Below are positions 1 to 47,098 of a stretch of 47,098 bases of DNA, piece after piece. Every line of letters begins with the position of its first letter. Positions within the stretch are counted from its first letter, which is position 1. The DNA comes from Gammaproteobacteria bacterium (GTDB taxonomy: Bacteria; Pseudomonadota; Gammaproteobacteria; HyVt-429). The position numbers and the translations under genes were made by a program. The notes under the pieces were generated by a model. The model saw only the letters and a list, made by a program, of their open reading frames with translations, did no database searches and was not told where the DNA came from. The stretch spans positions 1 through 47,098 of the forward strand of contig JAJDOE010000078.1 of NCBI GenBank assembly GCA_022340345.1. Direction: 5' to 3'.

Positions 1-2
1 TG

Positions 3-140
3 CTCGCCATGTACGATAAATGGACACCGTCCCTGCGGATCATTTTTCCGGTCGTCGGGGTCGTGGTGGTGTTCGGATTTTATCTGCTTTTCGCGAAGCT
101 GCTTCTCGTACCATTGCCGACGGGCACGTTTTTCGATTAG
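3..140 (+). CDS. TctB subunit of a tripartite tricarboxylate transporter, C-terminal end (partial)
   Basis: Only the last 45 codons are inside the window; the 5' part is cut off by the left edge. The reading frame ends at the TAG at 138-140. The visible residues form one hydrophobic segment rich in Val, Phe and Leu, followed by the tail VPLPTGTFFD. This matches the typical ending of TctB, the small four-helix membrane subunit of TTT-family solute transporters (a hydrophobic helix, then a V-P-L-P-x-G motif). The gene lies 47 bp upstream of two dehydrogenases of the sulfolactate type, so the transporter is plausibly the sulfolactate importer (SlcHFG type). That substrate assignment rests on context only. 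Because most of the protein is missing, family assignment is moderate. Confidence 0.6.
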   Translation, partial: LAMYDKWTPSLRIIFPVVGVVVVFGFYLLFAKLLLVPLPTGTFFD

Positions 141-187
141 CCCCGTTTATCGAGCATTCCGCCCGCGCCGGTCGCGGGAAGGTTCAC

Positions 188-1123
188 ATGGCTGACATCG
201 TAATTTCCGAATTCATGGACCAAACCGCGGTGGACGATCTGTCTTCGCGATTCCAGGTGCTCTATGCGGCCGATCTGGTTGATCGGCCCGGAGATCTGAA
301 CGAAGCCCTGCAGGACGCAAGGGCCCTCATCGTTCGCAACCGGACACAGGTGAACCCGGAAATGCTGGCTCGGGCGCCCGCGCTGCAGGCGGTTGGCCGC
401 CTGGGCGTGGGGCTGGACAATATCGATCTCGTGGCCTGTTCTGCGCAGGGCGTCACCGTCTACCCGGCTACCGGGGCCAATGACATCGCGGTTGCGGAAT
501 ACGTTATCGCGACCGTCATGTTGCTGGCTCGTAACGCCTACGGGGCCAGCCAGGAGGTCATTTCCGGCAAGTGGCCACGTCAGAGTTGCATCGGGCGCGA
601 GATCCGCGGACAGGTGCTGGGGCTGGTTGGTTGTGGCGAGATCGCGCGGGAAACCGCCCGGCTCGCCCAGGCACTGGGAATGACAGCGATCGCCTACGAC
701 CCATACGTGGACGTTGGGGACAGCGTATGGGAAAAGATCGAGCGCAGCGAAAGCCTCCAGGAACTGTTCGCGGCCGCGGACGTGATCAGTCTGCACGTTC
801 CGCTGAACGATTCGACCCGCAGCCTGATCGGAGCGGAAGCGTTGTCCGGGGCCAAACCCGGAGCGCTGCTGGTAAATACCTCGCGCGGCGGTGTGGTTGA
901 CGAGGCGGCACTCGTGGCGGCCTTGAAAGGCGGTCTGCTGGGGGGCGCAGCGATCGACGTATTTGCCAGTGAGCCGCTTGGCGAAGCATCCGGTCAGCAA
1001 TTCGCCGGTATTCCCAACCTGATTCTGACGCCACATATTGCCGGAGTGACCGAGCAGTCGAACGTGCGGGTGAGTTCGATGATCGCTGATACCGTGGCGC
1101 AACACCTTTCGGTGGCATCATGA
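188..1123 (+). CDS. slcC: D-2-hydroxyacid dehydrogenase, likely (S)-sulfolactate dehydrogenase
   Basis: A 311-residue NAD-dependent D-isomer-specific 2-hydroxyacid dehydrogenase. I start it at the ATG at 188, which follows GGGAAGG and gives the family-like beginning MADIVISEFM; an upstream in-frame ATG lacks both. The Rossmann glycine motif lies at about residues 145-150, an Asp (171) follows the second strand, and the catalytic triad is Arg233, Glu262 and His283 (TPHIAG). There is no ACT domain, so it is shorter than a typical SerA. It overlaps the next gene by 4 bp (ATGA). The adjacent ComC-family enzyme and TctB transporter match the sulfolactate gene set described in Chromohalobacter, where SlcC oxidises (S)-sulfolactate to sulfopyruvate. 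Function is inferred from sequence resemblance plus context; another hydroxyacid substrate remains possible. Confidence 0.75.
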   Translation: MADIVISEFMDQTAVDDLSSRFQVLYAADLVDRPGDLNEALQDARALIVRNRTQVNPEMLARAPALQAVGRLGVGLDNIDLVACSAQGVTVYPATGANDIAVAEYVIATVMLLARNAYGASQEVISGKWPRQSCIGREIRGQVLGLVGCGEIARETARLAQALGMTAIAYDPYVDVGDSVWEKIERSESLQELFAAADVISLHVPLNDSTRSLIGAEALSGAKPGALLVNTSRGGVVDEAALVAALKGGLLGGAAIDVFASEPLGEASGQQFAGIPNLILTPHIAGVTEQSNVRVSSMIADTVAQHLSVAS

Positions 1124-2148
1124 CGGATACGGGTCTTGCGGTTCCGGAGGCGATCGAGATGGTCGCCGGAATTCTTCGTCGCCACAAAACCAGCGAGGAG
1201 AATGCCCTGCACGTTTCCAGGGCGCTGGTGGCGGCGGAGATGGACGGCCAGCGTGGGCACGGTTTGTCCCGGGTGCCTTCGTATGCGGCGCAATCCGCAT
1301 CCGGCAAGGTAGATGGAAACGCAGTTCCGGTCGTGGTGGACAGGAAGAGCGCCGCGGTGCGTATCGACGCCTGCTCTGGGTTCGCCTTTCCGGCCTTCGC
1401 CCTGGCCATTAACGAGTTAAGCGAAATGGCTCGCGCGGGGGGTATCGCGGCGGCATCGATTTTTCATTCCCATCACTTCGGCCAGGCCGGGTACCAGGCG
1501 GAACGCCTGGCGGAGAAGGGCCTGGTGGGAATGGTTTTCGGGAACAGCCCGCAGGCCATTTCTCCCTGGGGCGGGAAAAAGGCCGTGTTTGGAACCAATC
1601 CCATTGCCTTCGCCGCCCCCCGGACCGACGACATCCCGCTGGTAATTGATCTCAGCCTGGCCAAGGTGGCCAGAGGCAAGGTAGTGGTCGCCCAGCGCTT
1701 CGGCGATTCCATTCCGGAAGGCTGGGCCCTGGATTCGAACGGTCAACCGACGACGGACCCCAGCGCGGCGTTACAGGGAACCATGCTGCCCATGGGCGGC
1801 GCCAAGGGCGCGGCACTGGTGCTTATGGTGGAGATTCTGGCCGCGGGCCTGAGTGGCGCCAATTTCGGTTACCAGGCGAGTTCGTTCTTTACCGCCGATG
1901 GCCCCCCGCCCGGAGTCGGGCAACTGGTTCTGGCCTTCGATCCGGAGTTCTTTGCCGGCGGGAGTTTTGCGAGTCGCCTTGAGGAACTGCTCGCGGAGAT
2001 CCTTGCGCAGGACGGTGTGCGGCTGCCGGGTGCGCGGCGCGTGTCCCTGCGCGAGCGGGCCTGGCGGGACGGGTTGCGCATTCCGTCCGGCTTGTTCGAT
2101 GAACTGACACTACTTCGACAGGGTGAGTCCCCGACTAGTCGCCAATAG
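1120..2148 (+). CDS. comC: malate/L-lactate dehydrogenase family, likely (R)-sulfolactate dehydrogenase
   Basis: A 342-residue member of the LDH2/MDH2 oxidoreductase family, which has its own NAD(P)-binding fold unrelated to Rossmann lactate dehydrogenases. Family motifs are visible: HGLSR at 48-52, the His-rich stretch HSHHFGQAGY around 116-125, and GTNPIAFAAP at 158-167. Translation is probably coupled to slcC through the ATGA overlap at 1120-1123. In sulfolactate-degrading bacteria the SlcC/ComC pair interconverts the two sulfolactate enantiomers through sulfopyruvate, so that one enantiomer can be handed to the lyase SuyAB. suyAB is not in the window and would be expected upstream. The 3' end overlaps the convergent GST-like gene by 14 bp. 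The family is clear; the exact substrate is inferred. Confidence 0.75.
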   Translation: MTDTGLAVPEAIEMVAGILRRHKTSEENALHVSRALVAAEMDGQRGHGLSRVPSYAAQSASGKVDGNAVPVVVDRKSAAVRIDACSGFAFPAFALAINELSEMARAGGIAAASIFHSHHFGQAGYQAERLAEKGLVGMVFGNSPQAISPWGGKKAVFGTNPIAFAAPRTDDIPLVIDLSLAKVARGKVVVAQRFGDSIPEGWALDSNGQPTTDPSAALQGTMLPMGGAKGAALVLMVEILAAGLSGANFGYQASSFFTADGPPPGVGQLVLAFDPEFFAGGSFASRLEELLAEILAQDGVRLPGARRVSLRERAWRDGLRIPSGLFDELTLLRQGESPTSRQ

Positions 2149-2815
2149 CCACAAACGGCTGGTCCTTGAGTTGCGCGGCGAAACCGTCAAGCGCTTCATT
2201 GACCGAATCCCAGGTGTCCAGTTGTTCCATGTTGGCAAGCCAGCGCGAGACATTCGGGTAGGCGGAAAAGTCACAGCGGGTAAGTTTGCCCAGGGTGATC
2301 AGGCAGGCACCGAAATAGTCGGCGATGGTGATTTCGTTTCCGCACAGGTATTGCTGGTTCGGTCCAATGATGTCTTTGTCCAGAACCTTGAGCCATGCCG
2401 CAGCGCGCTCTTTTCCCCAGGCCAGGGTTGCCGCCTGTACCGCGTCGCTCGGGCGCTTATGGTGCGGGAACAACTGCGGGTAGATCAGGCCGTAGCTGAA
2501 TTCACGACTGAACTGGGTGTTGAACCAGTCCATGCGTTCGTTGACCCGCGCACGTTTCTGCAGATCCTTCGGGTAGCTCCGCAGTTCGAACTTATCGGCC
2601 AGGTACTTGAGGATGGCGGAGCTTTCCGTAAGTCGGAAGTCACCATCCTCGAGGGTGGGAACCAGTTTGTTCGGGTTAATCGCGGCGTACGGGTCCTGGG
2701 TGTGTTCACCGGTCATCAGGTCCACTACCTGTTCCTCGACATCCAGGTTGTTTTCCGCGATAAGCAAACGAACCGGCCGGCTGCTGGTGGAAATCGGGTG
2801 CATGTACAACTTCAT
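2135..2815 (-). CDS. glutathione S-transferase family protein
   Basis: A 226-residue protein with an N-terminal thioredoxin-like domain (about 1-80) and an all-helical C-terminal domain. The candidate catalytic serines are in the STSSR stretch (9-13). The cis-proline region VPTLEDG (52-58) and the glutathione-binding ESSAI (64-68) are present. The start ATG at 2815 is preceded by GGAGG at proper distance. It runs convergently into comC, sharing 14 bp at the 3' ends, and has no obvious operon partner. Such proteins may conjugate glutathione to electrophiles, reduce peroxides or act as SspA-like regulators; nothing here distinguishes these options. Confidence is high for the fold and low for the reaction. 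Confidence 0.85.
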   Translation of the reverse strand: MKLYMHPISTSSRPVRLLIAENNLDVEEQVVDLMTGEHTQDPYAAINPNKLVPTLEDGDFRLTESSAILKYLADKFELRSYPKDLQKRARVNERMDWFNTQFSREFSYGLIYPQLFPHHKRPSDAVQAATLAWGKERAAAWLKVLDKDIIGPNQQYLCGNEITIADYFGACLITLGKLTRCDFSAYPNVSRWLANMEQLDTWDSVNEALDGFAAQLKDQPFVAIGD

Positions 2816-3054
2816 GGCAGTCCCTCCGATGAGGCGGTGAACGGTTTCCCGGCGCCGCCGGGTGGGGTGTCGTTGTGCCGCGCGGCGTCCAAGTGCCGCG
2901 CGCTACCAAAAAGTATAGGCTTCGGACACATCCGGGTACACGTCCGGAAGAATCCCGCTGCCGGTCCGGCAACCGGAAAATTTCGGCAGGCGAGGCCGGA
3001 TCACATGACAGAATGGTTGCTTCTTACCATCAGGACACCGGTGCGGAGACCGAA

Positions 3055-3504
3055 ATGCCCCTGCTGTTGATCCTTTTTATTGCGATTCCGATCCTTGAAA
3101 TCTATCTGCTGCTGGGTGTGGGCGGCGTGATCGGCACGCTCCCGACCGTTGCCGCGGTGGTGTTCACCGCGATTCTCGGTGCCGCCCTGGTGCGTCGCCA
3201 GGGCCTGGCGACCCTGGGCAAGGTGCAGAACCTGATGGAGCGCGGGGAGATGCCGGCGACGGAGATCCTGGAGGGGGTAGCGATCCTGTTGGCCGGGGCT
3301 TTGTTGCTGACTCCGGGATTTTTTACCGACGCAATTGGTTTCGCCGCATTGATTCCGGCCCTGCGCAGGGGCCTGATCCAGCGGTTGGCGAAGGGCGGCA
3401 GGCTGGGTGGCCTCGGTGCCCGCGCCACGGGCGATCCGGGACCCCTCGATCCGCAGCGCCCCGGACGCACCCTGGAGGGCGAGTTCCGGAACGAAGACGA
3501 TTAA
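3055..3504 (+). CDS. fxsA: FxsA family membrane protein
   Basis: A 149-residue inner-membrane protein. I start it at the ATG at 3055 (MPLLLILFIAIPILEIYLLL), which gives the conserved family beginning; earlier in-frame starts add a non-homologous stretch. The pattern is typical of FxsA: two N-terminal hydrophobic segments (about 1-45), the R-R-Q-G motif, a TEILEG segment near the middle, then the LTPGFFTD motif and a basic, Gly/Arg-rich cytoplasmic tail. In E. coli the protein suppresses F-plasmid exclusion of phage T7 when overproduced; its normal role is not known. It is a single-gene unit here. Confidence 0.9.
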   Translation: MPLLLILFIAIPILEIYLLLGVGGVIGTLPTVAAVVFTAILGAALVRRQGLATLGKVQNLMERGEMPATEILEGVAILLAGALLLTPGFFTDAIGFAALIPALRRGLIQRLAKGGRLGGLGARATGDPGPLDPQRPGRTLEGEFRNEDD

Positions 3505-3536
3505 CCTGTCGCGGAACGGGCCTGTCGCGGAACGGG
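3505..3536. repeat. perfect 16-bp tandem duplication
   Basis: The 16-mer CCTGTCGCGGAACGGG occurs at 3505-3520 and again, without mismatch or gap, at 3521-3536. It begins right after the fxsA stop codon and lies in the short gap before the convergent decarboxylase gene. It looks like a simple replication-slippage duplication. Confidence 0.9.
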
Positions 3537-3558
3537 TGATGCGGAAGCAGCCGCCGGT

Positions 3559-4935
3559 TCAGGCGCGAAGCGCCGCCTGGAAGGCCTCGACCACGCGGTC
3601 AATGTCTTCGCTGGTGGTGCGGTGGTTGCTCAGCGAAATCCGCATAACGCGCATGTCGTGCCACCGGGTGGCACCGAACCAAGCCTCGCCACCCTGGTTG
3701 ACCCGCTGAATGATTTCATCGGTACGCGCGTCGTGGTCGCCGTCCGGATCCAGGAAACGTACCAGCGCCTGGTTGATGATCGGGGCGCTCAGCACTTCGA
3801 CTCCCGGCAGGGTTTCCAGCTGGCTCACCAGCTCCCGGGTCAGCTCGCAACAGCGCTCCACGATACCGGCGACGCCCCGGCGACCCAGGGCACGCAGTGC
3901 CGCGTATAGCGGGATGGCGCGCGCCCGCCGGGACCACTCGGGGCTCCAGTCGAACTGGTCCCGAACGTTTTTCACCTCAACTTTGTACGGCGCTGGAATA
4001 CTCATGGCGATGCGGTGGGCATCCGGGTGAGCGACGAACGCGATGCCATTGTCATAGGGTACGTTCAGCCACTTGTGGGCGTCGGTTGCCCAGGAGTCCG
4101 CCTTCTCAATGCCCCGGGTCAGGTGACGCAGGCGCTCGCTGGCGGCGGCCCACAGACCGAAGGCGCCATCGATGTGCACCCAGGCGTTGTGCGCGTGGGC
4201 GATATCGCAGACCGAATCGATCGGATCGAAGATGCCGCGATTCAGGTCGCCGGCCGCCAGCGAAACGATAGTCGGCATATCCGGCGTTTTTTTCAGTTCC
4301 TTCTCCAGCGCGGCAACGTCGATACCACCGTCCGGCTGCTCTGCGATCCGGGTCACGGCGTTGGTGCCGATGCCGAGATAGCGCAGGGCGCGCAGCAGGG
4401 TTTCATGGTGTTCCGCCACCAGCACGCGGATCGGCGGGCTGCCGGCCATGCCCTGTTCCTCCACCAACCAGCCCTGGTCCGCGAGCACCTGGTGGCGTGC
4501 CGCGGCCAAGGCGGTGACGTGGGCCATCTGGCAACCGGTCACGAAGGCGGAGGAGGCATGCTGTGGAAGGCCAAGCAGGTCTTTCAGCCAGCCGGCCACG
4601 ATCTCCTCGATGATCGCGGTGGTGGGCGAACAGGCATAGGTGGCCGCGTTCTGGTCCCAGGTCGATGTCAGCCAGTCGGCGGCGATGGATACCGGGGTCG
4701 CGCCGCCGATCACCCAGCCAAAAAAACGCCCGCTGGCGGTGTTCAGCAATCCGCCCCGGGCGTCCCGCGCCAGTTCCTCGATCACCTGAAGCGGGGGCAG
4801 CCCTTCCTCGGTCAGATCTTTTTGCAGGCTGGCGCGGATCGTGTCCGCGTCCAGTTCCTGGCTGACCTTGCCGCTATCCAGGGTTTCCAGGTATTGCGCG
4901 GCCAGTGATGCCGCGCGTTCGAGTTCAGGGTTCAC
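3559..4935 (-). CDS. PLP-dependent group II amino-acid decarboxylase family protein
   Basis: A 458-residue pyridoxal-phosphate enzyme of the glutamate/aromatic amino-acid decarboxylase group. The open frame continues upstream, but GGGAGG sits 8 nt before the GTG at 4935 and the homologous region starts there (MNPELERAAS), so I use that GTG. The Schiff-base lysine is Lys288 in TDAHKWLNVPYD, and the PLP-ring-contacting Asp is Asp256 in HIDGAFG. The N-terminal helical region and the FFGWVIGG stretch (71-78) are typical of the group. Substrate cannot be read from sequence; family members act on tyrosine, DOPA, glutamate, aspartate or cysteine sulfinate. It is divergent from the spermidine-synthase-like gene, with about 108 bp between the starts. 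Confidence 0.85.
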   Translation of the reverse strand: MNPELERAASLAAQYLETLDSGKVSQELDADTIRASLQKDLTEEGLPPLQVIEELARDARGGLLNTASGRFFGWVIGGATPVSIAADWLTSTWDQNAATYACSPTTAIIEEIVAGWLKDLLGLPQHASSAFVTGCQMAHVTALAAARHQVLADQGWLVEEQGMAGSPPIRVLVAEHHETLLRALRYLGIGTNAVTRIAEQPDGGIDVAALEKELKKTPDMPTIVSLAAGDLNRGIFDPIDSVCDIAHAHNAWVHIDGAFGLWAAASERLRHLTRGIEKADSWATDAHKWLNVPYDNGIAFVAHPDAHRIAMSIPAPYKVEVKNVRDQFDWSPEWSRRARAIPLYAALRALGRRGVAGIVERCCELTRELVSQLETLPGVEVLSAPIINQALVRFLDPDGDHDARTDEIIQRVNQGGEAWFGATRWHDMRVMRISLSNHRTTSEDIDRVVEAFQAALRA

Positions 4936-5043
4936 GTTCGGGCCTCCCGGGGCGCAGGCGCAATAATTGCCCAGCCGCCGGGAAATCACCAGCCGCCGGC
5001 GGTGATTGCTACTATGGGCGACCTTCCCGGAAGCGAACGGACG

Positions 5044-5763
5044 ATGACGGTCTCCTTCGAAGAACTGGACTACCAGGACACGCCGCTGGGCGCCATCAGC
5101 CTGCGGCGCCGGTCCGAGCCCCGGCTGGAAGGGCGGGTTCTTTACGAAGTAAAGCTCGGGGAAGAGTTCCTGATGTCCAGCCTGTTCACGGTGGCGGAGA
5201 CTCGCCTCGCGGAGCTCGGGCTGGCAGCGCTGGAGGGGGAGGGCCTGGATATCGTGGTCGGTGGACTGGGCCTGGGCTATACCGCATCCGCGGTGCTGCA
5301 CAGCCCGCGGGCGCGATCCCTGCTGGTGATCGAAGTGATGGAACCGGTAATCCGCTGGCATCGCCAGGGGCTGGTACCGCTCGGCCCGGAACTGACGGCG
5401 GACCCCCGTTGCCGCTTCCTCCAGGGTGATTTCTTTGCCCTGGCGGGGTCCAGCCACGGATTCGATCGGACCCGGTCCGACTCCCGGGTGCACGCGGTGC
5501 TGCTGGATATCGACCATTCGCCGGGCCACTGGCTCCAACCCGGGAACGCGGGCTTCTATACGGAAGCCGGGCTGCGCAGCCTGGCCGACAAGCTGCACCC
5601 TGGGGGCGTGTTCGGAATGTGGTCCAATGAACCCCCGGATCCCGGCTTCGCCGCGGTGCTGGCCGGCGTGTTTCGTTCCGCGCAGTCCCACGTCGTGGAC
5701 TTCCCGAATCCGTACACCGGTGGTGACTCTGCCAGCACGGTCTACCTTGCCCACAAGGCCTGA
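5044..5763 (+). CDS. spermidine-synthase-fold / SAM-dependent methyltransferase-like protein
   Basis: A 239-residue protein with a Rossmann methyltransferase core. The chosen ATG at 5044 follows a GGAAG element. Motif I, VVGGLGLGYTA, lies at about residues 72-82, with the acidic end of strand 2 in VIEVMEP, and LLDIDHSPG (motif IV-like) near 155. This arrangement resembles spermidine synthase-like proteins found alone in proteobacterial genomes, where the polyamine specificity of true SpeE is not established. No polyamine genes are nearby. The likely ligand is S-adenosylmethionine or a decarboxylated derivative; the acceptor is unknown. Confidence 0.7.
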   Translation: MTVSFEELDYQDTPLGAISLRRRSEPRLEGRVLYEVKLGEEFLMSSLFTVAETRLAELGLAALEGEGLDIVVGGLGLGYTASAVLHSPRARSLLVIEVMEPVIRWHRQGLVPLGPELTADPRCRFLQGDFFALAGSSHGFDRTRSDSRVHAVLLDIDHSPGHWLQPGNAGFYTEAGLRSLADKLHPGGVFGMWSNEPPDPGFAAVLAGVFRSAQSHVVDFPNPYTGGDSASTVYLAHKA

Positions 5764-6056
5764 CCCGCGCAAAACGGGGCTGGTATCCGCCAGGGATTGG
5801 CCGTATAGTCGCGCCACCTTCGCGGGATCTGTTTGATCCGGGACTACGAAGGCGGCGTTTCTGACCCTCCTCCTGTTTTATCCATTACTGGCAGTCTGGT
5901 TGGCAACGTAGGGCCGAGCCCGAGCTGGACCTTTTGAGTCCGGACCGGTGGCCCGAAGAGTGAACCAGGTTGCACGGTATCTCTGCGGGATACCCTGCCC
6001 GCGTTCGTATGTACACAATTTTCGCTCGTCGAAAACCGGCGGGCAGGGGTATCGTC
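5764..6056. other. intergenic region, possible structured leader of the RhlE helicase gene
   Basis: There are 293 bp without a convincing gene. A hairpin-capable element lies at 5817-5852: an outer stem CCTTCG (5817-5822) with CGAAGG (5847-5852), and inside it GGATC/GATCC closing a five-base loop. A TATAGT at 5804-5809 could be a -10 element, but the -35 is poor. If transcription starts near 5815, the helicase mRNA would have a long structured 5' leader, a common feature of DEAD-box helicase genes that are regulated by temperature or by their own product. This is suggestive only. Confidence 0.3.
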
Positions 6057-7373
6057 TTGTCATTTGAACAACTGAATCTTCATCCCGACCTGCACAAGGC
6101 CATCGCCGCGTGCGGATTTACCGAACCTACTGAAATCCAGCGGCAGGCCATTCCCGCTGTCCTTTCCGGACGCGACCTGATGGCTTCCGCCCAGACCGGC
6201 ACCGGCAAGACCGCTGCATTCGTTCTTCCGGCATTGCAAAAACTGCTTTCGCCGGCCGCCACGAACGGAAAGGGCCCGCGGGTGCTGGTGCTTACACCGA
6301 CTCGCGAGCTCGCCATCCAGGTGAATGACAACATTCGCCAGTTCAGCCGCTTCTCGCGTTTCACTACCGGTACCGTGGTGGGCGGCATGCCGTACCCGCC
6401 GCAGCTGAAAATGCTGCGCAACAAACTGGACCTGCTGGTCGCCACGCCGGGTCGGCTGATGGACCACATGGAACAGCGTAGGGTGGATTTCTCACGCCTC
6501 GAGATGCTGGTGCTGGATGAAGCCGACCGCATGCTGGACATGGGCTTCGTGGACGCGGTGCGCAGGATCGCCCAGGCGCTGCCGGAAAATCGGCAGACCC
6601 TGTTGTTTTCCGCCACCCTGGAAGGCGCGGTACTCAAGATCGCGAAACAGATTCTCAAGGACCCGGTGCAGGTGCAGCTGGCCAACAACCGGGATCGCCA
6701 CACGGCAATTACGCAACATGCACACCGGACCGATGATTCCGATCACAAGCGCAAACTGATTTCGCACTACGCGACGCACGAATCGGTCAGCCAGGCATTG
6801 ATTTTCACCGCCACCAAGCGAGGCGCGGACCGCTTGTCCAAGCGACTTCTGGCGGACGGGCATACCAGTGCCGCCCTGCACGGAGACATGAGCCAGAACA
6901 AGCGCAAGCGTACCGTGGACCAGATGCGTAACGGAAAAATCCGGATCCTGGTGGCCACCGACGTCGCCGCGCGGGGCCTGGACATCAAGGGCATCAGCCA
7001 CGTCATCAATTTCGATATGCCGATGGTGGCGGAGGACTACATTCACCGCATCGGGCGCACCGGGCGTGCCGGCGCAACCGGGAATGCGATCTCCCTGGTG
7101 GGACCGGATGACCATCGCAAATTGGCCGGTATCCAGCGCCTGACCGGCAGTAACTTTGAGTGGACGGTCATCCAGGGCCTGGAGCCGCTGAACAAGGAGC
7201 CCGTGCGCGGGCGCCCGGGACCGGCCGGTGGCAATGGCGCCCGGCGCCAAAAGCCCGCAGGCGGACGTCCCTGGACAAACTCTGCGGGACCCGGAAACGG
7301 TGCTGGCCGGCGGCAACGCAGACAGGGAAGCAAGCCCGCATCCGGAAACCGGTCACGAAGCCCGGCCCGCTAA
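6057..7373 (+). CDS. rhlE: DEAD-box ATP-dependent RNA helicase, RhlE type
   Basis: About 438 residues. I prefer the TTG at 6057, because it gives the conserved RhlE beginning (M)SFEQLNLHPDL and is preceded by GGCAGGGG; an ATG at 6009 would add 16 residues without family support. Helicase motifs appear in order: Q motif with PTEIQRQAIP (24-33), AQTGTGKT (45-52), PTREL (81-85), TPGR (130-133), DEAD (154-157), SAT (185-187) and, near 330, HRIGRTGR. The C-terminal 80 residues are basic and Gly/Pro/Arg rich, typical of an RNA-binding tail. RhlE helicases remodel rRNA and mRNA structures in ribosome assembly and decay. It is a single gene with a likely terminator just downstream. Confidence 0.93.
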   Translation: MSFEQLNLHPDLHKAIAACGFTEPTEIQRQAIPAVLSGRDLMASAQTGTGKTAAFVLPALQKLLSPAATNGKGPRVLVLTPTRELAIQVNDNIRQFSRFSRFTTGTVVGGMPYPPQLKMLRNKLDLLVATPGRLMDHMEQRRVDFSRLEMLVLDEADRMLDMGFVDAVRRIAQALPENRQTLLFSATLEGAVLKIAKQILKDPVQVQLANNRDRHTAITQHAHRTDDSDHKRKLISHYATHESVSQALIFTATKRGADRLSKRLLADGHTSAALHGDMSQNKRKRTVDQMRNGKIRILVATDVAARGLDIKGISHVINFDMPMVAEDYIHRIGRTGRAGATGNAISLVGPDDHRKLAGIQRLTGSNFEWTVIQGLEPLNKEPVRGRPGPAGGNGARRQKPAGGRPWTNSAGPGNGAGRRQRRQGSKPASGNRSRSPAR

Positions 7374-7388
7374 GCTAGCGCAAGGTGG

Positions 7389-7424
7389 AAGCCCGGCGGG
7401 CCGTTCCGTCGGGTTTCGCGTTTT
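7389..7424 (+). terminator. probable Rho-independent terminator after rhlE
   Basis: AAGCCCG (7389-7395) pairs with CGGGTTT (7410-7416), allowing one G-T pair, and is followed by CGCGTTTT. It lies 16 bp after the rhlE stop and just before the 3' end of the convergent glycosyltransferase gene. The U-tract is short, so the call is moderate. Confidence 0.5.
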
Positions 7425-7425
7425 C

Positions 7426-8283
7426 CTACTCCCGATTCACGACGGTGTCGCCGATGCTGTCCAGTTCTGCGCGTGGACGTAGCAGGGCGGCTGGCAATTC
7501 GACGCCAGTGACGATGCATTCACGAACCGAACGAGCCAGGTTCCGGTAGTTCGCCCGATGCTGGTGGACATAGCTGCCGTCGTGTACGAGATGGCTGTAC
7601 TCGAGGCCTGGCACAATGTGCAGGCGACCACCGTCGCGCAACCAGCCATGATTGGCGAGCAATACATCCGGAACCGTAGAGGCGAATGCAAGTTGCGATC
7701 GAACGCGCTCGACGTACCGTATGCGCGGAACGAAATAGTTGCCGGTATTGAGGAACACGGCGACCGATCGGGATCTGTCGGCGGAAAGCATTGTCTGGAT
7801 GGCAGCGAGATCCAGGGTCCTGCCGCCCAGGTGGCGATAGTCGAACTGCGGTTTGGCGAAATCAGGGCAATAGATCAGGTCCGGATCCCAACGTGGGATC
7901 CGAAACAGGAGGTCCAGGTAGTCGCGGCCGATGGAGTTGTCCGAATCCAGCAGGATCACCCGCTCCTCGTGACAATCCGCTACCGAAATCCACTTGTTGG
8001 CCAGTGGGCCAAAATTCTCCGGATTCCGAAGCAGCCGTATTTTCTTGGATCGGCGCAGCAACTGGCGCTCCAGTTCCCGAAAAACCGCCTCACTGGAGGC
8101 ATCGTCTCGGAAGACAATTTCGCTGACGCGGGGGTCACCCACCAGAAGATCCAGGCAGGCATCGGAAAACCGGTCCCGTTCGAAAATCGGGATGGCTACC
8201 GACAACCGGCGTTGATCCCCGGTGTCGGAAAAGATCCTGGCCTGGATGCGGGAAACAATGCGTCGGGGATGAATGTGGATCAT
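7426..8283 (-). CDS. family 2 glycosyltransferase
   Basis: A protein of about 285 residues with a GT-A type nucleotide-sugar domain. It begins with a basic segment (MIHIHPRRI), followed by LSVAIPIFERD, the typical first strand of GT2 enzymes. Further on come the FRDDASS stretch, the NPENFGPLANKW motif and the LLDSDN metal-binding DxD-like motif. The frame stays open upstream to 8643, but homology-like sequence starts near 8283. No strong ribosome binding site marks that ATG, so the start is uncertain by some tens of codons. The sugar and acceptor are unknown. It sits back to back with a GT-C membrane glycosyltransferase, suggesting a role in cell-surface glycan modification. Confidence 0.7.
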   Translation of the reverse strand: MIHIHPRRIVSRIQARIFSDTGDQRRLSVAIPIFERDRFSDACLDLLVGDPRVSEIVFRDDASSEAVFRELERQLLRRSKKIRLLRNPENFGPLANKWISVADCHEERVILLDSDNSIGRDYLDLLFRIPRWDPDLIYCPDFAKPQFDYRHLGGRTLDLAAIQTMLSADRSRSVAVFLNTGNYFVPRIRYVERVRSQLAFASTVPDVLLANHGWLRDGGRLHIVPGLEYSHLVHDGSYVHQHRANYRNLARSVRECIVTGVELPAALLRPRAELDSIGDTVVNRE

Positions 8284-8475
8284 TCGTTTGCCAGCGTGAT
8301 GCGAAGCCCAGCCTCCGAAAACGATCCGGCCTGCCGGTCGGATCCGTGCGTTGCTTGCCGCGGGTCGGGAATCCCGATGCAACGCGAAGTGCTGCATCGG
8401 CCCTGATTTCCCTGTAACTTTCCAGCTGCCCGGACCCGTTTCGCGGACCGGTTTGTCCGTTACCGAGACAGGCTG

Positions 8476-8751
8476 TTGGCAAGTATCCATGACTTCAAAC
8501 CGATCTTCCAGAGACGGCTGCGCCGGTTGTTCGGGCAGCCGGCAAGTCACTCGACGTGGCTGGTATTGCCGTTGGCTCTTTTTGCACACGGGGTGCTGAA
8601 CGCGGTCCGCGGTGCGCCTGCCCGCGAACACCTTGCCTGGCACGTCCGTAATTCGTCATCGGCATACGGTAACCACGGCGCATCCATGCACGAACCGGAG
8701 GCTGCGTATTCCGCGCAATCGGTAGCGGGTCGGTATCCGGTATGGGAGTGA
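8476..8751 (+). pseudogene. decayed CDP-alcohol phosphatidyltransferase remnant (YnbA-like)
   Basis: An open frame of 91 codons contains two blocks that resemble the CDP-alcohol phosphatidyltransferase family of E. coli YnbA. The first, SIHDFKPIFQRRLRRLF, matches the family N-terminus (x-Y-D-x-K-P-x-F-Q-x-L-L-R-P). The second, WLVLPLALFAHGVLNAVRG followed by ARE, matches the membrane segment that carries the catalytic motif (LLLP-x-x-LF-x-RMALNALDG-x-x-ARE). The roughly 25-30 residues normally between the blocks are missing, the catalytic Asp of DG is replaced by Arg, and everything after the second block is unrelated. I therefore read it as a deletion-derived, inactive remnant. The comparison is from memory of the family, not an alignment. 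The rest of 8284-8741 shows nothing else. Confidence 0.55.
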
Positions 8752-10580
8752 TCGCCACCACAAGCTGGGAGAGGTTGTGCGGCTGGCTGCCGCGGATTCT
8801 GGCGCTGACCCTGTTTTTCGCTGGCCTGGCAACGTCCGGCTTGTCGCTGCTGAGTTACGATGCGGTGCGAGGGGTGCTCGATCCGCACGCCGCAGACGGT
8901 AGTGCCGATGCCCTGACCCGGGAGTTATTTCACGCAATCAGTGCCCGGCTGCGGCTGGCGGGTGGTGGCCTGGGTGCCCTGGCCTTGTTGTTGTGGATGC
9001 TGGATTTGCATGCGCGCGTCTTCGTGCTGGAGGCCTGCCGTTCGCTGGCGGAGCATGGGCGGCGCTGGCGTTTTCAGGCGGTCACGTGGGGCCGGACCAC
9101 CGACCCGGTGTGGATCGCCGCGCTGCTGATCGTGATCGGCGTGGGCGTGGCCGCGCGGGCCCTGTTGCTGGAGCAGCCGATGCGCTACGACGAGGCCTTT
9201 ACGTTCGTCAATTACGTCGATTTTCCGTTGTACCTGGGGCTGACCCGCTACGACGCCCCGAACAATCATCTGCTGCATACCTTGCTGGCGCATATCTCCG
9301 ACCAGTTGTTCGGTAGCCGGCCGTGGAGCCTGCGGATACCGGCCTTCCTGGCGGGTGTGGCGCTCATCCCGGTGTCCTACGTGCTGGTGCAGCGACTCTA
9401 CGATCGCCAGGCCGGGTTGATCGCGGCAGCGCTGGTGGCGGGCTCGGGGCACCTGATCCTGTACTCCGTCAACGCCCGTGGGTACACCATTGTCGCCGTG
9501 TTGTTTGCCGTGTGCCTGCTGCTCGCAATCGGACTGCGACAGCGGGAGGATGCCGGCTACTGGTTGCTGCTGGTACCGCTGGCGGCGCTGGGGTTGTATA
9601 CGGTGCCAACCATGATGTACGCGGTGGCCTTCGTGCTGGTCTGGCTGAGCCTCCAGCGACTGGCAACACAGGCGGGTGCACGCCGCCTTCCGGGGCTGGT
9701 CCGGGTGGTTGTTGCGGGCATGCTGACCGGAATCCTGACGCTACTGTTGTACCTGCCGGTGCTGGTACGTTCGAGCCCGGAGGAAATGCTTAGCCACGCG
9801 ATTATGCGGGACAAGATGATGGCCAAGGCCTGGCCCGATTTCCTTGCACTTCTGACGATCCGGATCGAGCAGCTGTGGGAGACCTGGCATGAAGGAATTC
9901 CGGGCCTGATCGCTCTGGCATTTTTGGCGCTGGCGGTTGCGGCCTGGATCTGGCACCGGCGGATCTCGCGAATTCCGCTGAGCCCGGTATGGGCGGTACT
10001 GGCTGGATGCATTCCGTTGTTGTTTTTTCAGCGCAACATCCCGCCGATCCGCGCCTGGTCGTTCCTGCTGCCGGTGTATTTCGGAATGATCGCGGCGGGC
10101 TTCGGTTTAGCGAGTGCCGGGTGGTTTGCCCGTGCCCCGCAGTGGAAGCGTTTTGCCCCGCCGCTAATCGCGATATTGCTCAGCGCCGGCCTGGCGGTGG
10201 AGAGCGTGCGCGAGACGGTTCGGGATGGCGGTAATTTTCCCGCTGCCGAGGCGGTGGCCCGTTTTCTGGAGCAGGAAGTCGGAGAACGGGACCGGTTCGT
10301 GCTGCTGGGCCTGTCGCTGGTGAACGTTCAATACTACCTGTCCATGCACGGCGCCAGGTTCGATAGATTGGTATTCGATCACGTGCTGCAGCCCTGGGGC
10401 GCCGCACGCAAATTCGAAAACCTCTACGTAGTGGTGAATGATCGAAGCGCGCCTTCGCGAGCTTCGTTCGCTACCATTCCGGTGCTGGAAGCGGCAAAGC
10501 CTACGGTGGTCGCCGAGTTTCGCGAGGCGCGCGTGTACCGATTGCCTGGCACTGCACTGCGAGGTTCGGATGGCGAATAA
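8742..10580 (+). CDS. polytopic membrane glycosyltransferase, GT-C fold (ArnT/PMT-like)
   Basis: A 612-residue protein with about 11-13 hydrophobic segments. After two N-terminal membrane segments comes a periplasmic loop with MRYDEAFTF (147-155), whose Asp150-Glu151 pair matches the catalytic acidic motif of lipid-linked-sugar GT-C enzymes. Next come [12 protein letters not shown], a conserved loop of dolichyl/undecaprenyl-phosphate-sugar transferases, and [12 protein letters not shown]. The C-terminal 110 residues form a soluble domain. These proteins move a sugar from a polyprenyl phosphate donor to lipid A, protein or another envelope target. It lies 16 bp upstream of an ABC exporter and probably shares its transcript. 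Its acceptor is unknown. The start ATG has no clear Shine-Dalgarno sequence. Confidence 0.8.
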
Positions 10581-10596
10581 ACGGGAGAAAATCGGA

Positions 10597-11526
10597 ATGC
10601 CGGATGTGATTGTTTCCATCCAGGGCCTCGGCAAGACCTATGGGTCCGGCCTCAAGGCGCTGGACAACGTGACGCTGGAAATCCAGCGCGGCGAAATCTT
10701 TGCGCTGCTGGGACCGAATGGTGCCGGAAAGACCACGCTGATCAGCGTAGTCTGCGGCCTGGCGACACCCAGTACCGGGAACGTGCTGGTGGACGGCCAC
10801 GACATCGTGACGGATTTCCGTGCCGCTCGTTCGCAGATCGGTCTGGTTCCCCAGGAACTCGCGACCGCCTCCTTTGAGAGCGTCTGGGCGACCATGAAAT
10901 TCAGCCGTGGCCTGTTCGGCAGGGCGCCGGATCCGGCGCACCTGGAAAAAGTATTGCGCGAATTGTCCCTGTGGGACAAGCGCGCCGAACGCATCATGCA
11001 CCTGTCCGGAGGAATGAAGCGGCGGGTTTTGATTGCCAAGGCGCTGGCCCACGAGCCGAGAATCCTGTTTCTCGATGAACCCACCGCTGGCGTGGACGTG
11101 GAGCTTCGCCACGACATGTGGGAAATGGTCCGGCGGTTACGCGCGGGTGGAGTCACCATCATCCTGACCACGCACTATATAGAGGAGGCGGAGGAGATGG
11201 CCGATCGCATTGGTGTGATCAACCGCGGACAGCTTGCGGTCGTGGAGGACAAGCAGGTGTTGATGAACAAGCTGGGGAAGAAGCAGCTGACCCTGACCCT
11301 GCAGCAGCCCCTGGGGCGGCTGCCGGCAGAATTGAGCGGCCATCCGCTGGAGCTCTCGGACGACGGAACGACGCTGGTATACACCTTTGACGCCCAGCAG
11401 GAGAACACGGGAATTGCCGAGTTGCTTCGTGACCTGGACCGGCACGCCATCGACTTCAAAGATCTGCACTCCAGCCAGAGCTCCCTGGAGGAAATCTTTG
11501 TCAGCCTGGTGAGGTCCCGGCCATGA
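10597..11526 (+). CDS. ABC-2 type transporter ATP-binding protein (YadG-like)
   Basis: A 309-residue ABC ATPase. The ATG at 10597 is preceded by GGGAG at 9-nt spacing; an in-frame ATG at 10570, inside the end of the previous gene, would add nine residues. Walker A is GPNGAGKT (39-46), the signature is LSGGM (136-140), Walker B is LFLDEP (157-162), and the H-loop is [10 protein letters not shown]. An accessory C-terminal domain of about 80 residues follows, as in exporters with ABC-2 permeases. It overlaps its permease by 4 bp. Together they resemble YadG/YadH of E. coli, an exporter whose substrate is not firmly known. The adjacent GT-C glycosyltransferase hints at an envelope lipid or glycan. 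Confidence 0.9.
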
Positions 11527-12284
11527 ACTGGCATGCAATTCGCGCGATTTACCTGTTTGAAATGGCGCGAACCGGACGCACGCTGATGGAAAGTATCGCG
11601 TCGCCGATCCTGACCACCTCGCTGTACTTCGTCGTGTTCGGCGCCGCCATCGGTTCACGCATGGGCGACATCGATGGAATCAGCTACGGTGCGTTTATCA
11701 TTCCCGGCCTGCTGATGCTGTCACTGCTGGGGGAGAGCATCTCCAACGCGTCGTTTGGAATCTATTTCCCCAAGTTCACCGGCACCATCTACGAGGTGCT
11801 GTCGGCTCCAATCTCCTACCTGGAAATCGTGATTGGCTACGTGGGGGCTGCGGCCACCAAGTCGGTGATTCTTGGGGTGCTGATCCTGGTGACCGCACGG
11901 CTGTTTGTGGACTACCAGATCGCGCACCCGCTGTGGATGGTGGGGTTCCTGCTGCTGACGGCGGTGACCTTCAGCCTGTTCGGTTTCATCATTGGCCTGT
12001 GGGCGGATGACTTCCAGAAGCTGCAGCTCATTCCACTGATGGTAATCACGCCACTGACTTTTCTTGGTGGTGCTTTCTACTCGATAAATATGCTGCCGCC
12101 CGTGTGGCAGAAGGTCACGCTGTTCAACCCGGTGGTGTACCTGATCAGCGGATTCCGCTGGAGCTTCTATGGCGTGGCGGACGTGCAGGTGGGGGTCAGC
12201 CTGGGCATGGTGCTCGGGTTCATGCTGGTGTGCCTGGGACTGATCTGGTGGATATTCCGGACAGGGTATCGCCTCAAGGCCTAG
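11523..12284 (+). CDS. ABC-2 type transporter permease (YadH-like)
   Basis: A 253-residue inner-membrane protein with six predicted helices. The ATG overlaps the stop of the ATPase gene (ATGA), implying translational coupling. The ABC-2 signature region is visible near the C-terminus: the segment with [16 protein letters not shown], then [19 protein letters not shown], matches the conserved loop of the YadH/NodJ/drug-resistance permease group. It forms the membrane pore of the exporter with the preceding ATPase. A convergent inverted repeat follows the gene. Confidence 0.9.
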
Positions 12285-12405
12285 TTCGGAGCCGCACAAC
12301 GGCGCAGTACAAAACCTGTAATTGCTCGATTTCCAGGGAGCACGGCCCAACACCACCGTTCGAGGGTGGAAACACGGTTCGTGCTATGGAAGAAAGTGCC
12401 GGCGG

Positions 12406-12423
12406 GCCGGCCATGCGGCCGGC
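12406..12423. terminator. GC-rich inverted repeat between convergent genes
   Basis: A perfect 7-bp stem, GCCGGCC (12406-12412) with GGCCGGC (12417-12423), has a four-base loop. It lies between the convergent stops of the permease gene and the next minus-strand gene, so it could end transcription from both sides. Neither side has a good U-tract; a factor-dependent or simple roadblock role is more likely. Confidence 0.4.
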
Positions 12424-12433
12424 AACGTGAATA

Positions 12434-13642
12434 TTAGATCTGGGTGCGCAGGTCCGCTTCGGCGGAGACCTTCGCCATCAGCAGATCTTCGTAAATATGT
12501 GACCAGCGTGTGGATTCCTCGCTGATCAGTTCGGACATATGGCGGGAGAACTGCTGAAAATTTTCCTGCAGTTCTTCCTTCAGGACAACGGATGAACGGT
12601 CGAGGAAGGGAATCAGACCCTCGATTTTTTTCAGCTTGGCCAGCTTCACGCGAATATCCGCATCTTCCTGTTTGGCATCAAAGTAGCCATCGGAACTGCT
12701 GGCGATGGTGTCAACGGCCTTATTGAAGTTGTCGAAGTCCAGCGAAAACATGCCGTAGGCGCGCTGGTACAACTTGAAATAGTCGATAACGAAATCCTTT
12801 ATCTTGATCAGCCGGGGATGGCGTTTCATGGATTGCATCAGCAGCGCGAAGATGTCGGCGACTTCGGGTCCGGCTTCATTTTGGGAGCCCGTTTCTCGCA
12901 TCTCCGGATTGGTTGCCATCTCGCACATGACCCGCAGGCGTTGGAGCAGGCTGGCGATCTCGTCCGCTGCGACGCGCGAAGCCCGTTCGGCATCTCTCAG
13001 GTTCTCCTGGGACTCCGCGTAGTCAAAAGTGCTGACCACCTCATTGCGGATATTGCTTTCCACCTCGCCGGTGGCGGACTGGCCGAGGTGTCCGGAAAGC
13101 CGGTCGCGCAGGCGTTCGCTGGCGTCGTGCGCGATGCGAAACTCCTGCAGGCGGCGTGCCTCCGTCTCCTTGAGTTCCAGGTAGTGGCGCATGCGATCGT
13201 TGAAATTCAGCGTCAGCTGTCCGAATTCATGGGTGTAGGACAGGAAGGGGGCAAAGAAGCTGCTGCTTTCCTGCGGCGTCAGTTTCAATTGGCCGACGTA
13301 GGAGTGCAGGTAATGAATCTTTTTGCTGATCACTTCCACGCTGGTCCCGATGCGCAGGCTGACTTTGGATATCGCACTGAAGGCGTTGTGCAGGTCCCGG
13401 TTGACGCGCAGGATTTCGACGAACTTGCGCAGCATGGTCTCTTCACCGGTGGTACGCAGGAACAGAGCCTGGATGCTGCGTTTGGCATCTTCGAGCTGGC
13501 TGTGGGACAGCAACGCATGCTGCTCAACGAAGGTCATGCCGGTCATGACGATCAGCATCTCGCGCTGCTTCTCGGCGCTGGACTCGCGGGCCACCTTGCG
13601 AAGGGCGGCGGTGCTCGAAATATCGACCACGCGTCGGGTCAC
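12434..13642 (-). CDS. hypothetical cytoplasmic protein, helical/coiled-coil
   Basis: About 402 residues from a GTG at 13642 that has GGGAGG nine nucleotides upstream. I do not recognise the family. There is no signal peptide and no membrane segment. Composition is dominated by Glu, Arg, Leu, Ala and Ser in long amphipathic helices: about 90-200, with an RDLHNAFSAI stretch near its start, and about 215-400, which ends in LLMAKVSAEADLRTQI. There are almost no Gly or Pro breaks, so an extended helical bundle or coiled coil is likely. It is divergent from the patatin-like gene, about 200 bp between the starts, and convergent with the ABC exporter. Codon usage looks like its neighbours. Confidence 0.75.
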   Translation of the reverse strand: MTRRVVDISSTAALRKVARESSAEKQREMLIVMTGMTFVEQHALLSHSQLEDAKRSIQALFLRTTGEETMLRKFVEILRVNRDLHNAFSAISKVSLRIGTSVEVISKKIHYLHSYVGQLKLTPQESSSFFAPFLSYTHEFGQLTLNFNDRMRHYLELKETEARRLQEFRIAHDASERLRDRLSGHLGQSATGEVESNIRNEVVSTFDYAESQENLRDAERASRVAADEIASLLQRLRVMCEMATNPEMRETGSQNEAGPEVADIFALLMQSMKRHPRLIKIKDFVIDYFKLYQRAYGMFSLDFDNFNKAVDTIASSSDGYFDAKQEDADIRVKLAKLKKIEGLIPFLDRSSVVLKEELQENFQQFSRHMSELISEESTRWSHIYEDLLMAKVSAEADLRTQI

Positions 13643-13843
13643 AGCGGAATGCCTCCCAGGTGGCGACCTGCGGCCGCCGGTTGTTGAACCAGTCTCCATA
13701 AATTAAATAGCACATCTGGAGGATATTTCCAGCAAATCGGCGGATTTCCCGACCTTGCGCACTACCACCGGGAGGGCCCACGGGCCCCGGTTTTGTACGG
13801 TACCACCGAAAAAAGTGAGACAATTGCTGGCCTGAGAACCCGT

Positions 13844-14839
13844 ATGACCGATATCCAACACAAACTCACCGGCCGCGCCAGCGACGACGTGGCGGGAAAG
13901 AGCGTGTCTTTGGTGCTGGGCAGTGGCGGCGCCCGCGGCCTGGCGCATATTGGCGTGATTGAGTGGCTGGAGGACAACGGTTTCGAGATCCGGTCCATCG
14001 CCGGTGCCTCCATGGGTGCGCTCATCGGTGGTATTTACGCCGCGGGCGAGCTGGACGCTTATCGCAACTGGGTCACGGCCCTGGAAAAAAGCGACGTGCT
14101 GCGGTTGCTGGACCTGTCCTTTGGTTGGAGCGGCCTGCTCAAGGGGGAAAAGGTCATCGAGCGGCTGCGCGACCTGATCGGCGATTGCAACATCGAGGAC
14201 CTGCCCATCGCCTTCACCGCAGTGGCCACGGATGTGGAGGCGCAAAAGGAGGTATGGCTCAACCGGGGCCCCCTGTTCGACGCGGTGCGTGCCTCCATCG
14301 CTGTGCCGCTGGTATTCACGCCGTTCGAGGTTGACGGTCGGCGGCTGCTGGACGGAGGACTGATCAATCCGCTGCCGATCGCGCCTACCCTCAGCGACAA
14401 CACCGACCTGACCATCGCGGTCAACGTGGGCGGGTTGCCGGAGGACTCTTTCGTACCCGAGGCCGCCGGGAATTCCGAGAGCAGCGACAGTGGTGAAACC
14501 GGTTCTGCCTATCACGAACGTATTGCCACGTTCGTGCGCGAACTGCAGGGAAAGATAACGGGCAAGGATGAGTCCGCCTGGGATTTCTTCGATGTGATGA
14601 ACCTGTCCATCGAGACCATGCAGAACACGATTACGCGGATGAAACTGGCGGCCTACAACCCGGATGTAACTGTGAACATTTCGCGCGACGCGGCCCATGC
14701 CCACGAGTTCTATCGTGCGGCGGAACTCATTGAGCTGGGCAGCGCAGCAGCCGCCGAAATGCTGGCCAGACACGCACCGGGTGCCGGTTCCGGATCCCGG
14801 AACAGGCGGGAAGGACGAGGCAAGAAGCCCGCCGGGTAG
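13844..14839 (+). CDS. patatin-like phospholipase (RssA-type)
   Basis: A protein of about 331 residues from the ATG at 13844. The catalytic core is clear: the oxyanion glycine motif GSGGARG (26-32), the nucleophile elbow GASMG with Ser56 (54-58), and the dyad Asp170 in the DGG motif. The lipase domain covers roughly residues 18-210, and the C-terminal 100 residues are a less conserved helical extension ending in a basic Gly/Arg tail. No signal peptide is present, so it probably acts in the cytoplasm or at the inner face of the membrane, hydrolysing lipid ester bonds. Its lipid substrate is not known. It stops 4 bp before the convergent glutaminase gene. Confidence 0.9.
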   Translation: MTDIQHKLTGRASDDVAGKSVSLVLGSGGARGLAHIGVIEWLEDNGFEIRSIAGASMGALIGGIYAAGELDAYRNWVTALEKSDVLRLLDLSFGWSGLLKGEKVIERLRDLIGDCNIEDLPIAFTAVATDVEAQKEVWLNRGPLFDAVRASIAVPLVFTPFEVDGRRLLDGGLINPLPIAPTLSDNTDLTIAVNVGGLPEDSFVPEAAGNSESSDSGETGSAYHERIATFVRELQGKITGKDESAWDFFDVMNLSIETMQNTITRMKLAAYNPDVTVNISRDAAHAHEFYRAAELIELGSAAAAEMLARHAPGAGSGSRNRREGRGKKPAG

Positions 14840-14843
14840 TGGC

Positions 14844-16688
14844 TCAGTTGCTGAGGTTCCGAATTTCGCGGTTGACATGCCCCAGGCGCGACAGGCTCAG
14901 CTCCGCCAGGTTCCGGAACAGCTTCAGGGCCACCCGCATGGCGTTGGGGTCATCGAGCTTCCGCAGCCGGGCCGGGTCGAGTCGGTGGACGAGCACCGGC
15001 GTATCGGCATGGATATCGGCGCTTCGCTTTGCGCCGGCGAATAGGGCGGATTCCCCGAAGGTCCATCCGGCGGCAAAGGCACTCAGGCGGCGGCGGCGAT
15101 TGTGATCCAGGCGGACGGACGCGCTGACGCGGCCAGAGGCGAGAAAATACAGTTCATCTGCCGGAGTTCCCTCTTCACAGATCATCTCCCCGGCATCGTA
15201 ACGGGCCTCCTCAAGCAGGCCGGCCAGTAGCGCCAGCTCCTGCGTATCGAAATTGCGGCACAAAAGATGCTCCTGTAACGACAGCGTAGCCCCGTTCTGA
15301 TTATCCGCCCGCGCGGTTCCCAGCAGGCGGTCTTCGGCGTATTCCAGGGCACGATCCACGTCCGCGAAGGCAAGATTCGGTGGGTTTTCGTGGTTGTGAA
15401 AACGGTGTTTCATCCGTCGACGGAAGGTGTAGTGGTTCTCGGTGCCGGTCAGAAGGATCAGCTTTTTCTCCGCGGCCAGGGTCGCAACCAGTTCGGTCAG
15501 TAGCGCCAGCGCCGATTGGTCTATGGACGTCACCCTTTCCATGTCGAGAATCAGGTAGTCGCACCCCTGCATTCGTTCTACCACCGTCGCGGTAACAATC
15601 TCCGCCGATACAAAACGCAGTTCCCCCGTCAGTTCGATTACCTGTACCTGGTGTCCCGCTTCGTCCAGCAGTTCGTTGCTAGTCTCGTCGCGATTGATCT
15701 TGGAGCGCACCGTGGCACCGGTATAGCTGGCACGAACCACGCTTGCGGTGGTTACGCGAGTCACGCGCAACATGTGCAGGCCGAATTCCGAAGACAGCGC
15801 CTCGCAGGTGGCGATTCCGCGCACGCTGTTACCTTTGGCATCCAGCCGCGGTGAGAAGACCGCAACCGCGAGTTGCCCCGGCAGAACCGCCAGCAATCCG
15901 CCACCGACACCACTTTTGGCGGGCATGCCTACCCGGTGGATCCAGTTGCCGGAGTAGTCATACATGCCGCAAGTGGCCATTACCGAGAGCACGCTGGAAA
16001 CCCTCTTTGCCTCCAGGGCGCGTACGCCGGTAATCGGGTTGACGCCGTCGTTGGCCAGGGTGGCGCCCATGACCGCCAGGTCGCGGGTGGTGACGAGAAT
16101 CGAACACTGGCGAAAATAGGCGTCCAGCACCGGTTCCGGGTCATCCTCCAGAATGTCGTAGGTGCGCAGCAGGTGGGCGATCGCCCGATTGCGGTGACCC
16201 GTGGTCCGTTCCGATTCGTAGATGTCCTGGTGTACTTCCAGCGGGCGACCAGCGAACAAGGCGAACTTTTCGAGAATTCGCTGCAATTTGGCGTCCCCGT
16301 TCTCACCATCCACCAGGCTGGTGGCAACGATGGCGCCGGAATTGATCATGGGGTTCAGCGGGCGCCCGGTCTCCGGCTCCAGGCTGATGGAGTTGAACGC
16401 CTCCCCGGAGGGTTCCACGTTGATTCGGCGGGCAACTTCTTCATGGCCCTTGTCTTCCAGGGCGATGCCGTAGGTGAATGCCTTGGAGATTGACTGGATG
16501 CTGAACGGCAGGCGTGCATCGCCGGATTGGTAGACGTGACCGTCGACGGTGACCACCGCGATGCCAAACCGGTCGGGGTCGGCCTTGGCCAGTTCCGGTA
16601 TGTAATCCGCCACCTGGCCGGTATCCAGGGGGGCAATGGATTTCCGAAGTTGCTCCAGGTAGTCGTGCAGGGATGTGTAGGTCTTCAT
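14844..16688 (-). CDS. glsA: glutaminase A fused to STAS and cyclic-nucleotide-binding domains
   Basis: A 614-residue three-domain protein. The ATG at 16688 follows GGAG. Residues 1-310 are a serine-dependent glutaminase of the beta-lactamase-like fold: the SxxK pair is Ser66/Lys69 in PFSIQSISKAF, with NPMINSGAI, the YFRQCSI stretch and KSGVGGG further on. It converts glutamine to glutamate and ammonia. About 345-455 is a STAS domain (VIELTGELRF ... LILDMERVTSIDQSAL). About 480-605 is a cNMP-binding beta roll with GEMICEEGTPADELYFLASGR and the phosphate-cassette-like FGESALFAGAKRSADI. The domains suggest allosteric or membrane-associated control of glutaminase activity. The short E. coli enzymes have about 310 residues and lack both extra domains. 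Confidence 0.93.
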   Translation of the reverse strand: MKTYTSLHDYLEQLRKSIAPLDTGQVADYIPELAKADPDRFGIAVVTVDGHVYQSGDARLPFSIQSISKAFTYGIALEDKGHEEVARRINVEPSGEAFNSISLEPETGRPLNPMINSGAIVATSLVDGENGDAKLQRILEKFALFAGRPLEVHQDIYESERTTGHRNRAIAHLLRTYDILEDDPEPVLDAYFRQCSILVTTRDLAVMGATLANDGVNPITGVRALEAKRVSSVLSVMATCGMYDYSGNWIHRVGMPAKSGVGGGLLAVLPGQLAVAVFSPRLDAKGNSVRGIATCEALSSEFGLHMLRVTRVTTASVVRASYTGATVRSKINRDETSNELLDEAGHQVQVIELTGELRFVSAEIVTATVVERMQGCDYLILDMERVTSIDQSALALLTELVATLAAEKKLILLTGTENHYTFRRRMKHRFHNHENPPNLAFADVDRALEYAEDRLLGTARADNQNGATLSLQEHLLCRNFDTQELALLAGLLEEARYDAGEMICEEGTPADELYFLASGRVSASVRLDHNRRRRLSAFAAGWTFGESALFAGAKRSADIHADTPVLVHRLDPARLRKLDDPNAMRVALKLFRNLAELSLSRLGHVNREIRNLSN

Positions 16689-16783
16689 GCCAATCTCCGG
16701 ATGCGCATCCGGAAACAAGAGCAAGTAGCGTGCCAGCGGGGTCGATGCGGCCTTGGTGCGAAAACAGGAGGCCACCGTCAGGG

Positions 16784-16804
16784 CTTGCCTCACAAGGAGG
16801 CAAG
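16784..16804. terminator. perfect 8-bp inverted repeat upstream of glsA
   Basis: CTTGCCTC (16784-16791) and GAGGCAAG (16797-16804) form an 8-bp stem with a five-base loop. It lies 37 bp after the APH-AAA gene stop and about 96 bp before glsA, both on the minus strand. It may end the upstream operon, but on the minus strand no U-run follows directly (TTTT appears about 20 nt later). A protein-binding dyad for glsA control is an alternative. Confidence 0.4.
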
Positions 16805-16840
16805 GCTGGATGTGGATGCACCGTTACGGCGCGTCCCGAT

Positions 16841-18352
16841 TCACCCTTCCACGGGCAGGCGGAGGCATTTTTCCTGCGGTTCCAGGGGGTCGAGGGCCGC
16901 CAATTGCCGATCCAGGACCTGGAAATTGGCCTCGGAAGGATCTTTCCCCTGCGCCGCGCGATGTGCAATTCGTTTTCGCAATTCGTCCACCGGTGCCTCG
17001 CAGGCGAGGATGTGGAAGGGAACCCCGAGCCGGTCCGCCAGTGCACGGAACCGGTCCCTTTCCGGCCGTTTCAGAAACGCGGCGTCCACAATCGCCGTGA
17101 AGCCCGCGGAGACAATAGCGTCGGCGAGTTGCGCGAGACGATCATAGGTCGCACGGTTTGCCTGCGGCGTGTAAATGCCTCCGCCCGGCGCGGATTTTGT
17201 GCGGGCATCGGCGGTTACTCCGTGCAGCCGCTTGCGCTCCACGTCCGAGCGTACCCGGACTCCACCGTGGCGCTCGATCCACGCGCCGGAACGGGTCGTC
17301 TTTCCAGACCCCGAAAGGCCGTGAGTGATGATCAGGCAGGCGCCGGCGTGGGGAGAGGCAAATCGCGTGGCAATGTCCAGGTGGGCGTGGTAGTCGCGGA
17401 GCGCGGTGTCCCGATCCTGCGCACCAGCGTCTGCCTGGCGCGCGCGGATGCAGGCGACCTTGGCACGGACCAGTGCGCGGTACACCAGGTACCAGGGCAG
17501 CACTGCCAGGCCGGCATAGTCGCCGCTGGTCTCCAGGTCCGCATTCAGAAAGCACCAGGCCAGGTCATCGCGGCCGTGGACGGCCAGGTCCATCACCAGG
17601 AAGGCGGCGTCGCTCATGATATCGATCCAGCGCAAGGCATCATTGAACTCAATGCAATCGAAGGGGATGAGTTGGTCGTTGCGCAGAACCAGGTTGGCAA
17701 GATGCAGATCGCCGTGGCACTCGCGCACGAAACCATCCTGCCTGCGGGATGCGAAAACCAGTTGGAGTTTCGTATGGCTTGTGCGGCTCCATTCCGCCAG
17801 GCCTTGCAGGAGCGTCGTTTCCCTTGCGTCGGCCGCACAATCCAGCAATGCGTCGAAGTTGTTGCTGGCCGGTTTCCAAACCGCTTCGGGCGTGCCGAGC
17901 GTGATTTCCGGCGGTTGCCGCGCCGCCCGTTCATGAAAGTCCGCTAGGCGCACGGCGAGATCATTGAAGTGCCGGCTGCCAAGTCGTCCGGCAGCCAGGG
18001 CCTGGTCCGCCTGGTCGGCCTGGGGGAACTCCTGCATTTGCACGGCAAATTCGAAAGGCGCGCCGTCGCCGCCCGGCCGAGGCTGTTGGGGAGTGCCGGC
18101 AATCGGAACCACGTCCAGGTAGAGCTCCGGCGCCAGGCGCCGGTTGAGCTCCAGTTCCGCCAGGCAGAAACGGTGTCGGTCCGGAAGGGAATGAAAATTC
18201 AGAAACCCGAGATCTACGGGTTTCTTGATCTTGAAAGCGTATTCGCCGCTCAGCAATACCCAGGAAATATGCGTCTCGATCAGCCCGGCGGGTTGGCCGT
18301 CCGGCCGTCGCCAGGTCTCCCGCAGGCGCTGAATGAATAGCGGCGTCGGCAC
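16841..18352 (-). CDS. bifunctional APH-like phosphotransferase / AAA P-loop kinase protein
   Basis: A 503-residue fusion. The N-terminal part (about 25-330) resembles aminoglycoside phosphotransferase/choline kinase enzymes: HGDLHLAN (213-220) with catalytic Asp215, and the metal-binding Asp in PFDCIEFND (Asp232). The C-terminal part (about 338-503) is a P-loop kinase of the AAA_33/zeta-toxin-like type with GLSGSGKTT (345-353). The protein starts at a GTG at 18352, 24 bp behind the coiled-coil gene, so it is probably the last gene of the hydrogenase transcript. Proteins of this architecture are widespread and annotated as phosphotransferases; no substrate is known to me, and aminoglycoside resistance should not be assumed. 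Confidence 0.85.
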   Translation of the reverse strand: MPTPLFIQRLRETWRRPDGQPAGLIETHISWVLLSGEYAFKIKKPVDLGFLNFHSLPDRHRFCLAELELNRRLAPELYLDVVPIAGTPQQPRPGGDGAPFEFAVQMQEFPQADQADQALAAGRLGSRHFNDLAVRLADFHERAARQPPEITLGTPEAVWKPASNNFDALLDCAADARETTLLQGLAEWSRTSHTKLQLVFASRRQDGFVRECHGDLHLANLVLRNDQLIPFDCIEFNDALRWIDIMSDAAFLVMDLAVHGRDDLAWCFLNADLETSGDYAGLAVLPWYLVYRALVRAKVACIRARQADAGAQDRDTALRDYHAHLDIATRFASPHAGACLIITHGLSGSGKTTRSGAWIERHGGVRVRSDVERKRLHGVTADARTKSAPGGGIYTPQANRATYDRLAQLADAIVSAGFTAIVDAAFLKRPERDRFRALADRLGVPFHILACEAPVDELRKRIAHRAAQGKDPSEANFQVLDRQLAALDPLEPQEKCLRLPVEG

Positions 18353-18376
18353 GGCGCCGTTACCGGGCGTTCCTGC

Positions 18377-18691
18377 TCAGGATCGGGGCCAGAATTCCTG
18401 GAACGCTTGATCCACCAGTTGTTCCAGTTGCTGCTCGCAGGTGGCCAGGAACCGCTTTTCGCGTTCCAGCGCGTGACGCTCGACACCCGCAATTTCCTGC
18501 TGCAGTTCGCGGCCCTTGCGCTTTTCGAAGGCACGGATCGCGCGCAGGCTGCGCCCCGCGTTGCGCTCGACGATGACCTGAGCCCGGGCGTGCTGCTCCG
18601 CCAGTTGCTGGCGGGCCGCTTCCCGGGCGGTGGCCACCGTCGCCCGCGCTTTCTCCTGGGCGGCGAGTACCGTGCCGATGGTGTCGGCCAT
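18377..18691 (-). CDS. small coiled-coil protein, candidate V-type ATPase G/H stalk subunit
   Basis: A 104-residue, almost wholly helical protein. Residues 1-60 (starting MADTIGTVLAAQEKARATV) show the pattern I-x-x-L-x-x-x-E-x-A-x-x-x-V-x-x-A-R-x-x-A-R, which is typical of V/A-ATPase peripheral-stalk subunits G and H. No signal peptide or cysteine cluster is seen; one Cys lies near residue 84. It starts 3 bp after the hynL stop, so it is cotranscribed with the hydrogenase. The V-type ATPase operon 6 kb away has subunit E but lacks its partner G/H, which makes this the obvious candidate. The alternative is an unrelated hydrogenase-associated coiled coil. The assignment is from pattern and context only. 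Confidence 0.5.
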   Translation of the reverse strand: MADTIGTVLAAQEKARATVATAREAARQQLAEQHARAQVIVERNAGRSLRAIRAFEKRKGRELQQEIAGVERHALEREKRFLATCEQQLEQLVDQAFQEFWPRS

Positions 18692-18694
18692 TGG

Positions 18695-20440
18695 TCAGCG
18701 CGCCTTGACCTGGATCAGTTCCTCGCCGTCCGGGTCGGTAACATGCACCGCGCAGGCGATGCATGGATCGAAACTGTGAATGGTGCGCAGCACTTCGATG
18801 GGCTGCTTGGGGTCGTGCAGCTTGTGACCCTTCAGCGCTGCCTCGTAGGGGCCGGGGACGCCGGCCGGGTCCCGCGGACCCGCGTTCCACGTGCTCGGCA
18901 CCACCGCCTGGTAGTTGTCGATGCGCTCGTTTTTGATGACGATCCAGTGGGCCAGCCCACCGCGGGGCGCCTCCATGAAACCCGCGCCGCGCGCTTCGGC
19001 GGGCCAGGTTGCCGGATCCCACTGGGTCTCGTTGAAGGTGCGCACATCGCCAGCCTTGATGTTGGCCACCAGCTGGTCGTACCAGCCCTGCATCGTGTCG
19101 GCAATTACCTTGGTCTCCAGGGTGCGGGCCGCGGTACGCCCGAGAGTGGAAAACAGGGCGGTGATCGGAACGTCCAGCGTCTTCAGGGTGAAATCCACCA
19201 GCGACTTCGCCTGTTCGTGACCGGTGCCATACAGCATCAGCATCCGAGCCAGCGGCCCGACTTCCATGGCCTTGCCCTTCCATCGCGGTGATTTCAGCCA
19301 CGAGTAGGATTGGTCCACGTCCAGGTGTTTGTAGGGTGGCTTGGGACCGGTGTAGTTGAGGTTGGTCTCACCATCGTAGGGGTGTAATCCCTGCTCCTTG
19401 CCGCCGCTGTAGTCGTACCAGGAGTGTGACACGAACTCCTGAATCTGGCTGGGGTCGTCCAGGTCCACCTCGTGAATGCGACTGATATCACGGTCCAGGA
19501 TCACGCCGCGTGGGAGCAGCAGCTTGTCCGGGTCCCCGCTGGTATCGGTGGGGAAATCGCCGTAGCACAGGAAATTGCCGGTACCTTCGCCCTGGGCGGC
19601 CCAGTCCTTGTAGAAGCCTGCAATGGCAAGCGTATCCGGGATGTAGACCTGCTCCACGAAGGTATTCATGGAATCGATCACGTTCTTGATTTGTCCCAGG
19701 CCGACCTGGTTAAGAGAGGTCGCGCCGGCGCCCGTCGCGGAGGTGCTTCCCCCCGCGCTGATCGCCGTGGGCACGCCGCCGACGACAAAATTCGGGTGTG
19801 GATTCTTGCCGCCGAGAATCGCATGCAGCGTTGCGACCTCGCGTTGCCATTCCAGCGCCTCCAGGTAATGGGCCACCGCCATGAGATTGGCCTCTGGCGG
19901 CAGCTTGTAGGCCGGATGGCCCCAGTAGCCATTGGCAAAGATCCCCAGTTGCCCCTGTTCCACGAAGGTCTTCAGCTTCTTACGGGTATCGGCGAAATAT
20001 CCCGGTGACGATTTGGGATAGCTGCTGATGGACTGGGCCAGTTCCGAGGTTGCCTTGGGGTCGGCGCTCAGCGCGGACACCACGTCCACCCAGTCCAGGG
20101 CATGCAGGTGGTAGAAGTGCATGACGTGGTCATGCACGTACTGGGCGCCAATCATGAGATTGCGGATCAACTGCGCGTTGGGCGGAATCTCGTACTTGAG
20201 GGCATCTTCCACCGCGCGTACCGAGGCGATGCCATGCACCAGGGTGCAAACACCACAGATGCGCTGGGCGAATGCCCAAGCGTCGCGGGGGTCGCGTCCT
20301 CGCAGGATGATCTCGATACCGCGCACCATGGTGCCGGAGGAATAGGCGTCCGTGATTACGCCCGCGGAGTCCGTCTGCGCCTCGATGCGCAGGTGGCCCT
20401 CGATACGGGTGATCGGGTCAACTACAACGCGTTCGTTCAT
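18695..20440 (-). CDS. hynL: [NiFe] hydrogenase large subunit, Isp-type group 1
   Basis: A 581-residue catalytic subunit carrying the NiFe(CN)2CO centre. The N-terminal metal motif is RICGVCTLVH with Cys62 and Cys65; the C-terminal one is DPCIACAVH with Cys560 and Cys563. His566 is followed by 15 residues (VTDPDGEELIQVKAR), the extension that a maturation protease removes after nickel insertion. PITRIEGH near the start is typical of group 1 enzymes. The gene lies last in the order hynS-isp1-isp2-hynL, the split arrangement known from Thiocapsa and Allochromatium, where the large subunit is separated from the small one by the electron-transfer genes. Periplasmic location is expected through cotransport with the Tat-exported small subunit. 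Confidence 0.97.
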   Translation of the reverse strand: MNERVVVDPITRIEGHLRIEAQTDSAGVITDAYSSGTMVRGIEIILRGRDPRDAWAFAQRICGVCTLVHGIASVRAVEDALKYEIPPNAQLIRNLMIGAQYVHDHVMHFYHLHALDWVDVVSALSADPKATSELAQSISSYPKSSPGYFADTRKKLKTFVEQGQLGIFANGYWGHPAYKLPPEANLMAVAHYLEALEWQREVATLHAILGGKNPHPNFVVGGVPTAISAGGSTSATGAGATSLNQVGLGQIKNVIDSMNTFVEQVYIPDTLAIAGFYKDWAAQGEGTGNFLCYGDFPTDTSGDPDKLLLPRGVILDRDISRIHEVDLDDPSQIQEFVSHSWYDYSGGKEQGLHPYDGETNLNYTGPKPPYKHLDVDQSYSWLKSPRWKGKAMEVGPLARMLMLYGTGHEQAKSLVDFTLKTLDVPITALFSTLGRTAARTLETKVIADTMQGWYDQLVANIKAGDVRTFNETQWDPATWPAEARGAGFMEAPRGGLAHWIVIKNERIDNYQAVVPSTWNAGPRDPAGVPGPYEAALKGHKLHDPKQPIEVLRTIHSFDPCIACAVHVTDPDGEELIQVKAR

Positions 20441-20463
20441 GGTTTGATTCCCTTAATTCTTGG

Positions 20464-21720
20464 TCAGTCCGCCAGATGTGCGGCGATCAGTTCGCTCAGG
20501 CCCACGACTTCCATCTCCATATGGTTGTGTTCGAGTCCTTCCTCGAGCATGTTGCGGCAGTTGGCGCAGGCCGTAACCAGCTTGCTAACGCCGAGCGCAT
20601 CAAGTTGCTTTTTCTTGCGTGAAAAAACCTTCAGCCGCAGGGGCTCGGCGCGTTCGTTTGAGCTCACGCCACCGCCACCGCCGCAACACCATCCCCATTT
20701 GCCGTGGTCGGTCATCTCCTGGAAGTTGGGTGCGACCATGTTGAGTAGCCGCCTTGGCTGTTCGATGACGCCGCCACGACGCACGATCTGGCAGGGGTCG
20801 TGAAAGGTGAGGGGCGTTTCATCGACGCCTTCGGTCTTCAGGCGCCCATCCGCCCGCAACTCGTCCAGCAACTCGAGCAGGTGGATGACCTGGAAGGGGT
20901 AGGCGCGTCCGATCAGGTTGGGTCCCTCCCAGCGCAACGCCGTGTATGCGTGGCCGCATTCCGGGCTGATCACATACTTGACGCCCAGTTTCTCGGCGGC
21001 GTCCACGATGCGCTGGACCAGGATGCCTGCCAGGTCCGAGGAGCCAATCTGAATCCCCGCATTGGTTGCCTCGAAGCAATCCGTCGACAGGGTCCAGCTG
21101 ACGTTCGCCTTGTGAAAAATCTTGCCGACCGCACCGATGATTTCGCTGAACTGCACCAGTTCCATGGACGACAGCAGCATCATGTAATCCGCGCCCTGCA
21201 CATCTACCGGAATCTTGAGGCCGGTTTCCGCCTCCGTAGCCTTGACCTTGGCAGCGAACGCGGCGGTCAGGTCGCCCATCGGGCTGCCTTTCTCCACCGC
21301 CCGCTCGGTCGCGCCCTTGAGGCCTTCAGGAGCTCGTCCGGCGGCCACGAAGCCCTCGCGCTGCTTGCGAATCATGTAGGTGATGTCGTTACCCATCGGG
21401 CAGATCATCGAACAGCGCCCGCACAGGGTGCAGCTGTCGTATACCAGCGTCTCCCATTCCTCGAGCTCTGCGTTGGTCAGCGGTTTGCTCATGCCCAGCA
21501 GGCTTGCGATCCGGCCCCAGAAGGTAAATTTCTGCTTCCAAAGGCGACGCAGAGGCTCCACCTTGTGGATGGGCGTGTATTTCGGATCGCCGGTTTCGGT
21601 GTAGAACAGGCAGGCATCCGCGCACAGTCCGCAGTGCACGCAGCTGTTGAAGAACGACGCGATGGGGGCATCAATGACCGCCGTCAGCGCATTGGTGGCT
21701 TTTTCGATGGAATTGCTCAT
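20464..21720 (-). CDS. isp2: Isp2: HdrB/HdrD-like iron-sulfur electron-transfer protein of the hydrogenase
   Basis: A 418-residue cytoplasmic protein resembling heterodisulfide reductase HdrD/GlpC. Two [4Fe-4S] ferredoxin motifs are seen: CVHCGLCADAC (Cys27, 30, 33, 37) and CTLCGRCSMICP (about 96-107). The C-terminal half carries two cysteine-rich CCG-type domains, with ECGHAY, the DPCQIVRRGG stretch, WCCGGGGG and TACANCRNML. The ATG at 21720 overlaps the isp1 stop (ATGA), so translation is coupled. In the Thiocapsa-type enzyme, Isp1 and Isp2 pass electrons between HynSL and the membrane quinone pool or cytoplasmic partners. The frame stays open upstream into isp1, but that part is antisense-like filler. 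Confidence 0.93.
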   Translation of the reverse strand: MSNSIEKATNALTAVIDAPIASFFNSCVHCGLCADACLFYTETGDPKYTPIHKVEPLRRLWKQKFTFWGRIASLLGMSKPLTNAELEEWETLVYDSCTLCGRCSMICPMGNDITYMIRKQREGFVAAGRAPEGLKGATERAVEKGSPMGDLTAAFAAKVKATEAETGLKIPVDVQGADYMMLLSSMELVQFSEIIGAVGKIFHKANVSWTLSTDCFEATNAGIQIGSSDLAGILVQRIVDAAEKLGVKYVISPECGHAYTALRWEGPNLIGRAYPFQVIHLLELLDELRADGRLKTEGVDETPLTFHDPCQIVRRGGVIEQPRRLLNMVAPNFQEMTDHGKWGWCCGGGGGVSSNERAEPLRLKVFSRKKKQLDALGVSKLVTACANCRNMLEEGLEHNHMEMEVVGLSELIAAHLAD

Positions 21721-22379
21721 GCCTGCACTCCTTTGTGCCCTGCGATGGCCCCGTTGTAGCCCCGCGAGACCAGGAAAGTCACAGCGTGGATCAGCTTGGT
21801 AAATGGCAGCAGTATCAGCAACAGCTCGACGCTGAGGATGTGCAGCATCAACATGTCGTTGTACGGCAGGAACAGTCGTTTGACGGCGAGGAAACCGGTG
21901 GCCAGCGGCAAGAAAGTTGCCGTCCAGGCCACGTAGTCGTTGAGGCCGCCGAGCATGCGCCGCACCGGGTCGGTGAAGCGGTTGATGAGTAACGCGACCA
22001 GAGCGACGATGGCGGCGATCGCCAGGATATCGATGATGCCATTGGGTAACGCCGGCCAGCTCAGGCCCAGCAGGTCCTCGAAGAGCACGATGTGCGGCCC
22101 GTAGAAGAACAGGGTCAGCAGAAAACCGAGGTGAAAGGTCCAGCCCGCGACGTGTACGAAGGCCTCGCGCCGACTCATTTCCCCAGGTGGCAACAGGCTG
22201 CGCGAGTAGATGGTGCGCAAGGCGCCACGAAACGCGCTGCCACGCGCCGGAGACAGGTCGGTCTTGCGCCCGAGCAGGAACATTTCCAGAAAGCGCACCA
22301 CCAGCCCGAACACGAACAGGAAAAACGCAATTTGCAGGCCGGGGCCGCGCACCCAGTTCAGGAGTTCGACGGATGTCAT
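21717..22379 (-). CDS. isp1: Isp1: cytochrome b-type membrane subunit (NarI/DsrM-like)
   Basis: A 220-residue integral membrane protein with about five helices. It resembles the gamma subunit of respiratory nitrate reductase and DsrM. Candidate b-heme ligands are His residues in the membrane segments: FVHVAGWTFHLGF near 75-87 and, in the last helices, MLHILSVELLL and KLIHAVTFLVSRG. It starts 2 bp after the end of hynS and overlaps isp2 by 4 bp. It should anchor the hydrogenase to the membrane and relay electrons from the periplasmic small subunit to Isp2 and/or quinone. Confidence 0.93.
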   Translation of the reverse strand: MTSVELLNWVRGPGLQIAFFLFVFGLVVRFLEMFLLGRKTDLSPARGSAFRGALRTIYSRSLLPPGEMSRREAFVHVAGWTFHLGFLLTLFFYGPHIVLFEDLLGLSWPALPNGIIDILAIAAIVALVALLINRFTDPVRRMLGGLNDYVAWTATFLPLATGFLAVKRLFLPYNDMLMLHILSVELLLILLPFTKLIHAVTFLVSRGYNGAIAGHKGVQA

Positions 22380-22381
22380 GT

Positions 22382-23476
22382 TCAGACCTCCTCTTTAAGA
22401 TCGTCAACCGTTACGGGTTCGCGCCGGGTGCGGGCACGATTGCGCGTGGCCCGTGCGCTCAGGCCGGCGGCCGCACCGGCGACTGCGCCGGCGGCCAGAC
22501 CCAGGGTGGCCCAGTCGCCCACCGGTTTGCGTGGCGTGGAAAGCGCCTTGTAGAAGTCGCCCGCATCCCAGAAGTCCGGTTCGGAGCAGCCAAGGCAGCC
22601 GTGACCGGACTGGATCGGGAAGCTGATTCCGCCATTCCACTTCACGGTGGCGCAGGCGTTGTAGGTAGTGGGCCCCTTGCAGCCGAGCTTGTACAGGCAC
22701 CAACCCTCGCGGGCCCCCTCGTCATCGAAGGTCTCGGCGAATTTTCCCTGGTCATAGAATGGCCGGCGATAGCAACGGTCATGAATGGAGTCGCCGTAGA
22801 ACATGCGCGGCCGGTTGTAGGCATCCAGTTCCGGAAGCTTTCCGAAAGTCAGGAAATGGGCCAGTACCCCGGTAATAACGGTCGGAATCGGGGGGCAGCC
22901 GGAAACGTTGATCACGGGCTTGTCGGTGACGATATCGGTGACCGGCACCGCCCCGGTGGGGTTCGGATTTGCTTTGGGTATGCCACCGAAGGCGGCGCAA
23001 CTTCCTACCGCGACTACCGCGGCGGCATTGCGCGCGGTCTCCACCAGCATGTCGTAATTGGACACGCCGGCAATGGTCGAATACACACCACCGTCTTTCA
23101 TTGGGATGGCGCCGTCCACCACCAGCAGGTACTTGCCTGCGTTTTCCTTCATCGCCGTTTCGCGGGCGTGTTCGGCGGCTTCACCGGCGGCGGCTTGCAG
23201 CGTGTGGTGGTAGTCGAGGGAAATGGCGTTGAAAATCAGGCCCTCCACCGTCGGATTGTGGGAGCGGGTAAGTGACTCGGTGCAACCCGTGCATTCCTGG
23301 AAGGAAAGCCAGATCACTGACGGGCGTCTCGCCGCTTCCAGGGCCCGCGCCACCATGGGGATCATGGCCGGAGGCAGCGCCATGAGGGAGGCGGTTGCGG
23401 TACAGAATTTCAGGAATCCGCGGCGGCTGACTCCCTGTTGGGCGAGGTGTTCACCGAGAGTGGATGGCTTGGCCAT
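22382..23476 (-). CDS. hynS: [NiFe] hydrogenase small subunit, Tat-exported
   Basis: A 364-residue iron-sulfur subunit. The start ATG at 23476 has GGGAGA upstream. The Tat signal is VSRRGFLKF (16-24) followed by a hydrophobic stretch to about residue 45. The proximal cluster motif reads QECTGCTES (Cys62, Cys65), with Gly where oxygen-tolerant membrane hydrogenases have an extra Cys; GSCAAFGG likewise lacks the second extra Cys. Medial and distal cluster ligands are seen in DRCYRRPFYDQG, WCLYKLGCKGP, YNACATVKWN and GHGCLGCSEPDFWD. A hydrophobic, Ala-rich segment near the C-terminus (about 320-340), followed by basic residues, probably anchors the protein in the membrane. The enzyme should be a standard, oxygen-sensitive group 1 form. 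Confidence 0.97.
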   Translation of the reverse strand: MAKPSTLGEHLAQQGVSRRGFLKFCTATASLMALPPAMIPMVARALEAARRPSVIWLSFQECTGCTESLTRSHNPTVEGLIFNAISLDYHHTLQAAAGEAAEHARETAMKENAGKYLLVVDGAIPMKDGGVYSTIAGVSNYDMLVETARNAAAVVAVGSCAAFGGIPKANPNPTGAVPVTDIVTDKPVINVSGCPPIPTVITGVLAHFLTFGKLPELDAYNRPRMFYGDSIHDRCYRRPFYDQGKFAETFDDEGAREGWCLYKLGCKGPTTYNACATVKWNGGISFPIQSGHGCLGCSEPDFWDAGDFYKALSTPRKPVGDWATLGLAAGAVAGAAAGLSARATRNRARTRREPVTVDDLKEEV

Positions 23477-23939
23477 GAGAGTCTCCCTGAATTGTTGATG
23501 TCGCAGGTTGGGTTTTCGCCGGGTCGGTCGAACGGGCCAGGTCATCGAGCTGGCGCGCCAGGCGGGCGGCAGATTCTTCCAGCGCCCGTGGGTCGGCGCG
23601 CAGAATCTCCGGCACCGGCGTGACTTCGATGTGTCGTGCGATAGTCTGCTGGCCGGCATTGAAATGCTCGACCCACCAGACGCCCGGGTAGGCGGTTTCG
23701 CGAACCAGGCTTGGCCCCAGCGCGTCCAGGCGCGCCTCCACCTCACCGCTGCCCAATGCACTGGCCAGATCGGAGAGGTCGTTGCCGGTCATCGGTACCG
23801 ACAACAGGTCGATGACGGTGCCCTCGCCGGTTTTGGTCAGGCGTTCGAGGGCGTGGCGAATCTCGGCGAGCAGCGGGACGGCATTGGCGTGGGTGACGCA
23901 GCGTTCGGGCTGGTCAACAGGCTCGGCAGGTGTGGTCAT
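23451..23939 (-). CDS. hydrogenase expression/formation protein, HupH/HyaF C-terminal type
   Basis: A 162-residue protein whose central part matches the HupH_C pattern: LLAEIRHALERL, then TGEGTVIDLLSVPMTGNDL, LGSGEVEARLDALG, and ETAYPGVWWVEH with HIEV. Proteins of this family act in maturation of the hydrogenase small subunit, apparently in iron-sulfur cluster insertion or protection. The gene overlaps the start of hynS by 26 bp and is the first gene behind the FNR-type promoter at 23975-24016. It is shorter than full HupH (about 280 residues), consisting of little more than the one domain. Confidence 0.8.
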   Translation of the reverse strand: MTTPAEPVDQPERCVTHANAVPLLAEIRHALERLTKTGEGTVIDLLSVPMTGNDLSDLASALGSGEVEARLDALGPSLVRETAYPGVWWVEHFNAGQQTIARHIEVTPVPEILRADPRALEESAARLARQLDDLARSTDPAKTQPATSTIQGDSHGQAIHSR

Positions 23940-23974
23940 CGGCGAAATTCCGCAGGGCTCAGGTAGTTGCCGCC

Positions 23975-24016
23975 ACGGTAGGCCGGAGATTCCGATCCGG
24001 CTTTGATCCGGATCAA
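23975..24016 (-). promoter_or_regulatory. FNR/ANR-type box and -10 of the hydrogenase structural operon
   Basis: TTGATCCGGATCAA (24003-24016) is a perfect FNR consensus (TTGAT-N4-ATCAA). Reading the minus strand, 22 nt later comes TACCGT (23980-23975), a TAnnnT -10 at the class II spacing, with the box centred near -41.5. The HupH-like gene begins 36 bp further on at 23939. The site lies between the hynD stop (24038) and that gene, so hynD itself is outside this transcript. The same arrangement recurs before hypC. The fit to FNR rests on established consensus; binding is inferred. Confidence 0.7.
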
Positions 24017-24037
24017 ATCCGCCCGGGGTAGAGGTCT

Positions 24038-24505
24038 TTAGGCTGTACCCCAGCTATGCAAGACCTCAAGCACTCGTGCGGCGGCGGCGGGGATGGCGGC
24101 GGCTACCCTCGGGGAGGGCTTGTCCCCCCAGCCCATCTCCGCCGGCTGGATTCCCACCAGTGCCCGCCGCTCCGGCAGGTGCCCGGTCAGGCGGGCGATA
24201 TCCATAAGGTCCACCAACCCGACTTCGTGCACGGAACGTTTGGTAGTGCCGAGAAAATGATCCATTTCGGTGCCAACAAAGTGGCGAATGGCGCCCGGGT
24301 CCGCCTGCAGTTGCGCGGCATCAATCACGATCCACGCGTCGGCGTCTTCGATGGGTCCAGCCAGGGTAAAGCTGAGGGTGCCGCCATCCAGGTATTCCAC
24401 GTCCGGAAGGTCGGGATGATGCTCCCGCAGGTACTCAAGCACATGCACTCCTGCGCCCTCGTCGGTGAGCAGCGTGTTGCCGATTCCCATGACCAGTACC
24501 CGCAT
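24038..24505 (-). CDS. hynD: hydrogenase maturation endopeptidase (HyaD/HynD type)
   Basis: A 155-residue nickel-dependent protease of the HyaD/HybD family. The ATG at 24505 gives the conserved start MRVLVMGIGNTLLTDEGAGV. The nickel-sensing residues are expected at Glu17 (TDEGAG), the Asp of YLDGGTLSF (about 60-68) and His93 in KRSVHEVGL. VIDAAQLQ matches the conserved strand. It trims the C-terminal 15 residues of HynL after nickel insertion. It is transcribed toward the hydrogenase operon from the 59-bp gap it shares with the V-type ATPase genes. Confidence 0.92.
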   Translation of the reverse strand: MRVLVMGIGNTLLTDEGAGVHVLEYLREHHPDLPDVEYLDGGTLSFTLAGPIEDADAWIVIDAAQLQADPGAIRHFVGTEMDHFLGTTKRSVHEVGLVDLMDIARLTGHLPERRALVGIQPAEMGWGDKPSPRVAAAIPAAAARVLEVLHSWGTA

Positions 24506-24564
24506 GCGCGAGACTCTAGGCGAAGCAACCAGCGCATGCAAAAAGGGCGCGAGGCAAGACGCCG
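24506..24564. promoter_or_regulatory. short divergent control region between hydrogenase and V-type ATPase genes
   Basis: The starts of hynD (minus, 24505) and the V-ATPase C-like subunit (plus, GTG 24565) are only 59 bp apart, so the two transcription units must have overlapping promoters here or within each other's coding regions. GAGG at 24551-24554 is the probable ribosome binding site for the plus-strand gene. I see no perfect FNR box and no convincing -35/-10 pair. Confidence 0.5.
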
Positions 24565-25257
24565 GTGATTGGCGCGGTACTGGCCTACGCGGCGGCCCAG
24601 GCCCGGGTGCGGGCACGACTCGGACGCATGCCGGGACACGCCCAGTGGTTGCATTTTCTGGAGGCGGACGATCTGGCCCACCTGCTGGAGCGCATGCGAC
24701 TGAGCGGCCTGGATTTCTGGCTCGACGGGCTGGGAAGTGCGCCAGCGGTGGAACAAATCCAGCCACACCTGGTCACCCGCGGTCGCCATTTTGTTCGTTG
24801 GCTGGGCGGCCTGTTGCCGCCCCCCTGGCGGGAAGTGACACGCTGGCTGCAGCGACTGCCGGTCATCGATTCTGCGCCAGCAGGCACCGTGGATGGAACG
24901 ATAGAAATTCAATGGTGGCGCGGATTGCTGCGGCGACTGCCTGCAACGGCGGGCCAGGAACAGGAAATGCTTCGGCGATTGCGGCGGGATATCACGGACC
25001 ACTTGCGAGCCGTTGCGCGGGCGGGTGAACAACAACATGCGCGACACCCGGACCAGGGACGCTGGATGCAATGGCAGTTGCGCACGCAACTGGAGCACCG
25101 CCTGCGCGGGCTTCTGTTGTTCGGGCACCCGTTCCATGCCGCCTTTGTGCTGGCCTATGGTTTGTTGGAAGCAATACAACTGGAGCGCATGCGTGCGCTG
25201 GTGTTGGCGCGCCAGGCTGGCTGGCCGCTGGACGCACGACTGCTCGGGACCGAATGA
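24565..25257 (+). CDS. V/A-type ATPase subunit C-like protein (AC39-type, short)
   Basis: A 230-residue protein from a GTG at 24565. The beginning, AYAAAQARVRARLGRM, matches the family pattern (Y-x-x-A-x-x-R-V-R-A), and FLEADDLAHLLERM the following LLEA-x-x-L-x-x-L-L segment. The C-terminal ALERLRAI-like helix (LEAIQLERMRALVLARQAG) resembles the NLR helix of the C/d subunit that contacts the c ring. At 230 residues it is shorter than the usual 330-390, so part of the three-lobed funnel may be lost. It is the first gene of the ATPase operon, 1 bp from subunit I. As subunit C/d it would join the central shaft to the membrane ring. Assignment is from pattern and position. Confidence 0.65.
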   Translation: MIGAVLAYAAAQARVRARLGRMPGHAQWLHFLEADDLAHLLERMRLSGLDFWLDGLGSAPAVEQIQPHLVTRGRHFVRWLGGLLPPPWREVTRWLQRLPVIDSAPAGTVDGTIEIQWWRGLLRRLPATAGQEQEMLRRLRRDITDHLRAVARAGEQQHARHPDQGRWMQWQLRTQLEHRLRGLLLFGHPFHAAFVLAYGLLEAIQLERMRALVLARQAGWPLDARLLGTE

Positions 25258-25258
25258 G

Positions 25259-27533
<2,275 letters not shown>

Positions 27534-27539
27534 GCCGTC

Positions 27540-27857
27540 ATGCGTATCGGGTTCATTGGAGATGCGGGCATCGCTGCGGCCCTCGGCGTGGTTGGTGTAC
27601 AGAAATTTGACACGGCAGGCGGCATGGACAGCGCCTTTTTCCGGGCGCGCAGCGCCAGTGACCTGGTGGTGCTGGATGCTGTGGTTGCGCGGCAACTCGG
27701 TTCGCTGGTGCAGCAAAGCCTGAGCGAGGCGCCGCTGCCACCAGTGATCGTGATTCCCGTTTTGACAGGCGAACTGTCACGCAGCGATCCCGTGGTTCGT
27801 CGCGCCCGTCGCCTACTCGGCCTGGCGGCCGCACAGGAGAACAAGGGTGATGAATGA
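27540..27857 (+). CDS. V/A-type ATPase subunit F
   Basis: A 105-residue protein in the F position between K and E. It starts MRIGFIGDAGIAAALGVVGV, matching the family pattern (x-I-G-D-x-x-x-x-x-G-F-x-L-x-G), and the middle reads VVLDAVVARQLGSLV, with PVIVIPVLTGEL in the second half, as expected for this small alpha/beta subunit of the central rotor. Its stop overlaps the start of subunit E by 8 bp. Confidence 0.8.
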   Translation: MRIGFIGDAGIAAALGVVGVQKFDTAGGMDSAFFRARSASDLVVLDAVVARQLGSLVQQSLSEAPLPPVIVIPVLTGELSRSDPVVRRARRLLGLAAAQENKGDE

Positions 27858-28458
27858 AAACGGCAACGAGCAGGCCCGTACCTTCCTGGACCAGATCGAT
27901 CTGGATCGCGATGCCGAGCTGGCGGAGGTGGCCGCGCAACTTGCGTTACAAAGCCGCGAAGTCCGTCTGGCCGCATACAGCCGTTCCACCTCCGCGCATC
28001 GGGAACAGGCGGAGCACGCACGAGCGCGCCTGCTCCATCGGCATGATCGAAAGGTGTCCCGCGCCCGTGCGGTGGCGCGCCGACGGTCCTGGCAACTGGT
28101 GGGAGCAAAAAGTGACGTGGCGGTGCAGCGGTTGATGGAACGGGCGCGCGCCGCCTGGGCCGACCCGGATAGCCAGTGGAGCTGGTGTCGGTATTGGGTA
28201 GAACGTGCCCGGGAACTTGCTGCTGGCGAGGAATTGAGCATTCGCATCGGGCAAGGCGGCTTGCCTGGGACCCTCGCGCGCCTGAAACAGGAGTTTCCGG
28301 AAATGCCGCAGTTTCGGATGGACACGGATCTTTCCGCCGGGTTGGTGGCTCGCTTCGGCGAGTGGATTCTGGATGCCCGTCTCGCGGCGCACTGCCCGCT
28401 CAGCGAGCAACGAATCGCCGGGGTACTGGATGGCTGGATGGAGGGTGCGGATGGCTGA
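27850..28458 (+). CDS. V/A-type ATPase subunit E (peripheral stalk)
   Basis: A protein of about 202 residues. I use the ATG at 27850; a GTG at 27847 is directly upstream in frame. The N-terminal 110 residues are a long, charged helix without Gly or Pro breaks, and the C-terminal part is a small alpha/beta domain (about 130-200), with LSIRIGQGGLPGTL and the SAGLVARFGEWILDARL pattern of family members. Subunit E normally pairs with G or H to form a peripheral stalk; no such gene is in this operon. It overlaps subunits F and A by 8 bp on either side. Confidence 0.75.
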   Translation: MNENGNEQARTFLDQIDLDRDAELAEVAAQLALQSREVRLAAYSRSTSAHREQAEHARARLLHRHDRKVSRARAVARRRSWQLVGAKSDVAVQRLMERARAAWADPDSQWSWCRYWVERARELAAGEELSIRIGQGGLPGTLARLKQEFPEMPQFRMDTDLSAGLVARFGEWILDARLAAHCPLSEQRIAGVLDGWMEGADG

Positions 28459-30226
28459 GGCGACGGTAACCTGGATCAACGGTCCGGTGTTGCGCGCCCG
28501 GCGGCAGGGATCGTTTCACATCAAGGAGGCGGTGCACGTAGGGGCAGCGCGCCTGGTCGGCGAGGTCATCGCGCTTCGGGACGACAGCGTTACGGTGCAG
28601 GTTTTTGAAGACACCACCGGCCTTCGGCCCGGCGACCTGGTTCAAGGTCTCGGTACCGGCCTGGTGGTGGAATTGGGCCCCGGATTGCTCGGCCAGTTGT
28701 TCGATGGCATCCAGCGCCCACTGCGGGCGCTGGGCGAGTTGTATGGCGACCTGGTGCCGGTAGGGCTTTCGGTGCCACCGCTGGACCGGGAACGGGCCTG
28801 GGCGTTTCGCCCGGTGCTGGAAGCGGGACTAGCCGTGCCGGTGGGAGCCGTTATCGGCGAAGTGCAGGAGACGGTGGGGATCGTGAACCGGGTTCTGGTG
28901 CCAGCCGCCGCCGCGGGTACCCTGGAGTGGATTGCGGAGGAGGGCGAATACCGGATCGAGGAACCGGTAGCGCGTACCCGTAGCCCGGATGGGATCGTCC
29001 AGGAAATCGCGCTGCTTCGGCGTGCCCCCATCCGTGCACCGGCGCCGGTAGGCGAACGCTTCGCACCGGCCATACCCCTGGTTACCGGGCAACGGATACT
29101 GGATACGCTGTTTCCGGTGGGCAAGGGTGGTGCGGCGACTTTGCCGGGAGGCTTTGGCACCGGAAAAACGATCCTGCAGCAGACCCTGGCCAAATGGTGC
29201 GATGCGGACATTATTCTTTACATCGGTTGCGGCGAGCGCGGCAATGAGATGGCCAGCATCCTGACGGAATTTCCCGGGTTGACGGACCCGCGAAATGGTC
29301 GCCCGCTGATGGAGCGAACCGTAGTGATCGCCAATACATCAAACATGCCGGTTGCCGCTCGCGAGGCATCCATCTACACCGGCATCAGCATTGCCGAGTA
29401 CTTCCGCGACCAGGGCTACCACGTAGCGGTGCTGGCAGATTCCATTTCGCGCTGGGCCGAGGCGTTGCGGGAAATCTCCGGCCGCCTGGAAGAATTGCCG
29501 GCGGAGGAGGGGTATCCGGCCTATCTGCCCAGTCGCCTGGCGGAGTTTTTTGAGCGAGCCGGCAGGGTGACGACGCTGGCGGGTGCCGAGGCGTCGGTGA
29601 CCGTGGTTGGCGCCGTCTCGCCGCCAGGCGGTGATTTCTCCGAGCCGGTGTCCGCCCACGCACGCCGCTTCGCGCGCTGTTTCTGGGCGTTGGATCGGGA
29701 GCGTGCCCAGGCACGTTTCTACCCGGCGGTACATCCACTGCAAAGCTATTCCGGCTATGTGGACCAGCTGGAACGCTGGTGGCAGGACCGTGATGATCTG
29801 CATTGGAGGGAGCGGCGGGATCGCTTGCTTCGCCTTCTGGAAAAACAGGCGAAACTGGAACGCATGGCCAAGATTGTCGGCCGCGATGCGCTCCCGGCGG
29901 AACAGCGCCTGGTGCTGGCCTGTGCCGAGATCGGCACGGAGGCCATTCTCCGGCAGAACGCCTACTCGGAGCAGGATGCGTTTTGCGCGCCGCGCAAGCA
30001 GGTCGCTATGTTGCGGGTCCTGTGTCACTTTTTTGACCAGGCGGAAGCCGCGGTGGCACGGGGAATCGATCCCGATGCGCTGCTCACTCTGCCAGTGGTT
30101 CGCAAGCTGCAGCGGATGGGCGAGGACATCGCCGGCGACGATCCGGAGTCTTTTCGTGCGTTGCAGGCAGAGATCGACATCGCGATCGCCGGGTTGGAGT
30201 TACCGGCGGAGGTGGAAAGTGCCTGA
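28451..30226 (+). CDS. V/A-type ATPase catalytic subunit A
   Basis: A 591-residue catalytic subunit from the ATG at 28451, which overlaps the end of subunit E. It begins MAEATVTWINGPVLRARRQG (beta barrel). The typical non-homologous insert of A subunits occupies about 110-200. The P-loop is GGFGTGKT (about 233-240), with the catalytic Glu in YIGCGERGNEMASIL. SISRWAEALREISGRLEELPAEEGYPAYL is the classic A-subunit stretch, split here as SISRWAEALREISGRLEELP then AEEGYPAYL. It hydrolyses or makes ATP at three sites in the A3B3 head. Confidence 0.96.
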   Translation: MAEATVTWINGPVLRARRQGSFHIKEAVHVGAARLVGEVIALRDDSVTVQVFEDTTGLRPGDLVQGLGTGLVVELGPGLLGQLFDGIQRPLRALGELYGDLVPVGLSVPPLDRERAWAFRPVLEAGLAVPVGAVIGEVQETVGIVNRVLVPAAAAGTLEWIAEEGEYRIEEPVARTRSPDGIVQEIALLRRAPIRAPAPVGERFAPAIPLVTGQRILDTLFPVGKGGAATLPGGFGTGKTILQQTLAKWCDADIILYIGCGERGNEMASILTEFPGLTDPRNGRPLMERTVVIANTSNMPVAAREASIYTGISIAEYFRDQGYHVAVLADSISRWAEALREISGRLEELPAEEGYPAYLPSRLAEFFERAGRVTTLAGAEASVTVVGAVSPPGGDFSEPVSAHARRFARCFWALDRERAQARFYPAVHPLQSYSGYVDQLERWWQDRDDLHWRERRDRLLRLLEKQAKLERMAKIVGRDALPAEQRLVLACAEIGTEAILRQNAYSEQDAFCAPRKQVAMLRVLCHFFDQAEAAVARGIDPDALLTLPVVRKLQRMGEDIAGDDPESFRALQAEIDIAIAGLELPAEVESA

Positions 30227-31631
30227 ACCCCGGTTACAGGACCGCTTGCTGCATACCGGAATCGAGGCCATGCGCGGACCGCTTCTGTTTGCGCGCAACA
30301 CCCGGGGCGTGGGGTTGTACGAAAGTGTCGAGGTGCTTGATGTCAACGATCAGGCGCGACTGGGTCGGGTGGTTGCCATCGATGCGGACAACGCCGTGAT
30401 TGAGGTGTTCCAGGGGCTCGACGGATTGTCGCTGGATGAAACCCGCATACGCTTCCTGGGTGAGCCGGTGGAGATGGATGTGGGCCCTCGCATGCTGGGC
30501 CGGGTCTTTGGCGGGTCCGGCCAGCCGATCGATGGCGGGCCGCGCATTGTCGCGCGGGATCGGCAACGCATCGACGGGCTGGCGATCAACCCGGCGCGGC
30601 GCGAGGTGCCCAGCGAGTTTATCGAGACCGGGATCTCCGCCATCGATGTCATGAATTCCCTGGTGCGAGGCCAGAAGCTTCCGATCTTTTCCGGCAGCGG
30701 GCTCGCCCATGATCGCCTGGCATCCACCATCGCTCGCTTTGTTCGTCTTCGTGGCGACCAGAATGAACAGTTCGCGGTCGTGTTCGCCGCGATTGGCGTT
30801 ACCTTTGATACCGCGGAGCGATTTCGCCGAGAAATGGACGACTACGGCGCACTGGAACACATTGCACTGTTTCTCAACCTGGCCAGCGATCCCGGCACGG
30901 AACGACTGCTTACGCCGCGGGTTGCGCTGACCTGCGCCGAGTACCTCGCCTATTCCGAGGATCGCCACGTATTGGTGATCCTTACCGATATGACGAACTA
31001 CTGCGAGGCACTCCGCGAGGTGTCTACCAGCCACGAAGAGATTCCGTCCCGCAAGGGGTATCCCGGATACATGTACTCGGACCTGGCTGCAATCTACGAA
31101 CGTGCCGGGCGGATTCGCGGGCGCGCGGGGTCGGTAACGCAATTGCCAATCCTGACGATGCCCGGTGATGACATTACCCATCCGATCCCGGACCTGTCCG
31201 GCTACATCACCGAAGGACAGATTGTTCTCGGGCGGGACCTGGATCGGCGCGGCGTTTTCCCGGCCATCGACCTGCTGCCCTGCCTGTCCCGCCTGATGCC
31301 GGAAGGAATCGGAAACGGGCGCACCCATGCCGACCATCCGGCGCTGGCCCGGCAGCTATACACGGTTTACGCCCAGGCGCAGCGGTTGCGCCTGCTTTCG
31401 TCGGTAGTAGGGGAAGAGGGCCTTTCACCCAGTGATCGCATCGTGCTGGGTTTCGGGACGCGCATGGAGGAGCGATTTTTGCACCAGGGTAGCGAGCGCC
31501 GAAGCCTGGAACACAGTATGGATATCGCGTGGCAACTGCTCGCGGCGCTGCCGGAGGAAGTTTTGCTCCGGCTGAGTGACGAGCAGATCGAACGACAGAT
31601 CCGGAGTCGGCGTGCCAACCGAACTGAGTAA
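30219..31631 (+). CDS. V/A-type ATPase subunit B
   Basis: A 470-residue regulatory nucleotide-binding subunit. The GTG at 30219 follows GGAGG at six nucleotides and overlaps the end of subunit A by 8 bp. Family motifs include LGRVFGGSGQPIDGGP, EFIETGISAIDVMNSLVRGQ and PIFSGSGLAHDRLA in place of a true P-loop, as expected for non-catalytic B, then LTDMTNYCEALREVSTSHEE split as LTDMTNYCEALREVS and TSHEEIPSRKGYPGYMYSDL. The arginine finger lies in the same region. It overlaps subunit D by 20 bp. Confidence 0.96.
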   Translation: MPEPRLQDRLLHTGIEAMRGPLLFARNTRGVGLYESVEVLDVNDQARLGRVVAIDADNAVIEVFQGLDGLSLDETRIRFLGEPVEMDVGPRMLGRVFGGSGQPIDGGPRIVARDRQRIDGLAINPARREVPSEFIETGISAIDVMNSLVRGQKLPIFSGSGLAHDRLASTIARFVRLRGDQNEQFAVVFAAIGVTFDTAERFRREMDDYGALEHIALFLNLASDPGTERLLTPRVALTCAEYLAYSEDRHVLVILTDMTNYCEALREVSTSHEEIPSRKGYPGYMYSDLAAIYERAGRIRGRAGSVTQLPILTMPGDDITHPIPDLSGYITEGQIVLGRDLDRRGVFPAIDLLPCLSRLMPEGIGNGRTHADHPALARQLYTVYAQAQRLRLLSSVVGEEGLSPSDRIVLGFGTRMEERFLHQGSERRSLEHSMDIAWQLLAALPEEVLLRLSDEQIERQIRSRRANRTE

Positions 31632-32223
31632 GGCGGCGCTGCTGGAACGGCGCGAGGAACGCGTCCTGGTAACTCAGGCGCGCCAGATTCTCGAGGAACA
31701 ACGGGACCTTCTGGCGCACCACATGATGGATCTGATCCGTGATTGCGAACGGGAGTGGCAGGAATTGCGGCCGGACTGGAAGGGCTGCGCGGAGGCCATG
31801 CGGCTTGCGTTGTTGCGGCATGGCCAGCAGGGCCTTGCGGCGCGGAGCGACACTCGCCCGGCCACTCCCCGGGGCGCCTGGCAGGAGACCCGGGTTTTCG
31901 GCGCCCGCCAGGTTGAAGGCCGACCGCAGGCCGGCACGCCGCCGGTGGCGGAGGAAGCGGTATGGGGCCGGTCGGTGGAAATGGAGGTTTTGGTGGAAGC
32001 CTTGCGCGGGTTTTTAGCGCGGCTCGCTGCCAGTGCCGCGCGCAGAAACAACCTGGAACGACTGGCGGACGCATTCGCGCGCACCAATCGGCGAGTGAAC
32101 GCGTTGGAATACGTACTGCTGCCGGAACTGCGTCAGAGCATCAAGTCGCTGGAGTCCCAGCTGGATGAAGCCGAGCGGGAACACCTGGCGCGGGTGCATT
32201 TCGCCAAGCGGCGACGCGCTTAA
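31612..32223 (+). CDS. V/A-type ATPase subunit D (central rotor shaft)
   Basis: A 203-residue helical protein from the GTG at 31612, preceded by GGAG. The two long antiparallel helices at the N- and C-termini form the rotor shaft; the C-terminal helix contains RRVNALEYVLLPELRQSI, the family signature (R-R-V-N-A-L-E). The middle part (about 75-130) is Pro/Gly/Arg rich and poorly conserved. It is the last gene of the ATPase operon; the convergent mepK stop lies 52 bp on. Confidence 0.93.
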   Translation: MPTELSKAALLERREERVLVTQARQILEEQRDLLAHHMMDLIRDCEREWQELRPDWKGCAEAMRLALLRHGQQGLAARSDTRPATPRGAWQETRVFGARQVEGRPQAGTPPVAEEAVWGRSVEMEVLVEALRGFLARLAASAARRNNLERLADAFARTNRRVNALEYVLLPELRQSIKSLESQLDEAEREHLARVHFAKRRRA

Positions 32224-32275
32224 AATAAAGGTGTTTCGGTTTTGGCTTTCGCGGCGGGTTCGCCGTGGGCGAGGC

Positions 32276-32860
32276 TTACCAGTGGCGGACCCGGCCGGTA
32301 TCCAGGTGGACGAATTCCGGGCGCGGGTAGTAGCCGACGCCGCCGGCGCGCAGGTCCAGCGCGGCCTTGCGCAGGTCTTTCAACACCACGCCCGGCAGCC
32401 GAACATCGATGGCCTTACCCTCCATGTGCAGGCTGCGTTTCGCCACGCCGCTGCTGGCCTTGCGCAGGCGGGCGTTGGTGGCGGGAGAGCGGTAGCCGGA
32501 TATGACGTGGAAGGGCTTCGTCACTCGCAGCCGGCCCTGCACCTGGTGGAGCAGATCCAGCAGCTGCGGATCGATAGCCCGCACCTCGTTGGAGCGATGG
32601 TCGCGCAATACGTGGTTGATTTCCGCCAGCGCGTCATCCAGGTACCTGCCCCGTTCCCAGTAGGTGGCGTGCAGGCGTTCAGCGGTGTGGGTATTGACGA
32701 AAGTCAGGGACCGGACATCTTTGGCGGCGAGCCGGGCTACGGCGGCCGGTGCCCCGAGCAGGCTGGCGGCGCCGGCGCACCCGCGCAGGAAGGCGCGGCG
32801 CTGAAGGCAGGGGCCTTCGGCGGGCGCGATGGTCGGCTTCCGATCGGGGGTCTCGGACAT
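32276..32860 (-). CDS. mepK: MepK-like murein endopeptidase (DUF882, peptidase M15 fold)
   Basis: A 194-residue exported zinc peptidase. The ATG at 32860 gives MSETPDRKPT followed by a Tat-like signal (LQRRAFLRGCAGAAS). The metal-binding motif is HMEGKAIDV, with a second His in FVHLDTGRVRHW, and SGYRSPATNARL is the conserved family stretch. E. coli MepK (YcbK) cleaves meso-DAP-meso-DAP (3-3) crosslinks in peptidoglycan. It lies 65 bp downstream of ldtD in the same direction, the same pairing as ycbB-ycbK in E. coli, so the crosslink maker and cutter probably share a transcript. Confidence 0.88.
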   Translation of the reverse strand: MSETPDRKPTIAPAEGPCLQRRAFLRGCAGAASLLGAPAAVARLAAKDVRSLTFVNTHTAERLHATYWERGRYLDDALAEINHVLRDHRSNEVRAIDPQLLDLLHQVQGRLRVTKPFHVISGYRSPATNARLRKASSGVAKRSLHMEGKAIDVRLPGVVLKDLRKAALDLRAGGVGYYPRPEFVHLDTGRVRHW

Positions 32861-32925
32861 GGCGGCGGATTCTCCCCTAATCCCGCCCCGAAATGCAACG
32901 CCCGGCCGGGCCCGGCTTTTTTGCC

Positions 32926-34578
32926 CTACCGGCAACCGGGGTCCTTGCCACAGTCGCAGGTCGCGATCCGCGCGTTCCGGCCATACAGGTCGGTCCGGAA
33001 CTGCACGGTGTCCTGTTGGTCCACCCAGGCCGTGAAATAGGCGACATACACCGGCACGCTCTCGGGCAGCCGTACGACCTGTGCCTCGCCCCGGTCCATC
33101 AGTTCCCGTATCCGCGATGCTGGCCAGTTTTCCGCGTCATTGCGCACGAACGCGGCTACCGCGGCCGGATCTTCCAGGCGGATGCAACCCGAGCTCAGGG
33201 CGCGATTCGGTTTCTCGAACAAGGCGGGGTTTGGCGTGTCATGCAGGAAGATCCCGAACGGGTTGCTGACTGGAAATTTGATGCGGCCGAGGGAGTTTCC
33301 GGGCCCGGGGTCCTGGCGCAGGAAATAGGGAAAATCCGCTGCGGACACCCGGGTCCAGTCGATGGCCGCGGGGTCCAGTTCCCGGGTACGGCCGGCGTCG
33401 GCGAATACCCGGATGGACTTGCGTGGGAGATATCCCGGATCCTTGCGTTGTTTGGGCAGCAGGTCCCGGGTCGCGATGCTGCGTGGCACATACCACAGCG
33501 GGTTCAGGATAAAACGGTCCAGGGTGCCGGAAAAGGCCGGCGTGGCCCGGCTGCGCATGCCCGCGATGACGCGCATGGCGAGCAGCGTCCTGTCTTCGAC
33601 GATCCCCTCGATCTGAAAGCCCGCCACGTTGACCAGCAGATAGCGACGTCCCAGTTGCCGCGGCATCCAGCGCCAGCGTTCCAGGTTGCTGGCGATCTGT
33701 CGCGCCCGTTCACTGGCCGTCACGTTCAGTGCCGCGCGGGTGGCCCGGCCTACCCGGCCGTCCGCCGCCAGGCCGTGGCGGCGCTGGAAGCGCAGCACCG
33801 CGTCCCGCAGCGTCGCGTCAAACAAGCCGCCGGTCGAGATTTCGCTGGCCGGCAGGTCTCCACTACGGGCCAGCCGCTCCCGCAACACGCCCACCTGCGG
33901 GTGGGCGATGCCGGATTCCAGGGTCGGCCCGGACGGTAGCGAGGGCCAGCCACCCCACGCCACCAGCTCACGGTAGTGCTGGTAGGCCTTGCGCAGGCGG
34001 GCGTATGGCAAATGCGGCGGCCGCAGACCGGCAATCACGGTCTCCATGTCCGCGGCGGATGCGGGTTCCTTCAGCCGCGTAAGGGGCTCCAGGGGCGTCG
34101 CCTGGATGTGCCAGCGACGGTCGGACCGGCGCCGTTCCGCGTCGCCGTTGGCGAGCCGCCCGCCGTAGGTGCGGAAGGCGTTGGTGAGTTCCAGTTCAAG
34201 GCGAGCGAGCTCCGTTGCGTCGCGCCCGCGTCCGCGGCCCTCCGGTTCTTCCGGTAGCGGCGGGTCGGCCGTGAGCGCATCGGCAACGATGGCGTCGCGC
34301 AGCTGCGTGATCATCGCGCTCGCGGCCGCTCCGGGACCGGTGGCATGTACCCAATACGGTCGGTAGTTTCGCCGCGCATAAAAATCGGCGATGGCGGCGG
34401 ACGCCCTCGGAGGGACGGCCGGGACAGGCCCGGGTGTGCGCAGCAGTTCGCCCAGCGCTGCGGATAGCTTGGCGTCACGAGGTGCTGACCACGCCATCTC
34501 CGATGCCTGGCCAAACATCAGCAACACGGCGAGCCACCAGCAGCGTGGAAACCGAAGGTAGGTGTCGGACTGGCTCAC
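32926..34578 (-). CDS. ldtD: L,D-transpeptidase of the LdtD (YcbB) family
   Basis: A 550-residue periplasmic enzyme. Residues 1-31 form a signal peptide (hydrophobic stretch WWLAVLLMFG, then AWSAP). A peptidoglycan-binding fold lies around 235-300 (LRFQRRHGLAADGRVG). The YkuD catalytic domain covers about 300-490, with HDTPNP and the nucleophile Cys465 in ALSSGCIRLEDP. The enzyme makes 3-3 crosslinks between DAP residues of stem peptides. An odd feature is the extreme C-terminus, TCDCGKDPGC, with three cysteines in seven residues; this is not typical of the family. Confidence 0.93.
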   Translation of the reverse strand: MSQSDTYLRFPRCWWLAVLLMFGQASEMAWSAPRDAKLSAALGELLRTPGPVPAVPPRASAAIADFYARRNYRPYWVHATGPGAAASAMITQLRDAIVADALTADPPLPEEPEGRGRGRDATELARLELELTNAFRTYGGRLANGDAERRRSDRRWHIQATPLEPLTRLKEPASAADMETVIAGLRPPHLPYARLRKAYQHYRELVAWGGWPSLPSGPTLESGIAHPQVGVLRERLARSGDLPASEISTGGLFDATLRDAVLRFQRRHGLAADGRVGRATRAALNVTASERARQIASNLERWRWMPRQLGRRYLLVNVAGFQIEGIVEDRTLLAMRVIAGMRSRATPAFSGTLDRFILNPLWYVPRSIATRDLLPKQRKDPGYLPRKSIRVFADAGRTRELDPAAIDWTRVSAADFPYFLRQDPGPGNSLGRIKFPVSNPFGIFLHDTPNPALFEKPNRALSSGCIRLEDPAAVAAFVRNDAENWPASRIRELMDRGEAQVVRLPESVPVYVAYFTAWVDQQDTVQFRTDLYGRNARIATCDCGKDPGCR

Positions 34579-34838
34579 GGGTTCGGGAATAATCGGTCAG
34601 CGGTCATGACCACCAGGCTTGGACGGATCCGCTTGCCGCGTGCGATCCCCAGCGAAAGAGTGCAGTCTGCCTCTGGCGGTCACGGTTTTACAAGTGTCGG
34701 GGCGGGGAGGCAGGCACGGACGCTGCTGGCGATGCCGATCGCAACGGCCCGTCGCGCCTGCTGGTCCTGCAGGCTTGCCGGGTAGCTTGGCTGGGAGTAG
34801 TTTTCCAGAGAATTGCCCAGTGGATGGAGGAGGAAGCA
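34579..34838. other. intergenic region between ldtD and the secreted-protein pair
   Basis: 260 bp between divergent genes. It must hold promoters for both, but I could not pick out convincing elements. The ribosome binding site of the plus-strand gene is unusually strong: GGAGGAGGAAG directly before the ATG at 34839. Confidence 0.4.
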
Positions 34839-36116
34839 ATGGGGAACCGGAGCGCGGCAGGAAACGGTATCTGGTCCAGTTGGCTGGCGTTGGTGCTGAT
34901 TAGCATGGCGTTACCCGCGACGGCGGACACGTATCGCCTGAGTCTTGAACAGGTGGAGGTGGTTCGGCAGCGGGAAGCGAGCGGTGACCGCCCTTATATT
35001 GTCATGATCCCCTTCCAGAGCCGTTTCAGCAGTCGCCGGGAGCGGCCGACCCGAACCTGGCTCATTGAAAGCGAGCCCCATGACTGGGTCAGCAAAGGGC
35101 GATACAACTCCGCCCTGCGCGGGCGGGACCACATGCGCACTGGCGACCGGCTGCGGATTCCTTCGTGGATGGGTATCGCCGAGTGGCAGGGTATCGAGAT
35201 GGTGGATGCCGGCGGGCTGCCGTATCTGTTCGGCGCGATCATTATCGCCCTGGACAATAACAATACGCCACCGCATGCGGTACGCAACCTGTTGAACCAG
35301 GTTAAGGATCACCTGCAGACGCTGCTCGTGCGGGAGATTGAAAGCGGCCGCATTCTTCAGGGGATCAACATTACGGATCCGGATGCCATTACCGCGCGTC
35401 TCAACGAGCGCGTTCCCGAACTTGCGAACAGCCTGGTTTCCAATCTCGGCTTCGATATCTTTGACTGGACATTCGGCTCCACTTTCAACCCGGACAAGCT
35501 CACCGGGATCAAGGTGTACCTGTGGCCCGGTATTCGAGGTGTCCGCAGCGGATCGCGTGGCGGGAGTTACACCCTGGCCGGGGACCCGCTTGATTGGCAT
35601 GCGGAGTGGGGCGCCCCCCCGGCCGATTCAATGACGCTGAATTTTGTCAGCCGGGGTGCCGGGGCCGAGTACCGGATCACCGGGCGTGCTTTCCTGCACA
35701 GCCGGTCTGCGGCCAGTGGCACATCGGCCACCGGCCCCACGAGCCGCAACCTTGAGGTGTGGCTGCACACCGGAGGGGACGATCTGCGCGCCAACAGTAC
35801 GGTGGACGTAACACTGGTTCCTGCGAGCGGCGCTTCGCAATTGTTTCGCAACGTGAATCACGGGCAGGAGCTGCGGCGAAATTCCGACCGGACTTTCCGC
35901 CTGACTCTGCCGTCGGCATGGCGTGCATCGGACGTGCGCGAAGTTCAGATTCGTTTCCACAGCAACAAGCGCGACCCGCTGGACACTGGGGACAATTGGG
36001 ACTTGCTGGGGGTCCGTGTGAATCTCGGGTCCACCGTGGTATTGACGCGCCAGGGCCAGCCATTGCACCGTTTTAGTGGCCAACAGCCCTCCAAATCCCT
36101 TCCGGTGGGGCGCTAG
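34839..36116 (+). CDS. secreted protein of unknown function with a DDLR...DNWDL domain
   Basis: A 425-residue protein starting at 34839 behind GGAGGAGGAAG. A signal peptide covers residues 1-30 (hydrophobic SSWLALVLISMALPATADTY region). Residues 30-200 are unrecognised and contain a GLPYLFGAIIIALDNNNTPP stretch. The C-terminal 115 residues contain EVWLHTGGDDLRANSTVDVTL and, near the end, DNWDLLGVRVNLG. This TGGDDLR ... DNWDL pattern recurs in secreted bacterial proteins as a small beta-sandwich, possibly a carbohydrate- or calcium-binding module; I know no proven function. The gene sits 9 bp before another secreted protein and likely forms a two-gene unit with it. Confidence 0.75.
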   Translation: MGNRSAAGNGIWSSWLALVLISMALPATADTYRLSLEQVEVVRQREASGDRPYIVMIPFQSRFSSRRERPTRTWLIESEPHDWVSKGRYNSALRGRDHMRTGDRLRIPSWMGIAEWQGIEMVDAGGLPYLFGAIIIALDNNNTPPHAVRNLLNQVKDHLQTLLVREIESGRILQGINITDPDAITARLNERVPELANSLVSNLGFDIFDWTFGSTFNPDKLTGIKVYLWPGIRGVRSGSRGGSYTLAGDPLDWHAEWGAPPADSMTLNFVSRGAGAEYRITGRAFLHSRSAASGTSATGPTSRNLEVWLHTGGDDLRANSTVDVTLVPASGASQLFRNVNHGQELRRNSDRTFRLTLPSAWRASDVREVQIRFHSNKRDPLDTGDNWDLLGVRVNLGSTVVLTRQGQPLHRFSGQQPSKSLPVGR

Positions 36117-36125
36117 GCGTCGGCA

Positions 36126-37478
36126 ATGGGCAAGACCCGGTGGGCGGTGCGAATCGTCGGTGGGCGGGCTCTGGCTTCGGCACTGGCCCTTTGCCTGGCT
36201 TCCGTCGCGGCGGCAGACCCGACGCTGTGCGCGCGCACGCTGCAGGGAAACGTGCCGTGGGATTACAGCGGTCACGCCAACTGGAGTGAGGTCAACCTTG
36301 AGCGGTTGTGCGCCGGGGCCGCGGACACCCAGGAGCCGGCGCGGTGCTTTGACATGTCCATGGATCGGGGGATCGATCACGGTTCCGGCAGTGCATGGGG
36401 CTGGCGGGACGGCATTGCGCTGTGTGCCGGGACCCAGGACCACCAGGCAACCATCCGTTGTTTCCGGGATCGTATCCAAACGGGGTTGTCCCGATCGGAT
36501 GCCATCTCGGCCTGCCGCTGGTCCGTAGCCGCCGTCCTGCCGCCAACGGCAGGCCCGAATTCGGCGGCAAGGGAAATCACCGCGCCCGCCCTACGCAATC
36601 TGGAATCCGCTCACCCGGCTACGACCTGGTTTCGCTCACCCGCCTCGGTGAATGGCGCCACCGGCGCTGCGCGGGTTGCCGCCAACCGGCTTCCGGGTCC
36701 TGCGGCCGGCCTGCGCAGTTTCGAGCTGCTGTTTCCCGGCGACGATCACAAGATCAACCATATCGCGGTGCTCGCCAGTGATCGGTTTGCGGATTTTGCG
36801 TTCGCGGATCGGGATGGTGGCGACCCATTTCGCGCAACGGCCGAGTGGGTGGTTTTTTCGGGCGGGCAGACCGGCACCGTCGCGGCCGCCGGGTCCGGTC
36901 GCATGAACCTGGATCTTGCGGCCGGTCCGGCCGGTTCAAGGCTGGTACTAACGGGATTTGAGTTTCGTCGCCCGGCGGGCGCCGACGCGAACGTACGGAT
37001 GCTGGGTATCCGGATGCTTCCCCGTGAGCGTGTCGCTCAGGTATGGCTGATCGACGACATGGGCATCGACCTGCGCGACGCGGCCGAGACCGCAGCATGG
37101 GTGGCAGCCGGCGGGTTGGTGTTGCCGCCGGTCGGCGGCATCGTGGCCGGCGCCGCCAGCGCGCCCGCCGCTACGCCCGGCAACATGCGTGCCTACAACG
37201 TAAAACTGCAGTACGCATGGATTCCCGGGGACGTCGTCGTGCGCGAGGGTTCCCGGTCCGGTACCTCACCATTCAATCAGCCCCGGATTCCCGCGGAGGA
37301 ACCGCTGGTTCTCCAGGGATTCGAGTTCGTGTTCGGAAACTCCGATCATCATCTCGGTGGTCTTGGTGTGACCCTGGGCGCGGAACACCATAATGTGCTG
37401 TTCCGCGACAGCGACTGGGGCGACCCGATGCAGTGGGCCGTCAGCTATCTCGTTGTTCGCGGAGATCGGGAGCGTTAA
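36126..37478 (+). CDS. secreted protein with Cys repeats and two DH...F-D-D-P beta repeats
   Basis: A 450-residue exported protein with a signal peptide (1-30, ending SVAAADP). Residues 33-130 hold a Cys-containing repeat of about 45 residues: RLCAGAADTQEPARCF ... GSGSAWGWRDGIALC, then AGTQDHQATIRCF ... SRSDAISAC. The rest has two beta-rich repeats about 200 residues apart. Each starts with F-E-[LF]-x-F-x-x-x-D-H and ends with F-x-D-x-D-x-x-D-P and a hydrophobic W-V/L-V-V stretch (AFADRDGGDPF near 215; LFRDSDWGDPM near 430). A GA-rich hydrophobic segment (about 320-355) sits between. The function is unknown; a surface or extracellular binding role is plausible given duplicated beta modules. 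Confidence 0.75.
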   Translation: MGKTRWAVRIVGGRALASALALCLASVAAADPTLCARTLQGNVPWDYSGHANWSEVNLERLCAGAADTQEPARCFDMSMDRGIDHGSGSAWGWRDGIALCAGTQDHQATIRCFRDRIQTGLSRSDAISACRWSVAAVLPPTAGPNSAAREITAPALRNLESAHPATTWFRSPASVNGATGAARVAANRLPGPAAGLRSFELLFPGDDHKINHIAVLASDRFADFAFADRDGGDPFRATAEWVVFSGGQTGTVAAAGSGRMNLDLAAGPAGSRLVLTGFEFRRPAGADANVRMLGIRMLPRERVAQVWLIDDMGIDLRDAAETAAWVAAGGLVLPPVGGIVAGAASAPAATPGNMRAYNVKLQYAWIPGDVVVREGSRSGTSPFNQPRIPAEEPLVLQGFEFVFGNSDHHLGGLGVTLGAEHHNVLFRDSDWGDPMQWAVSYLVVRGDRER

Positions 37479-37480
37479 GT

Positions 37481-37939
37481 TCAGTGCGCGGATGGTACCT
37501 TCGGTAGCCCGACCCGGTATTTGAAATACAGGTCCTTGGCGCCGCAGCCCTTGTTAGCCCAAACATGCAGGTTGGCGAAACCGCCTTCCTCGTGGGTGCC
37601 TCCGTCGGAGATCACCTCGAAAACCACCTTGCCCGGCTCCAGGGTCCCCGGAAGATTGAAGGGGGTTCCCTGGTCTTTCACTAACTGGGTTCGCGTGATC
37701 CCCGCGTAGTCAGCACTGACCTCCCATCGGACCCGCGCGGATGATCCTGAGCGGGACACGATAACCTTGTCCGCCATGCGATTGCTCAGGACGAATTTCA
37801 CTTGCCTTTGAATGCACTGGTCAACCTGCAGTTGCGGCGACGTGCGTGGCACCGCGACCGGGGGAGCGGCCTGCGCGAGCAACGGAAAGGCGATGAGCGC
37901 CCACGCACCGAGCGAGCGGCGACGGTGTTTTGAGTACAT
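37481..37939 (-). CDS. small secreted protein of unknown function
   Basis: A 152-residue protein starting at the ATG at 37939, which is preceded by GGAGGTTGGAG. A signal peptide is clear (MYSKHRRRSLGAWALIAFPL, cleavage near AQAAPP). The mature part has a single pair of cysteines (QVDQCIQRQ and NKGCGAKD) that could form a disulfide, and ends VGLPKVPSAH. It is 2 bp from the end of the preceding plus-strand gene and points toward it. I do not recognise the family. Confidence 0.75.
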   Translation of the reverse strand: MYSKHRRRSLGAWALIAFPLLAQAAPPVAVPRTSPQLQVDQCIQRQVKFVLSNRMADKVIVSRSGSSARVRWEVSADYAGITRTQLVKDQGTPFNLPGTLEPGKVVFEVISDGGTHEEGGFANLHVWANKGCGAKDLYFKYRVGLPKVPSAH

Positions 37940-38384
37940 CTCCAACCTCCGGTTTTGGTGTCCGTGCGAACCGGGAAGTGTAACCCCATGGAGACACTCG
38001 CGTGCTACGGGTTGAAGGCTGCCGTGACGGTGGCAGCGCAGGCCCAGAGTCCGGCACAACGCGCGGCGGTAACGCGGACAAATCACAGGCCAGATAACAC
38101 CCCGCCCACCGGCCCCTGCAGGGATGGAACCGGGTGCGGCGAGGCCGGATCCGGCTCGTGAAAAATTCGAATTAATAGATCTAACTATCGGTTTTAAAAC
38201 ATAAAAAAGCTTCATCCGGGCTGCCAGCGGTGTAATGACCCGGAACGTGGGGGCACACCGGAGGAGCCGCGGGTACCGGCATCGGAATGTCTTGATTTGA
38301 ATCAAAGTTGCCGCGCTCGTTATTCCTTAGCGTGGGCCACACCGAAACTGCGCGGCGGATGCCGCCGAAAACGGAGAAAGCCAT
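37940..38384. other. 445-bp intergenic region with an AT-rich island and the hyp promoter
   Basis: There is no gene here. Positions 38158-38215 are strikingly AT-rich for this genome (about two-thirds A/T, with TTTTAAAACATAAAAAAG at 38193-38210), then GC-rich sequence resumes. The right part holds the FNR-type box and -10 of the hyp operon. The AT-rich stretch could serve as an upstream activating or silencer-binding segment for either flanking gene. Confidence 0.5.
38292..38333 (+). promoter_or_regulatory. FNR/ANR-type box and -10 of the hyp operon
   Basis: TTGATTTGAATCAA (38292-38305) is a perfect TTGAT-N4-ATCAA consensus. After exactly 22 nt comes TAGCGT (38328-38333), a TAnnnT -10, giving the class II FNR layout. 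hypC starts 51 bp further on. The geometry is identical to that of the hydrogenase structural promoter at 23975-24016. Confidence 0.75.
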
Positions 38385-38660
38385 ATGTGCCTGGGAATCC
38401 CCATGCAGGTCAGATCGGTGGAGGGCTTTCGCGCCCGCTGCGAGGCGCGCGGTATCGAGCGTGACGTAAGCCTGTTTATGCTGCCGGAGGGTTCGGTGGC
38501 CATCGGCGACTTCGTTGTGGTGCACGTGGGCTACGCCATCCAGACCATCAGCGAGCAGGAGTCCCGCAGTGCCTGGGAGATCTACGACGCGATGCTCGCG
38601 GCGGAGGACGCCCTGGAGGCACCTCCGGCGGTAACGGCGGTCGGTGTCGGGGAGAGCTGA
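38385..38660 (+). CDS. hypC: hydrogenase maturation chaperone HypC
   Basis: A 91-residue chaperone. MCLGIPMQV, with the essential Cys2, is the family signature; the ATG at 38385 has GGAG upstream. FVVVHVGYAIQTISEQES is the conserved middle strand and helix. HypC works with HypD to build and deliver the Fe(CN)2CO unit to the large subunit HynL. It is the first gene of the hyp operon and ends 3 bp before hypA. Confidence 0.96.
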   Translation: MCLGIPMQVRSVEGFRARCEARGIERDVSLFMLPEGSVAIGDFVVVHVGYAIQTISEQESRSAWEIYDAMLAAEDALEAPPAVTAVGVGES

Positions 38661-38663
38661 GCG

Positions 38664-39032
38664 ATGCATGAACTGGCCATCTGCCAGGCGCTGCTGGAAC
38701 AGGTGGCGGATGTCGCCCGCGAGAACGACGCGCAGCGGGTGGCGCGCATAGAAGTCCATGTGGGTCCGTTGTCCGGTGTGGAAGTCCCGCTACTGGAGCG
38801 CGCCTTCAGCATCGCCCGCGCGGGAACCGTCGCGGAGGAGGCCCGGCTGGAAACCGTTTCGCTTCCGGTGCGGGTTCGCTGCGAGCAATGCGGGCAAGAG
38901 TCGGAGGCGCGGGTCAACCGGCTGGTGTGCGGCCACTGTGGTGACTACCACACCCGTCTTTGCAGTGGAGACGAACTGATCCTGGCACGGGTGGAATTGC
39001 TACGCGAGGAAAGCGTGGCGCTGGCGGTGTAG
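38664..39032 (+). CDS. hypA: hydrogenase nickel incorporation protein HypA
   Basis: A 122-residue nickel metallochaperone. MHELAICQAL carries the nickel-binding His2. The zinc site is formed by two CxxC pairs, CEQCGQ and CGHCGD (about 74-77 and 92-95). It passes nickel to the large subunit together with HypB. It follows hypC by 3 bp. Confidence 0.96.
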   Translation: MHELAICQALLEQVADVARENDAQRVARIEVHVGPLSGVEVPLLERAFSIARAGTVAEEARLETVSLPVRVRCEQCGQESEARVNRLVCGHCGDYHTRLCSGDELILARVELLREESVALAV

Positions 39033-39065
39033 TGGCGTTGACCTAAATTAGGTAGGGGACCCGAA
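39033..39065. promoter_or_regulatory. dyad symmetry between hypA and hypB
   Basis: ACCTAAATTAGGT (39040-39052) is a 6+6 dyad around a central base, the only AT-rich spot inside an otherwise tightly packed operon. It could bind a metal- or redox-responsive repressor, or be chance. The AGGGGA just after it may serve as the hypB ribosome binding site. Confidence 0.25.
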
Positions 39066-39839
39066 ATGTGTGATACCTGTGGATGCAATGTGACCCCCGG
39101 CAACCGTCACCTGGTGGAGGCAGGCGGGCGGCTGGAACGAACCGCCGGCGGAGCGGTCGCGGTGGACGTCTTACACGGGCTGCTGGCGGAAAACGATCAC
39201 CAGGCAGCCCACAATCGCGAACACTTCGACCGCCACTGCGTACTTGCCATCAACCTGATGTCTTCCCCCGGGGCGGGCAAGACCGCATTGCTGGAAGCGA
39301 CGCTTCCGCGGCTGGCGGAACGGTACCGGGTAGCCGTGGTGGAAGGGGACCTGGAAACCGAGAACGATGCCGAGCGCATCCGCGCGCACGGCGTGCCCGC
39401 CATCCAGATCACGACCGGCAGTGCCTGTCACCTGGATGCGCACATGCTGCACACGGCACTGCACCAGCTCGACCTGGACGCGGTGGACCTGCTGTTTATC
39501 GAAAACGTCGGCAACCTGGTGTGCCCGGCGGGATTCGATCTGGGCCAGCACGCCAACGTCACCTTGTTGTCGGTTACCGAGGGAGACGACAAACCCGAGA
39601 AATACCCGATTATTTTCCGCGCCGCGGAACTGGTGCTGATCAGCAAGAGTGACCTGCTGCCGGTGCTGGGCGACTTCCAGGTCGAGAAGGCGGAGCGGCA
39701 CGTGCGCGAGCTGGCCAGCGAGGCACCGGTACTGCCGTGCTCCGCACGTAGTGGCGATGGCCTGGATGCCTGGGTCGACTGGATTGATGCGCAGCGCGCG
39801 CGCAACGAAACCGTCGCGCTACCGGCACGGGAAGCCTGA
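39066..39839 (+). CDS. hypB: hydrogenase nickel incorporation GTPase HypB
   Basis: A 257-residue SIMIBI GTPase. The N-terminus MCDTCGCN has the CxxCxC high-affinity nickel site. The P-loop is SSPGAGKTALLEATL (about 62-76), with EGDLETENDAERI, the guanine-specific SKSD motif (ISKSDLLP) and metal-site cysteines in GSACHLD. There is no polyhistidine stretch, unlike some alpha- and betaproteobacterial HypB, so nickel storage is not expected here. It powers nickel transfer to HypA/HynL. Confidence 0.96.
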   Translation: MCDTCGCNVTPGNRHLVEAGGRLERTAGGAVAVDVLHGLLAENDHQAAHNREHFDRHCVLAINLMSSPGAGKTALLEATLPRLAERYRVAVVEGDLETENDAERIRAHGVPAIQITTGSACHLDAHMLHTALHQLDLDAVDLLFIENVGNLVCPAGFDLGQHANVTLLSVTEGDDKPEKYPIIFRAAELVLISKSDLLPVLGDFQVEKAERHVRELASEAPVLPCSARSGDGLDAWVDWIDAQRARNETVALPAREA

Positions 39840-39846
39840 GGTGGCG

Positions 39847-40965
39847 ATGCAGACCGACGCCCGCACCTGGCTTGAGCGCATCCGTGCGCTGCCGCTGGAG
39901 GGGCGGATGCGGGTGATGAACGTTTGCGGCGGGCACGAACGTTCCATCTCCCAGGCGGGATTGCGGCGCCTGCTGCCGGACAACGTGGAATTGATTCCGG
40001 GGCCGGGTTGCCCGGTGTGCGTGTGCCCGGAGGAAGACGTTTACGCGGCCATCCGGCTGTCCCTCGACGAGGAGGTGATCCTGGTGGCGTTTGGCGACAT
40101 GCTGCGGGTTCCGGTCAATGTGCCGAAGCGGGAGGTGCGCAGTTTGCAGCAGGCGCGGGCCGCCGGTGGTGACGTGCGCCCCATCGCTTCGCCGGCCGAG
40201 GCCAGCGACATCGCGCGCGCCAACCCGGACCGGCCGGTGGTGTTCTTCGCCGCCGGGTTCGAAACCACCACCGCACCGGTGGTAGCGATGTTGCACGAGG
40301 ATCCGCCGGAGAACCTGTTCCTGCTGCTTTCCGGGCGGCTTACCTGGCCGGCGGTGGCCATGTTGCTGGACTCCGGGGCGCCCGGTTTCCAGGGACTGGT
40401 GTGCCCGGGACACGTGGCCACCGTGATGGGCCCGGAGGAGTGGCAGTTCGTTTCCGACCAGCACCACATTCCCGCGGCGGTGGCCGGGTTCACGCCGGTC
40501 AGCCTGCTGGCCGCCCTGTACTCCGTGTTGCGCCAGCAACTGGAGGGGCGCGCATTCCTGGACAACTGCTACCCGGAGTTGGTGCAGCCAGGCGGCAACC
40601 CACGGGCTCGGCAGCAATTGGCTGCGACGCTCGACGTGGTCGATGCCAACTGGCGCGGAATCGGAACCATCCCCGCTTCCGGCTTCGGTCTCAAAACAGA
40701 ATGGGCGGCCCACGATGCGCGTCAGCATTTCCCGATCGCGGAAGACGCATCTCGCAAACGCGCCGGCGAAATGCCAGCCGGCTGCCAGTGCGCCGACGTG
40801 GTGCTGGGGCGCATCTATCCCAACCAGTGCCGCATCTTCGGCAATGCCTGCACCCCCCGGAATCCCATTGGACCCTGCATGGTTTCCGACGAGGGCGCCT
40901 GCCGAATCTGGTGGGCCGCGGGTGAGCGTGGCGAGCACGGCGCCCGGGTGGCGGCGAGCGCGTGA
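39847..40965 (+). CDS. hypD: hydrogenase maturation protein HypD
   Basis: A 372-residue [4Fe-4S] protein. I use the ATG at 39847; a GTG at 39841 would add two residues. Conserved motifs are NVCGGHE, PGPGCPVCVCP and FFAAGFETTTAP, and late cysteines in GCQCADVVLGR and FGNACTPRNPIGPCMVSDEGACRIW (shown in parts: FGNACTPRNP, PCMVSDEGAC) provide the cluster. HypD assembles Fe(CN)2CO with HypC, receiving cyanide from HypE/HypF. Its stop overlaps the next gene (GTGA). Confidence 0.96.
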   Translation: MQTDARTWLERIRALPLEGRMRVMNVCGGHERSISQAGLRRLLPDNVELIPGPGCPVCVCPEEDVYAAIRLSLDEEVILVAFGDMLRVPVNVPKREVRSLQQARAAGGDVRPIASPAEASDIARANPDRPVVFFAAGFETTTAPVVAMLHEDPPENLFLLLSGRLTWPAVAMLLDSGAPGFQGLVCPGHVATVMGPEEWQFVSDQHHIPAAVAGFTPVSLLAALYSVLRQQLEGRAFLDNCYPELVQPGGNPRARQQLAATLDVVDANWRGIGTIPASGFGLKTEWAAHDARQHFPIAEDASRKRAGEMPAGCQCADVVLGRIYPNQCRIFGNACTPRNPIGPCMVSDEGACRIWWAAGERGEHGARVAASA

Positions 40966-41630
40966 GCACCGAACTCCTTTGGCTGTTGTTGGCGGGATTC
41001 GGGCTTGGTGCCCTGCACAGCCTGGATCCGGATCACGTGGCGGCCATGTCCACCCTGGTCGGACGCCAGCCGGACGAACCGGCGTCCGTGGCGGCCCGTC
41101 ATGGACTGCTGTGGGGGCTGGGTCATACCCTGGCGATTGTGGCGCTGGGGCTGGCGTTGCTGTTGACCAGCGGACAACTTTCCGGGGAATGGACAACGGG
41201 ATTCGAATTGGTCGCCGGACTCCTGCTCATCGGGCTGGGGGTTATTCGGTTGCACAGTGCCGGCAGGCGCCTGGGCTACTGGCGGCACGTGCATGCCGGT
41301 AGCGAGCACGTGCATTTTCATCTCGGCCACGGTGGTCACAGCCATGCGCCGGTATGGATTGGCCTGTTGCATGGGGCGGCGGGAACCGCCGGGGTGATGG
41401 CGTTGCTCCCGGCGCTGGTGGTGGACTCGGTTGCCGCCTACCTGGTGTATGTGGCGGCCTTCGGTCTGGGCAGTACCGGGACCATGATGATGGTGTGCGG
41501 CGGGCTGGGAGGCCTGTTCCGGGTCCTGGGTGCCCGGGCGACCCGTGCCGCTACCTGGCTTGGCGCCACGGCCGGCTTCGCCAGCATGGCCATCGGCCTG
41601 TGGTGGGTCGGTGATGTCCTGCGCACCTGA
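40962..41630 (+). CDS. nickel permease, HoxN/NiCoT-UreH-like
   Basis: A 222-residue membrane protein from a GTG overlapping the hypD stop. It has about six helices. The metal-selective motif H-x4-D-H is present in the second segment: GALHSLDPDHVAAM (17-30). A His-rich loop near the middle (WRHVHAGSEHVHFHLGHGGH) lies between helices, and the second GLLHGAAGTAGVMALLPAL repeat follows. This arrangement fits the UreH/SulP-unrelated nickel/cobalt transporter group rather than HupE. Inside a hyp operon, nickel for the hydrogenase is the natural substrate. It overlaps hypF by 17 bp. Confidence 0.75.
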   Translation: MSTELLWLLLAGFGLGALHSLDPDHVAAMSTLVGRQPDEPASVAARHGLLWGLGHTLAIVALGLALLLTSGQLSGEWTTGFELVAGLLLIGLGVIRLHSAGRRLGYWRHVHAGSEHVHFHLGHGGHSHAPVWIGLLHGAAGTAGVMALLPALVVDSVAAYLVYVAAFGLGSTGTMMMVCGGLGGLFRVLGARATRAATWLGATAGFASMAIGLWWVGDVLRT

Positions 41631-43914
41631 GAGCCAACGCATTCTGCTGGGTGGGCAAGTCCAGGGGGTTGGTTTTCGTCCCTTTGTTTTTCGCCTGGCG
41701 ACAGACCTCGGTCTGCACGGCTGGGTTCGCAATGTCACCGGCCAGGTGGAGATTCTTGCCCAGGCCGAATCCGGACTATTGGACGCCTTTCTCGACGGAC
41801 TGATACACCATGCGCCACCCCTGGCGCGGCCGGTTCTGATCGAAAAAGGCGCAGCGGCCTCACCGGTTCTGAAGGACTTCCGTATTGTTGCAAGCACCAG
41901 CTGCGAGGACCCGGACGTCCATGTGCCACCGGACTATTTTGCCTGCCCGGACTGCATCCGCGAGTTGCATGACCCCGGGGATCGCCGCTATCGCTATCCC
42001 TTCATCAACTGCACCCAGTGCGGACCCCGCTATACCATTATCGATGAACTTCCCTACGACCGGCCGGCAACCAGCATGCGCGATTTTCCGTTGTGCGCTG
42101 CCTGCCAGGTAGAGTACAGCGATCCCGCGAACCGGCGGTTTCATGCCGAACCGGTGGCGTGCCCGGAGTGCGGACCCCAGCTCGAGTTGCTGACCGCAGG
42201 CGGGCAGCGCCTGCATCGGGAAGCGGCACTGGCGGCGGCCGTGGCGTTGCTGGCAGCCGGCAAGATTGTCGCGCTGCGCGGCATCGGTGGTTATCACCTG
42301 CTGTGCGACGCGCGCAACGAGACAGCGGTTGTCCGCCTGCGCGAGCGCAAACGGCGTCCGCACAAACCGCTGGCGGTGATGCTGCCAGCGGCCGGAGACG
42401 ACGGCGCCGACCAGGTGCGCGCCTTTAGTCGCGCGGGCGCGATGGAGATTGCCGCGATCACCGATCCTCGGCGGCCGATCGTGTTGTGCCCGCGAGCAGA
42501 GCCGGACCGGCTGGCCGAATCGCTTGCGCCGGGGCTCGACGAAGTGGGGTTGTTGCTTGCGTACAGCCCGCTGCACGAGTTGCTGCTGGCGGATTTTGGC
42601 GGGCCCCTGGTGGCCACGTCGGGAAATATCAGCGGCGAGCCGGTACTTACCGAGGCGCACGACGCGGAGCAGCGGTTGTCCGCGGTAGCCGACGCCTTCC
42701 TGCATCACAACCGGCCCATTCGCCGGCCCGCCGACGATGCGGTGGTGCGGGTGCTGGCCGGGGCCCCGGCGCTGCTGCGGCCCGGCCGCGGTTTTGCGCC
42801 GCTCGAACGCCGACTGCCCGTGGCGCTGCTTGAGCCCCTGCTGGCGGTGGGCGGCCACATGAAAAATACCGTGGCCATTGGCTGGGGTGAACGCGCGGTG
42901 CTTTCTCCCCACGTTGGTGACCTGGACAGTCCTCGCAGTCTCGCGGTTTTTCGCCAGGTCGGTGTGGACCTGGCGCGCCTGCATGGCGTCGAACCGGCGC
43001 GGCTGGTGCATGATGCCCATCCCGGCTACGCGAGTACCCGCTGGGCGCAGCACGATGGTCGGGAGTGCCTGGCGGTGCCGCACCACCAGGCCCATGCCAG
43101 TGCGCTGGCAGGGGAACACGGCCTGACCGGCGAAATGCTGGTATTCACCTGGGACGGAACCGGCTACGGTGAGGACGGCAGCCTGTGGGGCGGAGAAGCA
43201 CTGCTGGGCGCACCGGGCCGCTGGCATCGACGCGCCAGCTTGCGGCCCTTCCGGCTGCCGGGCGGGGATACGGCCGGGCGGGAACCCTGGCGGGCCGCAG
43301 CCGCCCTGTGTTGGGAACTGGGCCGTGATTGCCCGGGCCTGGACGGGCTGCAAGTGGATACCCGGCTGGCGCAGCAGGCCTGGCAGGCGGGACTCAACAC
43401 CCCGGTCAGTAGCTCTGCGGGCCGCTTGTTCGACGCGGGTGCGTTCCTGGTGGGCCTGGGGGCCCATGCCAGTTTCGAGGGACAGGGGCCGATGGCGCTG
43501 GAGGCACTGGCCCGTCGGGCGACGGCTTCCGTCGCCGGTGAAGCGCTGCCACTGGAGTCCGACGCCAGCGGCATCTGGCGCGCGGACTGGGCGCCGTTGC
43601 TGGCGGAATTGCTCGACGAGCGTTGCGAACCGGCCCAGCGCGCCTTTCGCCTGCACGCGCGTCTGGCGGCGACGCTGGTGGCCCAGGCGCTGCGAATACG
43701 GGAACAACACGGGCTGTGCACGGTAGGCCTGAGTGGTGGCGTGTTTCAGAACCGGCTGTTGGTTGCCTTGGCCGTCAGGGGGCTGGAGCAGCAGGGATTT
43801 CGCGTAGTACTGGCACGGCAGGTGCCCTGCAACGACGGTGGCATCGCGTACGGGCAACTGGTGGAGGCGGCGGCACGCCTGGCATCGGGAGAGGCTAATG
43901 GACCAGGGAACTGA
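41614..43914 (+). CDS. hypF: carbamoyltransferase HypF
   Basis: A 766-residue multidomain enzyme. The acylphosphatase domain comes first (GGQVQGVGFRPFVFRLA), then two zinc-finger units (CPDCIRELH and INCTQCGPRYT; CAACQVEYS and PVACPECGP), then the YrdC-like domain (about 190-370) with GIGGYHLLCDA, and the Kae1-like C-terminal domain with HHQAHASALAGEH and GLSGGVFQNRLL. It uses carbamoyl phosphate to make the cyanide precursor on HypE. I start at the ATG at 41614, inside the end of the nickel permease gene, without a strong Shine-Dalgarno sequence. Confidence 0.96.
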   Translation: MSCAPESQRILLGGQVQGVGFRPFVFRLATDLGLHGWVRNVTGQVEILAQAESGLLDAFLDGLIHHAPPLARPVLIEKGAAASPVLKDFRIVASTSCEDPDVHVPPDYFACPDCIRELHDPGDRRYRYPFINCTQCGPRYTIIDELPYDRPATSMRDFPLCAACQVEYSDPANRRFHAEPVACPECGPQLELLTAGGQRLHREAALAAAVALLAAGKIVALRGIGGYHLLCDARNETAVVRLRERKRRPHKPLAVMLPAAGDDGADQVRAFSRAGAMEIAAITDPRRPIVLCPRAEPDRLAESLAPGLDEVGLLLAYSPLHELLLADFGGPLVATSGNISGEPVLTEAHDAEQRLSAVADAFLHHNRPIRRPADDAVVRVLAGAPALLRPGRGFAPLERRLPVALLEPLLAVGGHMKNTVAIGWGERAVLSPHVGDLDSPRSLAVFRQVGVDLARLHGVEPARLVHDAHPGYASTRWAQHDGRECLAVPHHQAHASALAGEHGLTGEMLVFTWDGTGYGEDGSLWGGEALLGAPGRWHRRASLRPFRLPGGDTAGREPWRAAAALCWELGRDCPGLDGLQVDTRLAQQAWQAGLNTPVSSSAGRLFDAGAFLVGLGAHASFEGQGPMALEALARRATASVAGEALPLESDASGIWRADWAPLLAELLDERCEPAQRAFRLHARLAATLVAQALRIREQHGLCTVGLSGGVFQNRLLVALAVRGLEQQGFRVVLARQVPCNDGGIAYGQLVEAAARLASGEANGPGN

Positions 43915-44914
43915 GCTGCGAATCGAACTCGCCCACGGCAACGGCGGGCGGCTGATGCGTGAACTCATCGAGTCGGTGTTCGCCCGCCATCTTGGCAATG
44001 ACCTGCTGGACGTGACCAGCGATTCGGCCCGCGTGCCCATCCCTGCGGGCCAGGACGTTTTCGTTACTACCGATGGCTTCATTGTTAACCCGCTGGAGTT
44101 TCCCGGCGGGGATATCGGTTCGCTTGCGGTGCATGGGACGGTTAACGATCTCAGCGTCGCGGGCGCGACGCCCCTGTACCTGACACTCAACGCTTTTATC
44201 GAGGAGGGCCTGGAGATCGCCCGCCTGGACCGCCTGGTAAGCAGCCTGGCGCGGGCGGCGAAAGGATGCGGCGTACGAGTCGTCGCCGGAGATACCAAGG
44301 TCGTGGTCCGCGGCGAAGGGGGAGGCCTGTATCTGGCAACCACCGGAATCGGTGTGCGCGAGCCGGGACGGTCGCTGGGACTGGATCAGGTGCGGGAAGG
44401 AGACGTGTTGCTGGTCAGCGGACCGGTAGGTGACCACGGCACCGCGGTTATGCTGGCGCGGGAGGAGTTCGGTCTGCGCGGCGATGTGCGTTCAGATTCG
44501 GCATCGGTGTTTCCGCTGGCCCAGGCGTTGTTGCCGTTCGCCGGTCTGCGGTTTATGCGCGACCCGACCCGCGGTGGCCTGGCGTCGGTGGCAAATGAAC
44601 TGGTTCGCGCCAGCGGAATGGGAGTGCGCCTGGCCGAGGCCCGGGTACCGGTACGCGAACCGGTGCGATCCGTATGCGAGATGCTGGGTTACGACCCCTA
44701 TTACCTGGCCTGCGAGGGCCGCCTGGTAGCGGTAGTGGAAGCCGGGCAAGCAGAGGCCGCTCTCGCGGCGTTGCGCGGCGCGCCCGGCGGCGAGCACGCG
44801 CAGTCGATCGGGGAGATTACCGCGAGGCCCGCTTGCGTGGTTCTGGAAACCGAACTCGGCGGCGAGCGGATTCTGGAGGAACTGGAGGACGACCCGCTTC
44901 CCCGGATCTGCTGA
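43898..44914 (+). CDS. hypE: hydrogenase maturation protein HypE
   Basis: A 338-residue PurM-like ATP enzyme. The ATG at 43898 follows GGGAGAGG and overlaps the end of hypF by 17 bp. The conserved start is ELAHGNGGRLMRELI, then FVTTDGFIVNPLEFPGGDIG, the GTVNDLSVAGA loop and DPTRGGLA. The C-terminus is PRIC, and the last Cys carries the carbamoyl group that is dehydrated to thiocyanate and gives the CN ligands. It ends 6 bp before the antiporter gene. Confidence 0.97.
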   Translation: MDQGTELRIELAHGNGGRLMRELIESVFARHLGNDLLDVTSDSARVPIPAGQDVFVTTDGFIVNPLEFPGGDIGSLAVHGTVNDLSVAGATPLYLTLNAFIEEGLEIARLDRLVSSLARAAKGCGVRVVAGDTKVVVRGEGGGLYLATTGIGVREPGRSLGLDQVREGDVLLVSGPVGDHGTAVMLAREEFGLRGDVRSDSASVFPLAQALLPFAGLRFMRDPTRGGLASVANELVRASGMGVRLAEARVPVREPVRSVCEMLGYDPYYLACEGRLVAVVEAGQAEAALAALRGAPGGEHAQSIGEITARPACVVLETELGGERILEELEDDPLPRIC

Positions 44915-44920
44915 CGCGCC

Positions 44921-46132
44921 GTGGACACCCCTTCTTTTCTGCTCCAGATTGCCCTGATCCTGGTTACTGCGCGACTGGCCGCGGAGCTGGCCGCCTGGGC
45001 GCGGATGCCACGGGTTTTTGGCGAGCTTGCCGCGGGGGTGGTGCTGGGTCCCAGCCTGCTCGGCTGGATCGAGGTCAACGCGGTGATCCAGGTGCTGGCG
45101 GAGATCGGCATCATCCTGTTGCTCTTCGAGGTGGGCCTGGAAACCGACGTTGGCCGACTGCTGCGGGCCGGCGGTCGCTCCACGCTGGTGGCTGTGACCG
45201 GATTCGTGGTTCCCTTCGTTCTCGGTTTTTACCTGAGCCGTGACTTCTTTGGTCTGTCGTTGCTGGTATCCCTGTTCATCGCCGGAACGCTGACTGCAAC
45301 CAGCATTGGTATTACGGTACGAATCCTCACAGATCTCGGCCGGCAGAACAGCCCGGAAGGACAGGTCGTGCTTGGCGCCGCGGTGCTCGACGATATCCTC
45401 GGCGTCATCCTGCTGGCCGTGCTGTTTGATTTCTCTGCGTCCGGGCAGGTAGACCCGGGCAAGGCCGGAAAGGTGGTCATGCTGGTGCTGGGGTTCTTTT
45501 TGCTGGCGCCACTGGCCGCCCGCGCGCTCTCCACCTTGATCCGCTACTTCCACGAGATCAGTGATGCCCCGGGGGTGGTGCCGGTGCTGCTCGTCTCCCT
45601 GGTGCTTGCCTTTGCCGGCTTGGCCCACGCCATCGGCGCACCGCAACTGCTGGGTGGGTTCGCCGCGGGCCTGGCGGTCTCGCGGCGTTTCTTCCTTCCC
45701 TTTGCAGTCAGCCTGCGGGTGGACACGGCCTTCGGCGAACACATGCATGAGCAGATGCGTCCGGTGATCCAACTTTTCACACCGATCTTTTTTGTCATGG
45801 TGGGCCTGTCCATCGACCTGTCCCTGGTGGACTGGGGCTCGGCCTTCATCTGGACGTTCTCGTTGTCGGTTGCCGCCGTCGCAATTCTCGGAAAGCTGGT
45901 ATCCGGTCTGTTGATTCCCGGAAGCCGATACACGCGTGTTGTGATCGGCATGGCGATGGTGCCACGTGGCGAGATCGGTCTGATTTTTGCAGAAATCGGT
46001 CGCGCGTCCGGAATTTTTGAAGCAGACGTGCATGCCGCGCTGGTGCTGGTCATCGCCTACACCACGCTGCTGGCGCCTTTCTGGATCAAGTTGTACTACC
46101 GGTGGTATGGCCATCATATGGAGGAATGTTGA
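44921..46132 (+). CDS. cation/proton antiporter (CPA2 / KefB-like)
   Basis: A 403-residue membrane protein with about 12 helices and no cytoplasmic TrkA domain, unlike the full-length KefB/KefC. Family landmarks are the VFGELAAGVVLGPSLLG segment (about 30-46), the LLLFEVGLETD segment (65-75), TLTATSIGITVRILTDLG (discontinuous helix), and the ion-binding pair of acidic residues in GAAVLDDILGVILLAV (about 155-170). It starts with a GTG only 6 bp after hypE, so it is read with the hyp operon. Cation specificity (Na+ or K+) cannot be told. A link between hydrogenase activity and ion balance is inferred from position. Confidence 0.85.
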   Translation: MDTPSFLLQIALILVTARLAAELAAWARMPRVFGELAAGVVLGPSLLGWIEVNAVIQVLAEIGIILLLFEVGLETDVGRLLRAGGRSTLVAVTGFVVPFVLGFYLSRDFFGLSLLVSLFIAGTLTATSIGITVRILTDLGRQNSPEGQVVLGAAVLDDILGVILLAVLFDFSASGQVDPGKAGKVVMLVLGFFLLAPLAARALSTLIRYFHEISDAPGVVPVLLVSLVLAFAGLAHAIGAPQLLGGFAAGLAVSRRFFLPFAVSLRVDTAFGEHMHEQMRPVIQLFTPIFFVMVGLSIDLSLVDWGSAFIWTFSLSVAAVAILGKLVSGLLIPGSRYTRVVIGMAMVPRGEIGLIFAEIGRASGIFEADVHAALVLVIAYTTLLAPFWIKLYYRWYGHHMEEC

Positions 46133-46136
46133 CGGG

Positions 46137-46172
46137 CCGCTGGTGCTCGGTTAGCGTTCCGCAAACCAGCGG
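46137..46172 (+). other. inverted repeat overlapping the ribosome binding site of the next gene
   Basis: CCGCTGGT (46137-46144) and ACCAGCGG (46165-46172) make a perfect 8-bp stem with a 20-nt loop. It begins 4 bp after the antiporter stop. The right arm runs into GGGAA, the likely ribosome binding site for the TTG start at 46185. It could act as an operon-end hairpin or limit translation of the next gene. No U-tract follows. Confidence 0.45.
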
Positions 46173-46184
46173 GAACATGAGCTC

Positions 46185-46661
46185 TTGTTGCGGGATAGCC
46201 CTAATGGACTGGCGCGTGGCGCCGCCCTCCTTTTTGCATTGATCTTGTCCGCGGCGGCGGAATCCTTCCCGCCCCGGCATCGCATCTACACCACGGCCGC
46301 GGCCGGCACTCCAGCCGGGCCCGCGTCCGGGCGCCAGGCGGATTTCGATTGCGCGGAACGCATCTTCCTGGTGCTGGAGATGGAACGCGCCCGGCCGGGC
46401 GATCACACGCTGGAAGTTCTGTGGCGGGATCCCCGGGGCAAGCGCCGGGAGCGCACCCACTATCCCTTTTTCGTCGACGATTCCGCCCAGGCGCGGGTCT
46501 GGGCCTGGTTGCAGTTACGGCCGGGACGAAAGCACCAGATGGATCGCTGGCTGTTCCAGGACGACACAGCGGGTCTGCGCGAGTATGCCGGACGTTGGCT
46601 TGCCCGTGTGTTCCTGAACGGCCGCCTGCTGCAGGAAACCGAATTTACTGTAACGTGCTGA
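46185..46661 (+). CDS. small exported protein of unknown function
   Basis: A 158-residue protein with a TTG start at 46185 (second TTG at 46188), preceded by GGGAA. Hydrophobic residues 11-25 (RGAALLFALILSAAAES) act as a signal peptide or anchor. The mature part has Cys residues at DFDCAER and the final TVTC, which might pair. The motif RARPGDHTLEVLWRDPRG followed by RERTHYPFFV looks like a beta-sandwich strand pair, and LREYAGRWLARVFLNGRLL near the end recalls a Big/FN3-like C-terminal strand. I do not recognise the family. No ATG lies near the start in frame. Confidence 0.65.
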   Translation: MLRDSPNGLARGAALLFALILSAAAESFPPRHRIYTTAAAGTPAGPASGRQADFDCAERIFLVLEMERARPGDHTLEVLWRDPRGKRRERTHYPFFVDDSAQARVWAWLQLRPGRKHQMDRWLFQDDTAGLREYAGRWLARVFLNGRLLQETEFTVTC

Positions 46662-46679
46662 CCAGCGGAGTAAAGTGAA

Positions 46680-47098
46680 ATGCGAACGACAATGCGGCGG
46701 ATGTGGATTCCCTTACTGGCACTGGCAATTGCAGCCTGCAGCCAGGGCGGGGGCGGAAGTGACAGCGGAGGCGGCGGCACGACGGCTCCACCGCCTGGAC
46801 CCCAGCCGCCGGTGGAGGACTTTTCCGGCACCTATGATGGGTCGCTGACAATCACTTTCAGCGCGATCGGGATCAGCACGACGGAAACCCAGGCGATTCG
46901 TATCCTGATCGACTCCACCGGCCTGGTAACCATCGGGGTACCGCCGTCGGCCAGCGACAAACACCTTCCCCAGTGCGGTGACGTGCTGCAGATTCCGTCC
47001 GCACAACTGGTGGGCAATACCTTCACCTGGACCACGTCGCCGGTGACCTGCCTGCTGGAGGGTTTTGAGTGCACCTTCGCCGATACCGGAACCGGTGT
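46680..47098 (+). CDS. putative lipoprotein, N-terminal part (cut by right edge)
   Basis: A frame of 139 codons with no stop before the window ends. The ATG at 46680 is preceded by GGAG (46667-46670). The first residues, MRTTMRRMWIPLLALAIAAC, form a signal peptide with a lipobox (AIAAC), so a lipid-modified Cys20 is expected. A flexible Gly/Ser and Pro linker (GGGGSDSGGGG, PPPGPQPP) follows, then a beta-rich domain beginning FSGTYDGSLTITF with Cys residues in PQCGD, PVTCLL and FECTF. This is an outer-membrane lipoprotein of unknown role, lying 18 bp after the preceding small exported protein. Confidence 0.8.
   Translation, partial: MRTTMRRMWIPLLALAIAACSQGGGGSDSGGGGTTAPPPGPQPPVEDFSGTYDGSLTITFSAIGISTTETQAIRILIDSTGLVTIGVPPSASDKHLPQCGDVLQIPSAQLVGNTFTWTTSPVTCLLEGFECTFADTGTG

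Follow-up and report, generated by a model that had tools for sequence, protein, structure and literature searches.

A predicted class II FNR-activated promoter within an Isp-type [NiFe]-hydrogenase cluster of an uncultured gammaproteobacterium

Results

The hydrogenase cluster and the FNR box upstream of hupH

The window analysed here (the whole stretch of DNA, 47,098 nt) carries on its minus strand the gene cluster hynD-hupH-hynS-isp1-isp2-hynL (Table 1). Gene order and domains identify it as an Isp-type (group 1e) [NiFe]-hydrogenase operon, as isp1 and isp2 sit between hynS and hynL, the layout that defines group 1e hydrogenases (PMC7735108; for the Isp layout also PMC10892978). The cluster adjoins a divergent V/A-type ATPase operon (I, c, A, B and D subunits; 24565-32220, plus strand), and a gene for a glutaminase fused to STAS and cyclic-nucleotide-binding domains is located at 14844-16793 on the minus strand.

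The 98-nt gap between hynD (stop at 24038) and hupH (ATG at 23939) contains the perfect palindromic FNR box TTGATCCGGATCAA, which on the minus strand matches the pattern TTGAT-N4-ATCAA at 10 of 10 specified bases, as well as a -10 hexamer of the form TAnnnT, TACCGT, that follows exactly 22 nt past the box (spacer 24002-23981) and agrees with the -10 consensus at just 3 of 6 positions. The preliminary description of this DNA had claimed an exact pattern match between hynD and the HupH-like gene with a minus-strand TAnnnT hexamer after 22 nt, and all of this is borne out by the letters. In E. coli, FNR-activated promoters mostly have their site at -41.5 (PMC3688515), and the hupH site has this class II spacing, i.e. 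22 nt between box and -10, so that a box centre at 24009.5 puts the predicted start site near 23968, 29 nt ahead of the hupH ATG.

Table 1. Features of the hydrogenase and hyp regions with their positions in the window
Feature	Position	Strand	Basis or remark
hynL, hydrogenase large subunit	18695..20440	-	Pfam PF00374, 6.5e-238
isp2, CCG/4Fe-4S heterodisulfide reductase-like subunit	20464..21720	-	Pfam PF02754, PF13183
isp1, membrane cytochrome b-like subunit	21717..22379	-	Sub-threshold NCBIfam TmcC/HmcE-like match; lies between hynS and isp2 in relatives too
hynS, [NiFe]-hydrogenase small subunit	22382..23476	-	TIGR00391, 438 bits
hupH-like gene (HupH_C domain), first gene 3' of the box	23451..23939	-	Pfam PF04809, 1.6e-31
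Predicted transcription start	23968..23968	-	Inferred from class II geometry, box centre at -41.5 (PMC3688515)
-10 hexamer TACCGT	23975..23980	-	22 nt past the box; aligns with TACCTT in L016
FNR box TTGATCCGGATCAA	24003..24016	-	Pattern match; 12 of 14 bases kept at the same place in the closest relative, L016/G001
hynD, hydrogenase maturation protease, upstream of the box	24038..24505	-	TIGR00072, 133 bits; Pfam PF01750
-10-like hexamer TAGGCT, antisense to hynD	24039..24044	+	Putative; 22 nt from the box in the opposite direction; overlaps hynD stop codon
Second perfect FNR box, TTGATTTGAATCAA	38292..38305	+	Pattern match; 79 nt upstream of hypC
-10 hexamer TAGCGT of the predicted hypC promoter	38328..38333	+	Offset 22
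hypC, first gene of the hyp maturation cluster	38385..38660	+	TIGR00074, 81 bits

Dinucleotide shuffles of the window yield 0.02 perfect FNR boxes, compared to two in the actual sequence. The other box, which lies outside the finding of the preliminary description, precedes hypC, itself followed by hypB (TIGR00073); together with its TAGCGT hexamer at offset 22, it suggests shared control of the maturation and structural genes.

A genome-wide set of boxes with class II geometry and a cognate FNR

The whole-genome FNR motif scan that the preliminary description had proposed revealed ten perfect boxes in the 2.79-Mb assembly, mostly by respiratory genes, and none for a reversed control pattern. 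Besides hypC and hupH, they adjoin nuoA, hemN with a Usp gene, an alpha/beta hydrolase gene, cytochrome genes (b561, NapC/NirT and cbb3-type c) and a Yip1-COX1 (cbb3-type oxidase) cluster from which a cation-ATPase gene diverges; one further place is less clear. Judged by its genes, this set has the composition of an FNR regulon. The first codon at which nuoA could start comes 98 nt downstream of the nearby box (L002:1501-1514), which lies near the end of a tRNA-like gene.

We also determined the spacing between boxes and TAnnnT hexamers, which occupy approximately 0.26% of the plus-strand positions of the window. A set of 58 other perfect boxes, drawn from this genome and from three members of its family and counted in both directions (116 orientations), has 14 TAnnnT hexamers at offset 22, compared to a mean of 1.3 at other offsets (binomial p about 8e-11). 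This genome alone has five at offset 22 (including both directions of the hyn box itself), one at offset 21 and none at the remaining offsets from 15 to 29. Because TAnnnT peaks at offset 22 across boxes, class II geometry characterises the predicted regulon as a whole, and the spacing at hupH is an exact fit.

The assembly encodes a single FNR (C165:14323-15018), with cysteines that align with all four cluster cysteines of E. coli FNR (C20, C23, C29 and C122) and a recognition helix, ETVSR, that retains E-x-x-S-R, the combination taken here to define a cognate FNR; at 218 bits the protein scores under the curated Fnr subfamily cut-off of 228. Four further Crp/Fnr-family proteins were found in the 94% complete assembly, and none of them has an E-x-x-S-R helix (two have a CRP-like R-E-x-V-x-R, one R-Q-x-V-T-T and one a divergent helix) or the N-terminal cysteine motif.

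Conservation of the hyn promoter in relatives

Only one family relative, L016 (G001), carries the operon, with a HynS that is 73% identical, and its hynD-hupH gap contains TTGATCTGGACCAA followed by TACCTT at offset 22. Relative to this genome, L016 keeps 12 of 14 bases of the box and 5 of 6 of the -10, compared to 3 of 22 in the spacer and 2 of 20 in the following 20 nt. Moreover, a perfect FNR box precedes its hypC by 464 nt. The ATPase-side neighbourhood is also represented there by its first genes.

The order hynD-hupH-hynS-isp1-isp2-hynL is widespread in gamma- and betaproteobacteria, with hupH missing at that place in many. Near the start of the hyn cluster of 80 relatives we counted 15 boxes with at most one mismatch, versus 1.3 on average (maximum 6) for 19 permuted palindromes, these counts including related sequences that are not independent events. 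Of 14 such boxes inspected, seven have a -10-like hexamer (TAnnnT or a match of at least 4 of 6) at offset 21-22 towards hyn. Placement varies among lineages: some have the box before hynD, others before hupH or hynS. Since just 13 of the 80 relatives have a box with at most one mismatch, universal conservation is ruled out and the control would not be ancestral to the cluster; FNR control of the hyn cluster, as predicted from these boxes, is recurrent yet not universal. Matches of the form TTGATCGGYATCCA in several relatives were set aside, as their position is within hynD and they may represent a coding motif, L-I-G-I-Q.

Transcription of hynD

The preliminary description had also assigned transcription of hynD to the divergent gap. 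Sigma-70-like promoters with -35 and -10 elements were found neither there nor anywhere in a scan of 23300-25100 around hynD, and the assignment is an unproven guess from layout. No terminator-like site was found between hynD and hupH, so read-through from hynD is possible and the FNR promoter may supplement it. A terminator-like stem with CTTTTT does occur just upstream of hynD, on the hynD strand (24563-24546, minus strand), and it may be due to chance, as three terminator-like sites were found in the region and 1.3 were expected.

Discussion

We conclude that the hynD-hupH gap probably contains a class II FNR-activated promoter, located inside the hynD-hupH-hynS-isp1-isp2-hynL cluster and co-regulated with the hyp maturation genes (probability roughly 0.87). 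Four independent computations support the class II FNR reading: the coherent set of boxes, the canonical FNR, the offset-22 peak and the conservation of box and -10 in L016. The preliminary description is thus upheld where it proposed an FNR box with class II spacing before the structural genes, but not where it had hynD transcribed from the divergent gap. When oxygen is lacking, FNR with its [4Fe-4S] cluster would dimerise and bind TTGATCCGGATCAA centred near -41.5, where it would substitute for the missing -35 element and bring sigma-70 RNA polymerase to TACCGT, the weak -10, giving a transcript from about 23968 through hupH-hynS-isp1-isp2-hynL. The matching promoter before hypC would be worked by the same FNR, and the enzyme and its maturation factors would therefore rise together as oxygen falls.

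Could the box be a chance palindrome without function? Most relatives do lack a box at this place, but the 0.02 boxes expected per window, the exact spacing to the -10, the box/-10 footprint kept in L016 and the functionally coherent set formed by the other boxes of the genome leave this idea with hardly any credence. It is very unlikely, too, that a genuine class II promoter is worked by another Crp/Fnr protein, for example an NO sensor of the DNR/NNR type, in which case the operon would respond to nitrogen oxides and not to oxygen. DNR and FNR boxes are nearly identical, the genome has the four further family members and one box precedes the NapC/NirT-type cytochrome gene; against this, none of the four has the N-terminal cysteine motif, and FNR is the only family member found with the E-x-x-S-R helix, so that no DNR-type regulator that could recognise the box was detected among them. 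As the assembly is 94% complete, a DNR-type gene may be missing from it.

Another explanation has FNR repressing or fine-tuning from the box, with the operon expressed mainly from a promoter upstream of hynD. The lack of a terminator-like site from hynD to hupH would permit this, and the distance of some 50-100 nt between hynD and the next gene in many relatives fits a single transcript. We nonetheless consider it highly improbable, as a box at -41.5 and a -10 kept at the exact spacing form the layout of activation, both lie inside the hynD-hupH gap and a consensus promoter upstream of hynD was not found. A rather unlikely extension of the class II reading is that the palindromic box serves as a two-way promoter from which FNR also drives plus-strand transcription, antisense through hynD and on towards the V/A-type ATPase operon. 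The hyn box is the only 1 of 59 boxes with an offset-22 TAnnnT on both sides, and L016 has TATGTT at the place equivalent to TAGGCT; these two hexamers are not independent, because their TA comes from the reverse-complemented hynD stop codon, whose distance from the box is identical in the two genomes. If true, a two-way promoter might link silencing of hynD to oxygen or supply the ATPase anaerobically.

Hydrogenase genes under FNR-type control are already known, and the predicted hupH promoter adds a new example. The hyn hydrogenase of Thiocapsa roseopersicina reportedly has an anaerobic promoter dependent on FNR (FnrT). That system shares with ours the hynS-isp1-isp2-hynL enzyme type, a gammaproteobacterial host and FNR-type activation of the structural genes, which is predicted here, whereas our locus has hynD-hupH directly upstream and the promoter between these two genes, inside the cluster. 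In Rhizobium leguminosarum, hypBFCDEX has an FnrN-dependent promoter (PMC3534401), an FNR-type promoter for hydrogenase maturation genes at low oxygen such as we propose for hypC; the structural hupSL genes of that organism are under NifA, while here FNR boxes are found at both structural and hyp genes. The E. coli class II FNR promoters narG, dmsA and nirB (PMC3688515) have in common with our prediction a single FNR site centred at -41.5 and a sigma-70 -10, but differ in their target genes, and our locus combines a weak -10 with G+C-rich host DNA. Taken together, the sequence makes a convincing case for the hupH site as an ordinary anaerobic switch of a known kind.

The promoter of this hydrogenase operon is hereby predicted to the base, and a simple reporter could test it. 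The distribution of boxes suggests several gains or losses of FNR control of the hyn cluster among lineages, and the box before nuoA suggests that complex I may be controlled by FNR as well. For the uncultured gammaproteobacterium itself, our findings place an Isp-type hydrogenase together with its maturation genes in the predicted FNR regulon.
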